The notes below the pieces were generated by a model, which saw nothing but the letters and a program-made list of their open reading frames with translations, made no database searches and was not told where the DNA came from. Positions 1-64,000 of a DNA stretch of 64,000 bases are shown piece by piece. Positions within the stretch are counted from its first letter, which is position 1, and each line of letters opens with the position of its first letter. Source of the DNA: Spirochaetota bacterium (GTDB taxonomy: Bacteria; Spirochaetota; UBA4802; UBA5550); assembly GCA_025457915.1 (NCBI GenBank), contig JALOTL010000001.1, positions 1 through 64,000 of the forward strand. The letters run 5' to 3'. Both the position numbers and the translations under genes were made by a program.

Positions 1-192
1 CAGGTTGTTTATCCTTTCGGCCAGCTCGCCGTAGGTGACCCAGTCGTATTTTTTGGCAACTACGTCCTTGGTCCCGATCGCGAGGCGTTCCGGCCATTTT
101 TTTACGCTCTCCTCGAAAAGGTCCACGAGGTTGTTCGGGAATTTATAGAACCTGTCGAGTTCCTTTATCTGTTTAGGTGAGTATTTTATCAT
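1..192 (-). CDS. AMP-dependent acyl-CoA synthetase, N-terminal fragment
   Basis: The gene starts at 192 on the minus strand and runs off the left edge, so only the first 64 residues are visible. The fragment has the opening pattern of long-chain fatty-acid CoA ligases and related AMP-forming synthetases: a short leader, then NLVDLFEESVKKWPERLAIG and a following YDWVTYGELAERINNL stretch. In this family these residues form the start of the N-terminal ATP-binding lobe; the P-loop and adenylation motifs lie outside the window. A GGGGGGA ribosome binding site sits a few bases before the ATG and supports the start. The substrate cannot be judged from this fragment. About 310 bp separate it from the aminotransferase gene upstream on the same strand. 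Confidence 0.75.
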   Translation of the reverse strand, partial: MIKYSPKQIKELDRFYKFPNNLVDLFEESVKKWPERLAIGTKDVVAKKYDWVTYGELAERINNL

Positions 193-366
193 TCAGTCCC
201 CCCTTTATTTAATTTGTTTTCATTTAATAAATACGTTAATAATTAAATCCGGCAGGACGGTTTTATATGTCAATGTTTTTATGGAAAGACGCGGTTATTT
301 TATAAAAAAAATCAGGGCGGACCGTACTTGTAAAACATGGGTTATGTCTCATTATAAAATCAGCCC

Positions 367-460
367 GCATGCTCTGACCCCGCGCGCGGTTTATGAGAGG
401 TGAATGAGGCTCTGACCCCCGGTTAAGGCGCCTGTGTCATATAAAGCATGCTCTGACCCC
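367..460. repeat. three copies of an 11-bp motif (GCTCTGACCCC)
   Basis: The motif GCTCTGACCCC occurs at 371-381, 409-419 and 450-460, with start-to-start spacings of 38 and 41 bp. The outer copies also share the four preceding bases, giving 15 identical bases (GCATGCTCTGACCCC, 367-381 and 446-460). On the minus strand the motif reads GGGGTCAGAGC. The cluster lies in the 193-501 gap between the aminotransferase gene and the acyl-CoA synthetase gene, where no gene is evident. The same motif is familiar from REP-like intergenic repeats in many genomes, but that link is from memory. Confidence 0.6.
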
Positions 461-480
461 ATCCATACAGGTATTCCACG

Positions 481-502
481 GGCGCCGGTCCGGCTCGGCG
501 CC
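481..502 (-). terminator. GC-rich hairpin at the end of the aminotransferase gene
   Basis: GGCGCCG (481-487) pairs with CGGCGCC (496-502) around an 8-base loop, starting at the stop codon of the minus-strand aminotransferase gene. No T-run follows on the minus strand, so it is only a weak candidate terminator or a 3' end stabiliser. Confidence 0.35.
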
Positions 503-1692
503 TATTTATTTGAATGGATGTATTTTTCATACGCCTTCGCGAGCCTTTTTATGCCCTCGTCTATGGTCCCCTCGTCGGAGTTGGTGAAGTTCAGCCTCAT
601 GGTGTTCGGCTCCGGGTCGAACGCGTAAAAGGGATTGCCGGGAACGAACGCCACCTTTTCCCCGATCGCGAAATCGAAAAGCTCCATCGACGATCTTCCT
701 TCCGGCAGCCTGGCCCAGAGGAACATCCCCCCCTCCGGAAGGGTGAAGCTGAAATCCGCCGGCATGCGGCGCCCAAGGCCCTCGACCATGGCGTTCCTCT
801 GGCTCCCGTAGGCCTTCCTGATCGCGGCGATGTGGGCGTCGATGTCGTTGTCCATGAGGTACCGGTACACCACCCTCTGCGAAAAATAATTGGTGTGCAG
901 GTCGGACGCCTGCTTGGCCACGATGATCTTTTCCATGATGTCGCTCCTCGCGGAAAGCCATCCCAGCCTGAAGGCCGGCGCGACGATCTTGGAGAAGGAG
1001 CCGAGCATGATGGTGTTCTCCGGAAGATATTTCCGGACGGAAGGAAGGTCTTCTCCCAAAAACCTGAGCTCGCCGTACGGATCGTCCTCGACGAACAATA
1101 CATTATGCCGTTCCATCAATCCCGCGACCGCCCTTCTTTTTTCGTCGGAATAGGATATGCCCGCCGGGTTCTGGAAATTCGGCACTGCATAATACAGCTT
1201 GATCCTGTTCTTCGACAGGATTTCACCGAGTGCGTCCATGTCCGGGCCGTCGTCGAGCACTGGAACGGGATGGAACCTGGCCTTGTATATGGAAAAGGCC
1301 TGTATCGCGCCGAGGTAGCCGGGCTTCTCGATTATTATCGAATCCCCTTCATTGAGCAGGGTCTTGCCGATGAGGTCCAGTCCCTGCTGGGAGCCGCTGG
1401 TAATGATAATGCTTTCCGGGTCCACATCGAGGCCCTTCTTCTTCGCGTACCTGTCAGAAATGAATCCGCGCAGGAGAGGGTAGCCCTCCGTGGTGCTGTA
1501 CTGGAGTATCTCCTTTTCGTCCCCGTCGAATATGCGCGCGCAGGCCTCCCTTATCCCGTCGATGGGGAAGTAGTCCCTGTTGGGCAGTCCTCCCGCGAAA
1601 GAAATGATCTCCGGGGTCGCCGTTACCTTCAGTATTTCCCTGATGAACGATCTCGGAACGTCGCTGATCCTGTCGGCGAATATGTTTTCCAT
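502..1692 (-). CDS. PLP-dependent aminotransferase, class I/II (LysN/2-aminoadipate-type)
   Basis: A 396-residue cytosolic fold-type I aminotransferase. Visible family features are the N-terminal IISFAGGLPNRDYFP segment, SGSQQGLDL for cofactor phosphate contact, AVPNFQNPAGISYS, VEDDPYGELRF with the PLP-ring aspartate, and SFSKIVAPAFRLGW with the Schiff-base lysine. This pattern fits the LysN/ARO8/MocR-C-terminal group, which transaminates 2-aminoadipate, branched-chain or aromatic amino acids; the substrate is not fixed by sequence. The frame opens six codons further upstream at a TTG, but GGAGGG lies six bases before the ATG at 1692, so that start is preferred. It is the last gene of a run with fumarase and Nudix genes, 76 bp after the Nudix stop. 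Confidence 0.85.
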   Translation of the reverse strand: MENIFADRISDVPRSFIREILKVTATPEIISFAGGLPNRDYFPIDGIREACARIFDGDEKEILQYSTTEGYPLLRGFISDRYAKKKGLDVDPESIIITSGSQQGLDLIGKTLLNEGDSIIIEKPGYLGAIQAFSIYKARFHPVPVLDDGPDMDALGEILSKNRIKLYYAVPNFQNPAGISYSDEKRRAVAGLMERHNVLFVEDDPYGELRFLGEDLPSVRKYLPENTIMLGSFSKIVAPAFRLGWLSARSDIMEKIIVAKQASDLHTNYFSQRVVYRYLMDNDIDAHIAAIRKAYGSQRNAMVEGLGRRMPADFSFTLPEGGMFLWARLPEGRSSMELFDFAIGEKVAFVPGNPFYAFDPEPNTMRLNFTNSDEGTIDEGIKRLAKAYEKYIHSNK

Positions 1693-1768
1693 GGCTTTCC
1701 CTCCGCGCAAGGATCATGACAGGAAAAACGCATGCCCCGGGATTTCAAGCGAAAAAACCGTTTCCGGG

Positions 1769-2365
1769 TCAGTCCGCGACCACCTCGGTGGCGAAGTCGG
1801 TGAGTATCCTGGCGGTGAGGCCCCATATCTCGAAGCCCCCGTAGAAATAGTGGTATATCTTGTAGTCCCTGCCCTCGTGCGTGTAATAATCGACGTGGTC
1901 GTATTGACGGTTTACGAAAATGGAGAGCGGGGCCTCGACGTAATCGTCGATCTCCCCCTTGTTGAAGCTGTACTCGCAGGGGTGCGCTATCGCGCCGACG
2001 AAGCACGACACGTGGAACCCGAATATCGAGACGTAGTCGTCGAAGCGCCCTATGTATTCGATGTCCTCGCGCCTTATGCCGGTCTCCTCGAAGGTCTCCC
2101 TGAAGGCCGTGTTGATGATTTCCCCGTCTTTCTCGTCGAAGCCCCCTCCCGGGAAGGAAATCTGTCCCTTGTGGGTGGCGACTTTATCGCTCCTCTTGGT
2201 GAGGAGCACGTGCGGCGCGCCGTCTTTTTCAAGAAGCAGGACCTTGACCGCGGAGCGCTTGAATCCCGGGTTTTCAACGTTCCTCGTCTCCCTGACATCG
2301 AGCCTCTTCCCGAGTTCCTCCTTGAACTCCCGGAAATCACCCTCTTTTTCGAAGCGCAGATTCAT
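1769..2365 (-). CDS. Nudix hydrolase, CoA pyrophosphatase type
   Basis: A 198-residue protein with a complete Nudix box (G, x5, E, x7, REtfEETGI) around residues 74-97. Just before it lies LLTKRS...THKGQISFPGG, the extra signature of the CoA pyrophosphatase branch (NudL/PCD1-like), which cleaves CoA or its derivatives into 3',5'-ADP and 4'-phosphopantetheine. The divalent-metal ligands of the box, REtfEE, are all present. The gene begins 29 bp inside the end of the fumarase beta-subunit gene and is therefore likely translated from the same transcript. The family call is firm; the exact nucleotide substrate is inferred. Confidence 0.85.
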   Translation of the reverse strand: MNLRFEKEGDFREFKEELGKRLDVRETRNVENPGFKRSAVKVLLLEKDGAPHVLLTKRSDKVATHKGQISFPGGGFDEKDGEIINTAFRETFEETGIRREDIEYIGRFDDYVSIFGFHVSCFVGAIAHPCEYSFNKGEIDDYVEAPLSIFVNRQYDHVDYYTHEGRDYKIYHYFYGGFEIWGLTARILTDFATEVVAD

Positions 2366-2891
2366 AAAGGTCCCCGCCGTATATATCGTTGATCGCGATC
2401 AACGGAAAATCCTCGACCGCCAGTCTGTAGACCGCCTCCGGTCCAAGGTCCTCGAAGGCCACGACCGAGGCCTCTCTTATCCTTTTGCCGAGATATGCCC
2501 CGGCGCCGGCGAACGTGCTGAAATAAACGGCGCGGAACTCGGCCAGGAGCCTCCTGGTTTTTTCGTCCCTTCCGCCCTTTCCTATCATTCCCTTCACGCC
2601 CAGGCCGAGCATCACCCCGGTGAAGGGGTCCATCCTGTATGAAGTCGTCGGGCCGGCCGAGCCTATAGGTCTGCCCGGAGGCGCCGGGCTGGGTCCGGTG
2701 TAGTATATTATCTGGCCGCGCGCGTCGAACGGCATCTCTCCGCCGCTCCTCACTATGCCGGATATCCTCTCGTGGGCCTTGTCCCTGGCGGTATAAAGGG
2801 TCCCGCTCAGCAGGAAAAGGTCGCCGGACCTTATCGCCTCCACGTCGCCGTCGCCCAGCGGGGCGGTTATTTTCCTCCATTCCCCGGTCAT
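2337..2891 (-). CDS. Class I fumarate hydratase, beta subunit (C-terminal domain)
   Basis: A 184-residue protein matching the C-terminal, substrate-binding domain of iron-sulfur fumarases and tartrate dehydratases. Seen are an ITAPLGDGDVEAIRSGD start, LSGTLYTARDKAHERI, YYTGPSPAPPGRPIGSAGPT and a GLGVKGMIGKGG segment. The start is the ATG at 2891, overlapping the stop of the alpha-subunit gene as ATGA, so the two subunits are translationally coupled. Open frame continues upstream, but it merely shadows the alpha gene. With the alpha subunit it should form a heterodimeric hydratase acting on fumarate/malate; a tartrate or mesaconate substrate is possible. Confidence 0.9.
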   Translation of the reverse strand: MTGEWRKITAPLGDGDVEAIRSGDLFLLSGTLYTARDKAHERISGIVRSGGEMPFDARGQIIYYTGPSPAPPGRPIGSAGPTTSYRMDPFTGVMLGLGVKGMIGKGGRDEKTRRLLAEFRAVYFSTFAGAGAYLGKRIREASVVAFEDLGPEAVYRLAVEDFPLIAINDIYGGDLYESALRKRG

Positions 2892-3730
2892 ATCACCGCC
2901 GACATGTATCTGAGTGAATGGCAGTTGATGTTGACCGCCACCGGAAGGGTCGCGATGTGGCACGGCGCCTCCATGATGTATACCCCCGCGGCCGTCGATC
3001 TGCCCCCGTATCCGAGCGGACCTATGTTAGTCCGGGCCAGTCTCTCCCCGATCCTCTCCTCGAGGTCGGCGTAAAAGGGGTCGTGGTGCCTGCCTCCCCT
3101 GATCACGGCCTTCTTGGAATTTATCACCGCCGCGTCCGCTGTACCCCCGATCCCTATCCCCAGGAACACCGGCGGACAGGGGTTCGGCCCCGCGGCCTCC
3201 ACCGCCCCGACCACGTAATCGATTATGTCCTCAGCAGAGTCCGTGGGCCTGAACATCCTGAGTGAGCTCATGTTCTCCGACCCGCCGCCCTTGAGGTACA
3301 CGGTAACCGCGACCCGGTCGCCGCCGACGATCTCGGTGTGGATGAAGGCCGGGGCGTTCGTGCCGGTGTTTTTTCTTCTGAGCGGGTCGCCCACCATGGA
3401 TTTCCTGAGGTTGAACATCCCGTACGCGTCCGCCACCGCGCCGTTGACCGCGTCTTCGAGAAGCGCGCCGTCAAGCTTCACGTCCTGTCCCACGGAAAGG
3501 AAAACGATCACCGAACCGCAGTCCTGGCAGAGTGGGAGCCGTTCCGCGCGCGCGATCTCCGCGTTTTCAAGGAGGACCCTGAGCGTGTCCCTTCCTATGC
3601 CGTCCTCCTCGTTTTCCTCGAGACGAATGAGGCTTTCATTGACGGCGGCCGGCAGCGTAAAGCTGGCCCTGCCGATGAGCTCGACGACTGTTTTTGCAAT
3701 ATCACCGGTGCTTATTTTTCTCGGGTCCAT
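2888..3730 (-). CDS. Class I fumarate hydratase, alpha subunit (4Fe-4S)
   Basis: A 280-residue protein corresponding to the N-terminal, cluster-bearing domain of class I fumarase (FumA/TtdA type). The likely cluster ligands are the cysteine of LCQDCGS, the cysteine of NPCPPVFLGIGIGG and the cysteine of MEAPCHIATLP. The KGGGSENMS segment and GGTADAAVINSKKA are also typical. It is the first gene of a four-gene minus-strand run (alpha, beta, Nudix, aminotransferase). A 4Fe-4S hydratase of this type is oxygen-sensitive and usual in anaerobes or microaerophiles. Fumarate/malate is the most likely substrate pair. Confidence 0.9.
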   Translation of the reverse strand: MDPRKISTGDIAKTVVELIGRASFTLPAAVNESLIRLEENEEDGIGRDTLRVLLENAEIARAERLPLCQDCGSVIVFLSVGQDVKLDGALLEDAVNGAVADAYGMFNLRKSMVGDPLRRKNTGTNAPAFIHTEIVGGDRVAVTVYLKGGGSENMSSLRMFRPTDSAEDIIDYVVGAVEAAGPNPCPPVFLGIGIGGTADAAVINSKKAVIRGGRHHDPFYADLEERIGERLARTNIGPLGYGGRSTAAGVYIMEAPCHIATLPVAVNINCHSLRYMSAVI

Positions 3731-3987
3731 CCGGGGCTTTCCATATCATGGTCATGAATTTAAATACTGTGGTCCCGCAGCAGGGCCGTGTCAAGAGCAA
3801 AATATCGGAGAAGTCCGGCTGACCCGGAAAGACGGCCGCACGGCCGCTTATTGATCGCCGACATGGAGCGCCTGGCAAACAGCGGATTTTCATGAAAAAA
3901 ACCGTCACGCCGTTTAATAAAAAAATATACAATATTCGCTTATATTTTAATTTAAAGGGTAAAATTTTTATTTTTTATTATTTTTTA
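3731..3987. other. intergenic DNA between divergent operons
   Basis: No convincing gene is present. The part near the fumarase operon is GC-rich and contains CGGCCG dyads around 3833-3846, while 3900-3987 is strongly AT-rich and leads into the promoter of the Loa22-like gene. The upstream elements of the minus-strand fumarase operon must also lie here, but no clear sigma-70 match was identified for them. Confidence 0.5.
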
Positions 3988-4015
3988 TTGACTTAATCAG
4001 CAACTCTACTATAGA
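3988..4015 (+). promoter_or_regulatory. sigma-70-type promoter for the OmpA-like lipoprotein gene
   Basis: TTGACT (3988-3993) and TATAGA (4010-4015) are separated by 16 bp inside an AT-rich tract. The predicted transcript would start near 4022 and give a leader of about 100 nt before the ATG at 4124. Confidence 0.6.
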
Positions 4016-4036
4016 TTTATTGAATTGAGCCCTTGC

Positions 4037-4078
4037 AATAAAATGCGGAGATGCAGAAATATGTGTCCGCATTTTATT
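4037..4078 (+). other. perfect 13-bp hairpin in the 5' leader of the OmpA-like gene
   Basis: AATAAAATGCGGA (4037-4049) is exactly complementary to TCCGCATTTTATT (4066-4078), with a 16-base loop. It lies between the predicted promoter (3988-4015) and the ribosome binding site of the lipoprotein gene. The right arm continues into further T residues. It could be a stabilising 5' hairpin, an attenuator, or the terminator of a short leader RNA; sequence alone does not decide. Confidence 0.6.
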
Positions 4079-4123
4079 TTTACCTGAAAGGGAGAGCGCT
4101 TAAAAATAAAAAAGGAGAAAGCC

Positions 4124-4627
4124 ATGAAAAAAATTATCGGAATCATATTCGCAGCAGTAATGGTCTTCACATTGGCCTGCACATCCGAGCAGAAGGTGAA
4201 GGACCAGCCCAACGTAACCGCCGGGGCCGACGTGTTCGTGGGGGCGTCAAACGACCAGCTGTCAAAATATCCCATAGCGGGTTTCGGCTACAAGAGCGCA
4301 GCTCTTCCGAAACAGTCCTGGGATAAATGGGCAAAGGTAGCATCCCCGGTTGTCAAGGAAATCCTCGACAAGATGCCTGAAGGATACGTTCTCCAGGTGA
4401 CTGGCCACACGGATGGAAGGGGCCCGGAATCTCCTGAAGGCAAAAAGCCGGGCAACGTCAAAATCTCCTCAGACAGGGCGAAGACTGTATACGGTTCGCT
4501 GGTAAAAAGCGGGATCGAATCCAAGAACCTGACCTATAAGGGCGTTGGTTCGAACGAGCCTCTCAGCGGCGTGGACCCGAAGGACCCCGAGCAGAGAAGG
4601 GTGACTTTCCAGGTAGTGCCCAAGTAA
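4124..4627 (+). CDS. Loa22-like OmpA-domain lipoprotein
   Basis: A 167-residue lipoprotein. A lipobox, FTLAC, places the lipidated cysteine at residue 19 after a short hydrophobic signal peptide. Residues from about 90 form an OmpA/Pal-type peptidoglycan-binding domain: LQVTGHTDGRG, ISSDRAKTVYGSLVKSGI, TYKGVGSNEPL and DPEQRRVTF, including the aspartate and arginine that bind diaminopimelate in this family. The middle segment FGYKSAALPKQSWDKWAKV resembles the corresponding part of Leptospira Loa22 as I remember it, so an abundant outer-membrane lipoprotein anchored to peptidoglycan is likely. GGAG lies nine bases before the ATG. It is monocistronic, with its own promoter, leader hairpin and terminator. 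Confidence 0.88.
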   Translation: MKKIIGIIFAAVMVFTLACTSEQKVKDQPNVTAGADVFVGASNDQLSKYPIAGFGYKSAALPKQSWDKWAKVASPVVKEILDKMPEGYVLQVTGHTDGRGPESPEGKKPGNVKISSDRAKTVYGSLVKSGIESKNLTYKGVGSNEPLSGVDPKDPEQRRVTFQVVPK

Positions 4628-4682
4628 CGCGACCCGGAACGGACGTTCCGGTAAAACGTTCAAAATAAAAAAAAGCGGATTG

Positions 4683-4728
4683 AAAAGCATCATGGGCTTG
4701 AATAAAAAGGCTTATGATGCTTTTTTTT
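4683..4728 (+). terminator. rho-independent terminator of the OmpA-like gene
   Basis: AAAAGCATCAT (4683-4693) pairs with ATGATGCTTTT (4714-4724), and eight T residues run from 4721 to 4728. It lies 55 bp after the stop codon of the lipoprotein gene. Confidence 0.85.
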
Positions 4729-4824
4729 ATTCCCGTGCCGGATCCCGGCAGATCGAAACGGCAGGAAAGCTTCATAAATCAAAAAACTTTCCATGTTGTT
4801 TAATGGAAAAATCCATTTATTCAT

Positions 4825-5979
4825 ATGAACCGTTACCTGAAAAAACTCCTGGCTGAAAAAATACTTCCCGGCATCGTCCCGGTCATCACCGCCGCCGTAA
4901 TTTCGTTATCCGCTTCAGCCGAAGACAGGGGAAGCGCCGTCTCCGGGAAATGCACACTGAAGAGGATCCATCTGTCTTCAAGCCAGTCGATGGACGCGGA
5001 CCACGGGCCCGAGATGGCCTTTGATGAAAACCCGGAAACATCGTGGGTTTCAGGCAAAACCGGCCCGCAATGGATAAGGGCGGATTTTGAAACCAAGAGG
5101 ATAATGACCTCGCTCAGGATACGGTTTGGCGGGGACGGCGTGAAAAACGCCGCCGGATATTTTATCCTGCAGTTCTTCCATGAAAACGCCTGGTTTGATT
5201 TCAACAAAATAGATATCGCCCGCAGCTTTCTTTTCATCAACATGGACAGGAAAACCGTGGACATCGACCTGGGGGGCGTCGACGCGAGCACCTTCAGGCT
5301 TTATTTCCCTGAAGACTCCCTTAAAAACGGCGGCGCATCGGTCTCAGAGATAGAAATATTCGCAGGAACTGCCAGGATCAGGTACTTCGATGAAAGGCTC
5401 ATGGGCATATGCCTCCCGGTGGCTAACGCCCTCCTCCCGGAAAACGACTCGTCTTATCCTAACTCGCCGCGGCAGTACCGCGGCGGCTGGCACTCCGGTC
5501 TGGACATTCACTGCTACCGGGACCCGGTCCTCAACGCGACCGTGCCTGTATCTTCGTCCACCCCGGTTCGCTCGATAGATTCCGGGACTGTCCTCAGGGC
5601 CGACACCGAGTACAGGGCCCTGACCCTGGCCGAATGGAGGAAGCAGTCCGACTACAGTCGCATCGTCCCTACGACCTTCGTTAAAAGATCGTTCGGCGGC
5701 ATGCAGGTCTGGATAGACCACGGCAACGGCGTCCTTTCCGCTTACAATCATCTCTCCAAAATAGATCCTTCCGTGACCAGGGGAAAAAGCGTCAAAAAAG
5801 GGCAGGTGATCGGCTGGGCCGGAAATTCAGGATCGATCGAGGAGGCGGAGGGCCGCGCCAGGCAGGGGATCCACCTGCACCTTGAAATATGGGTGGACGG
5901 TTTTTTCCTGGGATACGGGATGCCTGTTGCGGATGTAAAAAAATATTTCAGATGGATTTTCAGGAACGGTAAAAAATGA
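4825..5979 (+). CDS. Exported discoidin (F5/8C)-M23 metallopeptidase fusion
   Basis: A 384-residue exported protein. A signal peptide ends near residue 32 (ASA, then ED). Residues 48-182 look like an F5/8 type C (discoidin-like) beta-sandwich: HGPEMAFDENPETSWVSG, PQWIRADFE and a closing EIEIFAG. Residues 220-375 form an M23/LytM peptidase domain, with H223 and D227 in HSGLDIH and H350/H352 in HLHLEIW as the expected zinc and catalytic residues. M23 enzymes cut peptide cross-links of peptidoglycan; the discoidin domain probably targets a glycan or protein surface. The ribosome binding site is weak. The stop overlaps the start of the CapA-like gene by four bases, so the two are probably one operon. 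Confidence 0.85.
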   Translation: MNRYLKKLLAEKILPGIVPVITAAVISLSASAEDRGSAVSGKCTLKRIHLSSSQSMDADHGPEMAFDENPETSWVSGKTGPQWIRADFETKRIMTSLRIRFGGDGVKNAAGYFILQFFHENAWFDFNKIDIARSFLFINMDRKTVDIDLGGVDASTFRLYFPEDSLKNGGASVSEIEIFAGTARIRYFDERLMGICLPVANALLPENDSSYPNSPRQYRGGWHSGLDIHCYRDPVLNATVPVSSSTPVRSIDSGTVLRADTEYRALTLAEWRKQSDYSRIVPTTFVKRSFGGMQVWIDHGNGVLSAYNHLSKIDPSVTRGKSVKKGQVIGWAGNSGSIEEAEGRARQGIHLHLEIWVDGFFLGYGMPVADVKKYFRWIFRNGKK

Positions 5980-7043
5980 CGGCACGGAAATGCTTTAAAG
6001 CGGCGGTCTGCGTTCTTTCCGCGGCGGTTTCGATCTCATGCGCGGCCAGGAAACCCGAGCCCGTCGAATTCAGCATTCTCTTCATCGGTGACATACTGCT
6101 ATCAAACGAGGTTGAGAAAAGGATACTGGCCCACGGCACGGGGTATCCGTTCGCGAAGATAAAGGACGACATGAAAAAATACAACTTCATCGTCGGAAAC
6201 CTCGAGGCGCCGATTTCCACCAGGGGGGAAATGTACGAGGACAAGGCATACCAGTTCGAGGTGGACCCGTACGTGGCGGCGTGCCTGAAGGACCTCGAAA
6301 TAGACGCGGTTTCCATATCCAACAACCACCTCCTGGACTACGGCGAGGAGGGCATGTACGATACCATTTACTACCTGCGGCAGTGGCAGATAATGCACAC
6401 GGGGGCGGGCAAAAACCTCGAGGAGGCGAAAAGGCCGGCGGTATTCAGGTGCGGTCCCACGGAGATCTGCCTCCTCTCGTACTGCACCAGGCCGCCGCTT
6501 GATTATTTCGCCACCGAGGATTCGGCCGGCATTTCTCCCTTTCACCCGGAAGCGGCGTACGAGGACATCACGAGATTGAAAAAGGAAGGCAATATCGTCT
6601 TAGTATTAATGCACTGGGGCATTGAACAGACGAAGAAGCCGCAGGCGATACAGAAATATTACGCGCGGAAGATGATCGACGCCGGAGCTGACGGGATTGT
6701 CGGGCACCACCCGCACTGGCCGCAGGGCGTGGAAATATATAAAGGAAAGCCGATAATATATTCTCTGGGAAATTTCATCAACGGCTTCTACAACAAGATT
6801 GAAAAGGACAACATAATGGCGGCACTTTACTATCACGGCAACCGCCTGAAAAAGATAGAGATCATTCCCATAGTCGGCAAGAACACCGGAAGAAACTTCC
6901 AGCCGTATATCATGGAGGGAAGCAGCGCGTTGAAGTGCCTCAACGAGATCAGGATCCTGTCCGCGCCTTTCAGGACGTCGATGGATATTTCAACTGAAAG
7001 GGGCGTGATAATCCCAGATATGATCAGTCCCTCGAAAAAGTGA
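5976..7043 (+). CDS. CapA/PgsA-like metallophosphatase-fold lipoprotein
   Basis: A 355-residue protein of the CapA family (poly-gamma-glutamate capsule synthesis type). Family motifs are ILFIGDILLS, IVGNLEAPIS, SISNNHLLDYGEEG, VLMHWGIE, GADGIVGHHPHWPQGVE and IIYSLGNFI; the conserved D, N and H residues match calcineurin-like metallophosphoesterase ligands. An N-terminal signal with SISC suggests lipidation at Cys22. Most CapA homologues in Gram-negative bacteria have no proven capsule role, so a function in envelope polymer metabolism is inference. It starts inside the stop of the M23 gene (ATGA), and its 3' end overlaps the convergent DUF3857 gene by 20 bp. Confidence 0.85.
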   Translation: MTARKCFKAAVCVLSAAVSISCAARKPEPVEFSILFIGDILLSNEVEKRILAHGTGYPFAKIKDDMKKYNFIVGNLEAPISTRGEMYEDKAYQFEVDPYVAACLKDLEIDAVSISNNHLLDYGEEGMYDTIYYLRQWQIMHTGAGKNLEEAKRPAVFRCGPTEICLLSYCTRPPLDYFATEDSAGISPFHPEAAYEDITRLKKEGNIVLVLMHWGIEQTKKPQAIQKYYARKMIDAGADGIVGHHPHWPQGVEIYKGKPIIYSLGNFINGFYNKIEKDNIMAALYYHGNRLKKIEIIPIVGKNTGRNFQPYIMEGSSALKCLNEIRILSAPFRTSMDISTERGVIIPDMISPSKK

Positions 7044-10000
7044 CCGTCCTGTACTCCATGCGCTTCAGCGCGAGACAGAAATCAAGAAATCCCCTGTAAT
7101 CCTCCGGGGATATCCTGTAGGATTTTATCCTTATCCTTTTTTTTACGGTCAGCAGGTCGGAACCCCTCTCCTTCTTCATCGTGATTTCCGCTTCGCCGAA
7201 CCTTGAATCGACCCTGTCGGAAACGTCCACCGCCGAGCCCCGGAACTCCGCCGGGATCCCGTACCTGTATGTCTCGGCCTCGTTTATGACCGATGATATG
7301 ACGAGGTTCTGCTTCCTTTCGGGATAGCTCACGTACTGGTATACGACGCACTTGTTGATGATGGGCTGAAGCATCAATCCGCCGGAAAAAGGGTGCCCCA
7401 GCCCGATCCCGGATCCGCGGAAACCGATCGAGAAGTTCCTTTCGTAATCCTTGAGGTTTTTCACTTCGAATGAATCCAGGTTCAGGGACGGGACCATGCT
7501 CCCGAAATATGAGGCAATGAATTCCTCGTGGTATCTCCTGTCCCTGAAATATTTCCTGGCCCTGCCGTATTGGCCCCCGAACTCGATTACTCCCTCGCAG
7601 TCCGCGCTGCCGTCAGCCCGGATTTTTATGCCGAAATCGCCTTTTTTCAGGGAAGGCTCGGCCTCCTCGACCCTTTTCGTCTCGTAATCGCCGGGGAGAA
7701 TCAGGACCGCGTCCGTGCCGGCAAGGTCGCAGTCGACAGCTCCCATGGGGTAATGCCTGCTGGAAAAATCAAGCCAGACGCCTTTTTTAACGTCCAGCGG
7801 CACGTAGAGAATGACATTGGTGAAACCCTGTTTCGACACGAGCCCGCCGGGGTCCGGCATGGCTGAGCTCCTGGCTAGGGCAAGGTATGATTTTATCCCG
7901 AGGGCCCCGAGAATGGCCCTGGCCAGTACCGCCTTGTCTTCCGGTGTGCCGCCTTTTTTATAAAGCACGTTTTCAGGCGAGTCCGGCTGGTATAGGAGGT
8001 TGCCCTGCAGCTCGATATCCCTTGAAACGAAATCGTACGTCTTTTTCATGGTTTCCAGGTGGGTACCGCCCCTGAGCCTGTTCAACAGGCCCCTCTTTAT
8101 TTTCCCGCCTTCGGGCAGTATGCCGCGGTACCAGGCAAGGAACTCGCCCATGCCCTCGAATGATGAAAATGAAAAACAGGCAAGTGAATTCCGCCTGTCG
8201 CCGGAGTAATTCTCTTTTGAAACAGGCGGCAGGTTTTCCGCGTCAATGGAATAAACGGCATTATCTTCAATTTCAGTCTTCCTGACCTGAAATTTCCTGT
8301 TATTGAAAAAGGCTATTTTCATCCCGGTGGGCGCGACGACCCTTACGGAAAGCCTCATGACCGGCTCGTCGTAATTCTGCACCAGAGAATAGGGCAGCGA
8401 AAAATACCCGGAGCCCCCGGGTACGCCGACCGGGTCATCGATTATATATGAAACGTGTATCACCGACCCGGCCTTTAACGATTCAAGGTTGATATACCTG
8501 TCGCTGTTGACCTTCTGTATCCTGTAAGAGTCCGCCGTTCCCTGCCTGCTGTGGACCCTGACGGTCACGGGCTGGAAGGCCCCCGCGTAAGGCACCCTGT
8601 AGTCGCCCCATCTCTCCACGCCCTTCCTGGTATTGACGGAAATGACGTCCTCGCAGAAGGCCCTGCTCCTTCCGTTTTTATACAGAACGAACACCCTTCC
8701 TCTGTAAATCACAGTGGAAGGAAATTTTTCATCGCGCACTCCGTACCGGGTTTTATCCGGCGCACCGGTGCCGCCCGCGGAGGTTTTAAGCGGGTTTTCA
8801 AGATTTCCGGACGATGCGAATTCGATGAAATCCGTCACGCTGAACGCGGAGGGATTGAGGCTCGTCATCTTTTTCCAGTGCATCTCCGGGTATCCGCCCC
8901 CGTGAAAATCCATCAGGCCCAGCATGAAATAGAGGTACGGGTCCTCCCGCTTTACTATTCCGGCAATAGCCGCTTTCCTGGCTGAAACAGGATCGCCCTT
9001 TTTCAGGTAAACGTCTATCAGCTCATCCGTCAGGTTGCCCTCGGGATCATGCTTCATTATCATCGCGACAGCCCTGTCGTATTCCCCGCCGGAGCAGAGG
9101 GCGCCGGCGAGGCCCTTGACCAGTTCCGCTGAACGCTTCATCCCGAGCGACCTATAAGCGGAGGCCAGGTACTTGTCCCGGTCCCTGCCTTTAAAATACC
9201 TTGCCTCGCAGAGTGACGGGTAATGCGACCAAGGGAATTTTTTTTTGAAATCCTTCAGCTGCTCCTCGAATTCCATTTCATATCCCAGCGACGAAAGGAG
9301 GTCCAGGAACAGGACCCGCCCGGGCAGGAACAGCGGAGAGGAGGACGCCATGCCCCTGCCTGCGGCATATGCCCCTTCGAAGTCGCTCTCGGAATAAAGC
9401 CTGTAGAACCTCCTGTATTGCGCTGGAATGAAATCGCTCCTGCCGGTCCACAGTTTCTCGAACAGCCTCCACGCCTCCAGGAATTTTGCCGATCCGCGTT
9501 CGCCGCCGCTGAGATCTAGCAGGGTCTCCGCAAGCAGGAGCTCCGTAACCGGGTCGTATCTGGCGGAAAGGGAGCTCCTGAAATACGCGACGGCCCTCGC
9601 GCTCCCTATCCCGCTCATGTATTCGCCCATGAGCCTGTGCGCGGCGGCGCGGTTCCTGCCCGATTCCCCGTTCAGGTATGCGAAATCGAATTCCTCCACC
9701 TCGGCCGTTTCAGCGCCGGTTTTGAACAGGCTGTCGTTCGCCGTAGTGATCCCGGCGGGCGAATCCTTTTCGTCAGTCACCGTGACCCTCAGCCTGGACG
9801 AGGGGCTGTCCATGATTTTGATCATGAGTGAAATGCCCTCGCATCCCCACACGCTTATCATCCTCATTTTTCTGTGACCGGGACCGCTGTTCTTCAGTAC
9901 GGCCCTTCCGTTGATGAAAACCTTGTAGCGGCCGGAAGAATAGATCCTTATCCTCACCGGGGATTTCACGGTGAAGGACGACAGGGCGTACACGGCACCC

Positions 10001-10569
10001 TGCGCCGGGTATACATGCCTTTTCAAATCAAGCACGCCGCCGGGGCCTTTCAGCCTTATCTTCTTCCTGGGGATGGAATGGTCCGATATGCTGTCGGCTA
10101 TCTCGGGGAGATACTGCTGGTCGAGATCGGACCTGCCGAACCTTTTATAGGGACCCATGACGATCCAGTCCCTGATCAGCGGCATATTTTCCGAAACCTC
10201 CGCCGCTTTCTTCATGTCCGAAAAGGAAAAAATTTTTTCAAGCTTCATATCAAGCCGGTAAAGGAAGGAATTCCTTGAAGGAGACCCGCTCTTCCCGATG
10301 GTCTCCCTCAGCCTTGAAAGGGTTCCGGCGGCCCTTTCCCAGCCGACGACGTCGGCAAGCCTTGCTATGTCCTCATAATAAACGACCGTCGCGGGATCAA
10401 GCGGCCTGTCGAACAGGAGCCTTTCTATTCCGGCATAGAGCCTGTTGTAATCCCCGGAATAATAACCCGAGTGTATCTCTTTTTCATACCTCTCGATATC
10501 TTTCAGGTCCGCATAAACTGCGGGCGGAAAAAACAGCAGGATGGCGCAGGTTAAAAGATAACGTTTCAT
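7024..10569 (-). CDS. Large exported DUF3857/transglutaminase-like protein with substituted active site
   Basis: An 1181-residue protein with a signal peptide (residues 1-20). The N-terminal half is helical and repeat-like, with a WIVMGPY...VFINGRAVLKN stretch resembling a carbohydrate-binding sandwich. A DUF3857 domain follows at about 610-780, then a transglutaminase-like domain at about 830-950 and a C-terminal beta domain. In DUF3857 proteins the catalytic cysteine sits in GDCKDKA; here the site reads GTPEDKAVLARAILGALGI (about residue 875). The usual FNHV histidine is FTNV, while the aspartate of the LD motif is kept. It is probably a non-catalytic, binding or structural envelope protein. 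It is the last gene of the amidase-HtrA run and overlaps capA tail to tail. Confidence 0.8.
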   Translation of the reverse strand: MKRYLLTCAILLFFPPAVYADLKDIERYEKEIHSGYYSGDYNRLYAGIERLLFDRPLDPATVVYYEDIARLADVVGWERAAGTLSRLRETIGKSGSPSRNSFLYRLDMKLEKIFSFSDMKKAAEVSENMPLIRDWIVMGPYKRFGRSDLDQQYLPEIADSISDHSIPRKKIRLKGPGGVLDLKRHVYPAQGAVYALSSFTVKSPVRIRIYSSGRYKVFINGRAVLKNSGPGHRKMRMISVWGCEGISLMIKIMDSPSSRLRVTVTDEKDSPAGITTANDSLFKTGAETAEVEEFDFAYLNGESGRNRAAAHRLMGEYMSGIGSARAVAYFRSSLSARYDPVTELLLAETLLDLSGGERGSAKFLEAWRLFEKLWTGRSDFIPAQYRRFYRLYSESDFEGAYAAGRGMASSSPLFLPGRVLFLDLLSSLGYEMEFEEQLKDFKKKFPWSHYPSLCEARYFKGRDRDKYLASAYRSLGMKRSAELVKGLAGALCSGGEYDRAVAMIMKHDPEGNLTDELIDVYLKKGDPVSARKAAIAGIVKREDPYLYFMLGLMDFHGGGYPEMHWKKMTSLNPSAFSVTDFIEFASSGNLENPLKTSAGGTGAPDKTRYGVRDEKFPSTVIYRGRVFVLYKNGRSRAFCEDVISVNTRKGVERWGDYRVPYAGAFQPVTVRVHSRQGTADSYRIQKVNSDRYINLESLKAGSVIHVSYIIDDPVGVPGGSGYFSLPYSLVQNYDEPVMRLSVRVVAPTGMKIAFFNNRKFQVRKTEIEDNAVYSIDAENLPPVSKENYSGDRRNSLACFSFSSFEGMGEFLAWYRGILPEGGKIKRGLLNRLRGGTHLETMKKTYDFVSRDIELQGNLLYQPDSPENVLYKKGGTPEDKAVLARAILGALGIKSYLALARSSAMPDPGGLVSKQGFTNVILYVPLDVKKGVWLDFSSRHYPMGAVDCDLAGTDAVLILPGDYETKRVEEAEPSLKKGDFGIKIRADGSADCEGVIEFGGQYGRARKYFRDRRYHEEFIASYFGSMVPSLNLDSFEVKNLKDYERNFSIGFRGSGIGLGHPFSGGLMLQPIINKCVVYQYVSYPERKQNLVISSVINEAETYRYGIPAEFRGSAVDVSDRVDSRFGEAEITMKKERGSDLLTVKKRIRIKSYRISPEDYRGFLDFCLALKRMEYRTVTFSRD

Positions 10570-10663
10570 TCAATTCTTCGCCGGCTGACAGGTTGAATTT
10601 CTGCAAGATGATGGTTCATTTTTCCTCCGTCTTCACCGGCGCGCGGCAGACACGGACGGCCGT

Positions 10664-11110
10664 CTATTCGATGACAATGGCGCCCTTTTCAAGCACTATG
10701 TCGAGTATGTAGGAGTCCCTCCTGGTGTTCAGCGGGGTGCATGCCATGAGCTGGCCGCTGAATTCGACCAGTGCCCCCTTTTCAAGCATCGCTATCGAAT
10801 CCCTGTTGTCCATGAAAAGATAATAGATTATGGTCATGCCGGTCCTGGCGGAGTCCGCGTCATTCAGGGCAACCCTGTATCTCTTTTTATACCTTTTCAT
10901 CTCTTCCACGGACTTGACCCTTCCCCTGGCCGTAACGATGCCGTTCAGCTTCCTGTCCATGAATTCATCCCTGAGAATCGCCGGTACGGATGACACTGAC
11001 GAATAAAAATCCCTGTTAAGGACCGCCCTGTCGCCGGTACCGGCATCCAGTCCGGCCGCCGCGGCCAGGGCAAGGAGAGACAACAATAATGCGAAGGCCT
11101 TCGTTTTCAT
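10664..11110 (-). CDS. Small exported protein, possible OB-fold
   Basis: A 148-residue protein with a signal peptide ending near residue 24. The remainder has the alternating beta pattern of small OB-fold periplasmic proteins (ILRDEFMDRKLNGIVTARGRVKSVEEM, then LVEFSGQLMACTP and YILDIVLEKG), but no named family is recognised with confidence. The start overlaps the stop of the HtrA-like gene as ATGA, and a GGGAGG site lies eight bases upstream, so it is co-translated with the protease. By context it probably acts in the periplasm alongside the protease and amidase. Function unknown. Confidence 0.65.
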   Translation of the reverse strand: MKTKAFALLLSLLALAAAAGLDAGTGDRAVLNRDFYSSVSSVPAILRDEFMDRKLNGIVTARGRVKSVEEMKRYKKRYRVALNDADSARTGMTIIYYLFMDNRDSIAMLEKGALVEFSGQLMACTPLNTRRDSYILDIVLEKGAIVIE

Positions 11111-12414
11111 TCCTCCCTCCTCCCGGCTTCACGGAATTTTATTTCATATATGCCTGAATCCCTTTTCACGGAGACGATCCTGATCCGGTTTTCGGACCTG
11201 TCCAGGACCCTGAAAAAATCCTCGATGGTCGGGGTTTTCTTCCCGTTCAGAGTCACGATGATATCCCCCCTTTTCAGCCCTAGGCCGTAACCGGACGGCG
11301 AAACATTGCATACTACGGCTTCCCCCCCGCCGGAATTCTCTTCAAGCTCGATGCCGTACGCGTCAAGAAGACCTGCAGCGGACCGCCTCATGGTCATGTA
11401 CGATTTTTTTTCCCTCAGGACCATTGATATGTTATCGAGCCGCCCGCCCCTCGAAATCGTGATCTGGACCTTCGATCCCACGGGTTTTCCGGCGACGCAT
11501 TTGATCAGTGATCCGAGAGTGGGGACCCTGTTCCCGTCTATCTCCCTGACCATGTCCCCCTTCCTTATCCCGGCGGCCTCTGCGGGCGAGTCCTTCGTCA
11601 CGGAAATGACCTCGAGCAGGGCCTTGCCGTGCCCGTCTCCCTCGGTCTCCCTTACAAGGAAACCCAGCCAGCCCCTGCGGACCCTCCCGAATTCTATCAG
11701 GTCGCTGGTGACCTGCCTGACTATGTTCGACGGTATCGCGAAGCTTATCCCCTGGAAACCGCCGGAAGACGACCTGATCGCAGTGTTGATGCCGACAAGC
11801 CTTCCCCTGAGGTTGACAAGGGGCCCGCCTGAATTGCCCGGGTTGATCGGGGTGTCAGTCTGGATGAAGTCCTCGATGTCCGTGAACCCGATATTGTCCC
11901 TTCCCTTGGAGGAAACTATGCCGCTCGTGATCGACTGGTTGAGTCCGTACGGGTTTCCCACCGCGATCACCCATTCGCCTTCTGAAATTCCGTTTGAATC
12001 CTCGAACTCGATCGGTCTGAGCTTTTCGTCATCGGCGCCCTCGGCCGCCATCAGGGCGATGTCCGTCTTGCGGTCGGCCTGGTAATATCCGCCGTCGGGC
12101 ATCATCCTGGGCGAATACCTGCTGCCGTCGCTCGAAATGATGTGGTAATAATTCCCCTTCTCAACCACGTGGTGGTTGGTCACGATGAATCCCCCGCTCC
12201 TGACGACGGTACCCGAACCGAAGGCGACCTGCCTGAGTCTCTTGCCGGATTTCTGATAGATAACGATGTTTACGACCGAACGCTTGGCTGCCTCGGCGGC
12301 GTTGATGAAGTACCGGTTGAATTCGTCCGGCGAAGAATACGAGCGGGTCCCCGCCGCGAGGACCGCGGTCAGCGCGAGCATGGATATCCTGATCATATCA
12401 GTCGTCCGCTTCAT
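11107..12414 (-). CDS. HtrA/DegP-like S1C serine protease with two PDZ domains
   Basis: A 435-residue periplasmic protease. After an N-terminal signal (about residues 1-24) comes a trypsin-like domain with the triad His82 (TNHHVV), Asp118 (TDIAL) and Ser195 (GNSGGPL). Two PDZ domains follow, at about 245-325 and 340-425, ending with a GDIIVTLNGKKTPTIEDF segment. The DegP/DegQ family degrades or refolds misfolded envelope proteins. The start at 12414 is supported by AGGAG eight bases upstream and lies 17 bp inside the end of the amidase gene. It is the second gene of the amidase, protease, OB-like, DUF3857 run. Confidence 0.92.
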   Translation of the reverse strand: MKRTTDMIRISMLALTAVLAAGTRSYSSPDEFNRYFINAAEAAKRSVVNIVIYQKSGKRLRQVAFGSGTVVRSGGFIVTNHHVVEKGNYYHIISSDGSRYSPRMMPDGGYYQADRKTDIALMAAEGADDEKLRPIEFEDSNGISEGEWVIAVGNPYGLNQSITSGIVSSKGRDNIGFTDIEDFIQTDTPINPGNSGGPLVNLRGRLVGINTAIRSSSGGFQGISFAIPSNIVRQVTSDLIEFGRVRRGWLGFLVRETEGDGHGKALLEVISVTKDSPAEAAGIRKGDMVREIDGNRVPTLGSLIKCVAGKPVGSKVQITISRGGRLDNISMVLREKKSYMTMRRSAAGLLDAYGIELEENSGGGEAVVCNVSPSGYGLGLKRGDIIVTLNGKKTPTIEDFFRVLDRSENRIRIVSVKRDSGIYEIKFREAGRREE

Positions 12415-13744
12415 CGAAATAACTCCTGCCGTCCGACACGTCGTATTTCCTCATATCGATTTTTTTACCTTTCGGCAAATACGTGAACGGCTCCTTCCTC
12501 GGGTTCATGCCTGAAAAAAGAGAATATATGCCGACCGCTATCCCCTCGGCAAGCTCATTTTTGCTCGTTGCGAGGATATTCCTGTCGCGCCGTCTTCTCA
12601 GGTACGCTATCTCGATATAGGCATTTATCGCGTTCACGTGCACCGGCATTATCCAGATCGAGATGTAAGGTTTCCCGGTTTTCATGGCACCGTAGTCTCT
12701 GCGGTTTTTATAAAGCGAAAAAAGCATGTACCTTATGATCTCGTACGCCGCATAGGCGTTATCGCCTCCGAAACCCTCCTCGCCCCCGTCCCTCCTGTAT
12801 TTTTCATACTTCGATCTTTCCCTGTCCCAGAACCTTCCGTCCGGCACGACGTCCATGTAATTCCTCGAGTACCTTGTGTTTTCCTGGTGAAACCTCGCGA
12901 CGGATTCCCATCCCCTGTTATCCGTGTATTTCCAGGACACCATGTTGTGTCTGTATCCCTTGAATTTGCCCGACACGCTCCTGTCCTTTTCAAGGGGGCA
13001 CCCGGTAAAGTATACTGAAACATCGTTCAAAAACCACTCGAAATCGCTTCTCCTGTGGGATTCGCAAAACCAGTCCCCGAGCCTGTTGTTGCTGTAGAAC
13101 GCCCTGCCTTTTTTTTCCCTTCTTAAATACTTCAGGCCCTCGTTAAGGAAATCGTATGGCGCGGCGATGACCGGGTTCATGGCGATGTAATCGGACGGGC
13201 CGTCAGTCGCAAGGTGGAGCGACACTACGAGGTTCGGCCGCAATGAATTGATTTTTGAAAGCCTGCCTTCCCTCATTATTCCTCTTCTGTCCGGATAATC
13301 GAACAGCCTGTAGCCGGCATTCGGGTCTTCGAGCGCATCGGCCTCGGCGTCAGAAATGGATTTCTTCCTGCTCAGGCTGGTGACGATGTTGACCCTGTCG
13401 GGCTCCTCGTCGGTGTATTTTTTCAGGACGGCAGCGAACTTCTTGTAATCCCCGTCAGGGGAGCAGTTTTTCAGGATCCGGCGGACCCTGAGGGATATAT
13501 CATACACTATCTGGTTCTCCTCCAGTCCGGCGAACGACGCGCCCTCTTTGAAATTGTCGAGATACGTTTTTGATAGCGTGTTATACCTGTCGCCGTGCCG
13601 GGACATGGGGCTTTTGCATCTCCCCCCGTGCCCGGGATCGAGGACCACCCTATATACCGGGAACTCCCTGTCATTCATCAGCGAAGGCATCATGAGGAAT
13701 CCGACTGTGTATATTGAAGCGAGTATCTTAATACGATAATTCAT
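12398..13744 (-). CDS. N-acetylmuramoyl-L-alanine amidase (Amidase_3) with a long insertion
   Basis: A 448-residue protein with a hydrophobic N terminus (about 1-22) and the zinc-amidase motifs of the Amidase_3/AmiC family: VVLDPGHGG (His39), an EEN motif (Glu76) as second ligand, VVSLHLAT (His177) as third, and EIAYLRRRRDR (Glu378) as the expected catalytic glutamate. These enzymes release stem peptides from peptidoglycan in the periplasm. About 200 residues separate His177 from Glu378, far more than in standard amidases, so an extra domain or regulatory insertion is present. It is the first gene of the four-gene minus-strand envelope operon. Confidence 0.8.
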   Translation of the reverse strand: MNYRIKILASIYTVGFLMMPSLMNDREFPVYRVVLDPGHGGRCKSPMSRHGDRYNTLSKTYLDNFKEGASFAGLEENQIVYDISLRVRRILKNCSPDGDYKKFAAVLKKYTDEEPDRVNIVTSLSRKKSISDAEADALEDPNAGYRLFDYPDRRGIMREGRLSKINSLRPNLVVSLHLATDGPSDYIAMNPVIAAPYDFLNEGLKYLRREKKGRAFYSNNRLGDWFCESHRRSDFEWFLNDVSVYFTGCPLEKDRSVSGKFKGYRHNMVSWKYTDNRGWESVARFHQENTRYSRNYMDVVPDGRFWDRERSKYEKYRRDGGEEGFGGDNAYAAYEIIRYMLFSLYKNRRDYGAMKTGKPYISIWIMPVHVNAINAYIEIAYLRRRRDRNILATSKNELAEGIAVGIYSLFSGMNPRKEPFTYLPKGKKIDMRKYDVSDGRSYFDEADD

Positions 13745-13844
13745 GTTTCAGCATTGATCCTTCTGCTCGTGTACAGCAGGCACGGCGGCAGACGGGTCCC
13801 GTCCGTACGATTCAAGGCTCCCCGCAGATCCCGGGGCGTCAGTT

Positions 13845-13899
13845 TTATTAATAAGCCCTGGATGTATCCGGCGTGAACGGCCACGGTTATTAATAAGCC
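13845..13899. repeat. 13-bp direct repeat upstream of the amidase operon
   Basis: TTATTAATAAGCC occurs at 13845-13857 and again at 13887-13899, exactly 42 bp apart or four helical turns. Each copy contains the palindrome TTATTAATAA. The pair lies about 100-155 bp upstream of the amidase start, which fits paired binding sites for a regulator, though no protein is implicated. Confidence 0.4.
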
Positions 13900-13975
13900 G
13901 GCCGTCATCAGGGCCCATCCATAATAAAAAAATCCCCGCAGCTGCGCTGAGGGTTGATGATGTCGCGACCGGGAT

Positions 13976-14003
13976 AAAAAAAAGGGGGATTCGCTCCCCC
14001 TTT
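13976..14003 (-). terminator. rho-independent terminator of the 14024-14809 gene
   Basis: On the minus strand AAAGGGGGA (14003-13995) pairs with TCCCCCTTT (13989-13981) around a GCGAA loop, followed by a T-run to 13976. It begins 20 bp after the stop codon of the exported protein gene. Confidence 0.9.
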
Positions 14004-14023
14004 CCTTCTGTCAAGTATTGCAA

Positions 14024-14809
14024 TTACTTGGCCGTCTTGCCTTCCTCGGTCTGGGCGGCTTTTTTCTCGAACACCCTGCTGAGATTGTCGGCCTTGTGTA
14101 TTTTGTATTTTTCCTTTATAGCGTTTTTCTCCTCAGGCTTCGCGAGCTCTTCAAGGATCACAATGCCGTGGGTCTTGGCCATCCTGAGATGAAAAATGGC
14201 GCTGTCGAGGTTATGGTTCTTCTTCGCGTCAGCGGAATCGTCAAGCTGCCCGTAAGCGATCCTGAGCCTCATGTGGTTCATGTGAAGGGCGTCGCTCTTG
14301 GCCGGATCGAGCCTCACTGCCGGATCAAGGTGGAGCTTCAGGACCTTGTCCGCGCATTCCTCCAATATAACCTTGACGTCTTTAGAGTATTCGTCTGCCA
14401 CCTTGGTGGAAAGCTTGTTTATGGCGTCCTCGTTATCCTCGAGTTTGACCTTTGCGTAAATGATGTCTCTCTTGTAATACAGCGCAACGGCGGTTTTGTA
14501 GCCTTCGTAGATCTTGTCGAAATCAGCCTTCCAGCCTTTATCCGGAAAATTTTCAACGACGACTTTCAGCATGTATATCCTGTCGAGGTTCTTCTTCATC
14601 AGCCTGTCTGTTACCTCGATGGCGCGGAACCTGGCCAGATAAGATTCATCGGGTCTTTCGGCCTCGTTATATTCCTTCCTTGGATCATCCTGTTTTTTAT
14701 CGGTTGCGGTTTTGTCACCGGCGGGCTGCTGGGCGAACGCGAAAATCGTGGCCATAAGGCTCACGACAACCGGCAATACCATGAATTTGAAGCAGTTTCT
14801 GATCACCAT
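14024..14809 (-). CDS. Exported helical protein of unknown function
   Basis: A 261-residue protein with a signal peptide ending near the AFAQ segment. The mature part is charged, lysine-rich and predicted almost wholly helical (for example ESYLARFRAIEVTDRLMKKN and SAIFHLRMAKTHGIVILEEL), with a lysine-rich tail; no family is recognised. The frame opens further upstream at 14836, but TTAGGAG lies eight bases before the ATG at 14809, so that start is preferred. It has its own promoter (14876-14904) and terminator (13976-14003) and is therefore probably monocistronic and well expressed. A periplasmic structural or binding role is only a guess. Confidence 0.7.
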   Translation of the reverse strand: MVIRNCFKFMVLPVVVSLMATIFAFAQQPAGDKTATDKKQDDPRKEYNEAERPDESYLARFRAIEVTDRLMKKNLDRIYMLKVVVENFPDKGWKADFDKIYEGYKTAVALYYKRDIIYAKVKLEDNEDAINKLSTKVADEYSKDVKVILEECADKVLKLHLDPAVRLDPAKSDALHMNHMRLRIAYGQLDDSADAKKNHNLDSAIFHLRMAKTHGIVILEELAKPEEKNAIKEKYKIHKADNLSRVFEKKAAQTEEGKTAK

Positions 14810-14875
14810 ATTAAAACTCCTAAAACAGTTTTTCACTCCGTTAATCAGGCAATATCTCTATGCCGAATTTATGTT

Positions 14876-14904
14876 ATTCTATATAATATTTTCCAAATTA
14901 GCAA
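14876..14904 (-). promoter_or_regulatory. sigma-70-type promoter for the 14024-14809 gene
   Basis: On the minus strand TTGCTA (14904-14899) and TAGAAT (14881-14876) are spaced by 17 bp. The leader would be about 60 nt long. Confidence 0.55.
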
Positions 14905-15035
14905 CTTTTTTTTTATGGATGCGGCCAAATTAATCGGTTTTAACTGTAAATATGTCGTATTAATTGATTTTATTCATGAACACGGCGTCCCGGAAAATTG
15001 CGCCCGCATAAAAGTCCGCGATCCGAAGAAATATG

Positions 15036-16373
15036 TCACCTCACGAGCATAATCCTTATATCCATCACATTGGTGTTTGTAGGCCCGGTGATGATGAGAT
15101 CGCCGAGCTTCTCGAAAAAATGATATGAATCGTTTTCCGCCGTGTAGGCATTCATGTCCAGTCCGGCCTTCCTCGCCCTGGACGCAGTCGTACCGTCGCA
15201 ATAGGCGCCGGCGGCATCGGTCGGTCCGTCGCTTCCGTCCGTGCCGACGCTGCATGACGCTATCCGCGTTTCCCCGTCGGAGTGGCGGGCGAACCTCATC
15301 GCGAACTCCATGTTTCTTCCTCCCAGGCCGGCGCCGGTGACCCTTACAGTGGTTTCGCCGCCGCTTATTATGCATGCCGGGGCCGGGACCGGGTTCGATG
15401 TGAGAACGACTTCCCTGGCTATCCTGAAATGCCACATGGCCGCTTCGGCGGTATCACCTTCTATCATGGAAGAAAGGATCAACGCATTGTACCCGAGATC
15501 AGCAGCGGCGGAGGCTGCCGCCTTGAGGCATATTATATTGGACGCGATTACGGAATTCGTAACCCGCTCGAAGCACCGGCTTCCCGTACCGGGATTCTCG
15601 GGAAAGGCCCCTCCGATCCCGGATCTTATCCGGTCGCTCACGGACGGCGGAACGGTCCCCTCAAGTCCGTACTTCTCAAGAACCTCCATCGCCGATTTAT
15701 AAGTTGTGTCGTCCGGCACGAAAGGTCCCGAGGCTATCACATCCATGTCATCACCGACCACGTCGGACATCATGAGGTTTATCACCGTGGCCCTTCCAGC
15801 GGCCCTGGCCATGTTGCCTCCCTTTACCATGGACAGGTGCTTCCTTACCGTGTTTATTTCATGTATGGACGCCCCGCTCTTCAGCAGGAGGTCCGTGGCG
15901 GCCCTCTTGTCGTCAAGCGATACGCCCTCCGGCGGAAGCGGAAGCAGGGCCGATCCGCCGCCGGAAATCAGGGATATCACGAGGTCTTTCTCGCCCGCGC
16001 CGTTGAGTATTTCCAGGATCCTTTTCGCGGCGGTCACCCCGTTTTCATCCGGTATCGGATGGGAGGCCTCGATCATTTCAAGTTGCTTCACATCGCCGGT
16101 ATACCCGTATTTTACGGATATGCACCCGCCGCTGATCCGTTCCCCGAGCAAATCCTCGACAGCCTCCGCCATAGGCGCCGTGGCCTTACCCGCACCCACC
16201 ACGAATATTCTATCGAACCCGTCGAGATCATACGACCCGGCCGTACCGCCTCCGCCCGACAGCTCCAGCTTTCCGCCTTTCATGCGGATGCTTCTTTTTA
16301 CGGCCTCGAACGGGTTGACCGCCTTGATGGCCGAGGAGTATATGAATTCGATTTCGGCTTTAAAATCCTTCAT
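15036..16373 (-). CDS. Glycerate 2-kinase (MOFRL/GckA-TtuD family)
   Basis: A 445-residue cytosolic enzyme of the MOFRL glycerate kinase family, which phosphorylates D-glycerate to 2-phosphoglycerate with ATP; older annotations call the family hydroxypyruvate reductase. Motifs are FVVGAGKATAPMAEAVE, ASHPIPDENG, SLISGGGSALLPLP, NTVRKHLSMVKGG, MSDVVGDDMDVIASGP, SGGETTVRVTGAGLGGRN and the C-terminal SVGTDGSDGPTDAAGA. GGAGG precedes the ATG by five bases. The start overlaps the end of the symporter gene by 14 bp, so uptake and glycerate use may be coupled. Glycerate is the best-supported substrate. Confidence 0.9.
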   Translation of the reverse strand: MKDFKAEIEFIYSSAIKAVNPFEAVKRSIRMKGGKLELSGGGGTAGSYDLDGFDRIFVVGAGKATAPMAEAVEDLLGERISGGCISVKYGYTGDVKQLEMIEASHPIPDENGVTAAKRILEILNGAGEKDLVISLISGGGSALLPLPPEGVSLDDKRAATDLLLKSGASIHEINTVRKHLSMVKGGNMARAAGRATVINLMMSDVVGDDMDVIASGPFVPDDTTYKSAMEVLEKYGLEGTVPPSVSDRIRSGIGGAFPENPGTGSRCFERVTNSVIASNIICLKAAASAAADLGYNALILSSMIEGDTAEAAMWHFRIAREVVLTSNPVPAPACIISGGETTVRVTGAGLGGRNMEFAMRFARHSDGETRIASCSVGTDGSDGPTDAAGAYCDGTTASRARKAGLDMNAYTAENDSYHFFEKLGDLIITGPTNTNVMDIRIMLVR

Positions 16374-18108
16374 TCCGCCCTCCTGCCCCGGATCTAAGCC
16401 GCCTGCTGATGAAGAAAAGCAGCCCCAGGCCCAGGACAGCGAGCCCGGCGCCGTAGAAGTATTCCCCGAAAATAATCTTTCCTATCGAGAAAAGAAACGA
16501 GTATACCATGACTATCCCGAGGAGCCAGTCGATGAACAGCCCCCTGATATTTTCCGTGCCTGTCCCTCCCGCTATTCTTTTCCATCCTGCCCCGCCGGGC
16601 CTGACCCTTTCATGAAATTTCCTCAGGACCGTTTCGTCGACGGGTTTTGTGGCGAAGGTGGCGGCTATCCAGCAGATCGTGGTGAAGAGGACGATGAAAA
16701 AAAGGCTCTCGGGGAACCTGATTTTGAAAACATACCGTGCAAGGGGATACGCGATGAAGGGCGCCGTCATTGCCGCTATCTCGGACCATGCGTTGATCCT
16801 CCACCAGTACCACCTGAGAATGAGCACAAGACCCAGGCCCGCCCCGCATTCGATTATGAAAGACCAGGCCCCGGAAATGGTTTTAATCGCGAGCACCGAC
16901 AGGGTGGAAAGAAATACCAGCACTATCGTGACGAGCCTCGAAACGAGCACATAATGCCGTTCATCCCTGTCCCTCGCGATGAACCTTTTATAAAGATCAT
17001 TGATGATGTAGGACGTCCCCCAGTTCAGGTGCGTTGAAATGGTGGACATGTACGCGGCCAGGAACGCGGCGACCAGGAGCCCTATAAGGCCCGGAGGCAG
17101 GTGGTCCTTCATCGCCAGGATGAACCCGGACTTTTTGTCCGCCTGGGAAAGCCCCGGATAAAGTACCATGCTGCAGAGCGCTACAATTATCCACGGCCAC
17201 GGCCTTAATGCATAATGGGCGATCGTGAACCAGAGGGTCGCGAGAATCGAATGCCTCTCGTCTTTCGACGACATCATCCTCTGTGCTATATATCCGCCGC
17301 CGCCGGGCTCCGATCCCGGATACCAGGACGACCACCACTGGATGAAAAGATGCGCCATGAACGCCGAGAAGGAAAGGCTGAGGACCGCGGTGCCTGCCGC
17401 CGTCGCAGTCATCGACACCCTCGGAACGAAAAGAAAGACGTCCGCGGGCAGGGCTTTTTTCAGTCCGTCAACGCCGCCGATCTGCGGGAGATCGAGCACG
17501 TACACGGCCAGAATTATGCATCCGGCCATCGCGATTATGAACTGGAAAACATCCGTGAGCGAAATCCCCCACAGGCCGGAAATTGCGGAGTACACGCCTA
17601 CGAAAATCATCGATCCGAAAATCCAGATCAATATCTGGTCGTCGCCGACCCCGAAAATTATTCTGAATATCTCCGCGAGGGCGACGTTCACCCATCCCAT
17701 GATGATCGTGTTCATGAAAACGCCGAGGTACACCGCCTTGAATCCCCTGAGCAGCGCGGCCGGCCTTCCGGAGTACCTTAATTCTATGAATTCAACATCC
17801 GTCAGTATGTCCGCCCGCCTCCAGAGCCTGGCGAAAAAAAACACCGTTAACACGTTGCCGGCGACCATGTTCCACCAGAGCCAGTTCCCCGCGATGCCGC
17901 TGGCGGCCACCAGCTCGGTCACCGCCAGCGGGGTGTCAGCGGCAAAGGTGGTCGCGACCATGGCCGTGCCGGATATCCACCAGGGAAGGCTCCTTCCCGA
18001 CAGGAAAAAATTTTCCGTGTTCCTGCCGGACTTCCTGAATATCAAAATGGCTATCACGAAGCTGAAAGCGAAATAAATCCCGATTATTGTATAATCAATG
18101 GCTTGCAT
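16360..18108 (-). CDS. Sodium:solute symporter (SSS family)
   Basis: A 582-residue inner-membrane protein with about 13-14 hydrophobic segments. It shows SSS family features: a first helix DYTIIGIYFAFSFVIAILIF, then GRSLPWWISGTAMVATTFAAD containing the sodium-site region, and a central WWSSWYPGSEPGGGGYIAQR motif seen in a proline- and sugar-type symporter branch. The substrate is not readable from sequence. It overlaps the glycerate kinase gene by 14 bp, which makes a small organic acid, or a precursor of glycerate, a reasonable guess. A CheX-like gene lies 30 bp upstream on the same strand. No strong ribosome binding site precedes the ATG at 18108. Confidence 0.88.
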   Translation of the reverse strand: MQAIDYTIIGIYFAFSFVIAILIFRKSGRNTENFFLSGRSLPWWISGTAMVATTFAADTPLAVTELVAASGIAGNWLWWNMVAGNVLTVFFFARLWRRADILTDVEFIELRYSGRPAALLRGFKAVYLGVFMNTIIMGWVNVALAEIFRIIFGVGDDQILIWIFGSMIFVGVYSAISGLWGISLTDVFQFIIAMAGCIILAVYVLDLPQIGGVDGLKKALPADVFLFVPRVSMTATAAGTAVLSLSFSAFMAHLFIQWWSSWYPGSEPGGGGYIAQRMMSSKDERHSILATLWFTIAHYALRPWPWIIVALCSMVLYPGLSQADKKSGFILAMKDHLPPGLIGLLVAAFLAAYMSTISTHLNWGTSYIINDLYKRFIARDRDERHYVLVSRLVTIVLVFLSTLSVLAIKTISGAWSFIIECGAGLGLVLILRWYWWRINAWSEIAAMTAPFIAYPLARYVFKIRFPESLFFIVLFTTICWIAATFATKPVDETVLRKFHERVRPGGAGWKRIAGGTGTENIRGLFIDWLLGIVMVYSFLFSIGKIIFGEYFYGAGLAVLGLGLLFFISRRLRSGAGGRNEGF

Positions 18109-18138
18109 TCAGGGGATGTTTCCGCGGATGCGCCGCGG

Positions 18139-18594
18139 TTAATTTTCTTTATAATAAAAATCTATGTCGAATCCGCCGTAGATTGAATTGAACGACAGGT
18201 TGATGTTCTCGTAGAGGGCCTTCATGGTTATGGGGTCGTCGTTGAATTCCGGTGCGTTGAGCTTGATTTCATGGTTCGCATACTGCATCTGGTTCGCGAA
18301 GGTCCCGGTGATGAGGTTTGCAAGCTCGCCGGCCACATCGTTGTAGCTTTTCCTGATGTACCTGGGATCGTCGCTTCTGATGAATTTTCTGGTAATCAGG
18401 TCCAGGGTCTTTTTGGGCAGGTTTATCATGATCTCCCCGGACAGGGTGCCATCGATTTCCACCGCTACATGCGGGTCCTTGTCCGAGGACTGGGTCTCGT
18501 ACACCTCCTCGACGCTGTTATCGTCGAGAAAATGCTTGAAGATATGGTTTACCGACCTTACGAGATATTTTGAATACCTTTCGTATCCGCTCAT
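18139..18594 (-). CDS. CheX-like chemotaxis phosphatase-family protein
   Basis: A 151-residue single-domain cytosolic protein. It has the CheX/CheC/FliY signature ExxN (Glu90 and Asn93 in NDVAGELANLITG), the pair that positions water to dephosphorylate CheY in CheX. The flanking elements GEIMINLPKKTLDLITRKF and the second beta half fit the family. The frame can also start at a GTG three codons upstream (18603); the ATG with GAGG just before it is preferred. It is not next to other chemotaxis genes, so its response-regulator partner is unknown. It may instead be one of the stand-alone CheX-like regulators found in spirochaetes. Confidence 0.75.
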   Translation of the reverse strand: MSGYERYSKYLVRSVNHIFKHFLDDNSVEEVYETQSSDKDPHVAVEIDGTLSGEIMINLPKKTLDLITRKFIRSDDPRYIRKSYNDVAGELANLITGTFANQMQYANHEIKLNAPEFNDDPITMKALYENINLSFNSIYGGFDIDFYYKEN

Positions 18595-18796
18595 CTTCCT
18601 CACCGGACTTTACGGGACTACCTTACAGGCGTGCTGTGATTATGCAGGCCCCTTTCCAGATATTCACACAATAGAGCACTACATATTCACGACCCTGTCA
18701 AAATACCATACTTCTTATAAAAAAATCAAGAATAAATATGATCGCCGTCAGAAGCGCTGATATAATAAGCGGAAAAACAGCCACTATCTATATTAC

Positions 18797-19017
18797 GGGC
18801 ATCATTATAAATTAGATTTTCCATAATAAAACCATTGAAAAAACTAATGCGTGATCACAAAAACGGTAGTTTTTGTGCCTACCATAGGGCGCTAGTATTG
18901 AAAAAACCAGCTTATATGTTGGTTTAAATTGAATAAGCTGGTTTTTATGACCGCCCTAATTTATACATTGAAAGTACTCACAAGGGAGCACCTGTTTTGA
19001 TTATTATAGGTTCCCTT
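18797..19017 (+). repeat. dispersed intergenic repeat, copy A (interrupted)
   Basis: First of four copies of a roughly 110-bp repeat (others at 47247-47356, 49281-49391 and 63016-63108). The left half contains TATAAATTAG (18806-18815), whose partner CTAAT...TTATA is split by a 107-bp insertion. The right half holds the second hairpin, AAGGGAGC (18982-18989) against GTTCCCTT (19010-19017), with one G-T pair. No gene was found in 18604-19107; apart from this repeat and the promoter at 19052 that gap shows only AT-rich DNA. Confidence 0.85.
18849..18955. mobile_element. 107-bp hairpin-rich insertion with 5-bp target duplication
   Basis: Aligning copy A with copy B shows extra DNA between CTAAT (18844-18848) and a second CTAAT (18956-18960); copy B has a single CTAAT there. 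The ends are imperfect inverted repeats (GCGTGATCACAAAAAC against GCGGTCATAAAAAC). Inside are two perfect hairpins: CACAAAAAC (18856-18864) with GTTTTTGTG (18869-18877), and AAAAACCAGCTTAT (18902-18915) with ATAAGCTGGTTTTT (18933-18946). TAGGGCG (18885-18891) also pairs with CGCCCTA (18952-18958). It carries no gene, so it looks like a MITE-type element; the longer hairpin could act as a terminator in both directions. Confidence 0.7.
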
Positions 19018-19051
19018 ATATTAAAATTAATAGATAAAAATAAATTTATAC

Positions 19052-19080
19052 TTGATACAATTTGTTAATTTAGGTATGAT
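19052..19080 (+). promoter_or_regulatory. sigma-70-type promoter for the HATPase-STAS-HD-GYP operon
   Basis: TTGATA (19052-19057) and TATGAT (19075-19080) have a 17-bp spacer. Transcription would start near 19087, about 20 nt before the ATG at 19108. Confidence 0.65.
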
Positions 19081-19107
19081 AGTATTGATACAATATCAAG
19101 GTATTCA

Positions 19108-19605
19108 ATGCCCACAAAAAGCCAAATAATAAACGGCAGGAAAGCCTTTGTCGAATTGAAGTTCGGCCCGAACTGGAGCTACATCTCAACGGTCAGGAAC
19201 TTTATAATAAATTTTCTGGCCATAACCCTCTTTGACAAGAAAAGGGCCGATCATATCGCCATGGCCGTGAACGAGCTGATTGAAAATGCCATCAAGTATT
19301 CCGACAGGGACGGCATAGATATCAATCTCGAGGTCTTCAGGAACAAAAAAGACGATACAATTAAGGTTATGGTCTGCAATCACGCGAAAAAGAACGAAGT
19401 GGAAACACTCAAAAAGATCCTGGACGAAATAAACAGCGAACCGCCCCTCGAGGCTTTCATGAAGAGAATGAGGGACAGCGCGATCGCGGAATGCAAAAAA
19501 AGCAACATAGGGCTGGCGCGGGTAAGGTACGAATCAAACGCGAAGATTTCCGCGGATTATGAAAATGGTTTCGTGAAGGTGTTCGCCGAATTTGCTGAAA
19601 AATAG
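19108..19605 (+). CDS. HATPase-domain regulator (anti-sigma-factor-kinase-like)
   Basis: A 165-residue cytosolic protein with a GHKL ATPase fold. The N-box is NELIENAIKYS (Glu56 to Asn60). The later part differs from standard RsbW/SpoIIAB kinases: it has a helical insert (EVETLKKILDEINSEPPLEAF) and ends in GLARVRYESNAKISADY. It resembles small HATPase proteins found next to a STAS protein in cyanobacteria and spirochaetes (slr1658-like, from memory). It is the first gene of an operon with a STAS protein 13 bp downstream and an HD-GYP protein, so a partner-switch role in which it binds or phosphorylates the STAS protein is likely. Confidence 0.75.
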   Translation: MPTKSQIINGRKAFVELKFGPNWSYISTVRNFIINFLAITLFDKKRADHIAMAVNELIENAIKYSDRDGIDINLEVFRNKKDDTIKVMVCNHAKKNEVETLKKILDEINSEPPLEAFMKRMRDSAIAECKKSNIGLARVRYESNAKISADYENGFVKVFAEFAEK

Positions 19606-19618
19606 ATCGGAGGAGTAA

Positions 19619-20005
19619 ATGGGGTCCTTAAGTTTCGAGCCTCTTAAACTGGAACGTGTGAATATTACTGTCGGCGACAATGATTCCGGCCTATCGATAA
19701 AGATGTCCGGGATGATCGATATGCGCGATCCCACGCTCGACATCCTGCCCTACCTGTTAAAAATACACGAGGAAGTCCTGAAAAAAAGCCTTAAAAACAT
19801 AAAGGCGGACTTTACAGATCTCACGTTCATGAACTCGAGCGGGATAAAAACGATAATATCGTGGATCATGAAGCTGAACGACGTCCCGGTGGAAAAAAGA
19901 TATAAAATCAACATAATCTACAACCCTAACATAACCTGGCAGGAAAGCAGCATTCAGGTGATGCAGCAGCTCTTCCCTGATTTTATAGTTGTAGAAACCG
20001 AATAG
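19619..20005 (+). CDS. STAS-like anti-sigma antagonist-type protein
   Basis: A 128-residue protein with a STAS-like core: the strand-loop-helix ADFTDLTFMNSSGIKTIISW matches the SpoIIAA/RsbV pattern in which the first serine of the SSG motif (here Ser73) is the phosphorylation site. GGAG lies eight bases before the ATG. It follows the HATPase gene by 13 bp and precedes the HD-GYP gene by 14 bp. With the HATPase as kinase and a SpoIIE-type phosphatase encoded opposite (21112-23700), the parts of a partner switch are all present. The downstream target is not identified. Confidence 0.75.
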   Translation: MGSLSFEPLKLERVNITVGDNDSGLSIKMSGMIDMRDPTLDILPYLLKIHEEVLKKSLKNIKADFTDLTFMNSSGIKTIISWIMKLNDVPVEKRYKINIIYNPNITWQESSIQVMQQLFPDFIVVETE

Positions 20006-20019
20006 CAAAATGGCTCCAT

Positions 20020-21108
20020 ATGTCCGCAAAAAAAATTTCACTGTCCTTCATGAGGGACAATCCTCATGAAGCGGTTCTGATCAGGGACATACATTCTGAT
20101 GCAGTAACCGCTAATCCCGCGTTCAGGAAAATGCTCGGAATAAGGCATGTCTCGACTGTAAGCGACCTCCTCAAAAGCCTCAAGATAGAAGAAAAAGACA
20201 AAAAGAAGCTCTCGGATAAAATATCCACAACGGAAAAAACCAACGGGACCCCTGTTGACATCCGCATGGCTGACAGGCACCTGAAGCTTTTCTTTCATTA
20301 TGACGACATGGAAGGCATAATTTCAGTAATATCGCAGGATATTACCGAGCTGGACACGCTTTCCTACCAGGTAAAGGATTATTCCCAGGGCCTCGTGAAG
20401 AACACCGTGGGAATTGAATTGTACCAGAGGGAGCTTGAAAAGAAAAACAACGACCTCCAGGAAGAACTCAAATCCAGGGAGATGGCCCAGGAGCTTCTGA
20501 ATCAAAGCCTGGGCAACCTGCGGAGAATCATCGAGGAGATGATAAAAACCATCTCCCTCATCGGCATCATAAAGGACCCCTACACAGGCATGCACCAGCA
20601 GAGGGTGGCGAACCTCTCAAAGGCCATCGGGGAGGAAATGAATCTCCACCCGGAGCAGCTACAGGGAATATACACCGCCGGGATGCTCCACGACATCGGC
20701 AAGATATCGATACCGACGGAAATACTCAGCAAGCCGGGCATGATCAGCGAAGTAGAGCTGATGCTGATAAGAACGCATCCCAAAATTTCGTACGAAATAC
20801 TCAAGCAGATCGAGTTCCCGTGGCCGGTAGCGAAAATTTCATACCAGCACCATGAAAAACTTAACGGTAGCGGATATCCTGAAGGACTGAAGGGGGACGA
20901 TATACTCCTGGAGGCGCAGATAATAGGGGTCGCGGACGTGGTTGAGGCAATAACGTCCCACAGGCCGTACAGGCAGGGACTCGGGATTAATTCCGCCCTG
21001 GAAGAGATTTCGAGGCTGAAGGGCGTCTGCTATAACAAGGAAGTGGTCGATATATGCATCAGGCTTTTCAAATCAAAAAAATTCTCATTCGACATGGAAA
21101 GAATTTAA
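20020..21108 (+). CDS. PAS-like/HD-GYP cyclic-di-GMP phosphodiesterase
   Basis: A 362-residue cytosolic protein. Residues 1-110 form a PAS-like sensor (EAVLIRDIHSDAVTANPAFR...ISVISQDITE), then a coiled coil at about 130-175, then an HD-GYP domain. Metal and catalytic residues are present: His192 in DPYTGMHQQR, HD at 224-225 (LHDIGK), the pair HH at 277-278 (HHEKLNGSGYP) and the GYP at 285-287. The family hydrolyses cyclic-di-GMP. It is the third gene of the HATPase-STAS operon and ends three bases from the convergent SpoIIE phosphatase gene. The coupling of second-messenger turnover to the STAS switch is inference from the order of genes. Confidence 0.88.
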   Translation: MSAKKISLSFMRDNPHEAVLIRDIHSDAVTANPAFRKMLGIRHVSTVSDLLKSLKIEEKDKKKLSDKISTTEKTNGTPVDIRMADRHLKLFFHYDDMEGIISVISQDITELDTLSYQVKDYSQGLVKNTVGIELYQRELEKKNNDLQEELKSREMAQELLNQSLGNLRRIIEEMIKTISLIGIIKDPYTGMHQQRVANLSKAIGEEMNLHPEQLQGIYTAGMLHDIGKISIPTEILSKPGMISEVELMLIRTHPKISYEILKQIEFPWPVAKISYQHHEKLNGSGYPEGLKGDDILLEAQIIGVADVVEAITSHRPYRQGLGINSALEEISRLKGVCYNKEVVDICIRLFKSKKFSFDMERI

Positions 21109-21111
21109 TTC

Positions 21112-23700
21112 CTACCTGTTTCTCTTGATGACTATAAGCGTGATGTCATCCTGCCAGACATAGGCCTTTAACTCCTCCACTATCCCTTTCTTGATTTCTT
21201 CAACCGTATTGCCGCCCAGCTGTTTCAATATTTCAACGAGTTTTCTTTCAGAGAACAGGATGTTATTTTTCCCGAGGGCCTCGATGACCCCGTCGGTGTA
21301 AAGAAGAATGACGTCGTCGATCCCAATGCTGAAACTGTTATCGGCAAGGTACCTGGCAATATCGTCTTTAATTCCCAGCCACATCCCGTTGGTTTTTATC
21401 GATTCAACCTCGCCCCTGTCGGCGCGGTAAATCAGAATGTCCTCATGCGCCCCGGCATAGACGAACGTCCCTTTGTCTGCCACGGAAAAAACGGTCATGG
21501 TGACGTACCTGTCCTCGCCGAGGGTTTTAATGTTTTCCGTAATGATCATGTTTATGATGGAAATAAGGTCCGCGGGCGATATCTGAGGGTTCTGGTTTAT
21601 CACCGTTTTTATGGTAGTCTGAAGCATCATCATTATCAGGCCGGCAGGCACGCCGTGTCCGGACACGTCGCCTATTACCACCCAGTATTTATCCTTGACC
21701 CTGATTACATCGTAATAATCTCCCCCGACCTCCGAAGCCGGTTCCATGAAAGTGCAAATGTCATATCCTTCTATGGCCGGATTCTGGGGGAGGAGCACGG
21801 TCTGTATCTTCTTCGCCAGCGCCATCTCGCCCCACAGCGCGTCCCTGGCCTTCTGCAGTTCGAATGTCCGGTCCCTCACCATTTCCTCGAGATGATTGGA
21901 ATAATCGTCCAGCTCCTTTCTTGCGAGCATCATGGTATGGGCCATCCTGTTGAAATTGCGGGTCAGGCCCCCGATTTCGTCTTCAACCTTGACCGGTATG
22001 TTTATGTCAAAATCCCCCCTGCTTATCTGCTGAAGACCATCGAGGAGCACCTTGAGAGGATGCACAAGCGTACCGATAAAAAAAAGCCTGAACCCCAGGA
22101 GGACAAATGCGAAAAGAACAACCGCCATAAGTATAAGCTTTGCGCCGAAGGGATGCATGTATTCCCTGTATGCCAGGTATGAATAACCGCATTCGTAGAT
22201 CATGCCCTTCGCTAAATCCGGATACATGAAGGAGATATAGTGATATTTGCCGTCCTGTCTGTACCTCCTCGATGCCGCCGGCTCCATGGGTTTAAGATAT
22301 CTCAGCAGCTCCCTCTTCAACTCCAGCCCCTCTTCGCGGGATGATGCAAGGCGCTTTTTTATTGCGGTTCCAAAATGCCGCATGTCTGTCCCGGACCATG
22401 CAATGCTGTTCGGGACCTCTTTCCTGAACCTGTCATTGGGAAGCCTGTCGATCTTGTTGTACCTGTAGATAACGTCCCTCTTGAGGCCCCTCAGGTACTT
22501 CAGGAGCGATGACTTCAATTTTCTGTCGGCCTTGTTTTTCTCCGCGAAATCAATTATCGATAGCCTGTATCCCTCGAAATAAGGCCGCGTGCCCGACATC
22601 AGCGCCGTCAAATCCCTGCTGAAAGTTTCCTCCTCGAGAGATCTTATCCCGTCAAAAACGGACGCGTTGTAAAATTCGTCTTTCAGCTCGAAAAAATTTA
22701 TCTTGCTGATTTCATCGTTCGTCCAGTAAATCCTGCTGAATTCTCCATCCACGAGTGAATACTCCACGATATAATTGAGATCCCTCGGCTTATAGTCAGT
22801 CATGATGGAAAGAATCGACGATATCCCGTGTATGCTGTCGTAGGCGTCCTCCTTGTCCCTGAAGGAATAGTAGCCTATCCATTGCAGAAGGCACAGGAGG
22901 GTGACCATGCTTATGCCGACGATCTTTCCCATGAGGGATGTCTTGTCCCTCGTATAATTTATATAGATCACCCCGAGCAGGGAATATCCTATGACCGTCA
23001 TCATGTCCCACGAAATCTGGAAAACGCCCCTGTCGATCAGCCCCTCCCTGCTTAAAACGTTAAGGGTGCTCGGTACGATTGTCCCCACGAGATAGGTTAT
23101 GCCCATTATGAGTATCGTCCAGCGCGTGCCGTCTTTTATCGACATGACCTTCCATACCAGCAGGACGATGAACAATACCAGGTAAAGCTGGATTATGATC
23201 CCGATTATCTTGCTTATTGCATCAGCGTCAAAATCCCAGTAATGTCCGGCAAAAAGGAAAACCTTGTCCGCGGAAGCTGTTTTTGACGCGAAAATCAGGA
23301 AAACGGCGATCGAGACAAGGTACTGGGCGGCAAGCAGAATTTTCCCCTTGAATGCATCGGATTTTTCATCAATGTAATAAAGACACATGTTGTAATGCGC
23401 TTCGCTGATCATTATCACTCCAACGGTGAGCCACCTGTGATAGGCGGCACAGGGATGATAAAAACTGCCTGCAATGAAATACGCGAGGTTGAAAAAGACC
23501 TGGTATAAAAAGGCCATGCCGATATGAAATGTCGAGCGTGTCTTGCCGGATATTTTCAGGAAAAAAACGGCCAGCATCATGTGGAAGAATACCGGTATTA
23601 TGGCGCCGGCCGAAAAAAAATCCGTATAGAAATTAATGGCTCCCCACCATCCTTTCGAATTTACGGTTTTAGTTATATTAAAATAAAAAGCCTCTGTCAA
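21112..23700 (-). CDS. Membrane-bound SpoIIE-type serine phosphatase with HAMP domain
   Basis: An 862-residue sensor-phosphatase. The first 290 residues have seven to eight hydrophobic segments. A soluble, presumably periplasmic region (about 290-530) follows, then another helix, a HAMP domain (about 545-600: LVHPLKVLLDGLQQISRGDF), a coiled coil (NHLEEMVRDRTFELQKARDAL) and a PP2C/SpoIIE domain (about 645-860) with VGGDYYDVIRV, VIGDVSGHGVPAGLIM and LYTDGVIEA. Such enzymes dephosphorylate STAS proteins. The frame opens at a TTG (23700) without a clear ribosome binding site, and no in-frame ATG lies nearby, so the start is uncertain. It is convergent with the HD-GYP gene. Confidence 0.85.
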   Translation of the reverse strand: MTEAFYFNITKTVNSKGWWGAINFYTDFFSAGAIIPVFFHMMLAVFFLKISGKTRSTFHIGMAFLYQVFFNLAYFIAGSFYHPCAAYHRWLTVGVIMISEAHYNMCLYYIDEKSDAFKGKILLAAQYLVSIAVFLIFASKTASADKVFLFAGHYWDFDADAISKIIGIIIQLYLVLFIVLLVWKVMSIKDGTRWTILIMGITYLVGTIVPSTLNVLSREGLIDRGVFQISWDMMTVIGYSLLGVIYINYTRDKTSLMGKIVGISMVTLLCLLQWIGYYSFRDKEDAYDSIHGISSILSIMTDYKPRDLNYIVEYSLVDGEFSRIYWTNDEISKINFFELKDEFYNASVFDGIRSLEEETFSRDLTALMSGTRPYFEGYRLSIIDFAEKNKADRKLKSSLLKYLRGLKRDVIYRYNKIDRLPNDRFRKEVPNSIAWSGTDMRHFGTAIKKRLASSREEGLELKRELLRYLKPMEPAASRRYRQDGKYHYISFMYPDLAKGMIYECGYSYLAYREYMHPFGAKLILMAVVLFAFVLLGFRLFFIGTLVHPLKVLLDGLQQISRGDFDINIPVKVEDEIGGLTRNFNRMAHTMMLARKELDDYSNHLEEMVRDRTFELQKARDALWGEMALAKKIQTVLLPQNPAIEGYDICTFMEPASEVGGDYYDVIRVKDKYWVVIGDVSGHGVPAGLIMMMLQTTIKTVINQNPQISPADLISIINMIITENIKTLGEDRYVTMTVFSVADKGTFVYAGAHEDILIYRADRGEVESIKTNGMWLGIKDDIARYLADNSFSIGIDDVILLYTDGVIEALGKNNILFSERKLVEILKQLGGNTVEEIKKGIVEELKAYVWQDDITLIVIKRNR

Positions 23701-23707
23701 TTAGTAA

Positions 23708-23737
23708 TTGAAATATGCGGGCCGGGGCGCTTACTAT
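23708..23737 (+). promoter_or_regulatory. candidate promoter for the acylphosphatase gene
   Basis: TTGAAA (23708-23713) and TACTAT (23732-23737) are 18 bp apart, in the short gap between the divergent SpoIIE phosphatase and acylphosphatase genes. The transcript would start near 23744, just before the GGAGG site. Confidence 0.45.
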
Positions 23738-23759
23738 ATCGGCAGGGAGGATTCACGGC

Positions 23760-24035
23760 ATGGCGAAAAAACTGATCATCGGCGGACGGGTCCAGGGAGT
23801 ATTTTGCAGGAACTATTGCAGCCAGTACGCAAGGAAAATGGGGCTCGGCGGTTCGGCATCAAACATGCATGACGGCACTGTGAGGGTAATACTTTCGACT
23901 GATGACGATGAATTGATAAAAGAATTCATACAATTTCTTAAAACCAATCCGTACAATTATACTTTCTACGGGAGAATCGAAAGGGTGGAGGTCCTTGATT
24001 ATTCAGGTCCTGTCAGCGGTGATTATGTTTTTTGA
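23760..24035 (+). CDS. acyP: Acylphosphatase
   Basis: A 91-residue small cytosolic enzyme hydrolysing carboxyl-phosphate bonds such as acetyl phosphate. The family signature GGRVQGVFCRNYCSQYARKM contains the phosphate-binding loop and the conserved arginine, and SNMHDGTVRVIL contains the catalytic asparagine. The loop reads GVFCR where most homologues have GVGFR or GVFFR. GGAGG nine bases before the ATG at 23760 decides the start over an open frame reaching to 23715. The last 23 bp overlap the convergent SGNH hydrolase gene. Confidence 0.88.
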   Translation: MAKKLIIGGRVQGVFCRNYCSQYARKMGLGGSASNMHDGTVRVILSTDDDELIKEFIQFLKTNPYNYTFYGRIERVEVLDYSGPVSGDYVF

Positions 24036-25059
24036 TTATGCCAGAAAGCTCCCTTGAAATGGCCTCCGCGGCCAGCCTGTTTCCCGCTATATTGTAGTGA
24101 ACGTTTCTTGGAATAAAAAGCCTTGCGCCCCCATCGGCGGCCCTTGAAAAATCCGGATAAATATTTATGTGCTTTATACCGCGTTTGCTCAGCCCTTCTC
24201 CAAAAATTCTGTCCGGCTGTAAAAAATCATAATCTCCCCTCCCGGTCCCGAAGCCCTTCAACACCGATTTTTGAAGCTCTTCATTGACCTGGATCTCAGC
24301 GGTTAAAAAAACGACGGCGAGCTCAATATTTTTTTTAGCGCACACCTCGCCCATCCTTTCGAGATAATAAAACGTGTCATCAAACTTCTTTTTTATCCTG
24401 GGATTGTTTTTGTGAAAAACATCGCTTTTTGACGTGGTATAAGCTATAAAGCCGGGTCCGGTAAAAGCCGGCTCGCTGTCGTTGTAAATCCGGGGTCCAT
24501 GGACTACAACGCCTTCATATCCCTTCAACGCATCATACAGGGATTTAAAAAGGGACGCCGTCCTGATCATGGTATACCATTTCCTGCTGCTCAGGTCGTC
24601 CTCTATGGTAAGGCAGACAAGAACCAGGTCCGGATCGTATTTAATCCCTTCATGGACAATAAGGGAAAGATAGTCATGCGGGCCTATGCAGGGAGTGCCG
24701 AGATTATAAAGCTCGCAATTCCCGGCCTTCTTTTTTAGAAGTCCGCCCAGTATCGTCAGGAAGTTATACTTGTACGGGACCGTCCCGAATGCGTTTGAAT
24801 CGCCAACAGCGACGATCCTGTAAGTACCGGGCGCCTTTTTTTCAACAAACTCGGCATCCTTGAAGCCCTGGGAATTTATTTTAAAATCGTAATCAAGGGA
24901 CCCCGGTTTGCTTCTGTACAGGTTATAGCGCTTATCGAAAAGGAAAGGGCAGACCGTGATTTTATCGCATATAAAGAGTATAGCCTCCAGTATGACCATG
25001 AAGGCAATTATGGATCCCAAAACAGCCGCGAAAATTTTAATTATCCTTCTGACTGACAA
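24013..25059 (-). CDS. SGNH/GDSL-family hydrolase, membrane-anchored
   Basis: A 348-residue protein with one N-terminal transmembrane helix (about residues 8-30) and an SGNH fold facing the periplasm. Block I is VAVGDSNAFGTVPY with the nucleophilic serine, block II is NLGTPCIGPHDYLSLI with the glycine, and the block V histidine is in the C-terminal RNVHYNIAGNRLA segment. An aspartate three residues before the histidine, expected in a standard triad, is replaced by PRN, so activity needs confirmation. SGNH proteins often deacylate or acylate surface glycans. The gene follows a membrane protein gene by two bases and is probably its operon partner. It converges on, and overlaps, acyP. Confidence 0.8.
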   Translation of the reverse strand: MSVRRIIKIFAAVLGSIIAFMVILEAILFICDKITVCPFLFDKRYNLYRSKPGSLDYDFKINSQGFKDAEFVEKKAPGTYRIVAVGDSNAFGTVPYKYNFLTILGGLLKKKAGNCELYNLGTPCIGPHDYLSLIVHEGIKYDPDLVLVCLTIEDDLSSRKWYTMIRTASLFKSLYDALKGYEGVVVHGPRIYNDSEPAFTGPGFIAYTTSKSDVFHKNNPRIKKKFDDTFYYLERMGEVCAKKNIELAVVFLTAEIQVNEELQKSVLKGFGTGRGDYDFLQPDRIFGEGLSKRGIKHINIYPDFSRAADGGARLFIPRNVHYNIAGNRLAAEAISRELSGIIKKHNHR

Positions 25060-25061
25060 AA

Positions 25062-26780
25062 TTATCTCTCCCCTGATCCTTTCTTTTTATATATAATATA
25101 CAATCCGTCGTCGAAAACCGGCACGAATCCCGTGAAATCTATAATATTTTTCTCATCATACTTTTTTACCAGAACCATTTTGACGGGATATCCGGACATT
25201 TCTATAACCCCGGACAGATCTATTTCGTGCCTGCCGTTGATATAATTCTTTACGGCCGGATAGTTTTCCCGGTTGAGCTCCCGGGGAACATCGTACTGAA
25301 CAAGGTATCTTTTATACCATTCTATCTGCGAATCGGAAGTCAGGTGATATGTCTTGAAATTAAAGTAAACGGGCCGCCTGGTATAGGTCCTCACGTCGAG
25401 GCCGGTATAGTTGATGAACATGTCCGATTCCCGGGTATTTTTATTTATCCAGGAAAAAATCTCGTTTTCTATCGGGTATTTCGAGGAAAAGTTATACGGC
25501 ACCAGCCATGTCCTGGGCAATGAACCCAGAACCCAGGCAATTATAACCGCAAGCATTACTGCTGAGGCCGCATTCGCAGCGGGTCTGAATACATGGTTGG
25601 CGGGCCTTATTTTTATCAGGATGGATGATGTCATCGCGATCCATGAGAGCGGTATTATTATCACGCTGATCCTGTACGGCGTCAGCTGAACGAGTATCGG
25701 AATCCTGACGAATCCAGAAACAATCGAAGACCCGACCAGGAAAAGGATGAGGCAGATATCGTAAAAAAGAAGTCGTTCTAATTTTTTATCTTCATCTTCG
25801 TTTTTCATTGCCGAGGGCCGTTCAGCGAAAATCATGCCATGGAATTTTTTGAAAAAATTATTCAGCCGGCCGATTCCCGATGAAGGCAACCTGCCGCCAT
25901 TTCTCATCAATACCAGGGTAATCCCCGTAGACAGGAGGCAGAATACATAGAAAAAAACCGTCCTTGTGTCCAGGCTGGACAATGTCGGGATTACATGATG
26001 TTCCGGCGCCCTTATGAATTCGGATATTACAGAGGGGTCTAGAATCGTGAATTCATGCAGCCTGCTTTTCAGCCAGACATAAAAAGTATAGGGCATGACA
26101 GCCGCTAGATACAGGCCGGCGTTGAAGACCGCGCTTTTCAATACAATTTTTTCCCTGTAATAATCAAACGCCAGGCCCGCCATTACAGGGAAAAGAAGCG
26201 GAAGCGTGTACAGCGGATGGAATATGGTTGCCGCGGTCATAAGCGCGGCCGAAGCCCGGTGTTTACCGTCAACGTAGAATGCGATGCTGAAAAAAATAAA
26301 GGGAAAGGTGACCAGCTCCGGATCAAGAAAATTTATAAAAAGCCATCTGGCGCTGGGAATGGGATTGACGAACTTGACGAACAGCATCATCAGGACGAGA
26401 ATGATCGCAGACGCGGACTCACCGGCGCCGGAGGTGAGATTATGGATTTTCCTGAGGCCGAGATACATGAACAGTATAGTGATGAGATGCAGGGCGAAAT
26501 AAAGGTACTCTATGCCGTTCAGGCCGAGAAGCCTGCCGATGCCTGCTATGATAAATATATACGGAGTTACCTGGCTGTAATTACTCGTGTGATAATCTAT
26601 GAAATAATCCCCGGGATAAGACGCCAGTCCCATCAATTTATAAATAAGGGGGAGTTCCTCTTCGTTGTTCCAGATTTCAAATGCGAATGAATAAACCAGG
26701 TAGAAAACCGACAGGAAAAATGCCGCACCAGCCAGTATTTTAAGATATCTCTTATAGTCCGCTTTCATAATACCAGTCAT
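25062..26780 (-). CDS. Polytopic membrane protein, possible GT-C-type glycosyltransferase
   Basis: A 572-residue protein with about ten to twelve hydrophobic segments and a soluble C-terminal part (about residues 445-570). The layout, long hydrophobic helices with a periplasmic C-terminal globular domain, is like that of GT-C-fold membrane glycosyltransferases and related DUF families. No DxD-type motif in the first loop was clearly recognised, so the family is open. Two in-frame ATGs (26780 and 26768) compete, and neither has a good ribosome binding site. Its stop lies two bases before the SGNH hydrolase gene, suggesting joint work on an exported or surface polymer. Confidence 0.6.
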   Translation of the reverse strand: MTGIMKADYKRYLKILAGAAFFLSVFYLVYSFAFEIWNNEEELPLIYKLMGLASYPGDYFIDYHTSNYSQVTPYIFIIAGIGRLLGLNGIEYLYFALHLITILFMYLGLRKIHNLTSGAGESASAIILVLMMLFVKFVNPIPSARWLFINFLDPELVTFPFIFFSIAFYVDGKHRASAALMTAATIFHPLYTLPLLFPVMAGLAFDYYREKIVLKSAVFNAGLYLAAVMPYTFYVWLKSRLHEFTILDPSVISEFIRAPEHHVIPTLSSLDTRTVFFYVFCLLSTGITLVLMRNGGRLPSSGIGRLNNFFKKFHGMIFAERPSAMKNEDEDKKLERLLFYDICLILFLVGSSIVSGFVRIPILVQLTPYRISVIIIPLSWIAMTSSILIKIRPANHVFRPAANAASAVMLAVIIAWVLGSLPRTWLVPYNFSSKYPIENEIFSWINKNTRESDMFINYTGLDVRTYTRRPVYFNFKTYHLTSDSQIEWYKRYLVQYDVPRELNRENYPAVKNYINGRHEIDLSGVIEMSGYPVKMVLVKKYDEKNIIDFTGFVPVFDDGLYIIYKKKGSGER

Positions 26781-26940
26781 AAAATGATTTTAAAGATATG
26801 GCCTTTTTTTATTATAAAAATAAATAATCAAGCCCTTTATTTCGGTCAACCCGAAAACGGACGCTCATATCCGGCATTAATGAGCGCTATAATATCATTA
26901 TTGAAACATGTAAAAAATCATCTTGCCGCGGCGATTGTCC

Positions 26941-27198
26941 TTATCCGCCTGAATTTTTCCTGGCTTTTTCAATAAGGTCGATGATTGAAGTGATTTTATT
27001 CACGGGAGGTGCGAGGGACTTTTCAATTTCATCAGCAGTGTAATTTTTTTCCAGAAAGTCCATAACCGGGATCCTTTCAAACCAGCAGTCCGGCAGTCCA
27101 TGGCATGGCAGGCCGTTTTTCATGGTCCGGCAATACTTGAAATTAAGCCTGTGACCGAGAGATTTGCAGTATATATCAATATCGTCAAAATTTTCCAT
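26941..27198 (-). CDS. Small cysteine-containing conserved-type protein
   Basis: An 85-residue cytosolic protein with five cysteines, four of them in a compact pattern: YCKSLGHRLNFKYCRTMKNG followed by LPCHGLPDCWFERIPVMDFL. I recall similar short proteins with a YCR...GLPC...DCWF pattern in deltaproteobacteria and spirochaetes, of unknown function. The spacing would suit a zinc or iron-sulfur site, but that is inference. Codon usage looks like that of its neighbours. No strong ribosome binding site precedes the ATG. It lies just beyond the trpB2 terminator hairpin, on the same strand, so it is probably transcribed separately or by read-through. Confidence 0.65.
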   Translation of the reverse strand: MENFDDIDIYCKSLGHRLNFKYCRTMKNGLPCHGLPDCWFERIPVMDFLEKNYTADEIEKSLAPPVNKITSIIDLIEKARKNSGG

Positions 27199-27210
27199 GA
27201 AATTTTAAAT

Positions 27211-27257
27211 AAAACGGACCGTCTCAAAACCAATCAGGGGATCTGGAGACGGCCCGT
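27211..27257 (-). terminator. rho-independent terminator of the trpR-trpB2 operon
   Basis: ACGGACCGTCTC (27214-27225) pairs with GAGACGGCCCGT (27246-27257) with one mismatch, and on the minus strand the stem is followed by TTTTATTT. It begins nine bases after the trpB2 stop codon. Confidence 0.8.
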
Positions 27258-27265
27258 CTTGTTCA

Positions 27266-28651
27266 TCACCATTTCCCGGTTTTTCTCATTTCCGCCTTGG
27301 GATACCCCTTGATTTCAGCAAGGGAGTCATGAACTTCATCCTTTGACATCTCGTAATCCTTCAGCTTGCCCTGCATGTAGGCGTCATATCCATAAAGGTC
27401 CATCAGGCCATGACCGCTGAGGTTGAATATTATTACCCTGGCCTTCCCTTCCTCCTTCGCTTCCCTGGCCTTGCGGATGGCCGCTGCCACTGCGTGGCTG
27501 GTCTCCGGGGCTACTATTATACCCTCCGTTTTGGCAAACAGCATCGCGGCGGAATAACACTCGAGCTGGTTGATGGCAAGCGGCGTGGCCAGACCTTCGA
27601 CCACTGCCTGCGAAACCAGCGGTGACATTCCGTGATATCTCAGCCCCCCGGCATGAATCGGGGACGGAACAAAACTGTGGCCCAGGGAATACATCGGCAA
27701 AAGGGGCGTCATCCTGGCTATGTCGCCATGGTCGTATACAAAAGGAGCCTTCGTAAGGGTCGGGCAGGATGCCGGCTCCACCGGTATTATTTCAATCTTC
27801 TCCCCGTTGATCTTGTCCGCCATGAACGGAAACGACAGACCGGCGAAATTGCTCCCGCCGCCCGCGCACCCTATAACGACATCGACCTTCTTCTCGCCGA
27901 ACTTCTGCAGCTGCTTCTTGGCCTCCAGGCCGATGATGGTCTGGTGCAGCATGACATGATTGAGCACGCTTCCGAGCGAATACCTGGTCTTTCCGGTTTC
28001 GTCGGTAACGGCTTCTTCAATGGCCTCGCTTATCGCTATGCCGAGGCTTCCGGGCGTATCCGGATTTTTTTCAAGCACGTCTCTTCCGGCCTTTGTCTCC
28101 GGGCTGGGGCTCGGTATGCATTTCGCACCCCAGGTCTCCATCATTACCTTCCTGAAAGGTTTCTGGTCGAAGCTGATTCTTACCATGTAGACCTTGCACT
28201 CAAGTCCGAGAAGCGCGCAGGCGAAAGAAAGCGCGCTGCCCCACTGTCCCGCACCGGTTTCGGTAACGAGCTTCTTTATCCCGAACTCCTTGTTGTACCA
28301 TGCCTGGGCTACGGCCGTGTTCGGCTTGTGGCTTCCGGCGGGAGAAAGGGACTCGTTCTTAAAATATATCCTTGCCGGCGTGCCCAGGGCTTTTTCCAGG
28401 TTGACCGCCCTTTGCAGCGGGGACGGCCGCCATCGGTATAAAAGTTCAAGTATGCCTTCAGGTATGTCGATCCATCTCTCCTGGCTGACTTCCTGCTCAA
28501 TCAGGTTCATCGGGAAAACGGGCGCCAGCATGTCGGGCGATACCGGTTTGCCGTCCGGCCCGAGCGGCGGAAGCATCGGGGTCGGGAGATCGGCCGCGAG
28601 GTTGTACCACTTCTTCGGGATCTCGTCTTCGTTTAAAAATACTTTAATCAT
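27266..28651 (-). CDS. trpB2: TrpB2-type tryptophan synthase beta-like enzyme
   Basis: A 461-residue PLP enzyme of the TrpB2 branch. It has the extended N terminus of that group ([20 protein letters not shown]), the PLP-lysine motif [30 protein letters not shown] with the catalytic glutamate region, and the phosphate loop [14 protein letters not shown]. TrpB2 enzymes condense indole (or O-phosphoserine-derived aminoacrylate) with serine to give tryptophan, often without a TrpA partner, so indole salvage is plausible. AAGGAG precedes the ATG. It lies 27 bp after a trpR-like gene and ends at a strong hairpin terminator; no trpA is seen nearby. Confidence 0.92.
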
Positions 28652-28678
28652 ATATATCTCCTTTATATTTGTTTTCCT

Positions 28679-28966
28679 TCATCGGTTATTTTTCCTTCGG
28701 GACGCCTCGATCTCTATCATGTGCCGGAACGAAGAATTTTTTTTCCTGAGCTCCCTGGATCCCCTTGTTATCTTGCACAGGCTGAGCCCGAGCGCCTCTG
28801 AAATCTTCCTCTGGCTGATTCCCTTGTTGAGCAGCTTTACCAGCTCCCACCTCGATGAAATCTCGCTTATCTCGTTATTCGTGAGCAGGCTCTTGAGAAA
28901 ATCCTCGATAATCTTTTCATCCTCGACCAGGGCCAGCGCCCCGGCGATTTCTTTGAGTTTGTACAT
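28679..28966 (-). CDS. trpR: Trp repressor family protein
   Basis: A 95-residue DNA-binding protein of the TrpR family. The helix-turn-helix region ISQRKISEALGLSLCKITRG aligns directly with E. coli TrpR, including the ITRGS end of the recognition helix, which separates it from the YerC/YecD sister group. The preceding LLTNNEISEISSRWELVKLL helix is also typical. The open frame extends 22 codons further upstream, but those residues do not look like TrpR, so the ATG at 28966 is preferred. It leads the operon with trpB2. A promoter and an overlapping palindrome lie just upstream, suggesting autoregulation by tryptophan. Confidence 0.88.
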   Translation of the reverse strand: MYKLKEIAGALALVEDEKIIEDFLKSLLTNNEISEISSRWELVKLLNKGISQRKISEALGLSLCKITRGSRELRKKNSSFRHMIEIEASRRKNNR

Positions 28967-28987
28967 GGCGGCACATCCGGTAAAAAT

Positions 28988-29005
28988 GTTTCTATATGTA
29001 GAATC
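28988..29005 (-). promoter_or_regulatory. candidate operator of the trpR-trpB2 operon
   Basis: An 18-bp near-palindrome, GTTTCTATATGTAGAATC, with 14 of 18 positions symmetric. It overlaps the -10 element (29003-29008) and the predicted transcription start of the trpR gene. The position suits a repressor site; binding by the encoded TrpR is inference. Confidence 0.45.
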
Positions 29006-29032
29006 GTAACAGAAGGCCGGTTTATTTGTCAA
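29003..29032 (-). promoter_or_regulatory. sigma-70-type promoter of the trpR-trpB2 operon
   Basis: On the minus strand a consensus TTGACA (29032-29027) is followed after 18 bp by TACGAT (29008-29003). The predicted start is about 30 nt upstream of the trpR ATG. Confidence 0.65.
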
Positions 29033-29049
29033 TATTTTTTTAAACCCGC

Positions 29050-29628
29050 TCAGTCGACCGGGACGGGACGGGGGGTCTTCATGCGCAGACCGACGATCCT
29101 TTCGAAGCCGGAATATATGCGGGAGGAATTCATTTCAAGAAAATCCATCAGCGGGCCGGCTGAGATGTGTCCCAGAAAGGCCTCCATTTCGCCTGAAAAA
29201 GACGAATCGAAGCTCTTCCTTGAATGTCCGTGGGCCACCTTGACGCGGCCCATGCGTCTTATGTCTCCATCGAAGTCGGGGCTTATGTGGTACAGTTCGT
29301 GAAATATCACCCTGATTTTTTCCCTGGCCGGAAGGTCGAAAAATTTGGGCATGTAGAAATAAATGAGGTAAAGAAGCGGCAGTTCCCCCTTCAGGATTTC
29401 CGGCATCGAATAATGCCGCCCGCTGTGCCTGACCACCTGCGATCCCTGCCTGAACCTCATCGGGACCAGCTTGCCGTAAGTCGCGCCGCGGCCGCCGCTC
29501 CTGTTCGAGGCTATGCAGACGGCTATCCTTTCATGGTCGATATGCCCGAACGAAGGCGAGAACCTGCATATTTCATTTATAACGCCGGTCAATTCTCCGG
29601 ACAGGTCTATCGATTTACTGCGGGACAT
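29050..29628 (-). CDS. Putative zinc metallopeptidase (HExxH)
   Basis: A 192-residue cytosolic protein with an HELYH zinc-binding motif in REKIRVIFHELYHISPDFDG. An N-terminal EICRFSPSFGHIDHERIAV and the basic PMRFRQG segment resemble the putative phage-type metallopeptidase family seen in several phyla, but substrates are unknown. Further candidate metal ligands are in VAHGHSRKSF. The ATG at 29628 overlaps the recN stop codon by one base (TGATG), so translation is coupled to recN. The upstream TTG that extends the frame is less likely. The conserved pairing with recN would suggest a DNA-repair link, but this is inference. Confidence 0.65.
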   Translation of the reverse strand: MSRSKSIDLSGELTGVINEICRFSPSFGHIDHERIAVCIASNRSGGRGATYGKLVPMRFRQGSQVVRHSGRHYSMPEILKGELPLLYLIYFYMPKFFDLPAREKIRVIFHELYHISPDFDGDIRRMGRVKVAHGHSRKSFDSSFSGEMEAFLGHISAGPLMDFLEMNSSRIYSGFERIVGLRMKTPRPVPVD

Positions 29629-31334
29629 CAATTTTTACCGGCGAGCTGTATCATCTCCTCGGCGTGCCTTACTGAAAGGTCGGTGATTTTTTCGCCTGCG
29701 AGCATCCTGGCCACCTCCCTGACCTTTTCCCTGTCGTTCAGCTTCTGTACCGCGGTCGTGATTCTTTCGCCGATCCTGCCTTTCCTGACCGAGTAATGGT
29801 TGTCGGACATGGCCGCAATCTGTGGGAGGTGCGTGATTACGAGAACCTGCCTGTTCTTTGAAAGCGACTTGAGCTTCCTGCCGACAATCTCGGCAACCTT
29901 TCCGCCTATCCCGGCGTCGACCTCGTCGAAGATGAGGCTCTCGACGATGTCCCTCGCCATGATAACATTTTTGATCGCGAGCATGATCCTGGACATTTCG
30001 CCGCCGGACGCCACCCTTGACAGCTGCCTCAATTCCTCGCCCTTGTTCGCGGAAAGGAGAAACTCTATCTTGTCGATCCCGTGGGGATATAAAATGTATT
30101 TCCTGCTGTCGCTTTCTATTTCGCCGTCCGGACTGGTCTCCCTGGTTATTGAGACCTTGAATACCGTGCCGCCCATGCCCAGATCGCCCAGCTCCTTCAT
30201 CACCAGGTCCTCGAGTTTTTTCGCTGCGTTTTTTCTTTTTTCAGAAAGTTCCAGCGCATATTTTTTAGCCTCGGCCACCGTCTTCCTGAAGTCTTCGTTC
30301 AACTTCTCTTTTTGTTCGTCTCCCGATGAAATGGCCTCGAGCTCCCTCCCGGCTTTTTCCGCGTAGGCGAGGATTTCCTGGATGCCGTCCCCGTACTTCT
30401 TTTTCAGGCTGGAAATGAGGGAAAGCCTCTCCTCAACCTGGTTAACCCTCTCGGGAGAGTAGTTTATCCGCCTCTCGTAATTCTTAAGGAAGCCCGCCGC
30501 GTCCTCAAGGGAATAGAGGGATTCCTTGATGGAATCCAGGATACCGGAAATTTCAGGATCGTACTCCGATACCCTGGCCAGTCCCTGTTCGGCTTTTTTC
30601 ATCCTCTGGAGGGCGCCCCCTTCCCCCTGAAGGAGGCCGACGGCAGAATTGATTTCCCTGAAAAGCTTCTCGGCATTGGCCAGAATTCCGGACTCGGTCC
30701 TCAGCTCGTCCTCCTCGCCCGGCGCGAGCTTCGCCGACTCTATCTCCCTGATCGCGAACGTATTGTACTCGATCCTCCTGGCCTTTTCCCTTTCGTCGAT
30801 CTCGAAGGAGGCAAGGCGGTTTTTAATATCGGCCAGCCTCTCGTGGATGGCCCTGATCCTTTCAACATCCGGCTGGTGGCCGCCGAATCCGTCGAGCATT
30901 TCCCTGTGCCTTGAAGTCCTGGCTATGTTCTGGTGTTCGTTCTGGCCGTGTATATCGACGAGATAGTCGGATATCTCCTTCATTTTGGAGATGGGGATCT
31001 GGACGGAATTCGCGAAGGACCTGCCTTTACCGCTGGAATAAAGCTCCCGTCTCAGGACAAGCGTGTCATTGTCGACATCTATCCCAGAATCATCCAGTAT
31101 GCGCCTGACCTCGGGCAGATTGGAGATATCGAAGACGCCCTCGAGCGATGCCTTCTCGAAACCGGTCCTTATCATGTCAGTGGTCATCCTCTCGCCCATT
31201 ACCGCCGAAAGGGCGTCTATGAGTATGGACTTGCCCGCACCGGTCTCGCCGGTGAGTATGTTGAGCCCCTGGCCGAATCCGATTTCAAGGTCCTCGATTA
31301 TCACGAAATTTTTTATCGAGAGCTTAAGAAGCAT
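29628..31334 (-). CDS. recN: DNA repair protein RecN
   Basis: A 568-residue SMC-like ATPase for double-strand-break repair. Walker A GETGAGKS is at residues 29-36. The middle is a long coiled coil (about 155-370). The signature region LRQLSRVASGGEMSRIMLAI and Walker B SLIFDEVDAGIGG, followed by VLVITHLPQIAAMSDNHY, complete the composite ATPase site. Length is normal for RecN. It sits 17 bp downstream of nadK and is coupled to the metallopeptidase gene downstream; a nadK-recN pairing is common in bacteria. Confidence 0.96.
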   Translation of the reverse strand: MLLKLSIKNFVIIEDLEIGFGQGLNILTGETGAGKSILIDALSAVMGERMTTDMIRTGFEKASLEGVFDISNLPEVRRILDDSGIDVDNDTLVLRRELYSSGKGRSFANSVQIPISKMKEISDYLVDIHGQNEHQNIARTSRHREMLDGFGGHQPDVERIRAIHERLADIKNRLASFEIDEREKARRIEYNTFAIREIESAKLAPGEEDELRTESGILANAEKLFREINSAVGLLQGEGGALQRMKKAEQGLARVSEYDPEISGILDSIKESLYSLEDAAGFLKNYERRINYSPERVNQVEERLSLISSLKKKYGDGIQEILAYAEKAGRELEAISSGDEQKEKLNEDFRKTVAEAKKYALELSEKRKNAAKKLEDLVMKELGDLGMGGTVFKVSITRETSPDGEIESDSRKYILYPHGIDKIEFLLSANKGEELRQLSRVASGGEMSRIMLAIKNVIMARDIVESLIFDEVDAGIGGKVAEIVGRKLKSLSKNRQVLVITHLPQIAAMSDNHYSVRKGRIGERITTAVQKLNDREKVREVARMLAGEKITDLSVRHAEEMIQLAGKN

Positions 31335-31351
31335 CGTTCCGTTCCTTCATA

Positions 31352-32212
31352 TCATCCCCAGCCCAGCTTTTCCCTGAGTATCTCGTAGAAATTTTTTTCG
31401 GGGTGGGTGATGAGCTTGATTTTTTTGTCGGTCTGGCTGAAGATTATCTCGTCATCTCCGTCTATTTGGATAGCCTCCTGACCGTCAATTGTCAATAATA
31501 AATTTTTGGCGTCTGATACGATTCTCGCCTTCAGGACTGAATCGGACTGAATGACGATGGGCCTGTTCGCGAGGGTATGGGGACAGATCGGGGTGATGAG
31601 GTAGATGTCGGCCGCGGACGGCACTATGATCGGCCCGCCTGCCGAGAGAGAATAGGCCGTTGATCCGGTGGGCGTCGAAATGATGAGCCCGTCCCCGTTG
31701 TAGGTTGTGAAATGACTGCCGTTTATCTCCAGCTCGATGCCAATGGCCCTTGAAAACGCCCCTTTGGATATGACAGAATCATTTATGAAATACATCCTCT
31801 CTACAGTCCTGCGGTTCCTGACCCTGGCCACCTCCATGACGTTCCTGTCGGCGGAAGTGTAGTTGCCGTTTATGGTCTCGCCGAGATACTTGAAGCATTC
31901 TTCCGGATTGAATTCGGTCAGGAATCCTAGCCTTCCCCTGTTTATCCCGAATATGGGCCTTCCCGCGTCCACGAACATCCTTGCCGTCCTGAGAAAGGTG
32001 CCGTCTCCGCCGATGACGACGACCAGGTCCGGCGTGCCGATGAAATCTTCATTTGCAGCCGCACACCTCCCCAGGACGTCTTCACCGCTATAATCGCTTT
32101 CCGGCAGAAGGACTTCGACATTCTTTGACTTTAAAAAATCGACCACTTTTACGAGAAGCTTTTTAATGTCATCGTCATTCGGGCGGAAATTTATCGAGAC
32201 CCTTTTTATCAT
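31352..32212 (-). CDS. nadK: NAD kinase
   Basis: A 286-residue enzyme that phosphorylates NAD to NADP. The GGDG motif is at residues 68-71 (VVVIGGDGTFLRTARMF), followed by GINRGRLGFLTEF, the NE/D-type substrate region and YNGDGLIISTPTGSTAYSLS, which is diagnostic for ATP-NAD kinases. Length is usual. It is the first gene of the nadK-recN-metallopeptidase run on the minus strand. The 158 bp to the next upstream open frame hold no obvious gene. Confidence 0.96.
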   Translation of the reverse strand: MIKRVSINFRPNDDDIKKLLVKVVDFLKSKNVEVLLPESDYSGEDVLGRCAAANEDFIGTPDLVVVIGGDGTFLRTARMFVDAGRPIFGINRGRLGFLTEFNPEECFKYLGETINGNYTSADRNVMEVARVRNRRTVERMYFINDSVISKGAFSRAIGIELEINGSHFTTYNGDGLIISTPTGSTAYSLSAGGPIIVPSAADIYLITPICPHTLANRPIVIQSDSVLKARIVSDAKNLLLTIDGQEAIQIDGDDEIIFSQTDKKIKLITHPEKNFYEILREKLGWG

Positions 32213-32373
32213 GTTTTTTTATTATCGAGTTTTTTAAAATCTTTATCCGGAACGGCCTTCCGGTTAACGGAAAAATCCCTGCGGCGGACCAATAATATTT
32301 ACGATTAAGGCTTCGGGATTAAAAAATAATCCATCGCACACGGAATGCAGTCAATAAAAAAATCGGAATTTGT

Positions 32374-32401
32374 TTGACTGCGGCCGTTTTAAAGGTATCC
32401 T
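32374..32401 (+). promoter_or_regulatory. candidate promoter for the methyltransferase-HPt pair
   Basis: TTGACT (32374-32379) and TATCCT (32396-32401) are separated by 16 bp, about 100 bp before the preferred start of the methyltransferase gene. The -10 match is moderate. Confidence 0.4.
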
Positions 32402-32498
32402 GTCATGCATTGCTTTCTGCCGGTCATACCGGCGGGACCGGTCTTTTCCCTGGTATTATCGTCGAAACGGTAAATCATCTCCGGATACAGGTCGTCTG

Positions 32499-33218
32499 AT
32501 GAGGTTCAACGAAAAAACTTTCGCGCAGGATTATGACGGGAGACTGTCCTCGGAGGGATATCCCGGCCTTCTCCTCGACGCCGTTATCGCCGAGTTCGAC
32601 GCGGGTTCATCCATAGCTGATGTCGGGGCCGGCAGCGGACTTTTCGCGCTTCCCCTTTCGGAGGCCGGTTTCCATGTCACCGCAATAGAGCCTTCCAGGG
32701 AGATGATCAGGATCATGGAAAGCAAAATGAGTCCCCGTACCGACGGATCATTAAAAATAATCCACTCCTCATGGGAGGATTACCGCTGCGGCAGGTTTGA
32801 CGGTCTGATCTGCATGCATTCCATTTATCCCATGGTGGATCCTTCATCTGCCGTACAAAAGATGGCAGGTTGCTCCTTTAAATCCATAGTGGCCGTGCGG
32901 TCGGACGATTCAGGCCCGTCTCTGAGCGATGCCGTCAGGAAAAAACTATGCGCCGCCAGGCCCGAGGTTAAATTTAACGCCGTCATAACGAATATACTGG
33001 AAAAAAAAGGTATACCCTTCACGTCAAAAAGATTCCGTACGGAAAGGTTCACAAGGTTCAAAGACCCTTCATCGGAAGCTGATTATTTCTCCCGCCACAT
33101 CGGCCTGGACCAAAACAGAAAAGGCGAAATAATCGGGATTCTTCTGGAAAAAGCGGAATTGATCAACGGGGAGTATTTTATTAAATCGACTTACGACGAT
33201 GTTTTTATTATATTTTAA
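32499..33218 (+). CDS. SAM-dependent methyltransferase (class I)
   Basis: A 239-residue cytosolic protein with a Rossmann-type SAM-binding motif I, IADVGAGSGLFALPLSEAG, followed by an acidic motif II end, VTAIEPS, and a motif IV region, FDGLICMHS. The substrate is unknown. The frame is open upstream to 32370, but the extra residues are basic and cysteine-rich and contain the predicted promoter, so the ATG at 32499 is preferred; its AGG ribosome binding site is weak. The stop codon abuts the start of the HPt-domain gene (TAAATG), which implies co-transcription. Confidence 0.75.
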   Translation: MRFNEKTFAQDYDGRLSSEGYPGLLLDAVIAEFDAGSSIADVGAGSGLFALPLSEAGFHVTAIEPSREMIRIMESKMSPRTDGSLKIIHSSWEDYRCGRFDGLICMHSIYPMVDPSSAVQKMAGCSFKSIVAVRSDDSGPSLSDAVRKKLCAARPEVKFNAVITNILEKKGIPFTSKRFRTERFTRFKDPSSEADYFSRHIGLDQNRKGEIIGILLEKAELINGEYFIKSTYDDVFIIF

Positions 33219-33587
33219 ATGATTTATCCAATGACTGAAGGAAGCGTAATAAACCGTGGCGAGCTGAAAAACAGGCTGGAAGGAGACATAAAACTTTTCA
33301 GGGATCTTTCCAAAATATTTATGGATGACCATCACGCCCTGCTTGATTTGCTGCGCCGATCGATCAGCGACGGGGACTGTCCCAAGCTGGTTAAAGCCGC
33401 GCATACCCTGAAGGGCGCGGTGTCAAACTTTTCCGCCGAAAGGGCCTGCAACGCGGCAAGGATGCTTGAAGAGATAGGGAGGAGCAACTCCCTTGATCTG
33501 GCGGATGAGGCGTTTGCCGTTCTTGAAAATGAGATCTGCTCGCTGCTGGATGAAATCAGGGCCCTCGGCGAAAAGGACAGTCTATGA
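33219..33587 (+). CDS. Stand-alone HPt (histidine phosphotransfer) protein
   Basis: A 122-residue helical protein with the HPt signature KAAHTLKGAVSNFSA; His62 is the expected phosphoryl-accepting histidine. HPt modules relay phosphate between hybrid kinases and response regulators, but no partner is encoded in the window. It starts directly at the stop of the methyltransferase gene; an ATG four codons later (33231) is an alternative. The 3' end overlaps the convergent ccmF gene by six bases. Confidence 0.85.
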   Translation: MIYPMTEGSVINRGELKNRLEGDIKLFRDLSKIFMDDHHALLDLLRRSISDGDCPKLVKAAHTLKGAVSNFSAERACNAARMLEEIGRSNSLDLADEAFAVLENEICSLLDEIRALGEKDSL

Positions 33588-35738
33588 TCCGGCCCTTTTC
33601 AGGGTCCTGATAAATGCCGCCGCGCCTCCTGCGGCTATCATTATTGAACCCAGCCAGACAAGCCACATGAGCCTTTTCCTGGATATCTCTATCACGGCGC
33701 TTTGCGGAACCTTTTTCTTCAGGTCCGGGTCGATGCTCAGAATAATCTTCCTGCTGTTTGCATTGATTTCCACAAGCGAGACCTTTCTCCCCGTGCCCCC
33801 GATGACCGCGTCTATGTTCCGCTCTCCCTCGTCCGTAATCTTTATGCCCGGCGAAACTGCCGCGCCGTTTATTCGCAGTTCCGCGAATATGACAGGCCGG
33901 CTGGTGGCCATACCCGTGAAATTAAATTTAATGAATTCTATTTTCAGATCGCCTGCCGTTCTCGCTTCGCCTTTCGTCATTTCTATCCCGTCAAACATGT
34001 CCGTTCCGGAGCTGTAGCCCAGGGGGCTGATGTACAGGTCGCTCAGCAGGCCGGCCTCGATATAAGGCTCCCTGTAAAGGGATTTCATCTTGACGTCAGT
34101 GTAATACGGGGTCCTTATTTCGCTATTAATGCCGGACCGTGACCTGTCGAATACCAGATATGTCTTTCCGCTGCCGGCCATCCCATTGAAGGTCACTGAC
34201 ATCCCGCCCGATTCCTTCTTTACCCCCTGGACCAGTTCAACCTTTTCCGAAGTGGAATGGTATCCGGAGCTCGAGATCCCGAGTATTAGAACTGCCAGTC
34301 CAACATGTGAAAGCCTGGACGGAAACAGCGACGCCGCCCTGATTTTTGCCAGGTCGTATATCGATCCGGCGATAATAAACAGGGACGCTGCGGAAAGGGC
34401 GTACGGTACGGGATTGGACGTGTGCGGTGCATTATGGGCAAATGAAACCGCGGCGGCCAGCACGGCAAAAACCGCGTCCTTTTTTGAAAACGGTTTCTTT
34501 AAAACCATGGCATTCAATGACGCGGCTATGAGTACCGGGATTACAAGCGCGATCGGAATCGAAGCGCTGTTGTAGAAGCTTTCAGTAACGGCGACGGGAT
34601 TTACGGCAAAAAGCCCTGAAATGATGGGCATGGACGTCCCGAACAGCACCAGCCCGGAATATGCCAGTATCACCGCAATTCCATACACGCATAACATGTC
34701 CCATGACCACTGGCCTTCCAGCGGCCTGGATTCCATTTTTTTTCTGTTTTTTACAAAAAGAAAAACCGAGATCGCCAGGTAAAACAATATGAAGGACACG
34801 AGATATTTTGAAATCGCGGACTCGCTGAATGAATGAACTGAAAAATTCGAAAGCACACCGCTCCTCGTGAGGAACGTGCTGTAAAAGACAAGGATCAGAT
34901 AAACAAAAGAAAGGCCGATATTGGTCCTGACCAGCTCCCCCCTCCTCCTCTGAAGGACAACCCCGTGCACAAGGGCCAGGACAACCAGCCAGGGTATGAG
35001 GGATGAGTTCTCGACCGGGTCCCAGCCCCAGTACCCTCCCCAGCCGAGTACAATATAAGCCCAGTATCCGCCGAGGAAAATCCCGGCGCCGAGCGTGACC
35101 ATGCTGAACATTATCCAGGGCCCGGCCTTTTCTATCCATTCGCTGACGGTATTCCTGATCAGCGCGGATACGGCGAAGGCGAACGGAATTGTCGCGGAGG
35201 CATAACCAGCGAATAGAACCGGAGGATGGATAACCATCCACGGATTGATGAGCAGGGTGTTCATTCCAAGCCCGTCCGCCGGCATATCTCCGGGGAGGAA
35301 CATGTCCGGCCTTTTAGCCCAGACATGGGAGAAGGGGCTCTCGACTGCGACCACGAAAAGCAGGAAGGACTGCGTCATTACTATCACGGACATAGTGATG
35401 CCGTCATTCCCTGCCCTCTTTGACGCGATTACGCCCATGACATTCAGAAAAAGAATCCAGAGCAGAAAGCTGCCTTCCTTACCGGCCCAGAAAGCCGCCA
35501 CGAGATATGGAACAGGAAGCCCGTTCGACGAGTTTTCATAAACGTATGAATAATAATACCTGTGGGACAAAAAAGCCTCGAGCAGAACGGCACAGGCGGC
35601 GAATATCAACAGGCCCGAAGCATAAAAAAATTTCTCCATCAGGCCCCTGTCCGTGCCCTTTTCCCTTTTAATGCAGAACATCAATGTGAATAATGAAACT
35701 ATAAACGCGGTCTTTATTAAAATCGATCCGGGGTTCAT
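33582..35738 (-). CDS. ccmF: Cytochrome c maturation heme lyase CcmF
   Basis: A 718-residue polytopic protein of the CcmF/CcmC/CcsA superfamily. The tryptophan-rich WWD motif reads WGGYWGWDPVENSSLIPWL and faces the periplasm to hold heme. Conserved histidines are in IHPPVLFAGYA, LALVHGVVL and FSVHSFSES. CcmF transfers heme from CcmE to apocytochrome c. The ATG at 35738 overlaps the ccmE stop (ATGA), so the longer frame that starts within ccmE is not used. It is the last gene of the gmd-rmd-ccmABCDEF run. No ccmG, ccmH or ccmI follows; the next gene is convergent. Confidence 0.93.
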   Translation of the reverse strand: MNPGSILIKTAFIVSLFTLMFCIKREKGTDRGLMEKFFYASGLLIFAACAVLLEAFLSHRYYYSYVYENSSNGLPVPYLVAAFWAGKEGSFLLWILFLNVMGVIASKRAGNDGITMSVIVMTQSFLLFVVAVESPFSHVWAKRPDMFLPGDMPADGLGMNTLLINPWMVIHPPVLFAGYASATIPFAFAVSALIRNTVSEWIEKAGPWIMFSMVTLGAGIFLGGYWAYIVLGWGGYWGWDPVENSSLIPWLVVLALVHGVVLQRRRGELVRTNIGLSFVYLILVFYSTFLTRSGVLSNFSVHSFSESAISKYLVSFILFYLAISVFLFVKNRKKMESRPLEGQWSWDMLCVYGIAVILAYSGLVLFGTSMPIISGLFAVNPVAVTESFYNSASIPIALVIPVLIAASLNAMVLKKPFSKKDAVFAVLAAAVSFAHNAPHTSNPVPYALSAASLFIIAGSIYDLAKIRAASLFPSRLSHVGLAVLILGISSSGYHSTSEKVELVQGVKKESGGMSVTFNGMAGSGKTYLVFDRSRSGINSEIRTPYYTDVKMKSLYREPYIEAGLLSDLYISPLGYSSGTDMFDGIEMTKGEARTAGDLKIEFIKFNFTGMATSRPVIFAELRINGAAVSPGIKITDEGERNIDAVIGGTGRKVSLVEINANSRKIILSIDPDLKKKVPQSAVIEISRKRLMWLVWLGSIMIAAGGAAAFIRTLKRAGS

Positions 35739-36109
35739 CTTTTTTCCTTTTTCTGGTATTTTGAAGGGCATTTCAGCAGGACCTTGTCGGCCAGGAAAAT
35801 ATCCTTCTCCCTGTCGTATTTACCGATCAGGACGATCCTGTCTGAGTGTTCGAAGTTTGCGGGTTTTGATCCCCCGTGATATACCTTCATGTCTTCCGCG
35901 CCTTCGAAGACAAGAAACCCGTAGCCTTCAGCGGTCTGCCTTACAGGGTAATTCTTTTTCAGGCTCCCTATTATCTGGACGTGCCTGCCGCTGTTTCTTG
36001 CCTCCCGGAATGACACGTAAGGGGAAAACAGGTTGTCGCTCATCGCGAAAAAGGCTGCTATCATCAGCGCCAGGGCGGCCGTAAAAATAATGACGTTCCT
36101 GACCCTCAT
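35735..36109 (-). CDS. ccmE: CcmE-type heme chaperone with CxxxY motif
   Basis: A 124-residue protein with one N-terminal transmembrane helix (about residues 5-24) and an OB-fold domain (GRHVQIIGSLKK, GYGFLVFEGAEDMKVYHGG, IVLIGKYDREKDIFLADKVLLK). In classical CcmE the sequence after this is LAKHDExY, whose histidine binds heme covalently. Here it is LLKCPSKY, so a cysteine replaces the histidine and the tyrosine is four residues on. This CxxxY variant is known from Desulfovibrio-type and archaeal Ccm systems that lack CcmG and CcmH. The start overlaps the CcmD-like gene stop by four bases. Confidence 0.9.
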   Translation of the reverse strand: MRVRNVIIFTAALALMIAAFFAMSDNLFSPYVSFREARNSGRHVQIIGSLKKNYPVRQTAEGYGFLVFEGAEDMKVYHGGSKPANFEHSDRIVLIGKYDREKDIFLADKVLLKCPSKYQKKEKR

Positions 36110-36369
36110 TGCGCATCTAGCCTTTTTTCAATCTTTCTTGTTTTCATATCGATCCTTACAAGCAGTCCCGCGAGTCCCGCCCAGATGATCAGCACTACTA
36201 TCATGACAATCCACAGCACCCCTTCTGGATTTTCAGCGTCTTTTGCTTCGCCGTTTTCAGTTTTTTTGCTTTCAACGGCGGCCGTAGCTTTTCCGAAAAG
36301 GTGCGCGGACGGAATACAGTTCATCAGCAATAAGGTGGCAAAAACAAGACCTGTTAATCTATTTTTCAT
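36106..36369 (-). CDS. ccmD: CcmD-like small membrane protein
   Basis: An 87-residue protein with an N-terminal signal-like helix and a single transmembrane helix (GVLWIVMIVVLIIWAGLAGLLV) followed by a positively charged tail (RIDMKTRKIEKRLDAQ). Canonical CcmD has just such a helix and basic cytoplasmic end and helps release holo-CcmE from the CcmABC complex. The extra N-terminal stretch makes it longer than most CcmD proteins. The call rests mainly on position, between ccmC (11-bp overlap) and ccmE (ATGA overlap), as such small proteins share little sequence. Confidence 0.75.
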   Translation of the reverse strand: MKNRLTGLVFATLLLMNCIPSAHLFGKATAAVESKKTENGEAKDAENPEGVLWIVMIVVLIIWAGLAGLLVRIDMKTRKIEKRLDAQ

Positions 36370-37030
36370 TTCGGTTAATTACCATCCTTGCCTCTATGGC
36401 GGATATCCTGTTCATCAGGGACAGGATATAAAAATACAGAAGGGTGAATGATACCAGGGAAAAGGCCAGTGTGATCCTCATTTTATCGTCAAGGAAAAGC
36501 TTCTTTTCCGGATTGATCAGCGGAGCGGGGTGAAGCGAAGGATAAATCCTGGGCACCATGAAAACGAAGAAGGGTACGGTAAACATGGCCAGCACCAGGT
36601 AGGCGGACGAAATCCTTGAACCCCGCTCTTTCCTGCCCAGAGCGCTCCTGAGGCTGAAGTAAGCGGAATAAACAAGCAAAAGGAAAACTATCGATGTCTC
36701 CCTGGGATCCCAGTTCCAGAAGCTGCCCCAGCTCATCTTTGCCCATATGGAACCGGTCACCGTAGTCAGGACGATAAGCACCATGCCGATAATGCATGAA
36801 TTATGCGAAACATCCGCGAGCCGGGCCCTTTTCTTTTTATCGTCGAACAGATACCCGATGGAGGCTGTCCCGGCCACAAGAAACGACAGCACGGAGGCCC
36901 AGGCGGCCGGTACGTGGAAATAAATGATCCTGCTGGTGTCGCCGAGTATCTCGGCCCCAGGTGCCCACTGGAACGCCAGGACCACGGTAAGGGGCATGAG
37001 GATGTATACGATTCTGAAGATATTGATCAT
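36359..37030 (-). CDS. ccmC: Heme handling protein CcmC
   Basis: A 223-residue inner-membrane protein with six hydrophobic helices. It has the WWD-type motif SWGSFWNWDPRETSIVFLLL and the two family histidines in IIYFHVPAAW and SLHPAPL. CcmC loads heme onto CcmE with the CcmAB transporter. The start overlaps ccmB as ATGA and the end overlaps the ccmD-like gene by 11 bp. Sequence length is close to usual. Confidence 0.94.
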   Translation of the reverse strand: MINIFRIVYILMPLTVVLAFQWAPGAEILGDTSRIIYFHVPAAWASVLSFLVAGTASIGYLFDDKKKRARLADVSHNSCIIGMVLIVLTTVTGSIWAKMSWGSFWNWDPRETSIVFLLLVYSAYFSLRSALGRKERGSRISSAYLVLAMFTVPFFVFMVPRIYPSLHPAPLINPEKKLFLDDKMRITLAFSLVSFTLLYFYILSLMNRISAIEARMVINRNEK

Positions 37031-37689
37031 TCTTCAATCCACACGTGCCTGAAAAGTAAAAAAGATAAAGCGGCGATCATTCCCGAAAAAGCAAGTAAAA
37101 AAAACGGGTTGCCCAGTCCGCAGGCGGCCCGGTTTTCCAATGATCTGATCGTGCCGTTGATCGCGGCCCATAAAACCGGGATAAGAATCGGGAAAGACAT
37201 TATCGTGAACAGGGACCCCCTGCCCCCGGCCCGCGAGACCATCGCGGCGAGGAATGTTGAGGTCGCGGATATAGCAAGGCCCCCGGAAAAGACGGTCGCG
37301 ATGAATACCGCCGCGCACTTTACCTCCACCTGCAGGAAAAAAATAAAAACCGGCGTTATGAAAACCTGTATGACTGCGAAGAAAACCGCGTTATATATGA
37401 GCTTAGACAGGTATACGGCATCCGTCCCGATTTTATTGTTCATGAACATGAAGGTCCCCTGGTCGACCTCGCGCACGAATATATGGGAAAGTCCGTTCAT
37501 GGCGCTGAAAAAAAATATCATCCACAGCAATAACGATATTATCTGCGGCGAAAGGGGAACGCCCGAGGTGACTATTCCTATGGAAACGGTCATCGTGCCC
37601 GCGAAGGAAATGGAAAGATTCACGGCGAATCTCGACCTGAGTTCAACCCGGAAATCCTTCAGCAGGTTCCTGAATATCTCACCCGCCAA
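37027..37689 (-). CDS. ccmB: Heme exporter-type ABC permease CcmB
   Basis: A 220-residue integral membrane protein with six hydrophobic segments. The N terminus LKDFRVELRSRFAVNLSIS and the following LLLWMIFFFSAMNGLSHIFVREVDQGTFMFM match the CcmB permease family. With CcmA it forms the ABC complex that drives release of heme-loaded CcmE. It overlaps ccmA by 11 bp and ccmC by four. Confidence 0.92.
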   Translation of the reverse strand: MAGEIFRNLLKDFRVELRSRFAVNLSISFAGTMTVSIGIVTSGVPLSPQIISLLLWMIFFFSAMNGLSHIFVREVDQGTFMFMNNKIGTDAVYLSKLIYNAVFFAVIQVFITPVFIFFLQVEVKCAAVFIATVFSGGLAISATSTFLAAMVSRAGGRGSLFTIMSFPILIPVLWAAINGTIRSLENRAACGLGNPFFLLAFSGMIAALSFLLFRHVWIEE

Positions 37690-38293
37690 GCAGAATGCTC
37701 CTTTTGCATAATTGCTTCACATGGATGTCGTTGGTGGCTATGACAACGAGCATCCTCTTCGACACCGATTTAATATATGAAAAAACCGCCTTTTTGCCGT
37801 CCGCGTCGAGATTGGTTTCCGGCTCGTCGAGAAACAGTGCGGGAGGATCGTTCATGACCGCGGCTATGAATTTCAGGCGCTGCTTCATTCCGGAGGAATA
37901 ATGTCCCACCCTCTTGCCGAGATGCACGGTGAGCCCGAACCTGTCGGCAAGCTCCTCCGTTTCCGGGCCTATCCTGCCGGTCGCTGACGCGAAGCAGAGG
38001 TTTTCCATCCCGTCAAGGTCGTCGTACAGGTTCATGTAGGGCGCGGTAAAGCCGGACAGCCTGGCGGCCGTTTCAGCTTCAATTACATCCTGACCATATC
38101 GGAATTCAATCGATCCCGAGGAGGGGAGCATGATTCCTGCAAGTATTTTAATGAGGGTGGTCTTGCCGGAACCGTTCTTACCGGTAATGGCGAGCGAGTC
38201 CCCGGTCGAGACATCGAGTTTCATACCTGAAAAAACGGGACGGCCTTCATATTCCTTTGTTAAAGAGACTGCGGACAGACTAAACAGCTTCAT
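37679..38293 (-). CDS. ccmA: ABC transporter ATPase CcmA
   Basis: A 204-residue ABC ATPase. Walker A is TGKNGSGKTTLIKIL, the signature is HYSSGMKQRLKFIAAVM and Walker B is PPALFLDEPETNLD. The short length and the position before ccmB make it CcmA, the energy source of holo-CcmE release. The preferred ATG at 38293 lies 14 bp inside the end of the GDP-sugar reductase gene (a TTG one codon earlier is also open), so the ccm genes appear to be translated as a continuation of the gmd-rmd transcript. Confidence 0.92.
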   Translation of the reverse strand: MKLFSLSAVSLTKEYEGRPVFSGMKLDVSTGDSLAITGKNGSGKTTLIKILAGIMLPSSGSIEFRYGQDVIEAETAARLSGFTAPYMNLYDDLDGMENLCFASATGRIGPETEELADRFGLTVHLGKRVGHYSSGMKQRLKFIAAVMNDPPALFLDEPETNLDADGKKAVFSYIKSVSKRMLVVIATNDIHVKQLCKRSILLGG

Positions 38294-39170
38294 CAATAAT
38301 CCATTTTATCGTATCCTCGATCGGGTGCACGGGCTCCCAGCCCAGGCTTTTTCTTATTTTCGAATAATCCCCGATCGAGCAGGTGATGTCGTTTTTTCTT
38401 AAAAGATCATTTTTCGTTATGATTTTCATATCCCTGCAGGTTTGATTTTCAAGAATCTTTATTATATCAATGACCTTTATTCCCCTTCCGCTTGATATGT
38501 TGAAAACCTCGCCTGATTGAAAATTTTCCATTATGCGGTTATAGGCGTCAATGACGTCCCTGACATCCAAAAAATCCCTCAGCACGTTCACATTCCCCAG
38601 TTCCAGCTCCTTTTTGCCGTCACGGAAAGCGCAGATAATTTTAGGAACCACAAAATTCAGCGACTGGCCCCTCCCGATATGGTTGAAGGGCCTCGCGATG
38701 ACTACAGGAATGCCGTATTCCCTGTTGAAGGCGTGACATATGTTTTCAGCCGCGGCCTTGCTTGCCCCGTAATGATTGACCGGCCTGATCCCGGTGTTTT
38801 CCGTAATGGGCTGCTCCTTTTCCGGGACTATGCCGTAAACCTGGGACGAGCTGACCATAAGAAATTTCGGCTGCCTGTCGAGTCTGGCGGCCCCGTACAG
38901 CAGGTTCATGGTTCCGCTGACATTTGTAGAATACAGGGTCCCCACGTTGTCGAAATCAACCCTGGAGATCGCGGAAAGATGTACGATAAAGTCAGGCCTG
39001 ACCCGGTGAAGGCAGTCGTTTACTGCGGCAAGATCGGTTATATCCAGGGAAAAATTATTTTCGCCGGCGCATGAAAGGTCGATCCCGAAGACCTCCTTCC
39101 CCTGTCCGGCAAGATTGTCTTTCAGGATCCTACCAACGAATCCGTTTATTCCAGTAATCAGTACACGCAT
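38280..39170 (-). CDS. rmd: GDP-6-deoxy-4-keto-mannose reductase-like epimerase (RMD type)
   Basis: A 296-residue short-chain dehydrogenase of the extended type: NAD(P)-binding GINGFVG at the N terminus, SSSQVYG with the catalytic serine, and YGASKAA with the tyrosine and lysine. RPFNHIGRGQSLNFVVPKI is the sugar-nucleotide region. Next to gmd, it most likely reduces GDP-4-keto-6-deoxy-D-mannose to GDP-D-rhamnose; a GDP-6-deoxytalose or fucose-pathway role cannot be excluded from sequence alone. It lies 19 bp after gmd and overlaps ccmA by 14 bp. Confidence 0.8.
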   Translation of the reverse strand: MRVLITGINGFVGRILKDNLAGQGKEVFGIDLSCAGENNFSLDITDLAAVNDCLHRVRPDFIVHLSAISRVDFDNVGTLYSTNVSGTMNLLYGAARLDRQPKFLMVSSSQVYGIVPEKEQPITENTGIRPVNHYGASKAAAENICHAFNREYGIPVVIARPFNHIGRGQSLNFVVPKIICAFRDGKKELELGNVNVLRDFLDVRDVIDAYNRIMENFQSGEVFNISSGRGIKVIDIIKILENQTCRDMKIITKNDLLRKNDITCSIGDYSKIRKSLGWEPVHPIEDTIKWIIDEAV

Positions 39171-39189
39171 CAGTCAGATAGAATCGATA

Positions 39190-40206
39190 TTATTTTAATC
39201 TATCGAGATCCCTCTTGATCATTATTTCAACGAGTTCCTTGAACTTGACCCTGGGCTCCCAGCCCAGCCTGGTCCTGGCCTTCGTGAAATCGCCTAGCAG
39301 AAGCTCGACTTCCGCGGGCCGGAAAAACTTCGGATTGACCTTGACGAGAGGTTTGCCTGTTTTAGAATCCGAACCGATTTCCTCGGGGCCCTTGCCCTTC
39401 CACACGATTTTTTTCCCGATATATTCAAACGAGTGCTCGATGAATTCCCTTACCGAATGCGCCTCTCCCGTGGCCACAACGTAATCTTCCGGCGCCGGCT
39501 GCTGGAGCATCATCCACTGGGCCTCAACAAATTCCTTGGCGAATCCCCAGTCCCTTTTCGCGTCCATGCTCCCTATTTCAAAAAATTCCTGTTTCCCGTA
39601 ATGTATCCTCGCAACGGCGTCGCTGATTTTTCTGGTCACGAACTCGATTCCCCTCAACGGCGATTCATGATTGAACAGTATGCCGGAACATCCGAAAATG
39701 TTAAAGGACTCCCTGTAATTCACCGTTATCCAGTGGCCGTAGAGCTTGGCGGCGGCATAAGGGCTTCTCGGATAAAAAGGCGTTTTCTCGGTCTGCGGAA
39801 CTTCCTGCACCTTTCCGAACATCTCCGAACTGGAAGCCTGATAGAACTTTATCCCGGGATTGACTATCCTCACGGCCTCAAGCATCCTTGTTACCCCTAT
39901 TGCCGTTATTTCACCCGTTAAAACCGGCTTCTCGAAGGAAACCGCTACGAAACTCTGAGCAGCCAGATTGTATACCTCTTCAGGCTTATACCTGTCGAAT
40001 GTCCTGATAAGGTTCCCCGTGTCGAGGATGTCCACCTCCAGGAGCTCGACATCCTTGAAAACGCCAAGCTCTTCAAGTCTCCAGAAATTCGGGGAACTTG
40101 TCCTTCTGTATCCGCCGTATACCTTGTAACCTTTGTTAAGAAGAAACTGCGCCAGATAGGCGCCATCCTGTCCTGTTATACCGGTAATAAAGGCGTTCTT
40201 TCCCAT
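39190..40206 (-). CDS. gmd: GDP-mannose 4,6-dehydratase
   Basis: A 338-residue enzyme that converts GDP-D-mannose to GDP-4-keto-6-deoxy-D-mannose. Features are the [18 protein letters not shown] cofactor loop, [33 protein letters not shown] with the catalytic Ser-Glu pair, [10 protein letters not shown] with the tyrosine and lysine, and NHESPLRG, a well-known GMD motif. It is the first gene of the long minus-strand run that continues into rmd and the ccm genes. A promoter candidate with a TTGACA box lies about 120-150 bp upstream. Confidence 0.95.
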
Positions 40207-40323
40207 AAAACACTCCCAAAGTCAGTTATTTGGCAATTCAATCAATCAGATATGATCGCAGCAATATGTCATTTTACCCATGATAATTGATCCACAGACT
40301 AAAATGGCATGATATTAATGCAA

Positions 40324-40354
40324 ATTATATTAATATTTTTTTGTGAAATGTCAA
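40324..40354 (-). promoter_or_regulatory. candidate promoter for the gmd-rmd-ccm operon
   Basis: On the minus strand a consensus TTGACA (40354-40349) and a consensus TATAAT (40329-40324) are spaced by 19 bp, two more than ideal. The leader would be about 110 nt. Confidence 0.5.
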
Positions 40355-40621
40355 CAACTATGAGAGCCTGTATATACAATTTTCAGAATTGTTAACCGGC
40401 AGAACCATGAATCCGTATTAACCTATGGATATGGCCTCCAATTATTTCTTTGAATTAATAAATACATCAGACCATGCGGCATATGCCAGGCCGAAATTCC
40501 AATTTAACGCGGGCCGGACATGTATATTTCAATGCAAAAACTCCTTGAATTCCTTGACTTTCTGTTTTAAAAAATATGATCCTGTAAATCTTACAACACT
40601 TCATGGAGTCCGGGATTATAA
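40355..40621. other. intergenic DNA upstream of the GT4 gene
   Basis: No gene is supported. A short open frame at 40425-40625 lacks a ribosome binding site and a recognisable composition. The DNA is AT-rich, as is much of 40-55 kb. No strong promoter match was picked out for the plus-strand glycosyltransferase gene, whose upstream elements should lie here. Confidence 0.4.
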
Positions 40622-41746
40622 ATGAAAATTGCAATAAACGCGCGGGTGCTTAATGAAAGAAAAGGCGGGCCTGCGCGGTATACCTATAATATACTGAAGG
40701 AGCTTGCCAGGACCGATCTCCGCAACAAGTACTATATACTGCTGTATGACAGGGTGGATTTCGACTTTGAAATGCCCGGGAACTTCAACGTCATTATTTT
40801 CAAAACAAAATCAAAAATCATATTCGACTATTTCATTATTCCATATTTTACGAGAAAATACAAAATCGATGTTTCAATCTTTCCGAAAAACACCTTCTCA
40901 CCGCTGGTAACCGGAAAAAAAATTCCGTTCTTCAACGACATCGTATATTTTGAAAAGCTCGGGTTCAGGGAATTCAAGTTCTTCGACAATCTCCATCACA
41001 AAATCATGATACCCGTAGCGGGAAAGCTGTCATACATCAATCTGTCCATATCCGAGTATACCGCAAAGAGGATGACGGAACTATTGAACATTCCCCCGGA
41101 TAGAATTCGCGTCATTCTCCTGGGGATTGAAAAGAGCTTCAGAAAAATAAAAAATGCCGCGTACCTTGACCGCGTATCAAAAAAATACGGCCTCCGGTTT
41201 CCGTTCTTTTTTTATGCCGGGTCGTTAAGTCCCCGTAAAAACATGAAAAACGTGATACAGGCCTTCATTAAAATCAAGGACATGACCGGCCACAGAATAT
41301 ATTTCACGGCCGGGGACTCATGGAGGGACGAGGAGATATTCAGGCTGATAGAGGAAAACGGCCTTTCCGAAAGGATCATCAGGCTCGGATTCATAAGCGA
41401 CGAAGAACTGGCCGCGATGTATAACCTGGCGGACTGCTATCTCTATCCCTCGATATATGAAGGATTCGGACTGCCTATACTGGAGGCCCAGGCATGCGGA
41501 TGCCCGGTCATCACCAGCAGCGTAACGAGCTGCCCGGAGGTCGCCGGGGAAGGCGCGGCGATAGTCGATCCTTACAATGTGGACGAGATAGCCGGGGCCA
41601 TGCTTAAAATGGCGACCGACTCAAGGTACAGGAACCGGATGATAAAACTGGGATATAAAAACGCGGCCGGGTATTCGTGGAAAAAAACGACGATGGTATT
41701 GAAAAAGATTCTCGACGGAATAGAATCCGGGATTGCGAAATCCTAA
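40622..41746 (+). CDS. Glycosyltransferase family 4
   Basis: A 374-residue GT-B enzyme. The N-terminal [21 protein letters not shown] is the acceptor-domain glycine loop; the C-terminal domain has [39 protein letters not shown] and the [18 protein letters not shown] motif whose two glutamates (E-x7-E) bind the nucleotide sugar. This is typical of retaining mannosyl- and rhamnosyltransferases that extend O-antigen or capsule chains. GDP-D-rhamnose or GDP-mannose would be natural donors given gmd/rmd opposite, but this is inference. It overlaps the convergent GT2 gene by four bases. Confidence 0.88.
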
Positions 41747-42837
41747 CTGAATCTTCTTCGCCATTCTGCCGGATCTATTGTTTTGCCCATCCTTCCGAAC
41801 AGCCCGTCCAGGAGGCCCCTGAACATGAGATACAGCCTGGACGCCTTGCGGTCGTCGTTGAACAGGAATATGGAAGCTGTTTTGATGAAAAACTTTTTCG
41901 GGAGAACGGCCAGGCAATACAGGGGATACTTCGAACGATGGTTTTTCTTCACGAAGTAAATCTCGTTTCTAAGCGAATAATAACCCCAGATCAGGAAATC
42001 CGAAATGGTCGTCCTGCTGACCCTCCTGCCCATGAACGATTTTACGGTCCTTATCCTTCCGGTGCTGCCGCCCTCCTTGTGGAGTATCCTGCTCCTGCAC
42101 TCGACAAGCAGCCTGTACCCGGCCTTCATGGCCCTCGCGCACCAGTCGCTTTCCTCGTGGTACATGAAATAATTTTCATCCATCATCCCGATGTCATCGA
42201 TCAGGGCCCTTTTGACCAGCATCGACGCACCGATAATGGATTTCATTTCAAGTACGCCGTTCAGCCGTTCAGAATCCGGCATACCGTCATAACTGCCGTT
42301 TCCAATCCCCTTCCAGCCCACATTGTCATTGCCGAGGGTTTGTATCCGCTCCGGCTCATGATAGAAAAGCAGCTTTGATCCAATAATTCCGCTTGAAGGG
42401 TCCCTTTGCGCGAGTTCCACCATCAATCCGAGCGTGTCCCTGAAAATCAACGTGTCGCTGTTGAGGATCCAGAAATGCTCCGAGTCCCCCCTGGCAATTC
42501 CGTATCTCATTCCGATATTGTTGCCCGCCGAAAACCCGTTATTCACATCGGAATGTATCAAAATCACGGGCTGGTTTCTTCCGGTCTTCCTGGATTTTTT
42601 TTCCCTTATTTTCACCAAGGCTGCATTTTCGGAATCAGCCCTTTCATAGTATATCACGTCCAGCTTCCGCAGTTTCAGGCTTTCAAGGATCCTTTCAACG
42701 GAGTCGTTTGTAGAACAGTTGTCTACTATCACCGCCTGGTAATTATCATAACCGTTCTTCCCGATGCTTTCAAGACAGTCGACCGGGTCCTTCCATGAAT
42801 TGAAATTGAGCAGTATTATGTAAACCTTCGGCTTCAT
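41743..42837 (-). CDS. Glycosyltransferase family 2 (rhamnosyltransferase-like)
   Basis: A 364-residue GT-A enzyme. VYIILLNFNSWKDPVDCLESI and AVIVDNCSTND form the nucleotide-sugar fold; HFWILNSDTLI holds the metal-binding DxD-like motif (NSD), and the later FMYHEESDWCARAMKAGYRL is the ED/W region near the catalytic base. The N-terminal pattern is typical of rhamnosyltransferases and other dTDP-sugar users. It is the last gene of the rml-associated minus-strand run, 36 bp after the other GT2 gene. Confidence 0.87.
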   Translation of the reverse strand: MKPKVYIILLNFNSWKDPVDCLESIGKNGYDNYQAVIVDNCSTNDSVERILESLKLRKLDVIYYERADSENAALVKIREKKSRKTGRNQPVILIHSDVNNGFSAGNNIGMRYGIARGDSEHFWILNSDTLIFRDTLGLMVELAQRDPSSGIIGSKLLFYHEPERIQTLGNDNVGWKGIGNGSYDGMPDSERLNGVLEMKSIIGASMLVKRALIDDIGMMDENYFMYHEESDWCARAMKAGYRLLVECRSRILHKEGGSTGRIRTVKSFMGRRVSRTTISDFLIWGYYSLRNEIYFVKKNHRSKYPLYCLAVLPKKFFIKTASIFLFNDDRKASRLYLMFRGLLDGLFGRMGKTIDPAEWRRRFS

Positions 42838-42873
42838 ATGTTTCCTTAATCGATCCTCATTGAAATATCCGGT

Positions 42874-43785
42874 TCATTTTACAAGGGAACCCAGCAGGAA
42901 TGCCAGTTTGAAAAAAATGCTCCTGCCGGCAAGAAGGTAGTTTCTGTGCCTGAACGCAATCCTGAATGCAGAAAAGTGGATGGCGCTTTCATTAAGATCG
43001 CCGTAAAACAGGAGCCTGTCCCTGATGACCGATTTCTCGCGCTCGTTGAAGACCCCGGACCCGAGGAACGATGCGCAGGCCTCAATTTCCCTTTTGAACG
43101 AAGCGGATTTTTTCTCCTTCGATTCCCTGAACTTCCCGGCAAGACCGAGCCTGACGCTCGCCCCGGTATCGTTTGCCGGGTGCTGCCGGTACCTGGTCAG
43201 CACCATGTCAAGGCATTTGACGCCGTCCATCGTGGACGCGACGGTCGCGAACCACCAGTCATGGTACATCGCTCCCTTCGGGACCGGCAGACCCTTGTCC
43301 GCGACATCCCTCCTGAACATGGTCGTGCAGCCGGTCACATAGTTTCTGAACACGAAGAACCTGAACTGGTCGTCCGTTTCCGCATAATGGCCTGAACCAC
43401 CAAGAAGGGATCGGGATATAACATTGCCGCTTTCATCCACAAGCTCGGCATCCGAACAGATGAGGGAATGGTTTCCGATTTCAGACAGCAGGATCTCGAT
43501 TTTTTCAGGGAACCAGATGTCGTCCTGGTCGCAAAGGGCGATGAATTCACCCCTGCAGAGGGACACGGCCTTTGCGAAATTCTGCACGAATCCGAGGTTT
43601 TTCTCGTTCCTGTACAGCCTCAGGCCGTGATTTTTTTTATAGCTGTTTAATATATTTATGGTGCCGTCTGAAGAGCCGTCGTCGCAGACCACGACCTCCA
43701 GGTTTTTATGCGTCTGTGAATAAACTGAATCCAGCTGGCACCGTAAAAACCTTTCGCCGTTATAAGTGGCCAGCGCGACAGACAC
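42874..43785 (-). CDS. Glycosyltransferase family 2
   Basis: A 303-residue GT-A enzyme with SVALATYNGERFLRCQLDSV, VVVCDDGSSDGTINIL and FIALCDQDDIWFPEKIEIL, the last containing the DxD metal motif (DQDD). The set is typical of dTDP-rhamnose-type or WcaA-like glycosyltransferases. The only common start codon in frame is a GTG at 43785, which would cut the first strand slightly short; the reading frame stays open back into the rfbB gene, so a non-AUG start further upstream is possible. It follows rfbB by 16 bp. Confidence 0.85.
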   Translation of the reverse strand: MSVALATYNGERFLRCQLDSVYSQTHKNLEVVVCDDGSSDGTINILNSYKKNHGLRLYRNEKNLGFVQNFAKAVSLCRGEFIALCDQDDIWFPEKIEILLSEIGNHSLICSDAELVDESGNVISRSLLGGSGHYAETDDQFRFFVFRNYVTGCTTMFRRDVADKGLPVPKGAMYHDWWFATVASTMDGVKCLDMVLTRYRQHPANDTGASVRLGLAGKFRESKEKKSASFKREIEACASFLGSGVFNEREKSVIRDRLLFYGDLNESAIHFSAFRIAFRHRNYLLAGRSIFFKLAFLLGSLVK

Positions 43786-43801
43786 CAGCGGCGTCTTAGT
43801 T

Positions 43802-44875
43802 TTACTGTCTTTTTTCGTAGTTTTTCTCGATCCAGTTCTTATATTCCCCGCTCCTGAGCCTGGCTATCCATTTCTCGTTTTCCAGGTACCATTTTATCGT
43901 TTTATCAAGCCCGCGGTCGAAATCATAGGTCTGCTTCCATCCAAGCTCCATTTTTATCCTGTCGCAATTGATGGCGTAGCGCCTGTCATGGCCGGGACGG
44001 TCTTTCACGTATGTTATCAGTTTTTTATAATGCTCCTTGTCCTTTCCTGTCAATGCCGCCATCTTTTCGCAGAGCACGTTGAGGAGCTTGATGTTCTCCC
44101 ATTCGTTCTCCCCGCCGATATTGTAGGTTTCGCCCGTTTTCCCTTTATTGAGGATGGCCCAGACCCCGGAATTGTGGTCATCCACATACAGCCAGTCCCT
44201 TATGTATCTTCCGTCGCCGTAGACGGGCAGGGACTTTTCCTCCTTCATGTTCATGATCATGAGGGGGATCAGCTTCTCCGGAAACTGGTAGGGACCGTAA
44301 TTGTTGCTGCAGTTCGACAGGGTCACTGAAAGCCCGTAGGTGTGGAAATAGGCGAGCACCAGGTGGTCAGAAGACGCCTTTGAAGCGGAGTAAGGGCTCC
44401 TCGGATCATAGGGGGTGTTTTCGAAAAAAAAGCCGGTTTCACCGAGCGAACCGTATACCTCGTCCGTGCTGACGTGGTGAAAATGCGTCCCCTCCTTCCC
44501 GACCCATGTCTCCCTGGCCACCTCGAGCAGATTGAACGTGCCCATTATATTCGTCTCTATGAATTCCTTCGGCCCGAAGATCGACCGGTCGACGTGGGAC
44601 TCGGCCGCGAAATGTATAACGGTATCAATATCATATTTCTCGAAGATATTTTTAATGCGCCCGTAATCCCCGATGTCGGCCTTTTCGAAAAAATACCTGC
44701 TCCCCCCGAATTTGTCCTCGACATCGGACAGGTTGTCCGGATTTCCGGCGTATGTAAGTTTGTCGGCATTAATTATCCTTCCATTGAAATCGGTGCCGTT
44801 GAGCAGGTAATGTATGAAGTTCGAACCGATGAACCCGGCCCCGCCGGTCACCATGAGGTTTTTCAGGGTTCTCAA
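43802..44875 (-). CDS. rfbB: dTDP-glucose 4,6-dehydratase
   Basis: A 357-residue enzyme forming dTDP-4-keto-6-deoxyglucose, step two of dTDP-L-rhamnose synthesis. Diagnostic are VTGGAGFIGSNFIHYLL, LTYAGNPDNLSDV, HFAAESHVDRSI, HVSTDEVYG and YSASKASSDHLV with the catalytic residues. The likely start is a TTG at 44875, since GGAGG lies six bases before it and no ATG fits. The gene follows rfbD by ten bases. Confidence 0.95.
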   Translation of the reverse strand: MRTLKNLMVTGGAGFIGSNFIHYLLNGTDFNGRIINADKLTYAGNPDNLSDVEDKFGGSRYFFEKADIGDYGRIKNIFEKYDIDTVIHFAAESHVDRSIFGPKEFIETNIMGTFNLLEVARETWVGKEGTHFHHVSTDEVYGSLGETGFFFENTPYDPRSPYSASKASSDHLVLAYFHTYGLSVTLSNCSNNYGPYQFPEKLIPLMIMNMKEEKSLPVYGDGRYIRDWLYVDDHNSGVWAILNKGKTGETYNIGGENEWENIKLLNVLCEKMAALTGKDKEHYKKLITYVKDRPGHDRRYAINCDRIKMELGWKQTYDFDRGLDKTIKWYLENEKWIARLRSGEYKNWIEKNYEKRQ

Positions 44876-44885
44876 TGAAGTCCTC

Positions 44886-45755
44886 CTATCTGTTGTTTCT
44901 CATTTTTTTAAAGAAGTCGTCGAGCGCGTCCTGCCAGCTGCGGATCTTTATCCCGAGTTTTTTCTTCACCTTGTCCTTGGAAAGATAAGAATTTTTCGGC
45001 CTCTCGGCGCGTGTCGGATACTCCGCGGTCGTTATCGGAAGGATGGCGACTTCCCTCTCGGTCAGCCTGTTTTTTTTCGCCCTTGAATATATCGCGGCGG
45101 CGAATTCATGCCAGTTCGTCCTGCCCTCGTTTGTGAAATGGTAAAGGCCGAAATTCTTCACATTGTTCTTTACGATGCTGATTATAAGATCCGCAAGGTC
45201 CCTGGAATACGTCGGGCTGCCGTACTGATCTGAAACGACTTTCAGTTCGTCCCTTTCCTTGAAGAGCCTGAGCATGGTATATACGAAATTATTTCCGTGC
45301 ACGCCGAAGAGCCATGAAACGCGGAAGATGTAATACCTGTCAAGCATGTCCATTACGTTCTTCTCTCCCTGCAGCTTGCTCAATCCGTAAACGCTTTTCG
45401 GCCCGGCAGCGTCCTTTTCCTTGTATTCGCCGTCCTTTTCGCCTGAAAAAACATAATCCGTGGATATATGGATCAGGGATGCGTTTTTTTCCTTTGCAAT
45501 CCGCGCGATATTCAAAACGCCCTCCGCGTTAACCTTGAACGCGAGGTCCCTTTCATCTTCGGCCTTGTCCACTGCGGTATAGGCGGAGCAGTTGATTATC
45601 CAGTCTATGTAGTAGTCCTTGATATATTTCCTGAGGGCGTCATCGTCGGCAATGTCGATTTCCTTGTCGGTTGCTATAAAATCAATATAGTTGTCTATCA
45701 GTCCGTTTTCGATATCGGTACCGAGCATGCCCCTGTTTCCAATAAGCCAGATCAT
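44886..45755 (-). CDS. rfbD: dTDP-4-dehydrorhamnose reductase
   Basis: A 289-residue NADPH-dependent reductase that completes dTDP-L-rhamnose. The N terminus IWLIGNRGMLGTDIENGL is the cofactor loop; NCSAYTAVDKAEDERDLAF, HISTDYVFSGEKDG and YGLSKLQGEKNV are family motifs, with the tyrosine and lysine of the catalytic pair. The start overlaps the end of rfbC by four bases. Length is normal. Confidence 0.95.
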   Translation of the reverse strand: MIWLIGNRGMLGTDIENGLIDNYIDFIATDKEIDIADDDALRKYIKDYYIDWIINCSAYTAVDKAEDERDLAFKVNAEGVLNIARIAKEKNASLIHISTDYVFSGEKDGEYKEKDAAGPKSVYGLSKLQGEKNVMDMLDRYYIFRVSWLFGVHGNNFVYTMLRLFKERDELKVVSDQYGSPTYSRDLADLIISIVKNNVKNFGLYHFTNEGRTNWHEFAAAIYSRAKKNRLTEREVAILPITTAEYPTRAERPKNSYLSKDKVKKKLGIKIRSWQDALDDFFKKMRNNR

Positions 45756-46300
45756 GGGAAAACCTCTGCATTTTTAAGCAATGGAAGAACCTCGTCCTTC
45801 TCGGAGACTATCGGTTTGCCTATTTTCCAATCGACGGAGATTTCCGGATCGTCCCATCTGATCCCCCTGTCGCATTCCGGGGAGTATTCCTCGGTGCATT
45901 TATAGAGGAGATGGACATCGTCCGTCAGGGCCGCGAACCCGTGCGCGAACCCGGGGGGGATATAAAGCATCCTGTGATTTTCCTCCGAGAGCTCCTCGGC
46001 GACCCATTTCTTGAAGGTGGGGGAGTTTTTCCTGATATCGACGGCAACGTCAATCACCGCCCCCTTGATGACCCTTACGAGTTTGCCCTGGGCCTTCGGC
46101 GGCAGCTGATAATGCAGCCCCCGTAAAACCCCTTTTACGGACAGTGAATGGTTGTCCTGCACGAAAGGTTCCGGGATGCCGATTTTTTTGAAATCACTGC
46201 TTTTATAGCTCTCCAGAAAAAAGCCCCTTCCGTCGGGAAAAACCCGGGGCTCGATTAGAATGACGTCTTTAATCTCCAGATTTTTAGACGTGAAAGGCAT
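45752..46300 (-). CDS. rfbC: dTDP-4-dehydrorhamnose 3,5-epimerase
   Basis: A 182-residue cupin-fold epimerase acting between RfbB and RfbD. Conserved are FLESYKSSDF, FVQDNHSLSVKGVLRGLHYQ with the catalytic histidine region, GKLVRVIKGAVIDVAVDIR, and IPPGFAHGFAALTD. It lies one base after rfbA and overlaps rfbD as ATGA, forming a tight rfbA-C-D-B operon. Confidence 0.96.
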   Translation of the reverse strand: MPFTSKNLEIKDVILIEPRVFPDGRGFFLESYKSSDFKKIGIPEPFVQDNHSLSVKGVLRGLHYQLPPKAQGKLVRVIKGAVIDVAVDIRKNSPTFKKWVAEELSEENHRMLYIPPGFAHGFAALTDDVHLLYKCTEEYSPECDRGIRWDDPEISVDWKIGKPIVSEKDEVLPLLKNAEVFP

Positions 46301-46301
46301 C

Positions 46302-47174
46302 TTATCCCTCCAGCTCCAGAACCTTGATAAGATATTCGCCGTAACCGGATTTCATCAAAGGCCCGGCAAGTTTTCTAAGCTGTTCGGCATTTATGAATTT
46401 CATTTTATAAGCTATCTCTTCAATGCAGGCTATTTTCAATCCCTGTCTTTCCTCGATCGCCTTCACGAAAGATCCGGCCTCATGCATTGAGTCGTGCGTT
46501 CCCGTATCGAGCCAAGCGAATCCGCGGCCCATCAATTTCACCCTCAGGTTTCCCTTTTCAAGATAAACCCTGTTAAGGTCGGTGATTTCAATTTCGCCCC
46601 TCGGCGACGGCTTCAGCGACCTGGCGATATTGACCACATTGGTGTCGTAAAAGTAAAGGCCTACGACCGCGTAGTTTGATTTAGGCGCCTTTGGTTTCTC
46701 CTCGAGCGATATTACATTGCCCTTGTGATCGAATTCGACTACGCCGTATCTCTCAGGATCATTGACGTAATACCCGAAAACCGTCGCCCCGCCTTTCTGC
46801 GACGACGCCTCCTGGAGCATATCTGTAAGTCCGTGACCGTAGAAAATATTGTCCCCGAGAATCATGCAGACGGAATCGCTCCCGATAAAATCCTCCCCGA
46901 CCAGAAACGCGTCGGCAAGCCCCCTGGGGACCTCCTGCACCTTGTAGTGAAGATTTATGCCGAGCTGTTTACCGTCCCCGAGAAGTAATTGTATGCGCGG
47001 GGTATCCTCGGGCGTTGATATGATGAGTATGTCCCTGATGCCCGCAAGCATGAGAGTCGAAAGAGGGTAGTAAATTGTCGGTTTGTCAAAAACCGGCAGC
47101 AGCTGTTTGCAAACCACCATGGTGAGAGGGTATAATCTTGTACCTGAACCGCCTGCTAATATTATTCCTTTCAT
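46302..47174 (-). CDS. rfbA: Glucose-1-phosphate thymidylyltransferase
   Basis: A 290-residue nucleotidyltransferase that makes dTDP-glucose, the first step to dTDP-L-rhamnose. The activation motif is [14 protein letters not shown], followed by [20 protein letters not shown] and [11 protein letters not shown], all typical of RmlA. GGAG lies five bases before the ATG. It heads the minus-strand operon rfbA-C-D-B and two glycosyltransferases. A dispersed repeat copy lies about 70 bp upstream. Confidence 0.96.
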
Positions 47175-47246
47175 ATCAGCTCCATATCAATATCTTTGAA
47201 ATGTCTATGAATAATACATGCCGGTTATAATTCAATTATTAATTAT

Positions 47247-47356
47247 GGGCACATCTATAAATTAGATTTTTCATTATAAAACCGCTGGAAAAACTAATTT
47301 ATACATTGAAAGCACCCACATGGGAACATCCTGATTTGATTATTAGAGGTTCCCAT
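47247..47356 (+). repeat. dispersed intergenic repeat, copy B (intact)
   Basis: The best-preserved copy, 110 bp. Hairpin 1 has TATAAATTAG (47256-47265) and CTAATTTATA (47294-47303), ten perfect pairs. Hairpin 2 has ATGGGAAC (47320-47327) and GTTCCCAT (47349-47356), eight perfect pairs. Compared with copies A and C, the A-T pair near the base of hairpin 2 is swapped to T-A in both arms. Confidence 0.88.
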
Positions 47357-47397
47357 CTCTCACTTTTAAAAACCTGGAAATTCAATCCCGTCATATA

Positions 47398-48294
47398 TCA
47401 AACGGTCTTTGTCAACCCGTGTATCGACTCGAATTTCCCGAACCTGCCCTTTTTGTAATCCAGAAAGCCCGTCAGGATTGATTTTATCTTGCTGAATTTT
47501 TCGTTTTCAAAAAGCAGCAGCTTGGCGGTATCAAACAAAAATGTCCGTCTCTGCTCCCTGGCGTAACCCGGGAAAAGCTTCCCGTATTTTTTAGAAACAA
47601 AAAAAAGGTTTCTCGTGATGTAATACCTTCTGTAGACCGAATGGTTGGTGACGATCTGTTTCCTTCCGAAAAGGCTGTGTTCGGTAATGTCCCCGAGATT
47701 GTGGTCGAGAAGAACCCTGTTGACCCTCAGCACCCTGTATCCCATTTTCTTCAGGCGGAGACAGTATTCATCGTCCACCCTGTCGATGAATAATTTTTCG
47801 CAAAAACCTCCCGTTTCGACGTAGGCCTTCATATTCATGACGCTTCCCGAGGTCAGCACGTAAACGGTTTCCTCCACGTCAGCTTCCGGCACCGAGGGGT
47901 TCGCCCTGTCATATGGAAACGGGCCGATTATCCCGACGCCGGAGATATCATATCCTTTTTCTGAAGTGAACCTGAAAAGGTCGCCCACCATGTTTTCCGG
48001 CGCCCTGCTGTCATGGTCCATGGTCAGGACGAAATCATATCCTTCTTTAACGGCCCTTCCGCAGGCGATGTTCATTGCCGCGGCTATACCCAGATTTTCG
48101 CCATTCGAAATTATTTCAACTTTCCGCAGTGATTTGATTTTCTTTAATATTTTTTTATCGGACCCGCCGTCGGTATTATCCACCACATACAGTTTTTTTA
48201 TCTGTTTTAGATACGTAAGCATGTTCTCATGAACATCGCAGGGAGGGTTGAAAATCGTTACGGCCCCGCATATTCTTTTTCTATTATTTTTCAT
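47398..48294 (-). CDS. Glycosyltransferase family 2 (rhamnosyltransferase-like)
   Basis: A 298-residue GT-A enzyme similar to RfbF/RfbN-type rhamnosyltransferases. ICGAVTIFNPPCDVHENMLTYL and LYVVDNTDGGSDKKIL start the fold, FVLTMDHDSRAPENMV holds the metal-binding motif (DHD), and FIDRVDDEYCLRLKKMGYRV the acceptor-side acidic motif. dTDP-L-rhamnose from the neighbouring rfb genes is the likely donor. It follows the methyltransferase gene by ten bases, and the pair is enclosed by inverted repeat copies B and C. Confidence 0.87.
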   Translation of the reverse strand: MKNNRKRICGAVTIFNPPCDVHENMLTYLKQIKKLYVVDNTDGGSDKKILKKIKSLRKVEIISNGENLGIAAAMNIACGRAVKEGYDFVLTMDHDSRAPENMVGDLFRFTSEKGYDISGVGIIGPFPYDRANPSVPEADVEETVYVLTSGSVMNMKAYVETGGFCEKLFIDRVDDEYCLRLKKMGYRVLRVNRVLLDHNLGDITEHSLFGRKQIVTNHSVYRRYYITRNLFFVSKKYGKLFPGYAREQRRTFLFDTAKLLLFENEKFSKIKSILTGFLDYKKGRFGKFESIHGLTKTV

Positions 48295-48304
48295 CGCGCT
48301 TCAG

Positions 48305-49111
48305 TCATCCATTGCGGCCGTCATACCGTGTTTTACGCAGGATGCAGATCAGCTCATCTTTGTTCCGGTCATACGCCGCGATTTCGAATCCCCTGTCTAT
48401 TTCAGAAATAAAATATTCAACGGCCCTCCTGAATGAATCGTTTGAAAAAGTATGGAAATGCGTGTCCTCGTCGCTTTCCACTTTTTCATCGATTAATTTT
48501 TCCAGGAGCCCTGCCGGATAAGTTATCGGTTCTAGGCCCTTCTGTATCCTGTTGTTGGGTTCAGATATCGTGAACATCTCGCGCCAGTGGTCCCTGTTTC
48601 GGATCTTGAATTCTTTCGTGTTGCCGTTTTTAACCAGGCCGTAGTCGTCGATGAAATGCTCAAGGCCTGTTATTTTTCTCCCCCGGTCGAAGCACATGTC
48701 GGCTATGGGGACGACCAGGTAAAGAACCCCTCCTATTTTCAGGACCCTGGACCAGTTTACAATGGTCTGGAAAAAATTCGATGAATGCTCAAGTACATGG
48801 TTCGCAATCAGAAAATCATACGAACGGTCATCAACCTTCCCCAGGACGAATCCGTCGTCGATAATGGTCGGTTCGACGTTTATGCTGATGTTGTCGTCCT
48901 TGAAATACCTGAGCGCCTCCTCCCTGGTTATCTTATCAACATAATCAACGCTCACATTTTTTTTAACGAAAAGCGGCCTGTTGAGGGCGCCTATTTCGAG
49001 ACCGCGCCCTTTAAGATATTTTATTGAATAAAAATCTCTTTTAAAGAAAAATCCATTTAACCTGAACAGGTATATGAACCATTTGATGATTTCCCTGATT
49101 TTCTTCTTCAA
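48305..49111 (-). CDS. SAM-dependent methyltransferase in the polysaccharide region
   Basis: A 268-residue class I methyltransferase. Motif I is RGLEIGALNRPLF, the acidic motif II region is VSVDYVDKI, and the post-motif region is FLIANHVLEHSSNFFQTI with a typical ANHVLEH sequence. Such enzymes near glycosyltransferases often O-methylate a terminal sugar or modify the chain end; no substrate is proven. It precedes the GT2 gene by ten bases and is likely co-transcribed. Repeat copy C lies about 170 bp upstream. Confidence 0.8.
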   Translation of the reverse strand: MKKKIREIIKWFIYLFRLNGFFFKRDFYSIKYLKGRGLEIGALNRPLFVKKNVSVDYVDKITREEALRYFKDDNISINVEPTIIDDGFVLGKVDDRSYDFLIANHVLEHSSNFFQTIVNWSRVLKIGGVLYLVVPIADMCFDRGRKITGLEHFIDDYGLVKNGNTKEFKIRNRDHWREMFTISEPNNRIQKGLEPITYPAGLLEKLIDEKVESDEDTHFHTFSNDSFRRAVEYFISEIDRGFEIAAYDRNKDELICILRKTRYDGRNG

Positions 49112-49280
49112 TTTGATTTCGCCCCTTCATGAATTCATGAATAAAAAAGAAAATACATAATAGCTTTTTTAATTTTTTTTTCAATCATATTTAATAATGC
49201 TTGCTTATAAAAAAAACTTGAAAATAATCATTGAAAAATTAAGTTCCGTTATTTATTAAATTTATTACTTTTTCATATAT

Positions 49281-49391
49281 AAGGGAACTTCTAATAATCA
49301 AATCAGAATATTCCCTTGCGGGTGCTTTCAATGTGTAAATGATATTTTTCAGCGGTTTTTATAATGAAAAATCTAATTTATAGAGACACCC
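49281..49391 (-). repeat. dispersed intergenic repeat, copy C (inverted)
   Basis: This copy runs in the opposite direction to B. Hairpin 2 is AAGGGAA (49281-49287) against TTCCCTT (49311-49317), seven perfect pairs. Hairpin 1 has kept one arm (CTAATTTATA, 49373-49382), but the other has diverged. An outer GGGTG/CACCC pairing may extend hairpin 1. The whole gap 49112-49446 between divergent genes holds this repeat and AT-rich DNA with no gene. Confidence 0.82.
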
Positions 49392-49446
49392 ATAATCCTT
49401 TTTTATGTCTCCTGAGAGAATTTAATTCCATAATCGAGGTATTTTG

Positions 49447-51072
49447 ATGATTTTTACCTCCCTGAAATTTTTGCTTTTTTTTCCGACCGTTATCCTTATC
49501 TATTTTCTCCTTCCATATAAATGGAGATATATTCTTCTTCTTATCGCCAGCTATTATTTTTACATGAGCTGGAAACCGATATACGGACTCCTGCTTTTCG
49601 TGACGACCGTTACCATCTATGTGACTGCTCTTTTAATGGAAAACAGATCACAGCCAATAAAAAAGTTCCTCGTGGTGATAAGCCTGTTAATCAACCTGGG
49701 ATTGCTGTTTACTTTTAAATACTTCAATTTTTTCAGCAAAAACATGAATGACCTCTTCTCGGTCATAAGCCTGAACCTTACCACGCCGTACCTTGAAATG
49801 CTTCTTCCGGTGGGGATATCATTTTACACGATGCAGGCCCTTTCCTATACCTTTGACGTTTACAGGGGTAAAATACCGGCGGAAAGGAACTTCGGGATGG
49901 TGGCCCTGTTTGCCGGCTTTTTCCCCACCATTTTATGCGGTCCCATAGAAAGGGCGCCGAACCTGATCCCCCAGTTCAGAAAAAAATTTGATTTCGATTA
50001 CGACAGGGTGACATACGGCCTTAAACTCATGGCCTGGGGTTTCTTTAAAAAACTCGTTATTGCCGACAGGCTCATCACGTATTCGATCAAGGTCCTGGGA
50101 AATCCGCAGTCAAATGAAGGAATAGTATTCTTAATTGCGCTATATTTTACCGCATTCCAGGTATTCTGTGATTTTTCCGGATATTCGGACATAGCCATCG
50201 GGGCGGCGAAGGTGATGGGATACGACCTCATGGAAAACTTCAGGAGGCCTTTCCATTCCAAGTCCATGCCTGAATTCTGGCAGAGATGGCACATATCACT
50301 GATAAGCTGGCTGAGGGACTATCTCTACATTCCGCTGGGCGGCAACAGGATAGCCAAACCGAGGTTTGCATTCAACATTCTGCTGATATTTTTCCTGAGC
50401 GGACTCTGGCACGGCGCTGAATGGACCTTTGTCGTATGGGCCGTGTTGAACGGTTTATTTTCTGTCATTGGAGCTTTCATTAACAACATCAAGACAAAGG
50501 CCAGGGAGAATATTTTCGGAGCGATAAAAAATTCTCCCGTGCCCCTCCTTTTTGCAGCGGGTCTCATACCGGTATTGACGGCGGTTTTTTCGCACGAGAT
50601 AGGACTCAGCGCTACCGGCGACTTTACCGTGTATAAATTCCTGGTTGTTTTTATCGGATCATATTTCATCACAATCTCCATCATGAAACTAATAAAGGAA
50701 AACGCGATGACATGGTTCGTCGATAAATCAAAAATCATGTTCAGGATATTCATCACCTTCCATTTGTTTATTTTTGCCGGCGTTTTCTTTGTAGTGAAGA
50801 GCGTGAATGACGCATGGTACGTTCTGACGCATGTGCTTGATTTCAGCACGAAAAATTTCAGGGCCGGCTTCAGCAAGACAGAGTTCAATTACATGATCAT
50901 ATCCATCCTGATACTGGAACTTTACCATATCATTGAAACGCGCGGCGACGTATTCAAAATGCTCAGCACAAAGCCCGCGGCCGTAAGATGGGCCGTATAC
51001 ATTCTCCTGATAAACCTGATTTTATTTCTCGGCGTTTTCGGCGAAAAGCAATTCGTCTATTTTAAATTCTAG
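49447..51072 (+). CDS. MBOAT family O-acyltransferase (AlgI-like), copy 1
   Basis: A 541-residue polytopic membrane protein of the AlgI/DltB branch. The signature region FCDFSGYSDIAIGAAKVMGY, FWQRWHISLISWLRDYLYIPLGG and the invariant histidine in FLSGLWHGAEWTFVVW are present; the histidine of SGLWHG is catalytic in this family. MBOAT enzymes of this kind pass acyl (often acetyl) groups across the membrane to extracellular glycans. The ATG at 49447 has GAGG nine bases upstream. It is followed after eight bases by an SGNH-like gene, its probable partner. Confidence 0.93.
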   Translation: MIFTSLKFLLFFPTVILIYFLLPYKWRYILLLIASYYFYMSWKPIYGLLLFVTTVTIYVTALLMENRSQPIKKFLVVISLLINLGLLFTFKYFNFFSKNMNDLFSVISLNLTTPYLEMLLPVGISFYTMQALSYTFDVYRGKIPAERNFGMVALFAGFFPTILCGPIERAPNLIPQFRKKFDFDYDRVTYGLKLMAWGFFKKLVIADRLITYSIKVLGNPQSNEGIVFLIALYFTAFQVFCDFSGYSDIAIGAAKVMGYDLMENFRRPFHSKSMPEFWQRWHISLISWLRDYLYIPLGGNRIAKPRFAFNILLIFFLSGLWHGAEWTFVVWAVLNGLFSVIGAFINNIKTKARENIFGAIKNSPVPLLFAAGLIPVLTAVFSHEIGLSATGDFTVYKFLVVFIGSYFITISIMKLIKENAMTWFVDKSKIMFRIFITFHLFIFAGVFFVVKSVNDAWYVLTHVLDFSTKNFRAGFSKTEFNYMIISILILELYHIIETRGDVFKMLSTKPAAVRWAVYILLINLILFLGVFGEKQFVYFKF

Positions 51073-51080
51073 GTACAAAG

Positions 51081-52145
51081 ATGAAACAGCTTCTTAAATT
51101 CTTTGCGAAATCTTTCCTTCTGGTGGTCATTTGCTTCGGACCGCTTGCCGCTTATAATATTATAATCGACAGGTATGTTATATTCAGCAAGGACCTCACG
51201 GGCCATAAAATTTCACCGAACCAGCACTATATCAAGATAGACCACCTGCTGAAAAACAAAACAAGGTATGATTCATATATCTTCGGTTCTTCGAAAGTCG
51301 GGTACATGGACATGTCGCATATCCCTTACGGCAAGTGGTACAACATGTCCTATTCCAGGGGCGTTCCCAGGGACCACCTGGTTGATATTAAACTGATGCT
51401 GAAAGAAGGCGTCACGATAAAAAACATTCTCCTGGGAATCGACATGCTCTGCTACAAGGTGGGTCCGACGGACCACTGGGGGACGCCCCTCTGGAAGCCG
51501 TACCCCGAGGGTCTTTATGACAAGCTCGAGTTCTACCTGGGATACCTTTTTCTTAAGCCTAAAAGATGGATAGACATACATTCGAGCGATACTCAATTCT
51601 TTGATCATTACAATACGGGCAGGGTTATTGCCGTCAAGCTTGATGCCGATTTTTTGAAAAACCCGAATGTCGACCCGAATGAATTCAGGTACAAGTTCGC
51701 ATGGGTAGCGGAAGGCCACAATGAAGACATAGCCCTGAAGGACATTTCCGAAATAATCGAGTTGTGCAAAAAAAACAACATCGATCTCAAGATATTCATA
51801 AATCCGGAGCATCCGGTCAATTACATAGGGAACGGCGTCGATCAGTTCAACAAATTCAAAAAACGCCTTGTAGGCCTGGCGGATTACTGGGATTTCAGCG
51901 GCATAGACTCAATTTCAAAAAACAATTTTTATTTTTACGACACCCCCCACTACAGGCCGGTTGTAGGGAATATGATAATCAGCAGAATCTACGGCGTGAA
52001 GATACAGGGACTTGTAATTCCGGATGATTTCGGGTTCTTTGTCACCCCGAAAAATATTGATTATCGGATGACTGTCCTCAATCAGCAGCTGAAAACTATT
52101 GACTTAAAAAAATACGCTACACCGATGAAGGGATTCAATTTTTAA
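51081..52145 (+). CDS. SGNH-like membrane-anchored protein, copy 1 (MBOAT partner)
   Basis: A 354-residue protein with an N-terminal membrane anchor (about residues 9-28) and a large extracytoplasmic domain. SYIFGSSKVGYMDM looks like an SGNH block I (serine in GSS), and the C-terminal FYDTPHYRPVVGNMIISRIYG supplies a DxxHY block V with the aspartate and histidine. In AlgJ/DltD-type pairs such a protein moves the acyl group from the MBOAT protein to the polymer. Similar proteins in Leptospira belong to a DUF1574-like group (from memory). Its 3' end overlaps its paralogue by 11 bp. Confidence 0.75.
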   Translation: MKQLLKFFAKSFLLVVICFGPLAAYNIIIDRYVIFSKDLTGHKISPNQHYIKIDHLLKNKTRYDSYIFGSSKVGYMDMSHIPYGKWYNMSYSRGVPRDHLVDIKLMLKEGVTIKNILLGIDMLCYKVGPTDHWGTPLWKPYPEGLYDKLEFYLGYLFLKPKRWIDIHSSDTQFFDHYNTGRVIAVKLDADFLKNPNVDPNEFRYKFAWVAEGHNEDIALKDISEIIELCKKNNIDLKIFINPEHPVNYIGNGVDQFNKFKKRLVGLADYWDFSGIDSISKNNFYFYDTPHYRPVVGNMIISRIYGVKIQGLVIPDDFGFFVTPKNIDYRMTVLNQQLKTIDLKKYATPMKGFNF

Positions 52146-53172
52146 CCTGTCCCTTGAGTTTTCGTATATGGGCATCGATGTTGTCCGCGGTGACATAAAA
52201 TCCGAAATCGGCAGGCACGTTGATTGATTTCAAATTAAAAATCCTTGCCAGCATCATATCCCCGACCATGTTTCGATAATGCGACGTTTCATAATAATAT
52301 ATATTGTTCGTGGTGATGCTGTTTAGCCCGCTGAAGTCATAATAATCCGTAGCACCCGCCAGTCTTTTCTTGAACTGGTTGAATTCATCCATGTTCCAGT
52401 AAAGATAGGTGATTTTATTTACGGGGGTTATTATAACGGTGAATTTAATCCCGTTTTTACTGCATATCTTTTTCATCTCATAAATATCATCAACGCATTC
52501 ATCAATCTTCAGAACATTTTCTCCCATGATTGTGGGCTGCTTGAAAAAATCCGACTTTACATGACCCTCCGGATCGGCAATTATTTTGTCCTCCATATAA
52601 TAAGGAACATAAAGACCATAGTCAAACAGCCTGAACCTTCTGTCCAGGTGGCCATATCCGAAAAAATGCTGGACGTCTTCAGTTTCGGGAATGGCAAGAA
52701 GGAACCTGAGATAATAAAACAGCTTATCCGGGTACCCGTAGGGATATCTCCTGAACTCAAACTTTCTGCTGTGCGCCTTCTGGGTCAGCCTGAATGAAAC
52801 CTCGTCAATGACGATCATCACGTTTTTCAGCTTAATCCCCTTTGACAATAAAAACTGCAAATCCTCGCGCCAGATCCTCGGGAACGTAAGGGGCGTTGAA
52901 AAATTATAAAACCTGTATCCTGGAATCTTCGCGACATCCAGATAAAAGACCCGCGACGTGCCGAAAAGAAGCGAATCATACTTTTCCCGGTTTTCCAGAA
53001 GGTGTTCTATTTTAAAATAATTGAAATTTAGGTTCGTGATGTAATAGCAGTCGCTGTTTATTCTCTTCAGGTCGTTCCGCAGGACCGAATATTTATCGAG
53101 TATGATGTTGAAGGCCATGAGGCCGGCCAGCACTGCAAGAATAAAGATTATAATTTTTATCGCTCTGGTCAT
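52135..53172 (-). CDS. SGNH-like membrane-anchored protein, copy 2 (MBOAT partner)
   Basis: A 345-residue paralogue of the previous protein, on the opposite strand. It shares the overall plan and motifs: N-terminal anchor, YDSLLFGTSRVFYLDV in place of the GSS block, KRLAGATDYYDFSGLNSIT against KRLVGLADYWDFSGIDSIS, and YYETSHYRNMVGDMMLARIF as the C-terminal histidine block. The aspartate of DTPHY is a glutamate here (ETSHY). It lies 12 bp after the second MBOAT gene. The two SGNH genes converge and overlap by 11 bp. Confidence 0.75.
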   Translation of the reverse strand: MTRAIKIIIFILAVLAGLMAFNIILDKYSVLRNDLKRINSDCYYITNLNFNYFKIEHLLENREKYDSLLFGTSRVFYLDVAKIPGYRFYNFSTPLTFPRIWREDLQFLLSKGIKLKNVMIVIDEVSFRLTQKAHSRKFEFRRYPYGYPDKLFYYLRFLLAIPETEDVQHFFGYGHLDRRFRLFDYGLYVPYYMEDKIIADPEGHVKSDFFKQPTIMGENVLKIDECVDDIYEMKKICSKNGIKFTVIITPVNKITYLYWNMDEFNQFKKRLAGATDYYDFSGLNSITTNNIYYYETSHYRNMVGDMMLARIFNLKSINVPADFGFYVTADNIDAHIRKLKGQVKN

Positions 53173-53184
53173 ATTATTCCGGTT

Positions 53185-54642
53185 TTAAAATTGAAAGTAA
53201 ATGAATCCCTTCGAAATCCTGACTGAAAAAAACAATATCCACATGATGAAGACATAGCTCATGATCCAGCGTAACGGCGCAAACAACCCGTCTATGAATT
53301 TCTTGAAGCCGCTGTTTTTCATGTAAAGATGGATCATCTCCATCATTATTATCGACAGCACCAGGACCGACATTTCAAATCCGTTAAGGCCGAGATTCAG
53401 AACAATCGACGGTGTTCTCACCTGGGTTGTCACCCCTGTGGCAAGGTTCATGATTATATGGAAAGCGTCCTGGACCTTGTTGGCCCTGAAAAATATGAAA
53501 CTGAAATCTATCAGCAGAAAAACCATCACAACCTGCGCAAGGCCCCTGAGCCTCGGGAGCCTGTCTATTTTTATTAAAGACGCGGCCCTGTCCCTGGCTC
53601 CTGAAAAAATCTGTGAAAATATGTAATAGAATCCGTTGAGCGCGCCCCAGATGGCAAAGGTCCAGTTCGCTCCGTGCCAGAGTCCGCTCAGAAAATATGT
53701 CAGAAAAATATTCACATAGTGCCGAAATTTCGATGTCCTGTTTCCCCCGAGCGGTATATAGAGGTAATCCCTGAACCAGGTGGTAAGGGAGATGTGCCAT
53801 CTCCGCCAGAATTCCCTGACTGACCTGGAATAAAATGGCGTGTCGAAATTGTTCATCAGGTCTATGCCCAGGATTTTCGCCGCTCCTATCGCAGTGTCCG
53901 AATAGCCTGAAAAATCACAATAGAGCTGGATGGCAAAAAGAACAACGGCGACTATCATGGAAAGGCCGGTATATCCATGAGGATTGTCGAAGACCGAACT
54001 GACCAGTATCGCCGCCCTGTCCGCGATTACGGCCTTCTTGAAAATCCCGAACGCCATGAGCTTCACGCCCCCCATCAGCCGCTGGTAATCGAATTCCCCC
54101 TTACCGTGAAATTGCGGAATAAGGCTGCCGGCCCTGCCGATCGGTCCGGCAAGAAGCTGGGGGAAGAACGCCACGAAAAGAGCGTAGGTTATGATATTTC
54201 TTTCAGGGCCGATCTTGTCCCTGTAAACGTCTATCAGGTATCCAAGCGACATGAATGTGTAAAACGATATACCGATCGGCAGGATGAGACTGAATCTCGC
54301 GGCCTTTACGTCAAATCCCAGAATCACCGAAATCGAAGCTATCGAATCCGCGAAGAAATTCAAATATTTAAATACTAAAAGCACCGATAAGACAATCGTT
54401 ATGCCCGCGACAAGGTATGCCTTTTTCCTTCCGGGACTTTTTGCCGACCCGATAAGGATACCGAACACATAGCTCGCGGCCGTCGCGAAAAGAAGGAACC
54501 CGATCAGCTTGATATCGGCAAACATGTAAAAGAAGTAACTCGCTGCAAGAAGAAAAAAGGGTTTGAACTTCCTCGGGGCGAGGAAATAAAGGAGCACTGT
54601 TATCGGGAAAAAAATAAAAAAGGCCTTTGTTGTAAAAAGCAT
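53185..54642 (-). CDS. MBOAT family O-acyltransferase (AlgI-like), copy 2
   Basis: A 485-residue paralogue of the MBOAT protein at 49447-51072. It shares YCDFSGYSDTAIGAAKILGI, FWRRWHISLTTWFRDYLYIPLGG and FLSGLWHGANWTFAIW, including the catalytic histidine. It is shorter at the C terminus and lacks part of the last membrane region of copy 1. It precedes SGNH copy 2 by 12 bp. The window thus has two complete MBOAT-SGNH modules in mirror arrangement, probably giving two different acylations of the surface polymer. The 273 bp upstream, to ispD, hold no gene. Confidence 0.93.
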   Translation of the reverse strand: MLFTTKAFFIFFPITVLLYFLAPRKFKPFFLLAASYFFYMFADIKLIGFLLFATAASYVFGILIGSAKSPGRKKAYLVAGITIVLSVLLVFKYLNFFADSIASISVILGFDVKAARFSLILPIGISFYTFMSLGYLIDVYRDKIGPERNIITYALFVAFFPQLLAGPIGRAGSLIPQFHGKGEFDYQRLMGGVKLMAFGIFKKAVIADRAAILVSSVFDNPHGYTGLSMIVAVVLFAIQLYCDFSGYSDTAIGAAKILGIDLMNNFDTPFYSRSVREFWRRWHISLTTWFRDYLYIPLGGNRTSKFRHYVNIFLTYFLSGLWHGANWTFAIWGALNGFYYIFSQIFSGARDRAASLIKIDRLPRLRGLAQVVMVFLLIDFSFIFFRANKVQDAFHIIMNLATGVTTQVRTPSIVLNLGLNGFEMSVLVLSIIMMEMIHLYMKNSGFKKFIDGLFAPLRWIMSYVFIMWILFFSVRISKGFIYFQF

Positions 54643-54915
54643 ATCGTTCTATAAATTCATTTATTCAAAAAATTACGTCAGTCCGGCCTGACCGCGCCGT
54701 TTTTTCCGGAAATTATCCTTATTGAAAAACCCACTATTTGTCCAGTATTTATTTAATCAATGATAAAATTTGCATATCAATTTATTTCCAGCCCTTATAA
54801 AACCGGTCAATTAATTTGTTTACAAAACCTGACCTGATCCCATCCTTTATTGCCTGGATGATATCCTCACCTGGAATCTGTTTCATGAAAAGAATTATTA
54901 ATATAAACCGGATGC

Positions 54916-55608
54916 ATGGAAATGGGTAAAAATTACGCTGTTATTCTTGCCGGGGGCAGCGGCCTGAGGGCGGGGTCGGCGGTTCCCAAGCAATTCGTGA
55001 ATCTTTCAAAAAAACCGGTAATTCTCTGGTCAATAGACGCATTTGACCGCATTAAAGAAATTAATAAGATAATAATCGTATCGCATAAGGATTTCATTCC
55101 GTGGATTGAAAAACGTATTAAAAGAAAAAAAACCAGAAAATCATTTATCATAATTCCCGGCGGGCCGACACGCCAGGAATCATCTCTGAACGCCGTAAAA
55201 TCCATGGAATTCCGCGATGACGATATTCTGATTTTTCATGACGCTGCCAGGCCCTTCGTCAGCCGCCGGCTCATTATTGAAACCCTGAACGCGGCAAAAA
55301 TTTACGGCGCATCCGCAGCATACATCCCGTTGACCGATACGGTCGCGGAGATCAGCGGCCTGGATGTAAAATCCATACCGCAAAGGGAAAAATTATTCAG
55401 GGCCCAGACCCCCCAGGCCTTCAGGCATGAAATAATAAAAAAAGCCCACGGGATCGCGTCATCCGGCTTAAAGACGGCCACCGATGATGTAGCCCTGGTT
55501 CTCAACGCAGGTTATAAAATCAGGATGGTCTCCGGGGACCCGGCCAATATTAAAATCACGACTGCCGAAGATTTCCTCTACGCAAAAATCCTCATCAGGA
55601 AAATGTAG
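54916..55608 (+). CDS. ispD: 2-C-methyl-D-erythritol 4-phosphate cytidylyltransferase
   Basis: A 230-residue enzyme of the non-mevalonate isoprenoid pathway. Motifs: AVILAGGSGLRAGSAVPKQF for CTP binding, HDAARPFVSRRLI, TDDVALVL and SGDPANIKITTAEDF. The sequence is unusually lysine- and isoleucine-rich. Some IspD-like proteins near polysaccharide genes make CDP-ribitol (TarI), but the downstream context here does not suggest that. The ribosome binding site is weak. It lies next to the chorismate synthase-like gene. Confidence 0.88.
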   Translation: MEMGKNYAVILAGGSGLRAGSAVPKQFVNLSKKPVILWSIDAFDRIKEINKIIIVSHKDFIPWIEKRIKRKKTRKSFIIIPGGPTRQESSLNAVKSMEFRDDDILIFHDAARPFVSRRLIIETLNAAKIYGASAAYIPLTDTVAEISGLDVKSIPQREKLFRAQTPQAFRHEIIKKAHGIASSGLKTATDDVALVLNAGYKIRMVSGDPANIKITTAEDFLYAKILIRKM

Positions 55609-55696
55609 CTGGCATTGTTTCCACGTTTAAAAACTTGACTTTATCCCGCCAGGTAAATTATGAGTTCAATCTACATCTTTTTTAAAGGAGCCGCAT

Positions 55697-57025
55697 ATGA
55701 CAGGATGCACTTTGGGCAAAATCTTTCAGATAACCGTTGCCGGAGGATCTTATCAGGAGGGCCTTGCCACTCATATACAGGGCGTGCCTTCAGGAATCCA
55801 CATTGATGAAGAAAAAATATATTTCGACCTGCTCCAGAGAAAGCCCGGCCAGGGCGAACTTTCATCGCCCAGGCGTGAACCAGATATACCGGTTGTGTAT
55901 TCCGGCGTAAATTCAGCCGACACCATGACCGGTTTCAATAACGAAGGGTACACAAACGGAACGCCCCTAGTGATTCTCATCCCGAACCTTGACAGGCACT
56001 TCGAGCATATTGAACAGTACAGGGTCACGAACAGGACCCCACGACCGGGCCATGCTTCTTACGCGTCCTATCAGAAATACGGGCAGTGGGACGATTCTAT
56101 CGGCGCCGGCATTTTCAGCGGGAGATATACATCGACCATAGTGGCCGCAGGGGCCATCGCGAAAAAAATACTGTCCGACCACGGCATCAGCATATTCTCG
56201 TATGTAAAGGAAGCCGCAGGCATCAGCATGCCGGAAATGGACCCGGCCGAGATCGCGGCCAGGGTAAAAATGTTCAAGGAGTTCAGGAGGGACAACGACC
56301 CGGTTCATACGCTCGTTTATAAAGAAAAGAGGATCAAGCCGGGGATGAGGTTTCTTGAAAAAATGTCGGTCCTGGCCGGGATCGAGAAAATGGTTCCCGA
56401 CATAAAAAGAAATCCCCTCACCGAAAAGGAGATGAAGTCCCTCGAGGAAAAAGGCCTTCACCCGGTTCTGAACTGTCCCCACCTTGAAAGCGCAAGGGCG
56501 ATGTACGATAAGATAATCGCGATAAGGGACGCCGGGGATTCAAGCGGCGGGGTGGTCGAGGTGGTCGCGCGGGGAGTTCCTGCCGGCATCGGCGAACCCG
56601 TTTTCAGCAAGCTGGACGGCGAGCTGGGGCGTCTCATGAGCATCGGCACGGTGAAATCCGTCGAGATCGGCGCAGGATTGAAAGTGAAGGACATGACTGG
56701 AAGCGAATGCAACGACCAGATGTACATGAAAAACAACAAAGTCGCTTTCACGGGCAATAACAGCGGCGGCATAACAGGCGGCCTGACTACCGGCCAGGAT
56801 ATCGTCGTCCGCCTTGCCATCAAACCGACCCCGACCATAGCCAAACCGCAAAAAACCATAGACAAGGTCTCCATGACCGACGCGGAGCTTGCCGCCGTGA
56901 CGAGGCGCGACCCGACCATCGTATCAAGGGTCTGGCCGGTCGCCGAAGCCATGACGGCAGTAATCCTGCTTGACCAGTTTATAATCAACCTTGCATACCA
57001 GGGCATGAGGGAGGTATATTCCTAG
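55697..57025 (+). CDS. aroC: Divergent chorismate synthase-like protein
   Basis: A 442-residue protein with the chorismate synthase fold throughout: IQGVPSGIHI, QRKPGQGELSSPRREPD, NRTPRPGHASYASYQKYG (His119 kept), VAAGAIAKKIL, NSGGITGGLTTGQDIVVRLA and DPTIVSRVWPVAEAM. Canonical enzymes begin with GESHG, whose histidine donates a proton to FMN; here the gap-free counterpart is GGSYQ (residues 16-20), so Tyr19 replaces that histidine. The RGGGRSSARET loop is IGAGIFSGRYTST, and GRHDP is TRRDP. It is also longer than the usual 360-390 residues. Either an altered mechanism or another reaction is possible. GGAG precedes the ATG by eight bases. Confidence 0.8.
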   Translation: MTGCTLGKIFQITVAGGSYQEGLATHIQGVPSGIHIDEEKIYFDLLQRKPGQGELSSPRREPDIPVVYSGVNSADTMTGFNNEGYTNGTPLVILIPNLDRHFEHIEQYRVTNRTPRPGHASYASYQKYGQWDDSIGAGIFSGRYTSTIVAAGAIAKKILSDHGISIFSYVKEAAGISMPEMDPAEIAARVKMFKEFRRDNDPVHTLVYKEKRIKPGMRFLEKMSVLAGIEKMVPDIKRNPLTEKEMKSLEEKGLHPVLNCPHLESARAMYDKIIAIRDAGDSSGGVVEVVARGVPAGIGEPVFSKLDGELGRLMSIGTVKSVEIGAGLKVKDMTGSECNDQMYMKNNKVAFTGNNSGGITGGLTTGQDIVVRLAIKPTPTIAKPQKTIDKVSMTDAELAAVTRRDPTIVSRVWPVAEAMTAVILLDQFIINLAYQGMREVYS

Positions 57026-57165
57026 ACGATTAATCACGGATAATGCGCCAAATTGCACATATAATACCAAAAATTTAATATTAAAATATTTTAATCTTGA
57101 TATAATGCTTTCGTTTATATTATTATTTATATTGAGATTGTAATTAAAAAAAGAAATAGCGCCGA

Positions 57166-58461
57166 ATGAAAGATTTCTATTTATTTATCTTGCAGGAGAG
57201 GATTTCAGAATACTCCGATCTTTTCGACAGGATTAAAGAAATATCGCCTTACAATGTCGAGCTTATCCCGTTCCAGAAGCTCATCTCGGAGGATTTCAGG
57301 GATTTTTTCAAAAAAAGGAACATAGCCAGCATAGCCGTGGCCGGAGAAGCCAATTTCCTGGACAGCATCTACGACAGCCTCAACGGATACTTCAATTCAA
57401 TTTATAACGTAAAATTCAACAACACGATACATATCTATTTCAACGCGGACTTCTTTTACCAGAAGGAGGCCGGGATATGGAAAAAAAACGGGTTCCTGCT
57501 TTCAAATGAACCGCATAAATTCACCCAGCAGGCCATTAATTTCAACCTGTATATATTGAAGTTCTTCAACGAGCTTACCGCCTCTTCCAGGCTGTCGAAC
57601 TACATTGTGGACAGCTTCAAGGACATTGTGAACACCGAGATACTCAAGGCGCAGAAAAACGAAATCGAAAAGCTCAACAAGGAGCTCGACGATAAAAACG
57701 CAAGGCTCATGAACGAACTTGAAATGGCACAGAGGGTGCAGATGAGCCTGATCCCCAGCTACGAGCTCCTCCAGCGGATCAAGGAGCTTGATTTCGGGTT
57801 CAACTACTCCCCGATGGAAAGGATAGGCGGCGATTTTTTCGATATCATCAGGGTCGGCAGGAACAGGTACGGATTCCTGATAGCGGACGTTTCAGGCCAC
57901 GGGGTCCCGGCGGCCCTTATCACGACCATGGCCAAAATTTTCTTTAATTCGCACACTGAGTGGACCATAAAACCCGGAGAGGTCTGCCTGAGGGTCCATA
58001 AAGAAATCAATGAATTCGTCGGAGACCTGTATTATTACCTTACGGCATTTTACGGCATAATTGACCTTGAAACATCCGAGTTCCAGTATACGAACGCGGG
58101 CCACCAGCCTGCCCTGCTTTACCATACTAAAACCAGCACGGTGGACCTCCTCCCGTCGAACGCCACCCTGATAGGGATACTGGATGAACCGGAATACCAG
58201 ACTGATTCCATCTATCTCGAAAAGGGGGATAAGCTTCTTCTTTTCACCGACGGGATAATCGAGGCCAAAAATGAAAACGGGGAGCTGTACGACCTGAAGA
58301 GGGTGGTGAATTTTTTAAAGGAAAAATACAGCCTCCCAACCAGGAAATTCGTGGATATACTGATGAAGGACGTTGAAAATTTCTGCGGGATCCTTCCCTC
58401 TGAGGACGACAGGGCGATATTGATGGTGTCGCTGAACAACACCGTTCCGCCGATCCAATAA
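57166..58461 (+). CDS. Cytosolic SpoIIE-type serine phosphatase
   Basis: A 431-residue soluble protein. Residues 1-160 form an unrecognised sensor domain (MKDFYLFILQERISEYSDLF...). A coiled coil at about 165-195 (AQKNEIEKLNKELDDKNARL) leads to a PP2C/SpoIIE domain (about 200-425) with MERIGGDFFDIIRVG, LIADVSGHGVPAALITTM and LLFTDGIIEAKNENG, containing the metal-binding aspartates. The predicted substrate is a phosphorylated STAS protein, perhaps the one at 19619-20005. The ribosome binding site is weak. It ends two bases before the convergent alaS gene. Confidence 0.87.
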   Translation: MKDFYLFILQERISEYSDLFDRIKEISPYNVELIPFQKLISEDFRDFFKKRNIASIAVAGEANFLDSIYDSLNGYFNSIYNVKFNNTIHIYFNADFFYQKEAGIWKKNGFLLSNEPHKFTQQAINFNLYILKFFNELTASSRLSNYIVDSFKDIVNTEILKAQKNEIEKLNKELDDKNARLMNELEMAQRVQMSLIPSYELLQRIKELDFGFNYSPMERIGGDFFDIIRVGRNRYGFLIADVSGHGVPAALITTMAKIFFNSHTEWTIKPGEVCLRVHKEINEFVGDLYYYLTAFYGIIDLETSEFQYTNAGHQPALLYHTKTSTVDLLPSNATLIGILDEPEYQTDSIYLEKGDKLLLFTDGIIEAKNENGELYDLKRVVNFLKEKYSLPTRKFVDILMKDVENFCGILPSEDDRAILMVSLNNTVPPIQ

Positions 58462-58463
58462 AA

Positions 58464-61091
58464 TCAGCCCCCTATCATGCCGCGCGCCAGTTTAACCGCT
58501 TCGCCGAGCGCCTCTTCCAGCTTTGAAGGGTCCTTGCCGCCGGCCTGGGCCATGTCCTTTCGGCCCCCGCCGCCGCCCCCGACGATCCCGGAAACATTCT
58601 TTATCAATTTCCCGCAATCCACGCCGGCGCCGACCGCCTTGCCGGTGGCTGCGAAAAGCAGCAATGCCTTGCCGTCCGCATCTGACCCGAAAATCACCAC
58701 GCTGGCCTGTTCTTTCGACCTTACCGAGTCCGATATGCTCCTCAGATCATCAGTGCCCGTTCCGGTAAACTTCATTTTTACGATTTTGATCCCATTGACG
58801 TCCAGGGAGTCTTTCAGGATTTCATCAATTCCCGTCTCTGTCCTGTCCCTCTTTATCTTTTCCATTTCCTTTTCAAGACTGCGGACCTGGTTAGTAAGGT
58901 CGTCGGCCCTTTTGACGAGCATGTTCTCGGAAACGTTAAGGATGCCGGTCAGCTGTTCGATGATCCGGTCATGCGAATTATACCTGTCGATGATCCCTTT
59001 CAGAGTGACCGCCTCTATCCTCCTCAGTCCTGCGCCAGGGGACGATTCCTTTATGATCTTGAAGACCCCTATTTCGCCGGTACTGCCCACATGGGTCCCG
59101 CCGCAGAGTTCCCTGCTGAAGTCGTCAACCTTCACGACCCTGACCCTGTCCTCGTATTTCTCGTCAAAAACGGCCATGGCGCCTGACGAAACCGCTTTTT
59201 TAAGGTCCATTATCTCAGTGTCCACAGTAATGTTTTCCCAGATCTTGGCGTTGACAATCGACTCGACTCTTTCTATCTCGTCGGGTCTCATGGAATTGAA
59301 GTGCGAAAAATCGAACCTGAGCCTCTCCGACGATACCTGCGAGCCGGACTGCTTGACATGGGTCCCGAGCACGGACCGCAGTGCGGCCTGCAGCAGGTGG
59401 GTCGCGGTGTGGTTCGCCCTGATGAGGTTTCTGTGCACGGGGTCTATTTCAGCCTTTATGGAGTCGCCCTTTTTGAATACCCCGTTCAGGACCTTCCCGG
59501 AATGAATGATCGTCCTGTTTATTTTTTTCGTGTCCTCCACGGCAAAACGCGAACCCGAACCGGAAATCAGGAATCCCCTGTCGCCGGCCTGCCCCCCCGC
59601 CTCGCCGTAGAAGCATGTCTCCTTCAGGACGATCAGCCCGGACTCGCCTTCGTCCAGGACATCGGTGACCCTGCTTCCGTTATGCATCGTGACGATCGCG
59701 GATTCGGCCCTCTCGGATTCATATCCCGTGAAAGCGGTATCGCCCGCCCCCTTCGCCAGCTCTTCGTACGCCTTCTCCATGTCCGCAGCGCCCTTCCAGC
59801 TCTGCTTGCCCCTCTCCCTCTGACTTTCCATTTCCTTTTCATATGACCCGACATCGACCACGAGCCCGTTCTCCGATGCGATCTCGACCGTCATCTCGAC
59901 GGGGAACCCGAACGTGTCGTAGAGGACGAACGCGTCCGCGCCGGATATGCTTTTCCCGCCCTTTTCCTTCAACGAGCGCATCAATTCATCGAGCCTGTTC
60001 ATGCCGTTTCCTATCGTCTCGAGGAACCTTTTCTCCTCGGCCTCGATCACGCTCCTTACGTTTTTGGCGGACGTTTTTATCTCGGGATAATAGCCTCCCA
60101 TCAGTGAAACGATGGGATCGACCACTCTGTAAATGAAGGGCTTCTCTATCCCGAGCTGTCTGCAGTAACGGAGCGCGCGCCTCAGGATCCTCCTCAATAC
60201 GTATCCCCTGCCGTCGTTTGACGGATATATGCCGTCCGACATGGCGAAGATAAGGGCTCTCGAATGCTCCACGATTATATTGATCGGGACCCTGTTTTCC
60301 CCATCGTATTTTTTTCCGGATTCGCCGCTCACAAACTTTACCAGCCCGCCGAGCTCGTCCGTTTCGAAAACCGAGTCGACGTTCTGGACCAGAGTGGCCA
60401 GTCTCTCGAGTCCCATGCCGGTATCTATGCCGGTCTTCGGAAGGGGGGCCAGTTTCCCGGTCGCGTCCTGGTAGAACTGGTTGAATACGAGGTTCCAGTA
60501 TTCCAGGAACCTCTCGCAGTCGCATCCGGGCCTGCAGTCAGGCTTGCCGCAGCCGTATTTTTCGCCCCTGTCGATATAGAGCTCGGAGCACGGCCCGCAC
60601 GCGCCGGAGTCCCCCGCGGGGCCCCAGAAGTTGTCCTTCTTGCCTAGCCTCGTGATTTTATCGCCGGCTACCCCTATCCTTTCGTTCCATATCCTGAAGG
60701 CCTCGTCGTCGTCCTCGTATATGGAGACCCAAATTTTTTCCTTTGGAAATTTTATCGTGTTCGTCGAATAATCCCATGCGAATTTTATCGCGTCCTCTTT
60801 AAAATAGTCGCCGAATGAAAAATTACCGAGCATTTCGAAAAACGTAAGGTGCCGCTTCGTCTTGCCGACGTTTTCAAGATCGCTGGTCCTCAGGCATTTC
60901 TGGACCGACGCGGCCCTGTTATAATCAAGGGGCACCGTGCCCGCGAACATCGGCTTAAACTGGACCATTCCGGCCGTAGTAAACAGAAGGGTCGGATCGT
61001 TTTTCGGCAGAAGGGGGCTCGATGGAACTATCGTATGTCCCCTCTCCCTGAAAAAATCTATGAATGATTCCCTGAGATCCATCACCTTCAT
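58464..61091 (-). CDS. alaS: Alanyl-tRNA synthetase
   Basis: An 875-residue class II synthetase. The catalytic domain starts with LRESFIDFFRERGHTIVPSSPLLP, then the motif 2 region LRTSDLENVGKTKRHLTFFEMLGNFS. The editing domain has NHTATHLLQAALRSVLG (HxxxH) and RELCGGTHVGSTGEIG (CxxxH), both zinc ligands for clearing mischarged Ser/Gly-tRNA. The C-terminal DHHA1-like region holds the GGGGGGRKDMAQAGG motif. Length is normal. It follows recX by 72 bp on the same strand. Confidence 0.97.
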   Translation of the reverse strand: MKVMDLRESFIDFFRERGHTIVPSSPLLPKNDPTLLFTTAGMVQFKPMFAGTVPLDYNRAASVQKCLRTSDLENVGKTKRHLTFFEMLGNFSFGDYFKEDAIKFAWDYSTNTIKFPKEKIWVSIYEDDDEAFRIWNERIGVAGDKITRLGKKDNFWGPAGDSGACGPCSELYIDRGEKYGCGKPDCRPGCDCERFLEYWNLVFNQFYQDATGKLAPLPKTGIDTGMGLERLATLVQNVDSVFETDELGGLVKFVSGESGKKYDGENRVPINIIVEHSRALIFAMSDGIYPSNDGRGYVLRRILRRALRYCRQLGIEKPFIYRVVDPIVSLMGGYYPEIKTSAKNVRSVIEAEEKRFLETIGNGMNRLDELMRSLKEKGGKSISGADAFVLYDTFGFPVEMTVEIASENGLVVDVGSYEKEMESQRERGKQSWKGAADMEKAYEELAKGAGDTAFTGYESERAESAIVTMHNGSRVTDVLDEGESGLIVLKETCFYGEAGGQAGDRGFLISGSGSRFAVEDTKKINRTIIHSGKVLNGVFKKGDSIKAEIDPVHRNLIRANHTATHLLQAALRSVLGTHVKQSGSQVSSERLRFDFSHFNSMRPDEIERVESIVNAKIWENITVDTEIMDLKKAVSSGAMAVFDEKYEDRVRVVKVDDFSRELCGGTHVGSTGEIGVFKIIKESSPGAGLRRIEAVTLKGIIDRYNSHDRIIEQLTGILNVSENMLVKRADDLTNQVRSLEKEMEKIKRDRTETGIDEILKDSLDVNGIKIVKMKFTGTGTDDLRSISDSVRSKEQASVVIFGSDADGKALLLFAATGKAVGAGVDCGKLIKNVSGIVGGGGGGRKDMAQAGGKDPSKLEEALGEAVKLARGMIGG

Positions 61092-61163
61092 AAGGCACCT
61101 CGAATGTTTATTGGAGATATTTTTTAACTGTGCTGATAATTTTCAAGATATTTTCACGCGGAC

Positions 61164-61826
61164 CTACTCGTCGGACCCTTCCAGGCCGTCCGCTTCATCC
61201 GGGTCCGCCCCTCCCTCTTTCAGGAGCCTTTTCACGACGGGTTTTATGTCCCTCATGGAAAAACCCCTCTGCCTCAGGTAATAATAAAGCTTTGACCCGG
61301 GGTTGGGTTTTTCCCTGATGGAATCATATTTCTTTTTCGCCAGTTCATAGATCCTCTGCTCGTCGGGTCTGTCAGCACCCGCGTCCCTGATAGCGCCGTC
61401 GGCCACTTCCTTCTTAACGCCCTTCTTTATCAGCTCCCTCATCAGGTAATCCCTTCCAACGGCCTTTCTTTTCATCCTTCCCCTGACGTAGGCGGACGCG
61501 AATTCATGATCGTTCAGATAACCGTGCCCGGAAAGCCTGTTTATGGTCTGGTTGATAATTTCGCCTGAATAACCCTTTCTTTTTAAATACCGTTCCATCT
61601 CCGTATTCGACCTGGCCCTTACAGACAGGTAATCAAGGGACTTGCGCCAGCATGAATATCTTTCCGATTCGTCCTTTAAAAGCCCGTACTCATCCGCGCC
61701 GATTTCCGCGCCCCTTGCAAGCTTCAATATTCCCGCCGATTCGACCGGAATATTGATCTTTTCACCGTTGCTGATTTCCAGCATTACGTGGTTTTGCAGA
61801 TACCTTATTTCAGTTATAGTCGCCAT
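61164..61826 (-). CDS. recX: Regulatory protein RecX
   Basis: A 220-residue protein built of RecX helical repeats: RKSLDYLSVRARSNTEMERYLKRKGYS, INRLSGHGYLNDHEFASAYVRGRM and YYYLRQRGFSMRDIKPVVKRLL are characteristic. RecX inhibits RecA filament growth. The N-terminal 70 residues are a predicted beta-rich extension (ATITEIRYLQNHVMLEISNG) beyond the usual core, as in many Gram-positive and spirochaete RecX proteins. The frame opens at 61880, but MATITE at 61826 with GGGAAATGAA upstream is preferred. No recA is present here. It is followed by alaS, a pairing seen in many genomes. Confidence 0.85.
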   Translation of the reverse strand: MATITEIRYLQNHVMLEISNGEKINIPVESAGILKLARGAEIGADEYGLLKDESERYSCWRKSLDYLSVRARSNTEMERYLKRKGYSGEIINQTINRLSGHGYLNDHEFASAYVRGRMKRKAVGRDYLMRELIKKGVKKEVADGAIRDAGADRPDEQRIYELAKKKYDSIREKPNPGSKLYYYLRQRGFSMRDIKPVVKRLLKEGGADPDEADGLEGSDE

Positions 61827-61969
61827 TTCATTTCCCGGAAAACCCTGCTTAGAATAAAAATACATGCATAGCATTTCCATGTTCTTGCCGCACCTGCAGG
61901 GTATTTTTGTTCTTCATGAATAATCTCATCCACAGCAAAGATGTATATTACCCGATCCTGCTCAGAATA

Positions 61970-61997
61970 AAAAAGGATGCCTGCCGGCATCCTTTTT
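61970..61997 (-). terminator. rho-independent terminator of the rplM-rpsI operon
   Basis: AAAAAGGATGCC (61970-61981) pairs perfectly with GGCATCCTTTTT (61986-61997) around a 4-base loop, with T-runs on both sides. It lies 22 bp after the rpsI stop on the minus strand and could work in either direction. Confidence 0.9.
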
Positions 61998-62019
61998 ATC
62001 AGACAAAATAGTCCGTTTT

Positions 62020-62409
62020 TTATCGTTTTGAGAACTGGAATCTCTTCCTTGCTTTTTTCTGTCCGTATTTCTTTCTCTCGACCTGTCTTGAATCCCTGGT
62101 AAGGAATCCCCCCTCTCTCAGCTTCTTCTTGTTCCTCTCGTCCGCGGAAACGAGGCACCTGGCGATCCCCATCTTGACCGCGCCGGCCTGTCCGGACCAT
62201 CCCCCGCCGCAGACGGTCGCCATCACGTCAAAATTTTCCAGCTGCCCGATATGCTCGAGAGGCTGTCTCACTATCAGTTCGAGAGTCTGCCTTCTGAAAT
62301 AATCATTGATCGGCTGCTTGTTGATCACTATTTTCCCGGAGCCCGGCTTTATCCACACCCTGGCTACCGATGTCTTCCTTCTGCCTGTTGCGTAATAGCT
62401 GTCAGCCAT
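62020..62409 (-). CDS. rpsI: 30S ribosomal protein S9
   Basis: A 129-residue ribosomal protein. YYATGRRKTSVARVWIKPGSG at the N terminus, the GGGWSGQAGAVKMGIAR core and the basic C-terminal tail GQKKARKRFQFSKR, which reaches the P-site tRNA, are typical. It lies 12 bp after rplM, the universal order for this operon, and is followed by a strong terminator. Confidence 0.98.
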   Translation of the reverse strand: MADSYYATGRRKTSVARVWIKPGSGKIVINKQPINDYFRRQTLELIVRQPLEHIGQLENFDVMATVCGGGWSGQAGAVKMGIARCLVSADERNKKKLREGGFLTRDSRQVERKKYGQKKARKRFQFSKR

Positions 62410-62421
62410 ATATATCTCCTG

Positions 62422-62871
62422 TTATTTTTGTCCCAGTTTGATCACTTCCGGCATCTGCGCCTTGTGGGGATGTTCGCTGCCGGCGTATATTTTCAGGTTA
62501 TTGAACTGCTGCCTTCCGAGCTTGGTCTTGGGAAGCATTCCCTTTACCGCGTGGGAAATTACGAATTCCGGCTTTTCTTTCATTATTTTCTTGATGTTCG
62601 TGAATTTAATTCCGCCGGGATAATGTGAATGGGAAAAATAGTCTTTGTCTTCGGATTTATTGCCCGTAAGCATGACCTTCTCGGCATTGATCACTATTAC
62701 ATGGTCGCCCATGTCGAGATGAGGGGTGAATCCTGGTTTGTTCTTTCCCCTGAGTATGACCGCGATTTCCGACGCCAGCCTTCCCAGCACCGCGTCCTGG
62801 GCATCGACGAGAAACCACTTTTTATCGATTTCTCCCGCCTTCATCGAATATGTCTTCTGAACATCGCTCAT
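62422..62871 (-). CDS. rplM: 50S ribosomal protein L13
   Basis: A 149-residue ribosomal protein. Typical are KKWFLVDAQDAVLGRLASEI, NKPGFTPHLDMGDHVIVINA and KGMLPKTKLGRQQFNNLKIY. GAGGA precedes the ATG. In many bacteria L13 binds its own leader RNA to repress the operon; the leader here is short, about 20 nt, so any such control would need to use the start region. It heads the two-gene rplM-rpsI operon. Confidence 0.98.
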   Translation of the reverse strand: MSDVQKTYSMKAGEIDKKWFLVDAQDAVLGRLASEIAVILRGKNKPGFTPHLDMGDHVIVINAEKVMLTGNKSEDKDYFSHSHYPGGIKFTNIKKIMKEKPEFVISHAVKGMLPKTKLGRQQFNNLKIYAGSEHPHKAQMPEVIKLGQK

Positions 62872-62896
62872 TTAACTATCCTCGTAAAAATAATAC

Positions 62897-62926
62897 TGTA
62901 TAATAACATAAATCACCGATTGACAA
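62897..62926 (-). promoter_or_regulatory. candidate promoter of the rplM-rpsI operon
   Basis: On the minus strand TTGTCA (62926-62921) and TATACA (62902-62897) are separated by 18 bp. The start would be about 20 nt upstream of the rplM ATG. Confidence 0.5.
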
Positions 62927-63015
62927 CGTAAAAGCAGAGGTTTAAATTATATAGACCCATTTTTCTGTCAATAAAAAATATTTATTTTTTGCTATTAAAG
63001 AAAAAACTGTTTTAT

Positions 63016-63108
63016 GAGCACATTTATAAATTGGATTTTTCATTATAATAAAACCAATGAAAGTGCCCGCAAGGGAATATCCTGATTCGATCATTAGAGG
63101 TCCACTTA
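63016..63108 (+). repeat. dispersed intergenic repeat, copy D (partly deleted)
   Basis: Shares the left block (TATAAATTGG, then TTTTTCATTATAA) and the right block (GAAAGTGCCCGCAAGGGAA, then GATCATTAGAGGT) with copies A-C, but the middle with the right arm of hairpin 1 is missing. One arm of hairpin 2 (AAGGGAA, 63071-63077) is kept while the other (TCCACTT) is mismatched. It is thus a decayed copy. It sits in the gap between rplM and the LPP20-like gene. Confidence 0.8.
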
Positions 63109-63160
63109 ACAGGGAAATATAAAAAACATGGGACATAATAATGGTTATTTATTGATATTT

Positions 63161-63185
63161 TCGTGACGGCCCGTCACGATTTTTT
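63161..63185 (+). terminator. rho-independent terminator on the plus strand without an annotated upstream gene
   Basis: TCGTGAC (63161-63167) pairs with GTCACGA (63173-63179) around a GGCCC loop and is followed by six T residues (63180-63185). No plus-strand gene lies upstream in this gap; only repeat copy D does. Confidence 0.7.
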
Positions 63186-63240
63186 CATCGTATGATGTTA
63201 TATTTTACAGGGAAATTGTTTTAAATATTATTAAAACAAT

Positions 63241-63270
63241 TTGACTTAATTTGGATCAAAATGATATAAT
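63241..63270 (+). promoter_or_regulatory. sigma-70-type promoter for the LPP20-like lipoprotein gene
   Basis: TTGACT (63241-63246) and a consensus TATAAT (63265-63270) are 18 bp apart. Transcription would begin near 63277, about 30 nt upstream of the ATG at 63306. Confidence 0.75.
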
Positions 63271-63305
63271 TGTTCATGAAAATAAAAAATATAAAGGAGC
63301 TCATC

Positions 63306-64000
63306 ATGATAAAAAAAGGCCTGGTTCTTGCTTTCACCCTTATCATAGCTGGCGGCCTTTTTTCCTGCAGCAGCCAGAAGGGTGCGGATAAATCCGGCGA
63401 CGGAAAAAAAACGATAGGAGAAGCTCCGAAGAAGGGCAGGGCAATAGGCAAGGCGACCATATTCGACGATGACCTGGCCCTCGCGAGGGACAGGGCCCTG
63501 GATGACGCGAGAAACAAACTCGTGGAAAAGGTCCTGGGCTCAACGGTTTCCGGAAACAGCATAGTTGAAAATTTCAGGCTCGTGTCGAACGTGATAGAGT
63601 CTAAATCATACGGCCTTGTTAAGAACGAGGAGGTAATCGAAGAAGGCTCTACCGGCAACCTGTACTCGATAACGATCGAGGGCACGGTGGACCCGGCCGT
63701 CGTATCGGACGCCATCAAGGACGCCCTTGAAAGATACGGCAAGCCGAGATTCATGGTACTCATAGATGAAACGATAGCCGGCAAAAAAAACGAGCCCGGC
63801 TTCACTATTACCGAGGTGAACATACAGAAGATAATGGGTCAGGCGGGATTCAAGTTCGTCGATGCCGAAAGGACCCAGCAGCTCATGCAGACCGAGAGAA
63901 GGAACATGACCAACGCCATGTACGGCAACATCAGCAACGACATGCTCCAGCTCCTCCTCAACGACGTCGGAGCCGACATACTCATCGTGGGAAAGGCAAA
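63306..64000 (+). CDS. LPP20/FlgT-like lipoprotein, N-terminal part
   Basis: The gene starts at 63306 (GGAG nine bases upstream) and runs off the right edge; 231 residues are visible. The signal peptide ends in a lipobox, GGLFSC, with lipidated Cys21. A linker follows, then an LPP20/FlgT N-terminal-type domain: LALARDRALDDARNKLVEKV, SNVIESKSYGLVKNEEVIEE and a GNLYSITIEGTVDP strand. The next part, with FMVLIDETIAG and IQKIMGQAGFKFVDAERTQQ, resembles the second domain of FlgT-like or CsgG-like surface lipoproteins. The true role (flagellar or general outer-membrane lipoprotein) cannot be settled on this fragment. Confidence 0.75.
   Translation, partial: MIKKGLVLAFTLIIAGGLFSCSSQKGADKSGDGKKTIGEAPKKGRAIGKATIFDDDLALARDRALDDARNKLVEKVLGSTVSGNSIVENFRLVSNVIESKSYGLVKNEEVIEEGSTGNLYSITIEGTVDPAVVSDAIKDALERYGKPRFMVLIDETIAGKKNEPGFTITEVNIQKIMGQAGFKFVDAERTQQLMQTERRNMTNAMYGNISNDMLQLLLNDVGADILIVGKA

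Follow-up and report, generated by a model that had tools for sequence, protein, structure and literature searches.

The window analysed here, a stretch of 64,000 nucleotides from a Spirochaetota bacterium (contig JALOTL010000001.1, positions 1 to 64,000), carries a composite repeat in the gap between two divergent genes, encoding a CheX-like protein (18139-18603, minus strand) and a HATPase-domain protein (19108-19605, plus strand). The composite (copy A) and the short copies of its outer repeat comprise the following features.

18793..19020, plus strand: composite element, an outer B-type MITE with a nested A-type MITE and TTAC/TTAT flanks (about 24 homologous composites in the genome)
18797..18848, plus strand: left part of the outer B-type MITE, including the left TAAT; left end GGGCATC.., consensus GGGCACCTCTATAAAT (aligned with 26 or more short copies; a sister IS5-lineage IS has matching ends)
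18845..18848, plus strand: left 4-bp target duplication TAAT (single TAAT at the corresponding place in short copies)
18849..18956, plus strand: A-type MITE nested in the outer repeat, 108 bp long, with consensus ends GGGTGATCACAAAAAC / GTTTTTGTGACCGCCC (genome copies; solo copies L025, L031 and L038; same terminal inverted repeat, TIR, on an intact IS5-family IS in genome G003)
18856..18877, plus strand: insert hairpin 1, with 9-bp perfect arms (18856-18864/18869-18877), the 5' arm being part of the left TIR
18902..18946, plus strand: insert hairpin 2, with 14-bp perfect arms (18902-18915/18933-18946) and a 17-nt loop
18957..18960, plus strand: right 4-bp target duplication TAAT (single TAAT at the corresponding place in short copies)
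18957..19016, plus strand: right part of the outer B-type MITE, with a second hairpin and right end ..AGGTTCCC (alignment of copies)
47242..47369, plus strand: short copy of the outer MITE, copy B (sequence comparison)
49251..49396, minus strand: short copy of the outer MITE (sequence comparison)
63007..63108, plus strand: diverged short copy of the outer MITE (sequence comparison)

The short B-type MITEs at 47242-47369 and 49251-49396 lie about 2 kb apart on opposite strands and form an inverted repeat pair.

Comparison of copies A and B confirms the filled and empty sites noted in an earlier, sequence-only reading of the locus. Copy B contains CTAAT once (..AAAAACTAATTTATACATTG..), and copy A reads ..AAAAAACTAAT-(107 bp)-CTAATTTATACATTG.., with CTAAT on both sides (18844-18960). 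The clean insertion and the target duplication described in that reading are both real, but their lengths had to be revised. The insert spans 108 bp (18849-18956, consensus GGG...CCC) instead of 107 bp, and the duplication encompasses 4 bp (TAAT) instead of 5 bp, the C being the last base of the insert itself. This fifth base is assigned to the element because neither the copy L112 nor the intact sister IS in genome G035 shares it. The latter reads TTAA/GGG...CCG/TTAA (slashes mark element ends), and an element in G032 reads AATTA/GGG...CCC/ATTA, with an A at the disputed position of the left flank.

Perfect 4-bp target pairs were observed for the composite (TAAT), L025 (ATAT), L110 (ATAA), L112 (ATTA) and the ISs in G003 and G035 (TTAA in both), and three A-type copies presented imperfect pairs (TCAT/TTAT in L031, TAAT/TGAT in L038, none in L102). 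Most copies of the outer MITE have TTAT on both sides, which fits a 4-bp target, and their TTAT flanks showed no left-right covariation that would prove such a target copy by copy. The terminal inverted repeats attributed to the insert were also borne out: in the consensus derived from the copy alignment they are 16 bp long and alike at 14 of 16 positions (GGGTGATCACAAAAAC / GGGCGGTCACAAAAAC), the left end of the window copy having mutated to GCG.

Copies of both repeats and their order of nesting

The genome to which the window belongs (3.66 Mb, 50 contigs, 96% complete) was searched with positions 18760-19010 for composites and with copy B for short copies; the searches scored a limited number of candidates, and all copy numbers are lower bounds. 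They identified at least about 24 composites in which the insert and the outer repeat share an identical junction and orientation, with 74-86% identity to the window copy, two of them (L023 and L024) presenting internal deletions of the insert. The outer repeat was also recovered in insert-free form, as at least 26 short copies matching over most of their length. Among the matches listed there was a single solo insert (L025, ATAT/GGG...CCC/ATAT), as well as a truncated remnant (L026). The insert, which the sequence-only reading had treated as an event in copy A, hence recurs in at least about 24 composites and as solo copies. With the junction common to about 24 composites, what the window holds is one member of an amplified set of composites, as opposed to a recent insertion at this locus.

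Each layer is also found on its own in related genomes. Two inserts lacking the outer repeat, at 79% identity, are present in a spirochaete MAG from another family of the same order (G036), and genus g3 of the window's family has outer-type elements that lack the insert (L032 and L033). A scan of a contig collection for the left hairpin of the insert, from which the window genome's own records were perhaps excluded, returned only the two solo copies of G036. Given that each repeat also exists without the other, the nesting is a true one, in agreement with the earlier proposal of a MITE-like element inserted in an older repeat.

Insertion sequences with matching ends

The insert has the same ends (GGGYGRTCACAAAAAC) as an intact 1.3-kb IS5-family IS in G003, a genome of the same family; this provides in a relative the transposase with matching ends that the sequence-only reading had suggested looking for. 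This IS reads TTAA/GGGCGGTCACAAAAAC...351-aa transposase ORF...GTTTTTATCACCGCCC/TTAA, and its transposase matches NF033581 (transpos_IS5_4; E 1.8e-82, 276.9 bits against a cut-off of 140), as well as PF01609 and PF05598. The insert-end pattern was matched in 8 of 46 genomes of the order, with no matches for a reversed-pattern control.

The outer repeat shares its ends (GGGMACCTCTAWWAAT) with a sister IS5 lineage. Their pattern (GGGCACCTCTATAAAT and GGGAACCTCTAATAAT) was matched in 18 of the 46 genomes, again with no matches for the reversed control, and the sister IS of G035 carries the outer repeat's TIR (TTAA/GGGAACCTCTAAAAAT...GGTTCCG/TTAA) and encodes a transposase that shares 44% identity with the G003 enzyme. 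Since their ends match the G003 and G035 ISs respectively, the two layers of the window element are a MITE A inside a MITE B, stemming from two sister IS5 lineages. By analogy with these relatives, both MITEs would have been mobilised in trans by an IS5-type transposase. No partner transposase for either repeat was found in the window's own genome (assembly 96% complete), and the elements are probably inactive relics now, because transposition in trans requires such an enzyme.

Two further observations concern these IS lineages. In G003, an A-type IS copy (L119, G003:C104) lacks the second half of the transposase gene, and the sequence that follows resembles, by eye, an IstB-like (IS21-type) gene. 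B-type ends (GGGMACCTCTAWWAAT) present 14-51 exact sites per genome in G022, G024, G033, G028, G005 and G011, and in G024 and G033 they often fall at contig ends; the family is therefore abundant in this order, and it probably causes breaks in assemblies.

Spread of the composite

The account that we propose, with a probability of about 90%, is that the 108-bp insert originated as a non-autonomous derivative of an IS5-family IS and transposed into MITE B, which goes back to a sister IS5 lineage. Its target would have been a TAAT within the right arm of B's first hairpin, with duplication of these 4 bp. The resulting composite would then have multiplied to about 24 copies, partly through transposition as a unit from the ends of B and partly because copies recombined or underwent gene conversion with one another. 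The window copy would be one old, mutated composite that came to lie between the CheX-like gene and the divergent HATPase-domain gene.

Divergence from the consensus is similar for the insert (0.076) and for the outer parts (0.089) of the composites (p 0.06), and distances between inserts correlate with those between left flanks (Mantel r 0.46, p 0.0009), which is what spread as a unit would predict. No correlation was detected between insert and right-flank distances, and the outer parts of the composites do not form one clade (AU p 0.019; 13 label changes on the outer tree), although the underlying trees are weak (117 and 109 columns). The polyphyly of the outer parts and the uncorrelated right flank indicate that more than unit spread from one composite was involved. 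In a comparison chosen after the trees had been seen, the window copy has 10 differences from L004 over 114 outer positions and 20 over 108 insert positions; the corresponding numbers for L002 are 22 and 8. Re-insertion at one site, precise loss or gene conversion could each produce this mosaic pattern.

Repeated independent insertion, in which A-type MITEs entered one TAAT hot spot of B-type MITEs many times and always in the same orientation, would account for the polyphyly of the composites. It would also fit the placement of the window copy, with an insert that groups with L002/L003 (100/99) and an outer part that groups with L004 and the short copy L084 (100/94), and the A-type elements found in or beside B-type ends elsewhere (L102 and L140 in G022, L104 in G032). 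We nevertheless regard it as unlikely. Site and orientation are common to all 24 composites, whereas the nestings in other genomes use other sites, and a topology holding L001-L003 together on the outer tree was not rejected (AU p 0.145). Furthermore, the right flank of L004 resembles composite L021 close to the insert and is identical to L084 further out, which looks like recombination. The shared site and orientation and this mosaic flank lead us to favour unit spread plus gene conversion.

The A-type elements located inside or directly beside B-type ends in G022 and G032, at L102 (1480-1680), L140 (1-63) and L104 (1481-1516), occupy sites different from that in the window, and could mean that one MITE type has a preference for the other. 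It may be speculated, with considerable reserve, that one MITE lineage repeatedly homes into its sister lineage, using a fixed hairpin site in this genome and different sites in further spirochaetes of the order, and is then handed from one resident copy to another by gene conversion, the MITEs serving as mutual landing pads.

The converse order of events, which the earlier reading had named as its refutation, has the long form as the original and all short copies, including those in the window, arising by deletion between the TAAT repeats; it is very improbable. The short copies do retain exactly one TAAT, as slippage between direct repeats would give, and the short copy L084 is placed among composites on the outer tree. 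The solo inserts outside the outer repeat, the insert-free outer-type elements of another genus and the different cognate ISs of the two layers all argue against it, and it was rejected as a general account; individual short copies may nonetheless have arisen by secondary loss.

The two perfect hairpins described earlier (9- and 14-bp arms) are both present, and none of 200 shuffles folds as well as the region (z -3.9). A role for the insert as a bidirectional transcription terminator or structured RNA, in line with the earlier suggestion that it was kept as a terminator between divergent operons, could draw on these stable hairpins with their A-runs and T-runs, but is still less probable: compensatory changes in its stems do not exceed those in shuffles (2 vs 2.8), no terminator within the insert was called by the scan (whose 8-nt loop limit excludes hairpin 2, with a 17-nt loop), the gaps in which composites lie are mixed (10 divergent, 11 tandem and 3 convergent, as assigned by a crude ORF caller) and palindromes are expected in MITEs anyway. 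Since the flanking genes diverge, a terminator at the window composite would not be downstream of either. Structural selection on the insert was rejected in the absence of excess stem covariation, as was membership in a known RNA family, with no Rfam match in the window at gathering score.

In the outer repeat, covariation was detected among short copies (15 cells against 6.9 expected) and not among composites, and relatedness of the copies is its likely cause. As a separate observation, 16 of 25 short copies (L071-L096) lie between divergent genes, a proportion from a crude ORF caller that looks high.

Comparison with known systems

The window element is a well-resolved nested MITE of IS5 origin, and thus represents new members of a known, ordinary kind of mobile DNA that change no concept. 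The analysis names parent ISs for two palindromic repeat families that are abundant in a spirochaete order that has received little study, and the exact pair of empty and filled sites fixes the ends of the insert and its 4-bp target duplication. A composite MITE at about 24 copies also provides a natural record for asking how elements without a transposase spread. The titles, abstracts and term-searched review that made up the literature consulted were general MITE papers, and none of these described the window element or a similar nested composite.

REP/RAYT systems are likewise palindromic dispersed repeats, but the one Y1 transposase detected in this genome has another palindrome (GGCGCCGATTCGAATCGGCGCC) around it, and mobilisation of the Y1/REP type was rejected. 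This RAYT-like protein of 219 aa (L101, G000:C20:54486-57635) is encoded among several copies of that perfect palindrome, which make up a separate REP-type family. ERIC-like repeats exist in long and short forms. They resemble the window element by description, enterobacterial intergenic repeat units such as ERIC being characterised as dispersed palindromic sequences, about 100-200 bp long, in intergenic DNA (PMC2759123), and differ from it in that the parent ISs have been identified here.

The transposase of the intact relative that carries the insert's TIR places it in the IS5 family (NF033581). Classical IS5 favours YTAR targets; the duplications observed here are 4 bp of A/T (TTAA, TAAT, ATAT, ATAA and ATTA). 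The closest parallel is provided by the MITEs of IS5-family ISs, which are short, lack a transposase gene, share TIRs with a full IS, generate target duplications and occur in many intergenic copies. In the case at hand, the insert measures 108 bp, contains no transposase gene and was found in about 24 composites and one solo copy in its own genome; its TAAT duplication is defined against the empty site of short copies, with ATAT, ATTA and ATAA at other copies; and ends shared with autonomous ISs were identified for the insert (G003) and for the outer repeat (G035). What sets it apart is that two sister MITE types are nested and that the composite itself is present in about 24 copies. This copy number, the parent ISs identified for both layers and the A-in-B and A-beside-B placements in other genomes are its less usual features.

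Follow-up and report, generated by a model that had tools for sequence, protein, structure and literature searches.

Introduction

Chorismate synthase (AroC) is a flavoenzyme that catalyses the final step shared by the routes to the aromatic amino acids, in a reaction with no net redox change; it has been proposed as a drug target, and the two histidines of its active site are called invariant. The question raised by the locus described here, a gene in a window of 64,000 nucleotides (the whole stretch of DNA that was analysed) from a member of the Spirochaetota, is whether a protein in which the first of these histidines has become tyrosine is still a chorismate synthase, or is a paralogue that carries out a different reaction. 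We know of no second family of chorismate synthase. Our reading, to which we give a probability of about 0.82, is that the gene encodes the sole, functional chorismate synthase of the organism and that it belongs to a distinct lineage, termed here AroC-Y. AroC-Y is a genuine and strongly conserved natural form of the known enzyme, in which the function is very probably unchanged. A new reaction is not favoured on present evidence; genomes that carry AroC-Y beside a standard AroC leave room for specialisation.

The window gene and its predicted structure

The reading frame opens with ATG, has AAAGGAG 5′ of its start, and lies directly downstream of ispD, as had been predicted. The features referred to below are as follows.

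54916–55608, + strand: ispD, the upstream neighbour (PF01128, 172 bits)
55684–55690, + strand: AAAGGAG, a Shine-Dalgarno-like sequence
55697–57025, + strand: aroC-Y, an AroC homologue without the first active-site histidine (442 aa; PF01264 and TIGR00033)
55742–55756, + strand: GGSYQ motif, residues 16–20; the Tyr19 codon (55751–55753) is at the position of His17 (fungal numbering)
55997–56008, + strand: His101 and His104 (of DRHFEHI), which the clade conserves and which are candidates for a substitute proton donor
56042–56053, + strand: RPGH (R116, H119), the retained second catalytic histidine, proton donor to FMN N1 according to PMC3509576
56102–56131, + strand: GAGIFSGRYT loop, residues 136–145, with Ser141 and Arg143 retained
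56228–56476, + strand: AroC-Y-specific insert, some 75 residues long (approximately residues 178–260), helical in the model; boundaries approximate
56900–56914, + strand: TRRDP, residues 402–406, with R403 and the active-site base D405 retained and His replaced by Arg at 404

Further upstream (51081–54642) are two related proteins of about 350 aa, one with a sub-threshold match to DUF1574, beside an MBOAT acyltransferase, and this group looks like a polysaccharide O-acetylation set.

Membership of the family is clear from profile searches, in which the protein scored 318 bits against PF01264 (cut-off 27; residues 10–428) and 320.8 bits against TIGR00033 (aroC; cut-off 212.2), with NF003793 just below its cut-off (320.7 against 321); all of its relatives with solved structures are chorismate synthases. 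The replacement of GESHG by G16-G17-S18-Y19-Q20 in a gap-free alignment, which the original prediction had proposed, was borne out, and the placement of Tyr19 is secure because the family pattern QEGLxxxIQGVPxG follows directly downstream of GGSYQ. The same is true of the elements said to be kept, namely H119, the NN(S/A)GG...GG loop and the C-terminal segment. Residue correspondence was set with an E. coli AroC sequence, and the key positions were confirmed on an alignment made up solely of the window protein and collected loci. Two further motifs had been described as altered, and they do read differently (GAGIFSGRYT for the RGGGRSSARET loop and TRRDP for GRHDP), but neither is as unusual as was thought. 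The loop is largely ordinary: Ser141 and Arg143 are invariant in both kinds of AroC, and F140, S141, G142 and R143 are all found in the GHFSGRxT of short standard AroCs from the same order and family, which weakens the loop as evidence for a new mechanism. In TRRDP the invariant R and D are kept, and the histidine position (404) is serine in standard AroCs of the Gram-positive type.

An AlphaFold2 model of the window protein, built on a 75-sequence alignment that took in standard AroCs, reached a pLDDT of 91.9 and a pTM of 0.93, and replaced an earlier model from 19 close sequences (pLDDT 67). It matched every chorismate synthase structure that was found, with Z scores of 28.9–41.8; these included 7rca (Z 41.8) and 1qxo, in which FMN and EPSP are bound (Z 37.9, rmsd 2.9 over 357 residues). 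The best unrelated structure reached Z 3.0, and matches of this kind (HMG-CoA reductase and others, Z about 3 or less) were rejected as background. The predicted fold is that of chorismate synthase.

AroC-Y as a clade

AroC-Y, present in about ten bacterial phyla, is a branch of AroC whose members always have tyrosine in place of one of the two ‘invariant’ catalytic histidines. It seems to have gone unremarked, for a search of open-access papers found no described AroC that lacks this histidine. Further members were collected by a contig scan with the patterns IPN[LM]DRH and [DE]LL[QL]RKPG, which are drawn from other conserved stretches and do not select for GGSYQ, yet favour the AroC-Y clade; 80 loci were listed out of 283 candidates. 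Among these 80 listed loci, the hosts as recorded are Spirochaetota, Lentisphaerota, Planctomycetota, Verrucomicrobiota, Hydrogenedentota, Armatimonadota/Hebobacteria, Fibrobacterota, Bacteroidota, Myxococcota and others, the genomes sampled being mostly metagenome-assembled. In four cases (L084, L101, L121 and L131) the records are titled Paceibacterota, Bacillota, Deltaproteobacteria and Marinifilum, respectively, where mis-binning or mis-titling is possible. About 20 genomes in the sample, assigned to the Spirochaetota by record title, contain relatives that are 57–82% identical to the window gene; one of these genomes (G020) has two copies (L009:1501-2823 and L032:1508-2830) that are 79% and 74% identical to that of the window.

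Across the window gene and the 80 listed loci, GGSYQ followed by E, D or S is found in 81 of 81, as is H119, and TRRDP in 79; one Spirochaetota copy outside this set (L016) reads GASYQ. All AroC-Y sequences fall on one side of a single branch, with an SH-aLRT support of 100 in a tree of 83 rows and support of 100/100 in a more careful tree (52 rows, columns filled below 80% excluded). GGSYQ is accordingly the marker of one fully supported clade, which settles a check that the original prediction had proposed. Within the window's own family some relatives carry AroC-Y and others a standard AroC, either short (about 330 aa) or at the C-terminal end of a frame of about 530–590 aa, and the gene has therefore been exchanged or replaced. 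The long frames, seen in the standard AroCs of the same order (L019, L021-L025, L027-L029, L031, L033-L036 and L038), have some 180–225 residues before AroC and are possibly fusions with another domain, which might be shikimate kinase.

Which histidine was lost

The lost histidine had been assumed to be the one that protonates FMN, and this proved incorrect. That role belongs to the second histidine, the RP(G/S)H histidine, which is His110 in the Streptococcus pneumoniae enzyme (PMC3509576); its replacement by alanine in Neurospora crassa lowers activity 20-fold (PMC3509576). The first histidine is instead close to the phosphate of EPSP and may give the leaving group its proton (PMC7144000), and a modelling study named His17 together with two arginines as possible acids around the phosphate (PMC12697075). 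Judged from the alignment, the histidine lost in AroC-Y is the one on the EPSP-phosphate side, and the FMN proton donor is retained as H119.

Alanine and asparagine variants of the active-site aspartate lose activity 300- to 600-fold (PMC3509576), and in the Paracoccidioides enzyme (PbCS) EPSP is bound by R46, R103, R129, R354 and R362 (PMC11633415), to which the arginines of AroC-Y were matched by motif position. The window protein has the aspartate (D405) as well as the EPSP-binding arginines and the serines. Over 75 sequences, standard AroCs included, S18, R48, R116, H119, S141, R143, R403 and D405 are invariant; R411 is invariant in AroC-Y and throughout the class I standard AroCs, and class II has alanine at this position. 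S18 and S141 correspond to serines 16 and 127, which we take to have roles in the enzyme. Every residue other than the first histidine that has been assigned to catalysis or EPSP binding is, as far as can be read from these positions, retained in AroC-Y.

The change to tyrosine is accompanied by others. Four acidic residues of standard AroCs are replaced throughout AroC-Y (E17G, D28Q, D121S and E144Y), and H404R, G402T, T57S, Q20, W413, K331 and the insert of about 75 residues likewise set AroC-Y, in which they are fixed, apart from standard AroCs. The co-changes at the four acidic positions and at 404, with the insert, indicate what would be a rebuilt pocket. The order of events is suggested by the closest sister of the clade, a lone Spirochaetota protein (G056, L018:530-1705, + strand; SH-aLRT 99, and 100/100 in the careful tree) which is the only AroC match found in its genome and which looks like an evolutionary intermediate. 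This protein reads GESYG, and thus has tyrosine in place of the first histidine; it also shares TRRDP, A137 and H104 with AroC-Y and is encoded directly downstream of the end of an aroA on the same contig. In contrast to AroC-Y, it retains E17, G20, D28 and E144, has E at 121, carries a private insert after GESYG and is without the mid-protein insert. Since Tyr19 and Arg404 are present alongside the acidic residues, the His-to-Tyr and His-to-Arg changes probably came first, which suggests that the acidic residues at 17, 28, 121 and 144 were lost after the tyrosine arose. Sampling of the GESYG type ended with this protein, its family being represented by one genome.

Proposed mechanism

AroC-Y would bind reduced FMN and EPSP as other chorismate synthases do. 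H119 would protonate FMN at N1, and D405, acting through water, would prime N5 of FMN to accept the pro-R hydrogen of C6, with cleavage of the C3–O bond preceding that of C6–H as in the standard chemistry; this part of the mechanism is proposed because its residues are retained. On the phosphate side, Tyr19 and the conserved arginines R59, R143, R403 and perhaps R404 would attend the leaving 3-phosphate in place of His17. We regard the chance that Tyr19 and the arginines substitute for His17 in this way as about even. A relocated histidine may instead reach the EPSP phosphate and leave the mechanism the same in kind, the candidates being His104 and/or His101 in the DRHFEHI segment just before RPGH. 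H104 is found in 81 of 81 and H101 in 79 of 81 AroC-Y sequences, both being absent or variable in standard AroCs, and the GESYG sister protein also has histidine at 104; however, the segment adjoins RPGH in the sequence and not the phosphate-side loop, and we consider this solution rather unlikely. What likelihood is left beside these two goes to departure of the phosphate with no need for an acid.

Sole copy and pathway context

The remaining alternatives concern the reaction itself. A standard aroC elsewhere in the genome, which would be expected if AroC-Y were a neofunctionalised paralogue and which the original prediction advised looking for, is absent: no PF01264 gene other than aroC-Y is present in the window genome (96.4% complete), which favours the first of the two possibilities offered, that this is the sole AroC of the organism and works with an altered active site. 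The genome also encodes AroA (409 bits), AroB, AroE, two chorismate-binding enzymes of the TrpE/PabB type and a prephenate dehydratase. With one or two exceptions, AroC-Y is also the sole type detected in the approximately 20 Spirochaetota that bear it, many of them 90–99% complete; a possible exception is G093, which may carry a standard AroC as well.

In a further 43 genomes, mostly from other phyla, AroC-Y is found alone in 24, including three whose records give a single-contig chromosome (CP070816, CP070790 and CP070654), and together with a standard AroC in 19, where one standard copy is a fragment of 75 residues. Chorismate-using enzymes occur in all 43, as do matches to EPSP synthase, 39 of the latter above the cut-off. 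Five of the genomes studied (G046, G056, G399, G421 and G422) have EPSP synthase, AroC and chorismate users and no match to PF01761 (3-dehydroquinate synthase), and perhaps have an archaeal-type early pathway. An EPSP synthase gene lies no more than 2.5 kb upstream of AroC-Y on the same strand, often 20–150 bp away, at 33 of the 80 listed loci (of 283), and is the neighbour that recurs across phyla. The ispD gene adjoins AroC-Y in some close relatives only, and its linkage was rejected as a functional clue.

Where both types coexist, the single strong EPSP synthase gene adjoins AroC-Y and not the standard AroC in several genomes. In two genomes of this kind the standard AroC is preceded by a gene that reads as shikimate kinase, so both AroCs may serve the pathway, perhaps with a division of labour. 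At one locus (L110, contig C55 of G410) EPSP synthase, a phosphoglycerate-mutase-like gene, the standard AroC, a toxin–antitoxin-like pair and AroC-Y stand in a row, and the dual state there is therefore not due to contamination. It is conceivable, and in our view improbable, that AroC-Y in dual genomes converts EPSP by a reaction, or to a product, of its own (for example, another regioisomer or a dedicated chorismate pool) and is bifunctional where it is the sole copy, the rebuilt phosphate pocket then being an adaptation and not neutral. The stronger form, in which AroC-Y is a paralogue that has taken up a new reaction, with EPSP or a related enolpyruvyl phosphate as its substrate, and chorismate comes from another source, could draw on the standard AroC alongside it in 19 of the 43 genomes and on the clade-wide replacement of one histidine and four acidic residues. 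We hold it to be very unlikely: AroC-Y is the sole AroC in the window genome and in 24 others, all with chorismate-using enzymes, its other assigned catalytic residues are retained and it is linked to EPSP synthase. Inactivity, decay or a sequencing artefact, which the loss of a residue described as invariant might imply, can be dismissed: the motif recurs in 81 loci from about ten phyla, independent genomes encode it with different synonymous codons, a dN/dS of about 0.05 (rough only, dS being saturated) points to purifying selection, and the window genome has no other AroC. AroC-Y is very probably a working chorismate synthase and not a new-reaction paralogue, because it is the sole type amid the pathway genes in the window genome and in nearly all Spirochaetota that bear it, and at many loci adjoins EPSP synthase.

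Comparison with known chorismate synthases

With the class I enzymes (those of E. coli, fungi and most bacteria) AroC-Y has in common the fold (Z 30–42), the arginines that contact EPSP and FMN, H119, S18, S141, D405 and the NxxGG...GG loop, as well as a place in the pathway after EPSP synthase and often the same chromosomal order. It differs in GGSYQ for GESHG (His to Tyr, Glu to Gly and Gly to Gln), in D28Q, D121S and E144Y, in TRRDP for GRHDP and in the insert of about 75 aa, so that its length is 435–442 aa against approximately 330–390 aa in class I. The class II enzymes of the Gram-positive type (L162-L170; Mycobacterium tuberculosis 2o12) share with AroC-Y the fold, the R and D of the RxD motif and both serines, but have GESHG, and RSD for RHD; they are found alongside AroC-Y in several genomes of Hydrogenedentota and Planctomycetota. 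If a lineage does live on AroC-Y alone, the phosphate-side histidine is dispensable given other changes, and these natural variants could be used to test whether His17 or the arginines protonate the leaving phosphate. Motif annotation and inhibitor design that rely on the GESHG of the known classes miss a lineage that extends across about ten bacterial phyla.
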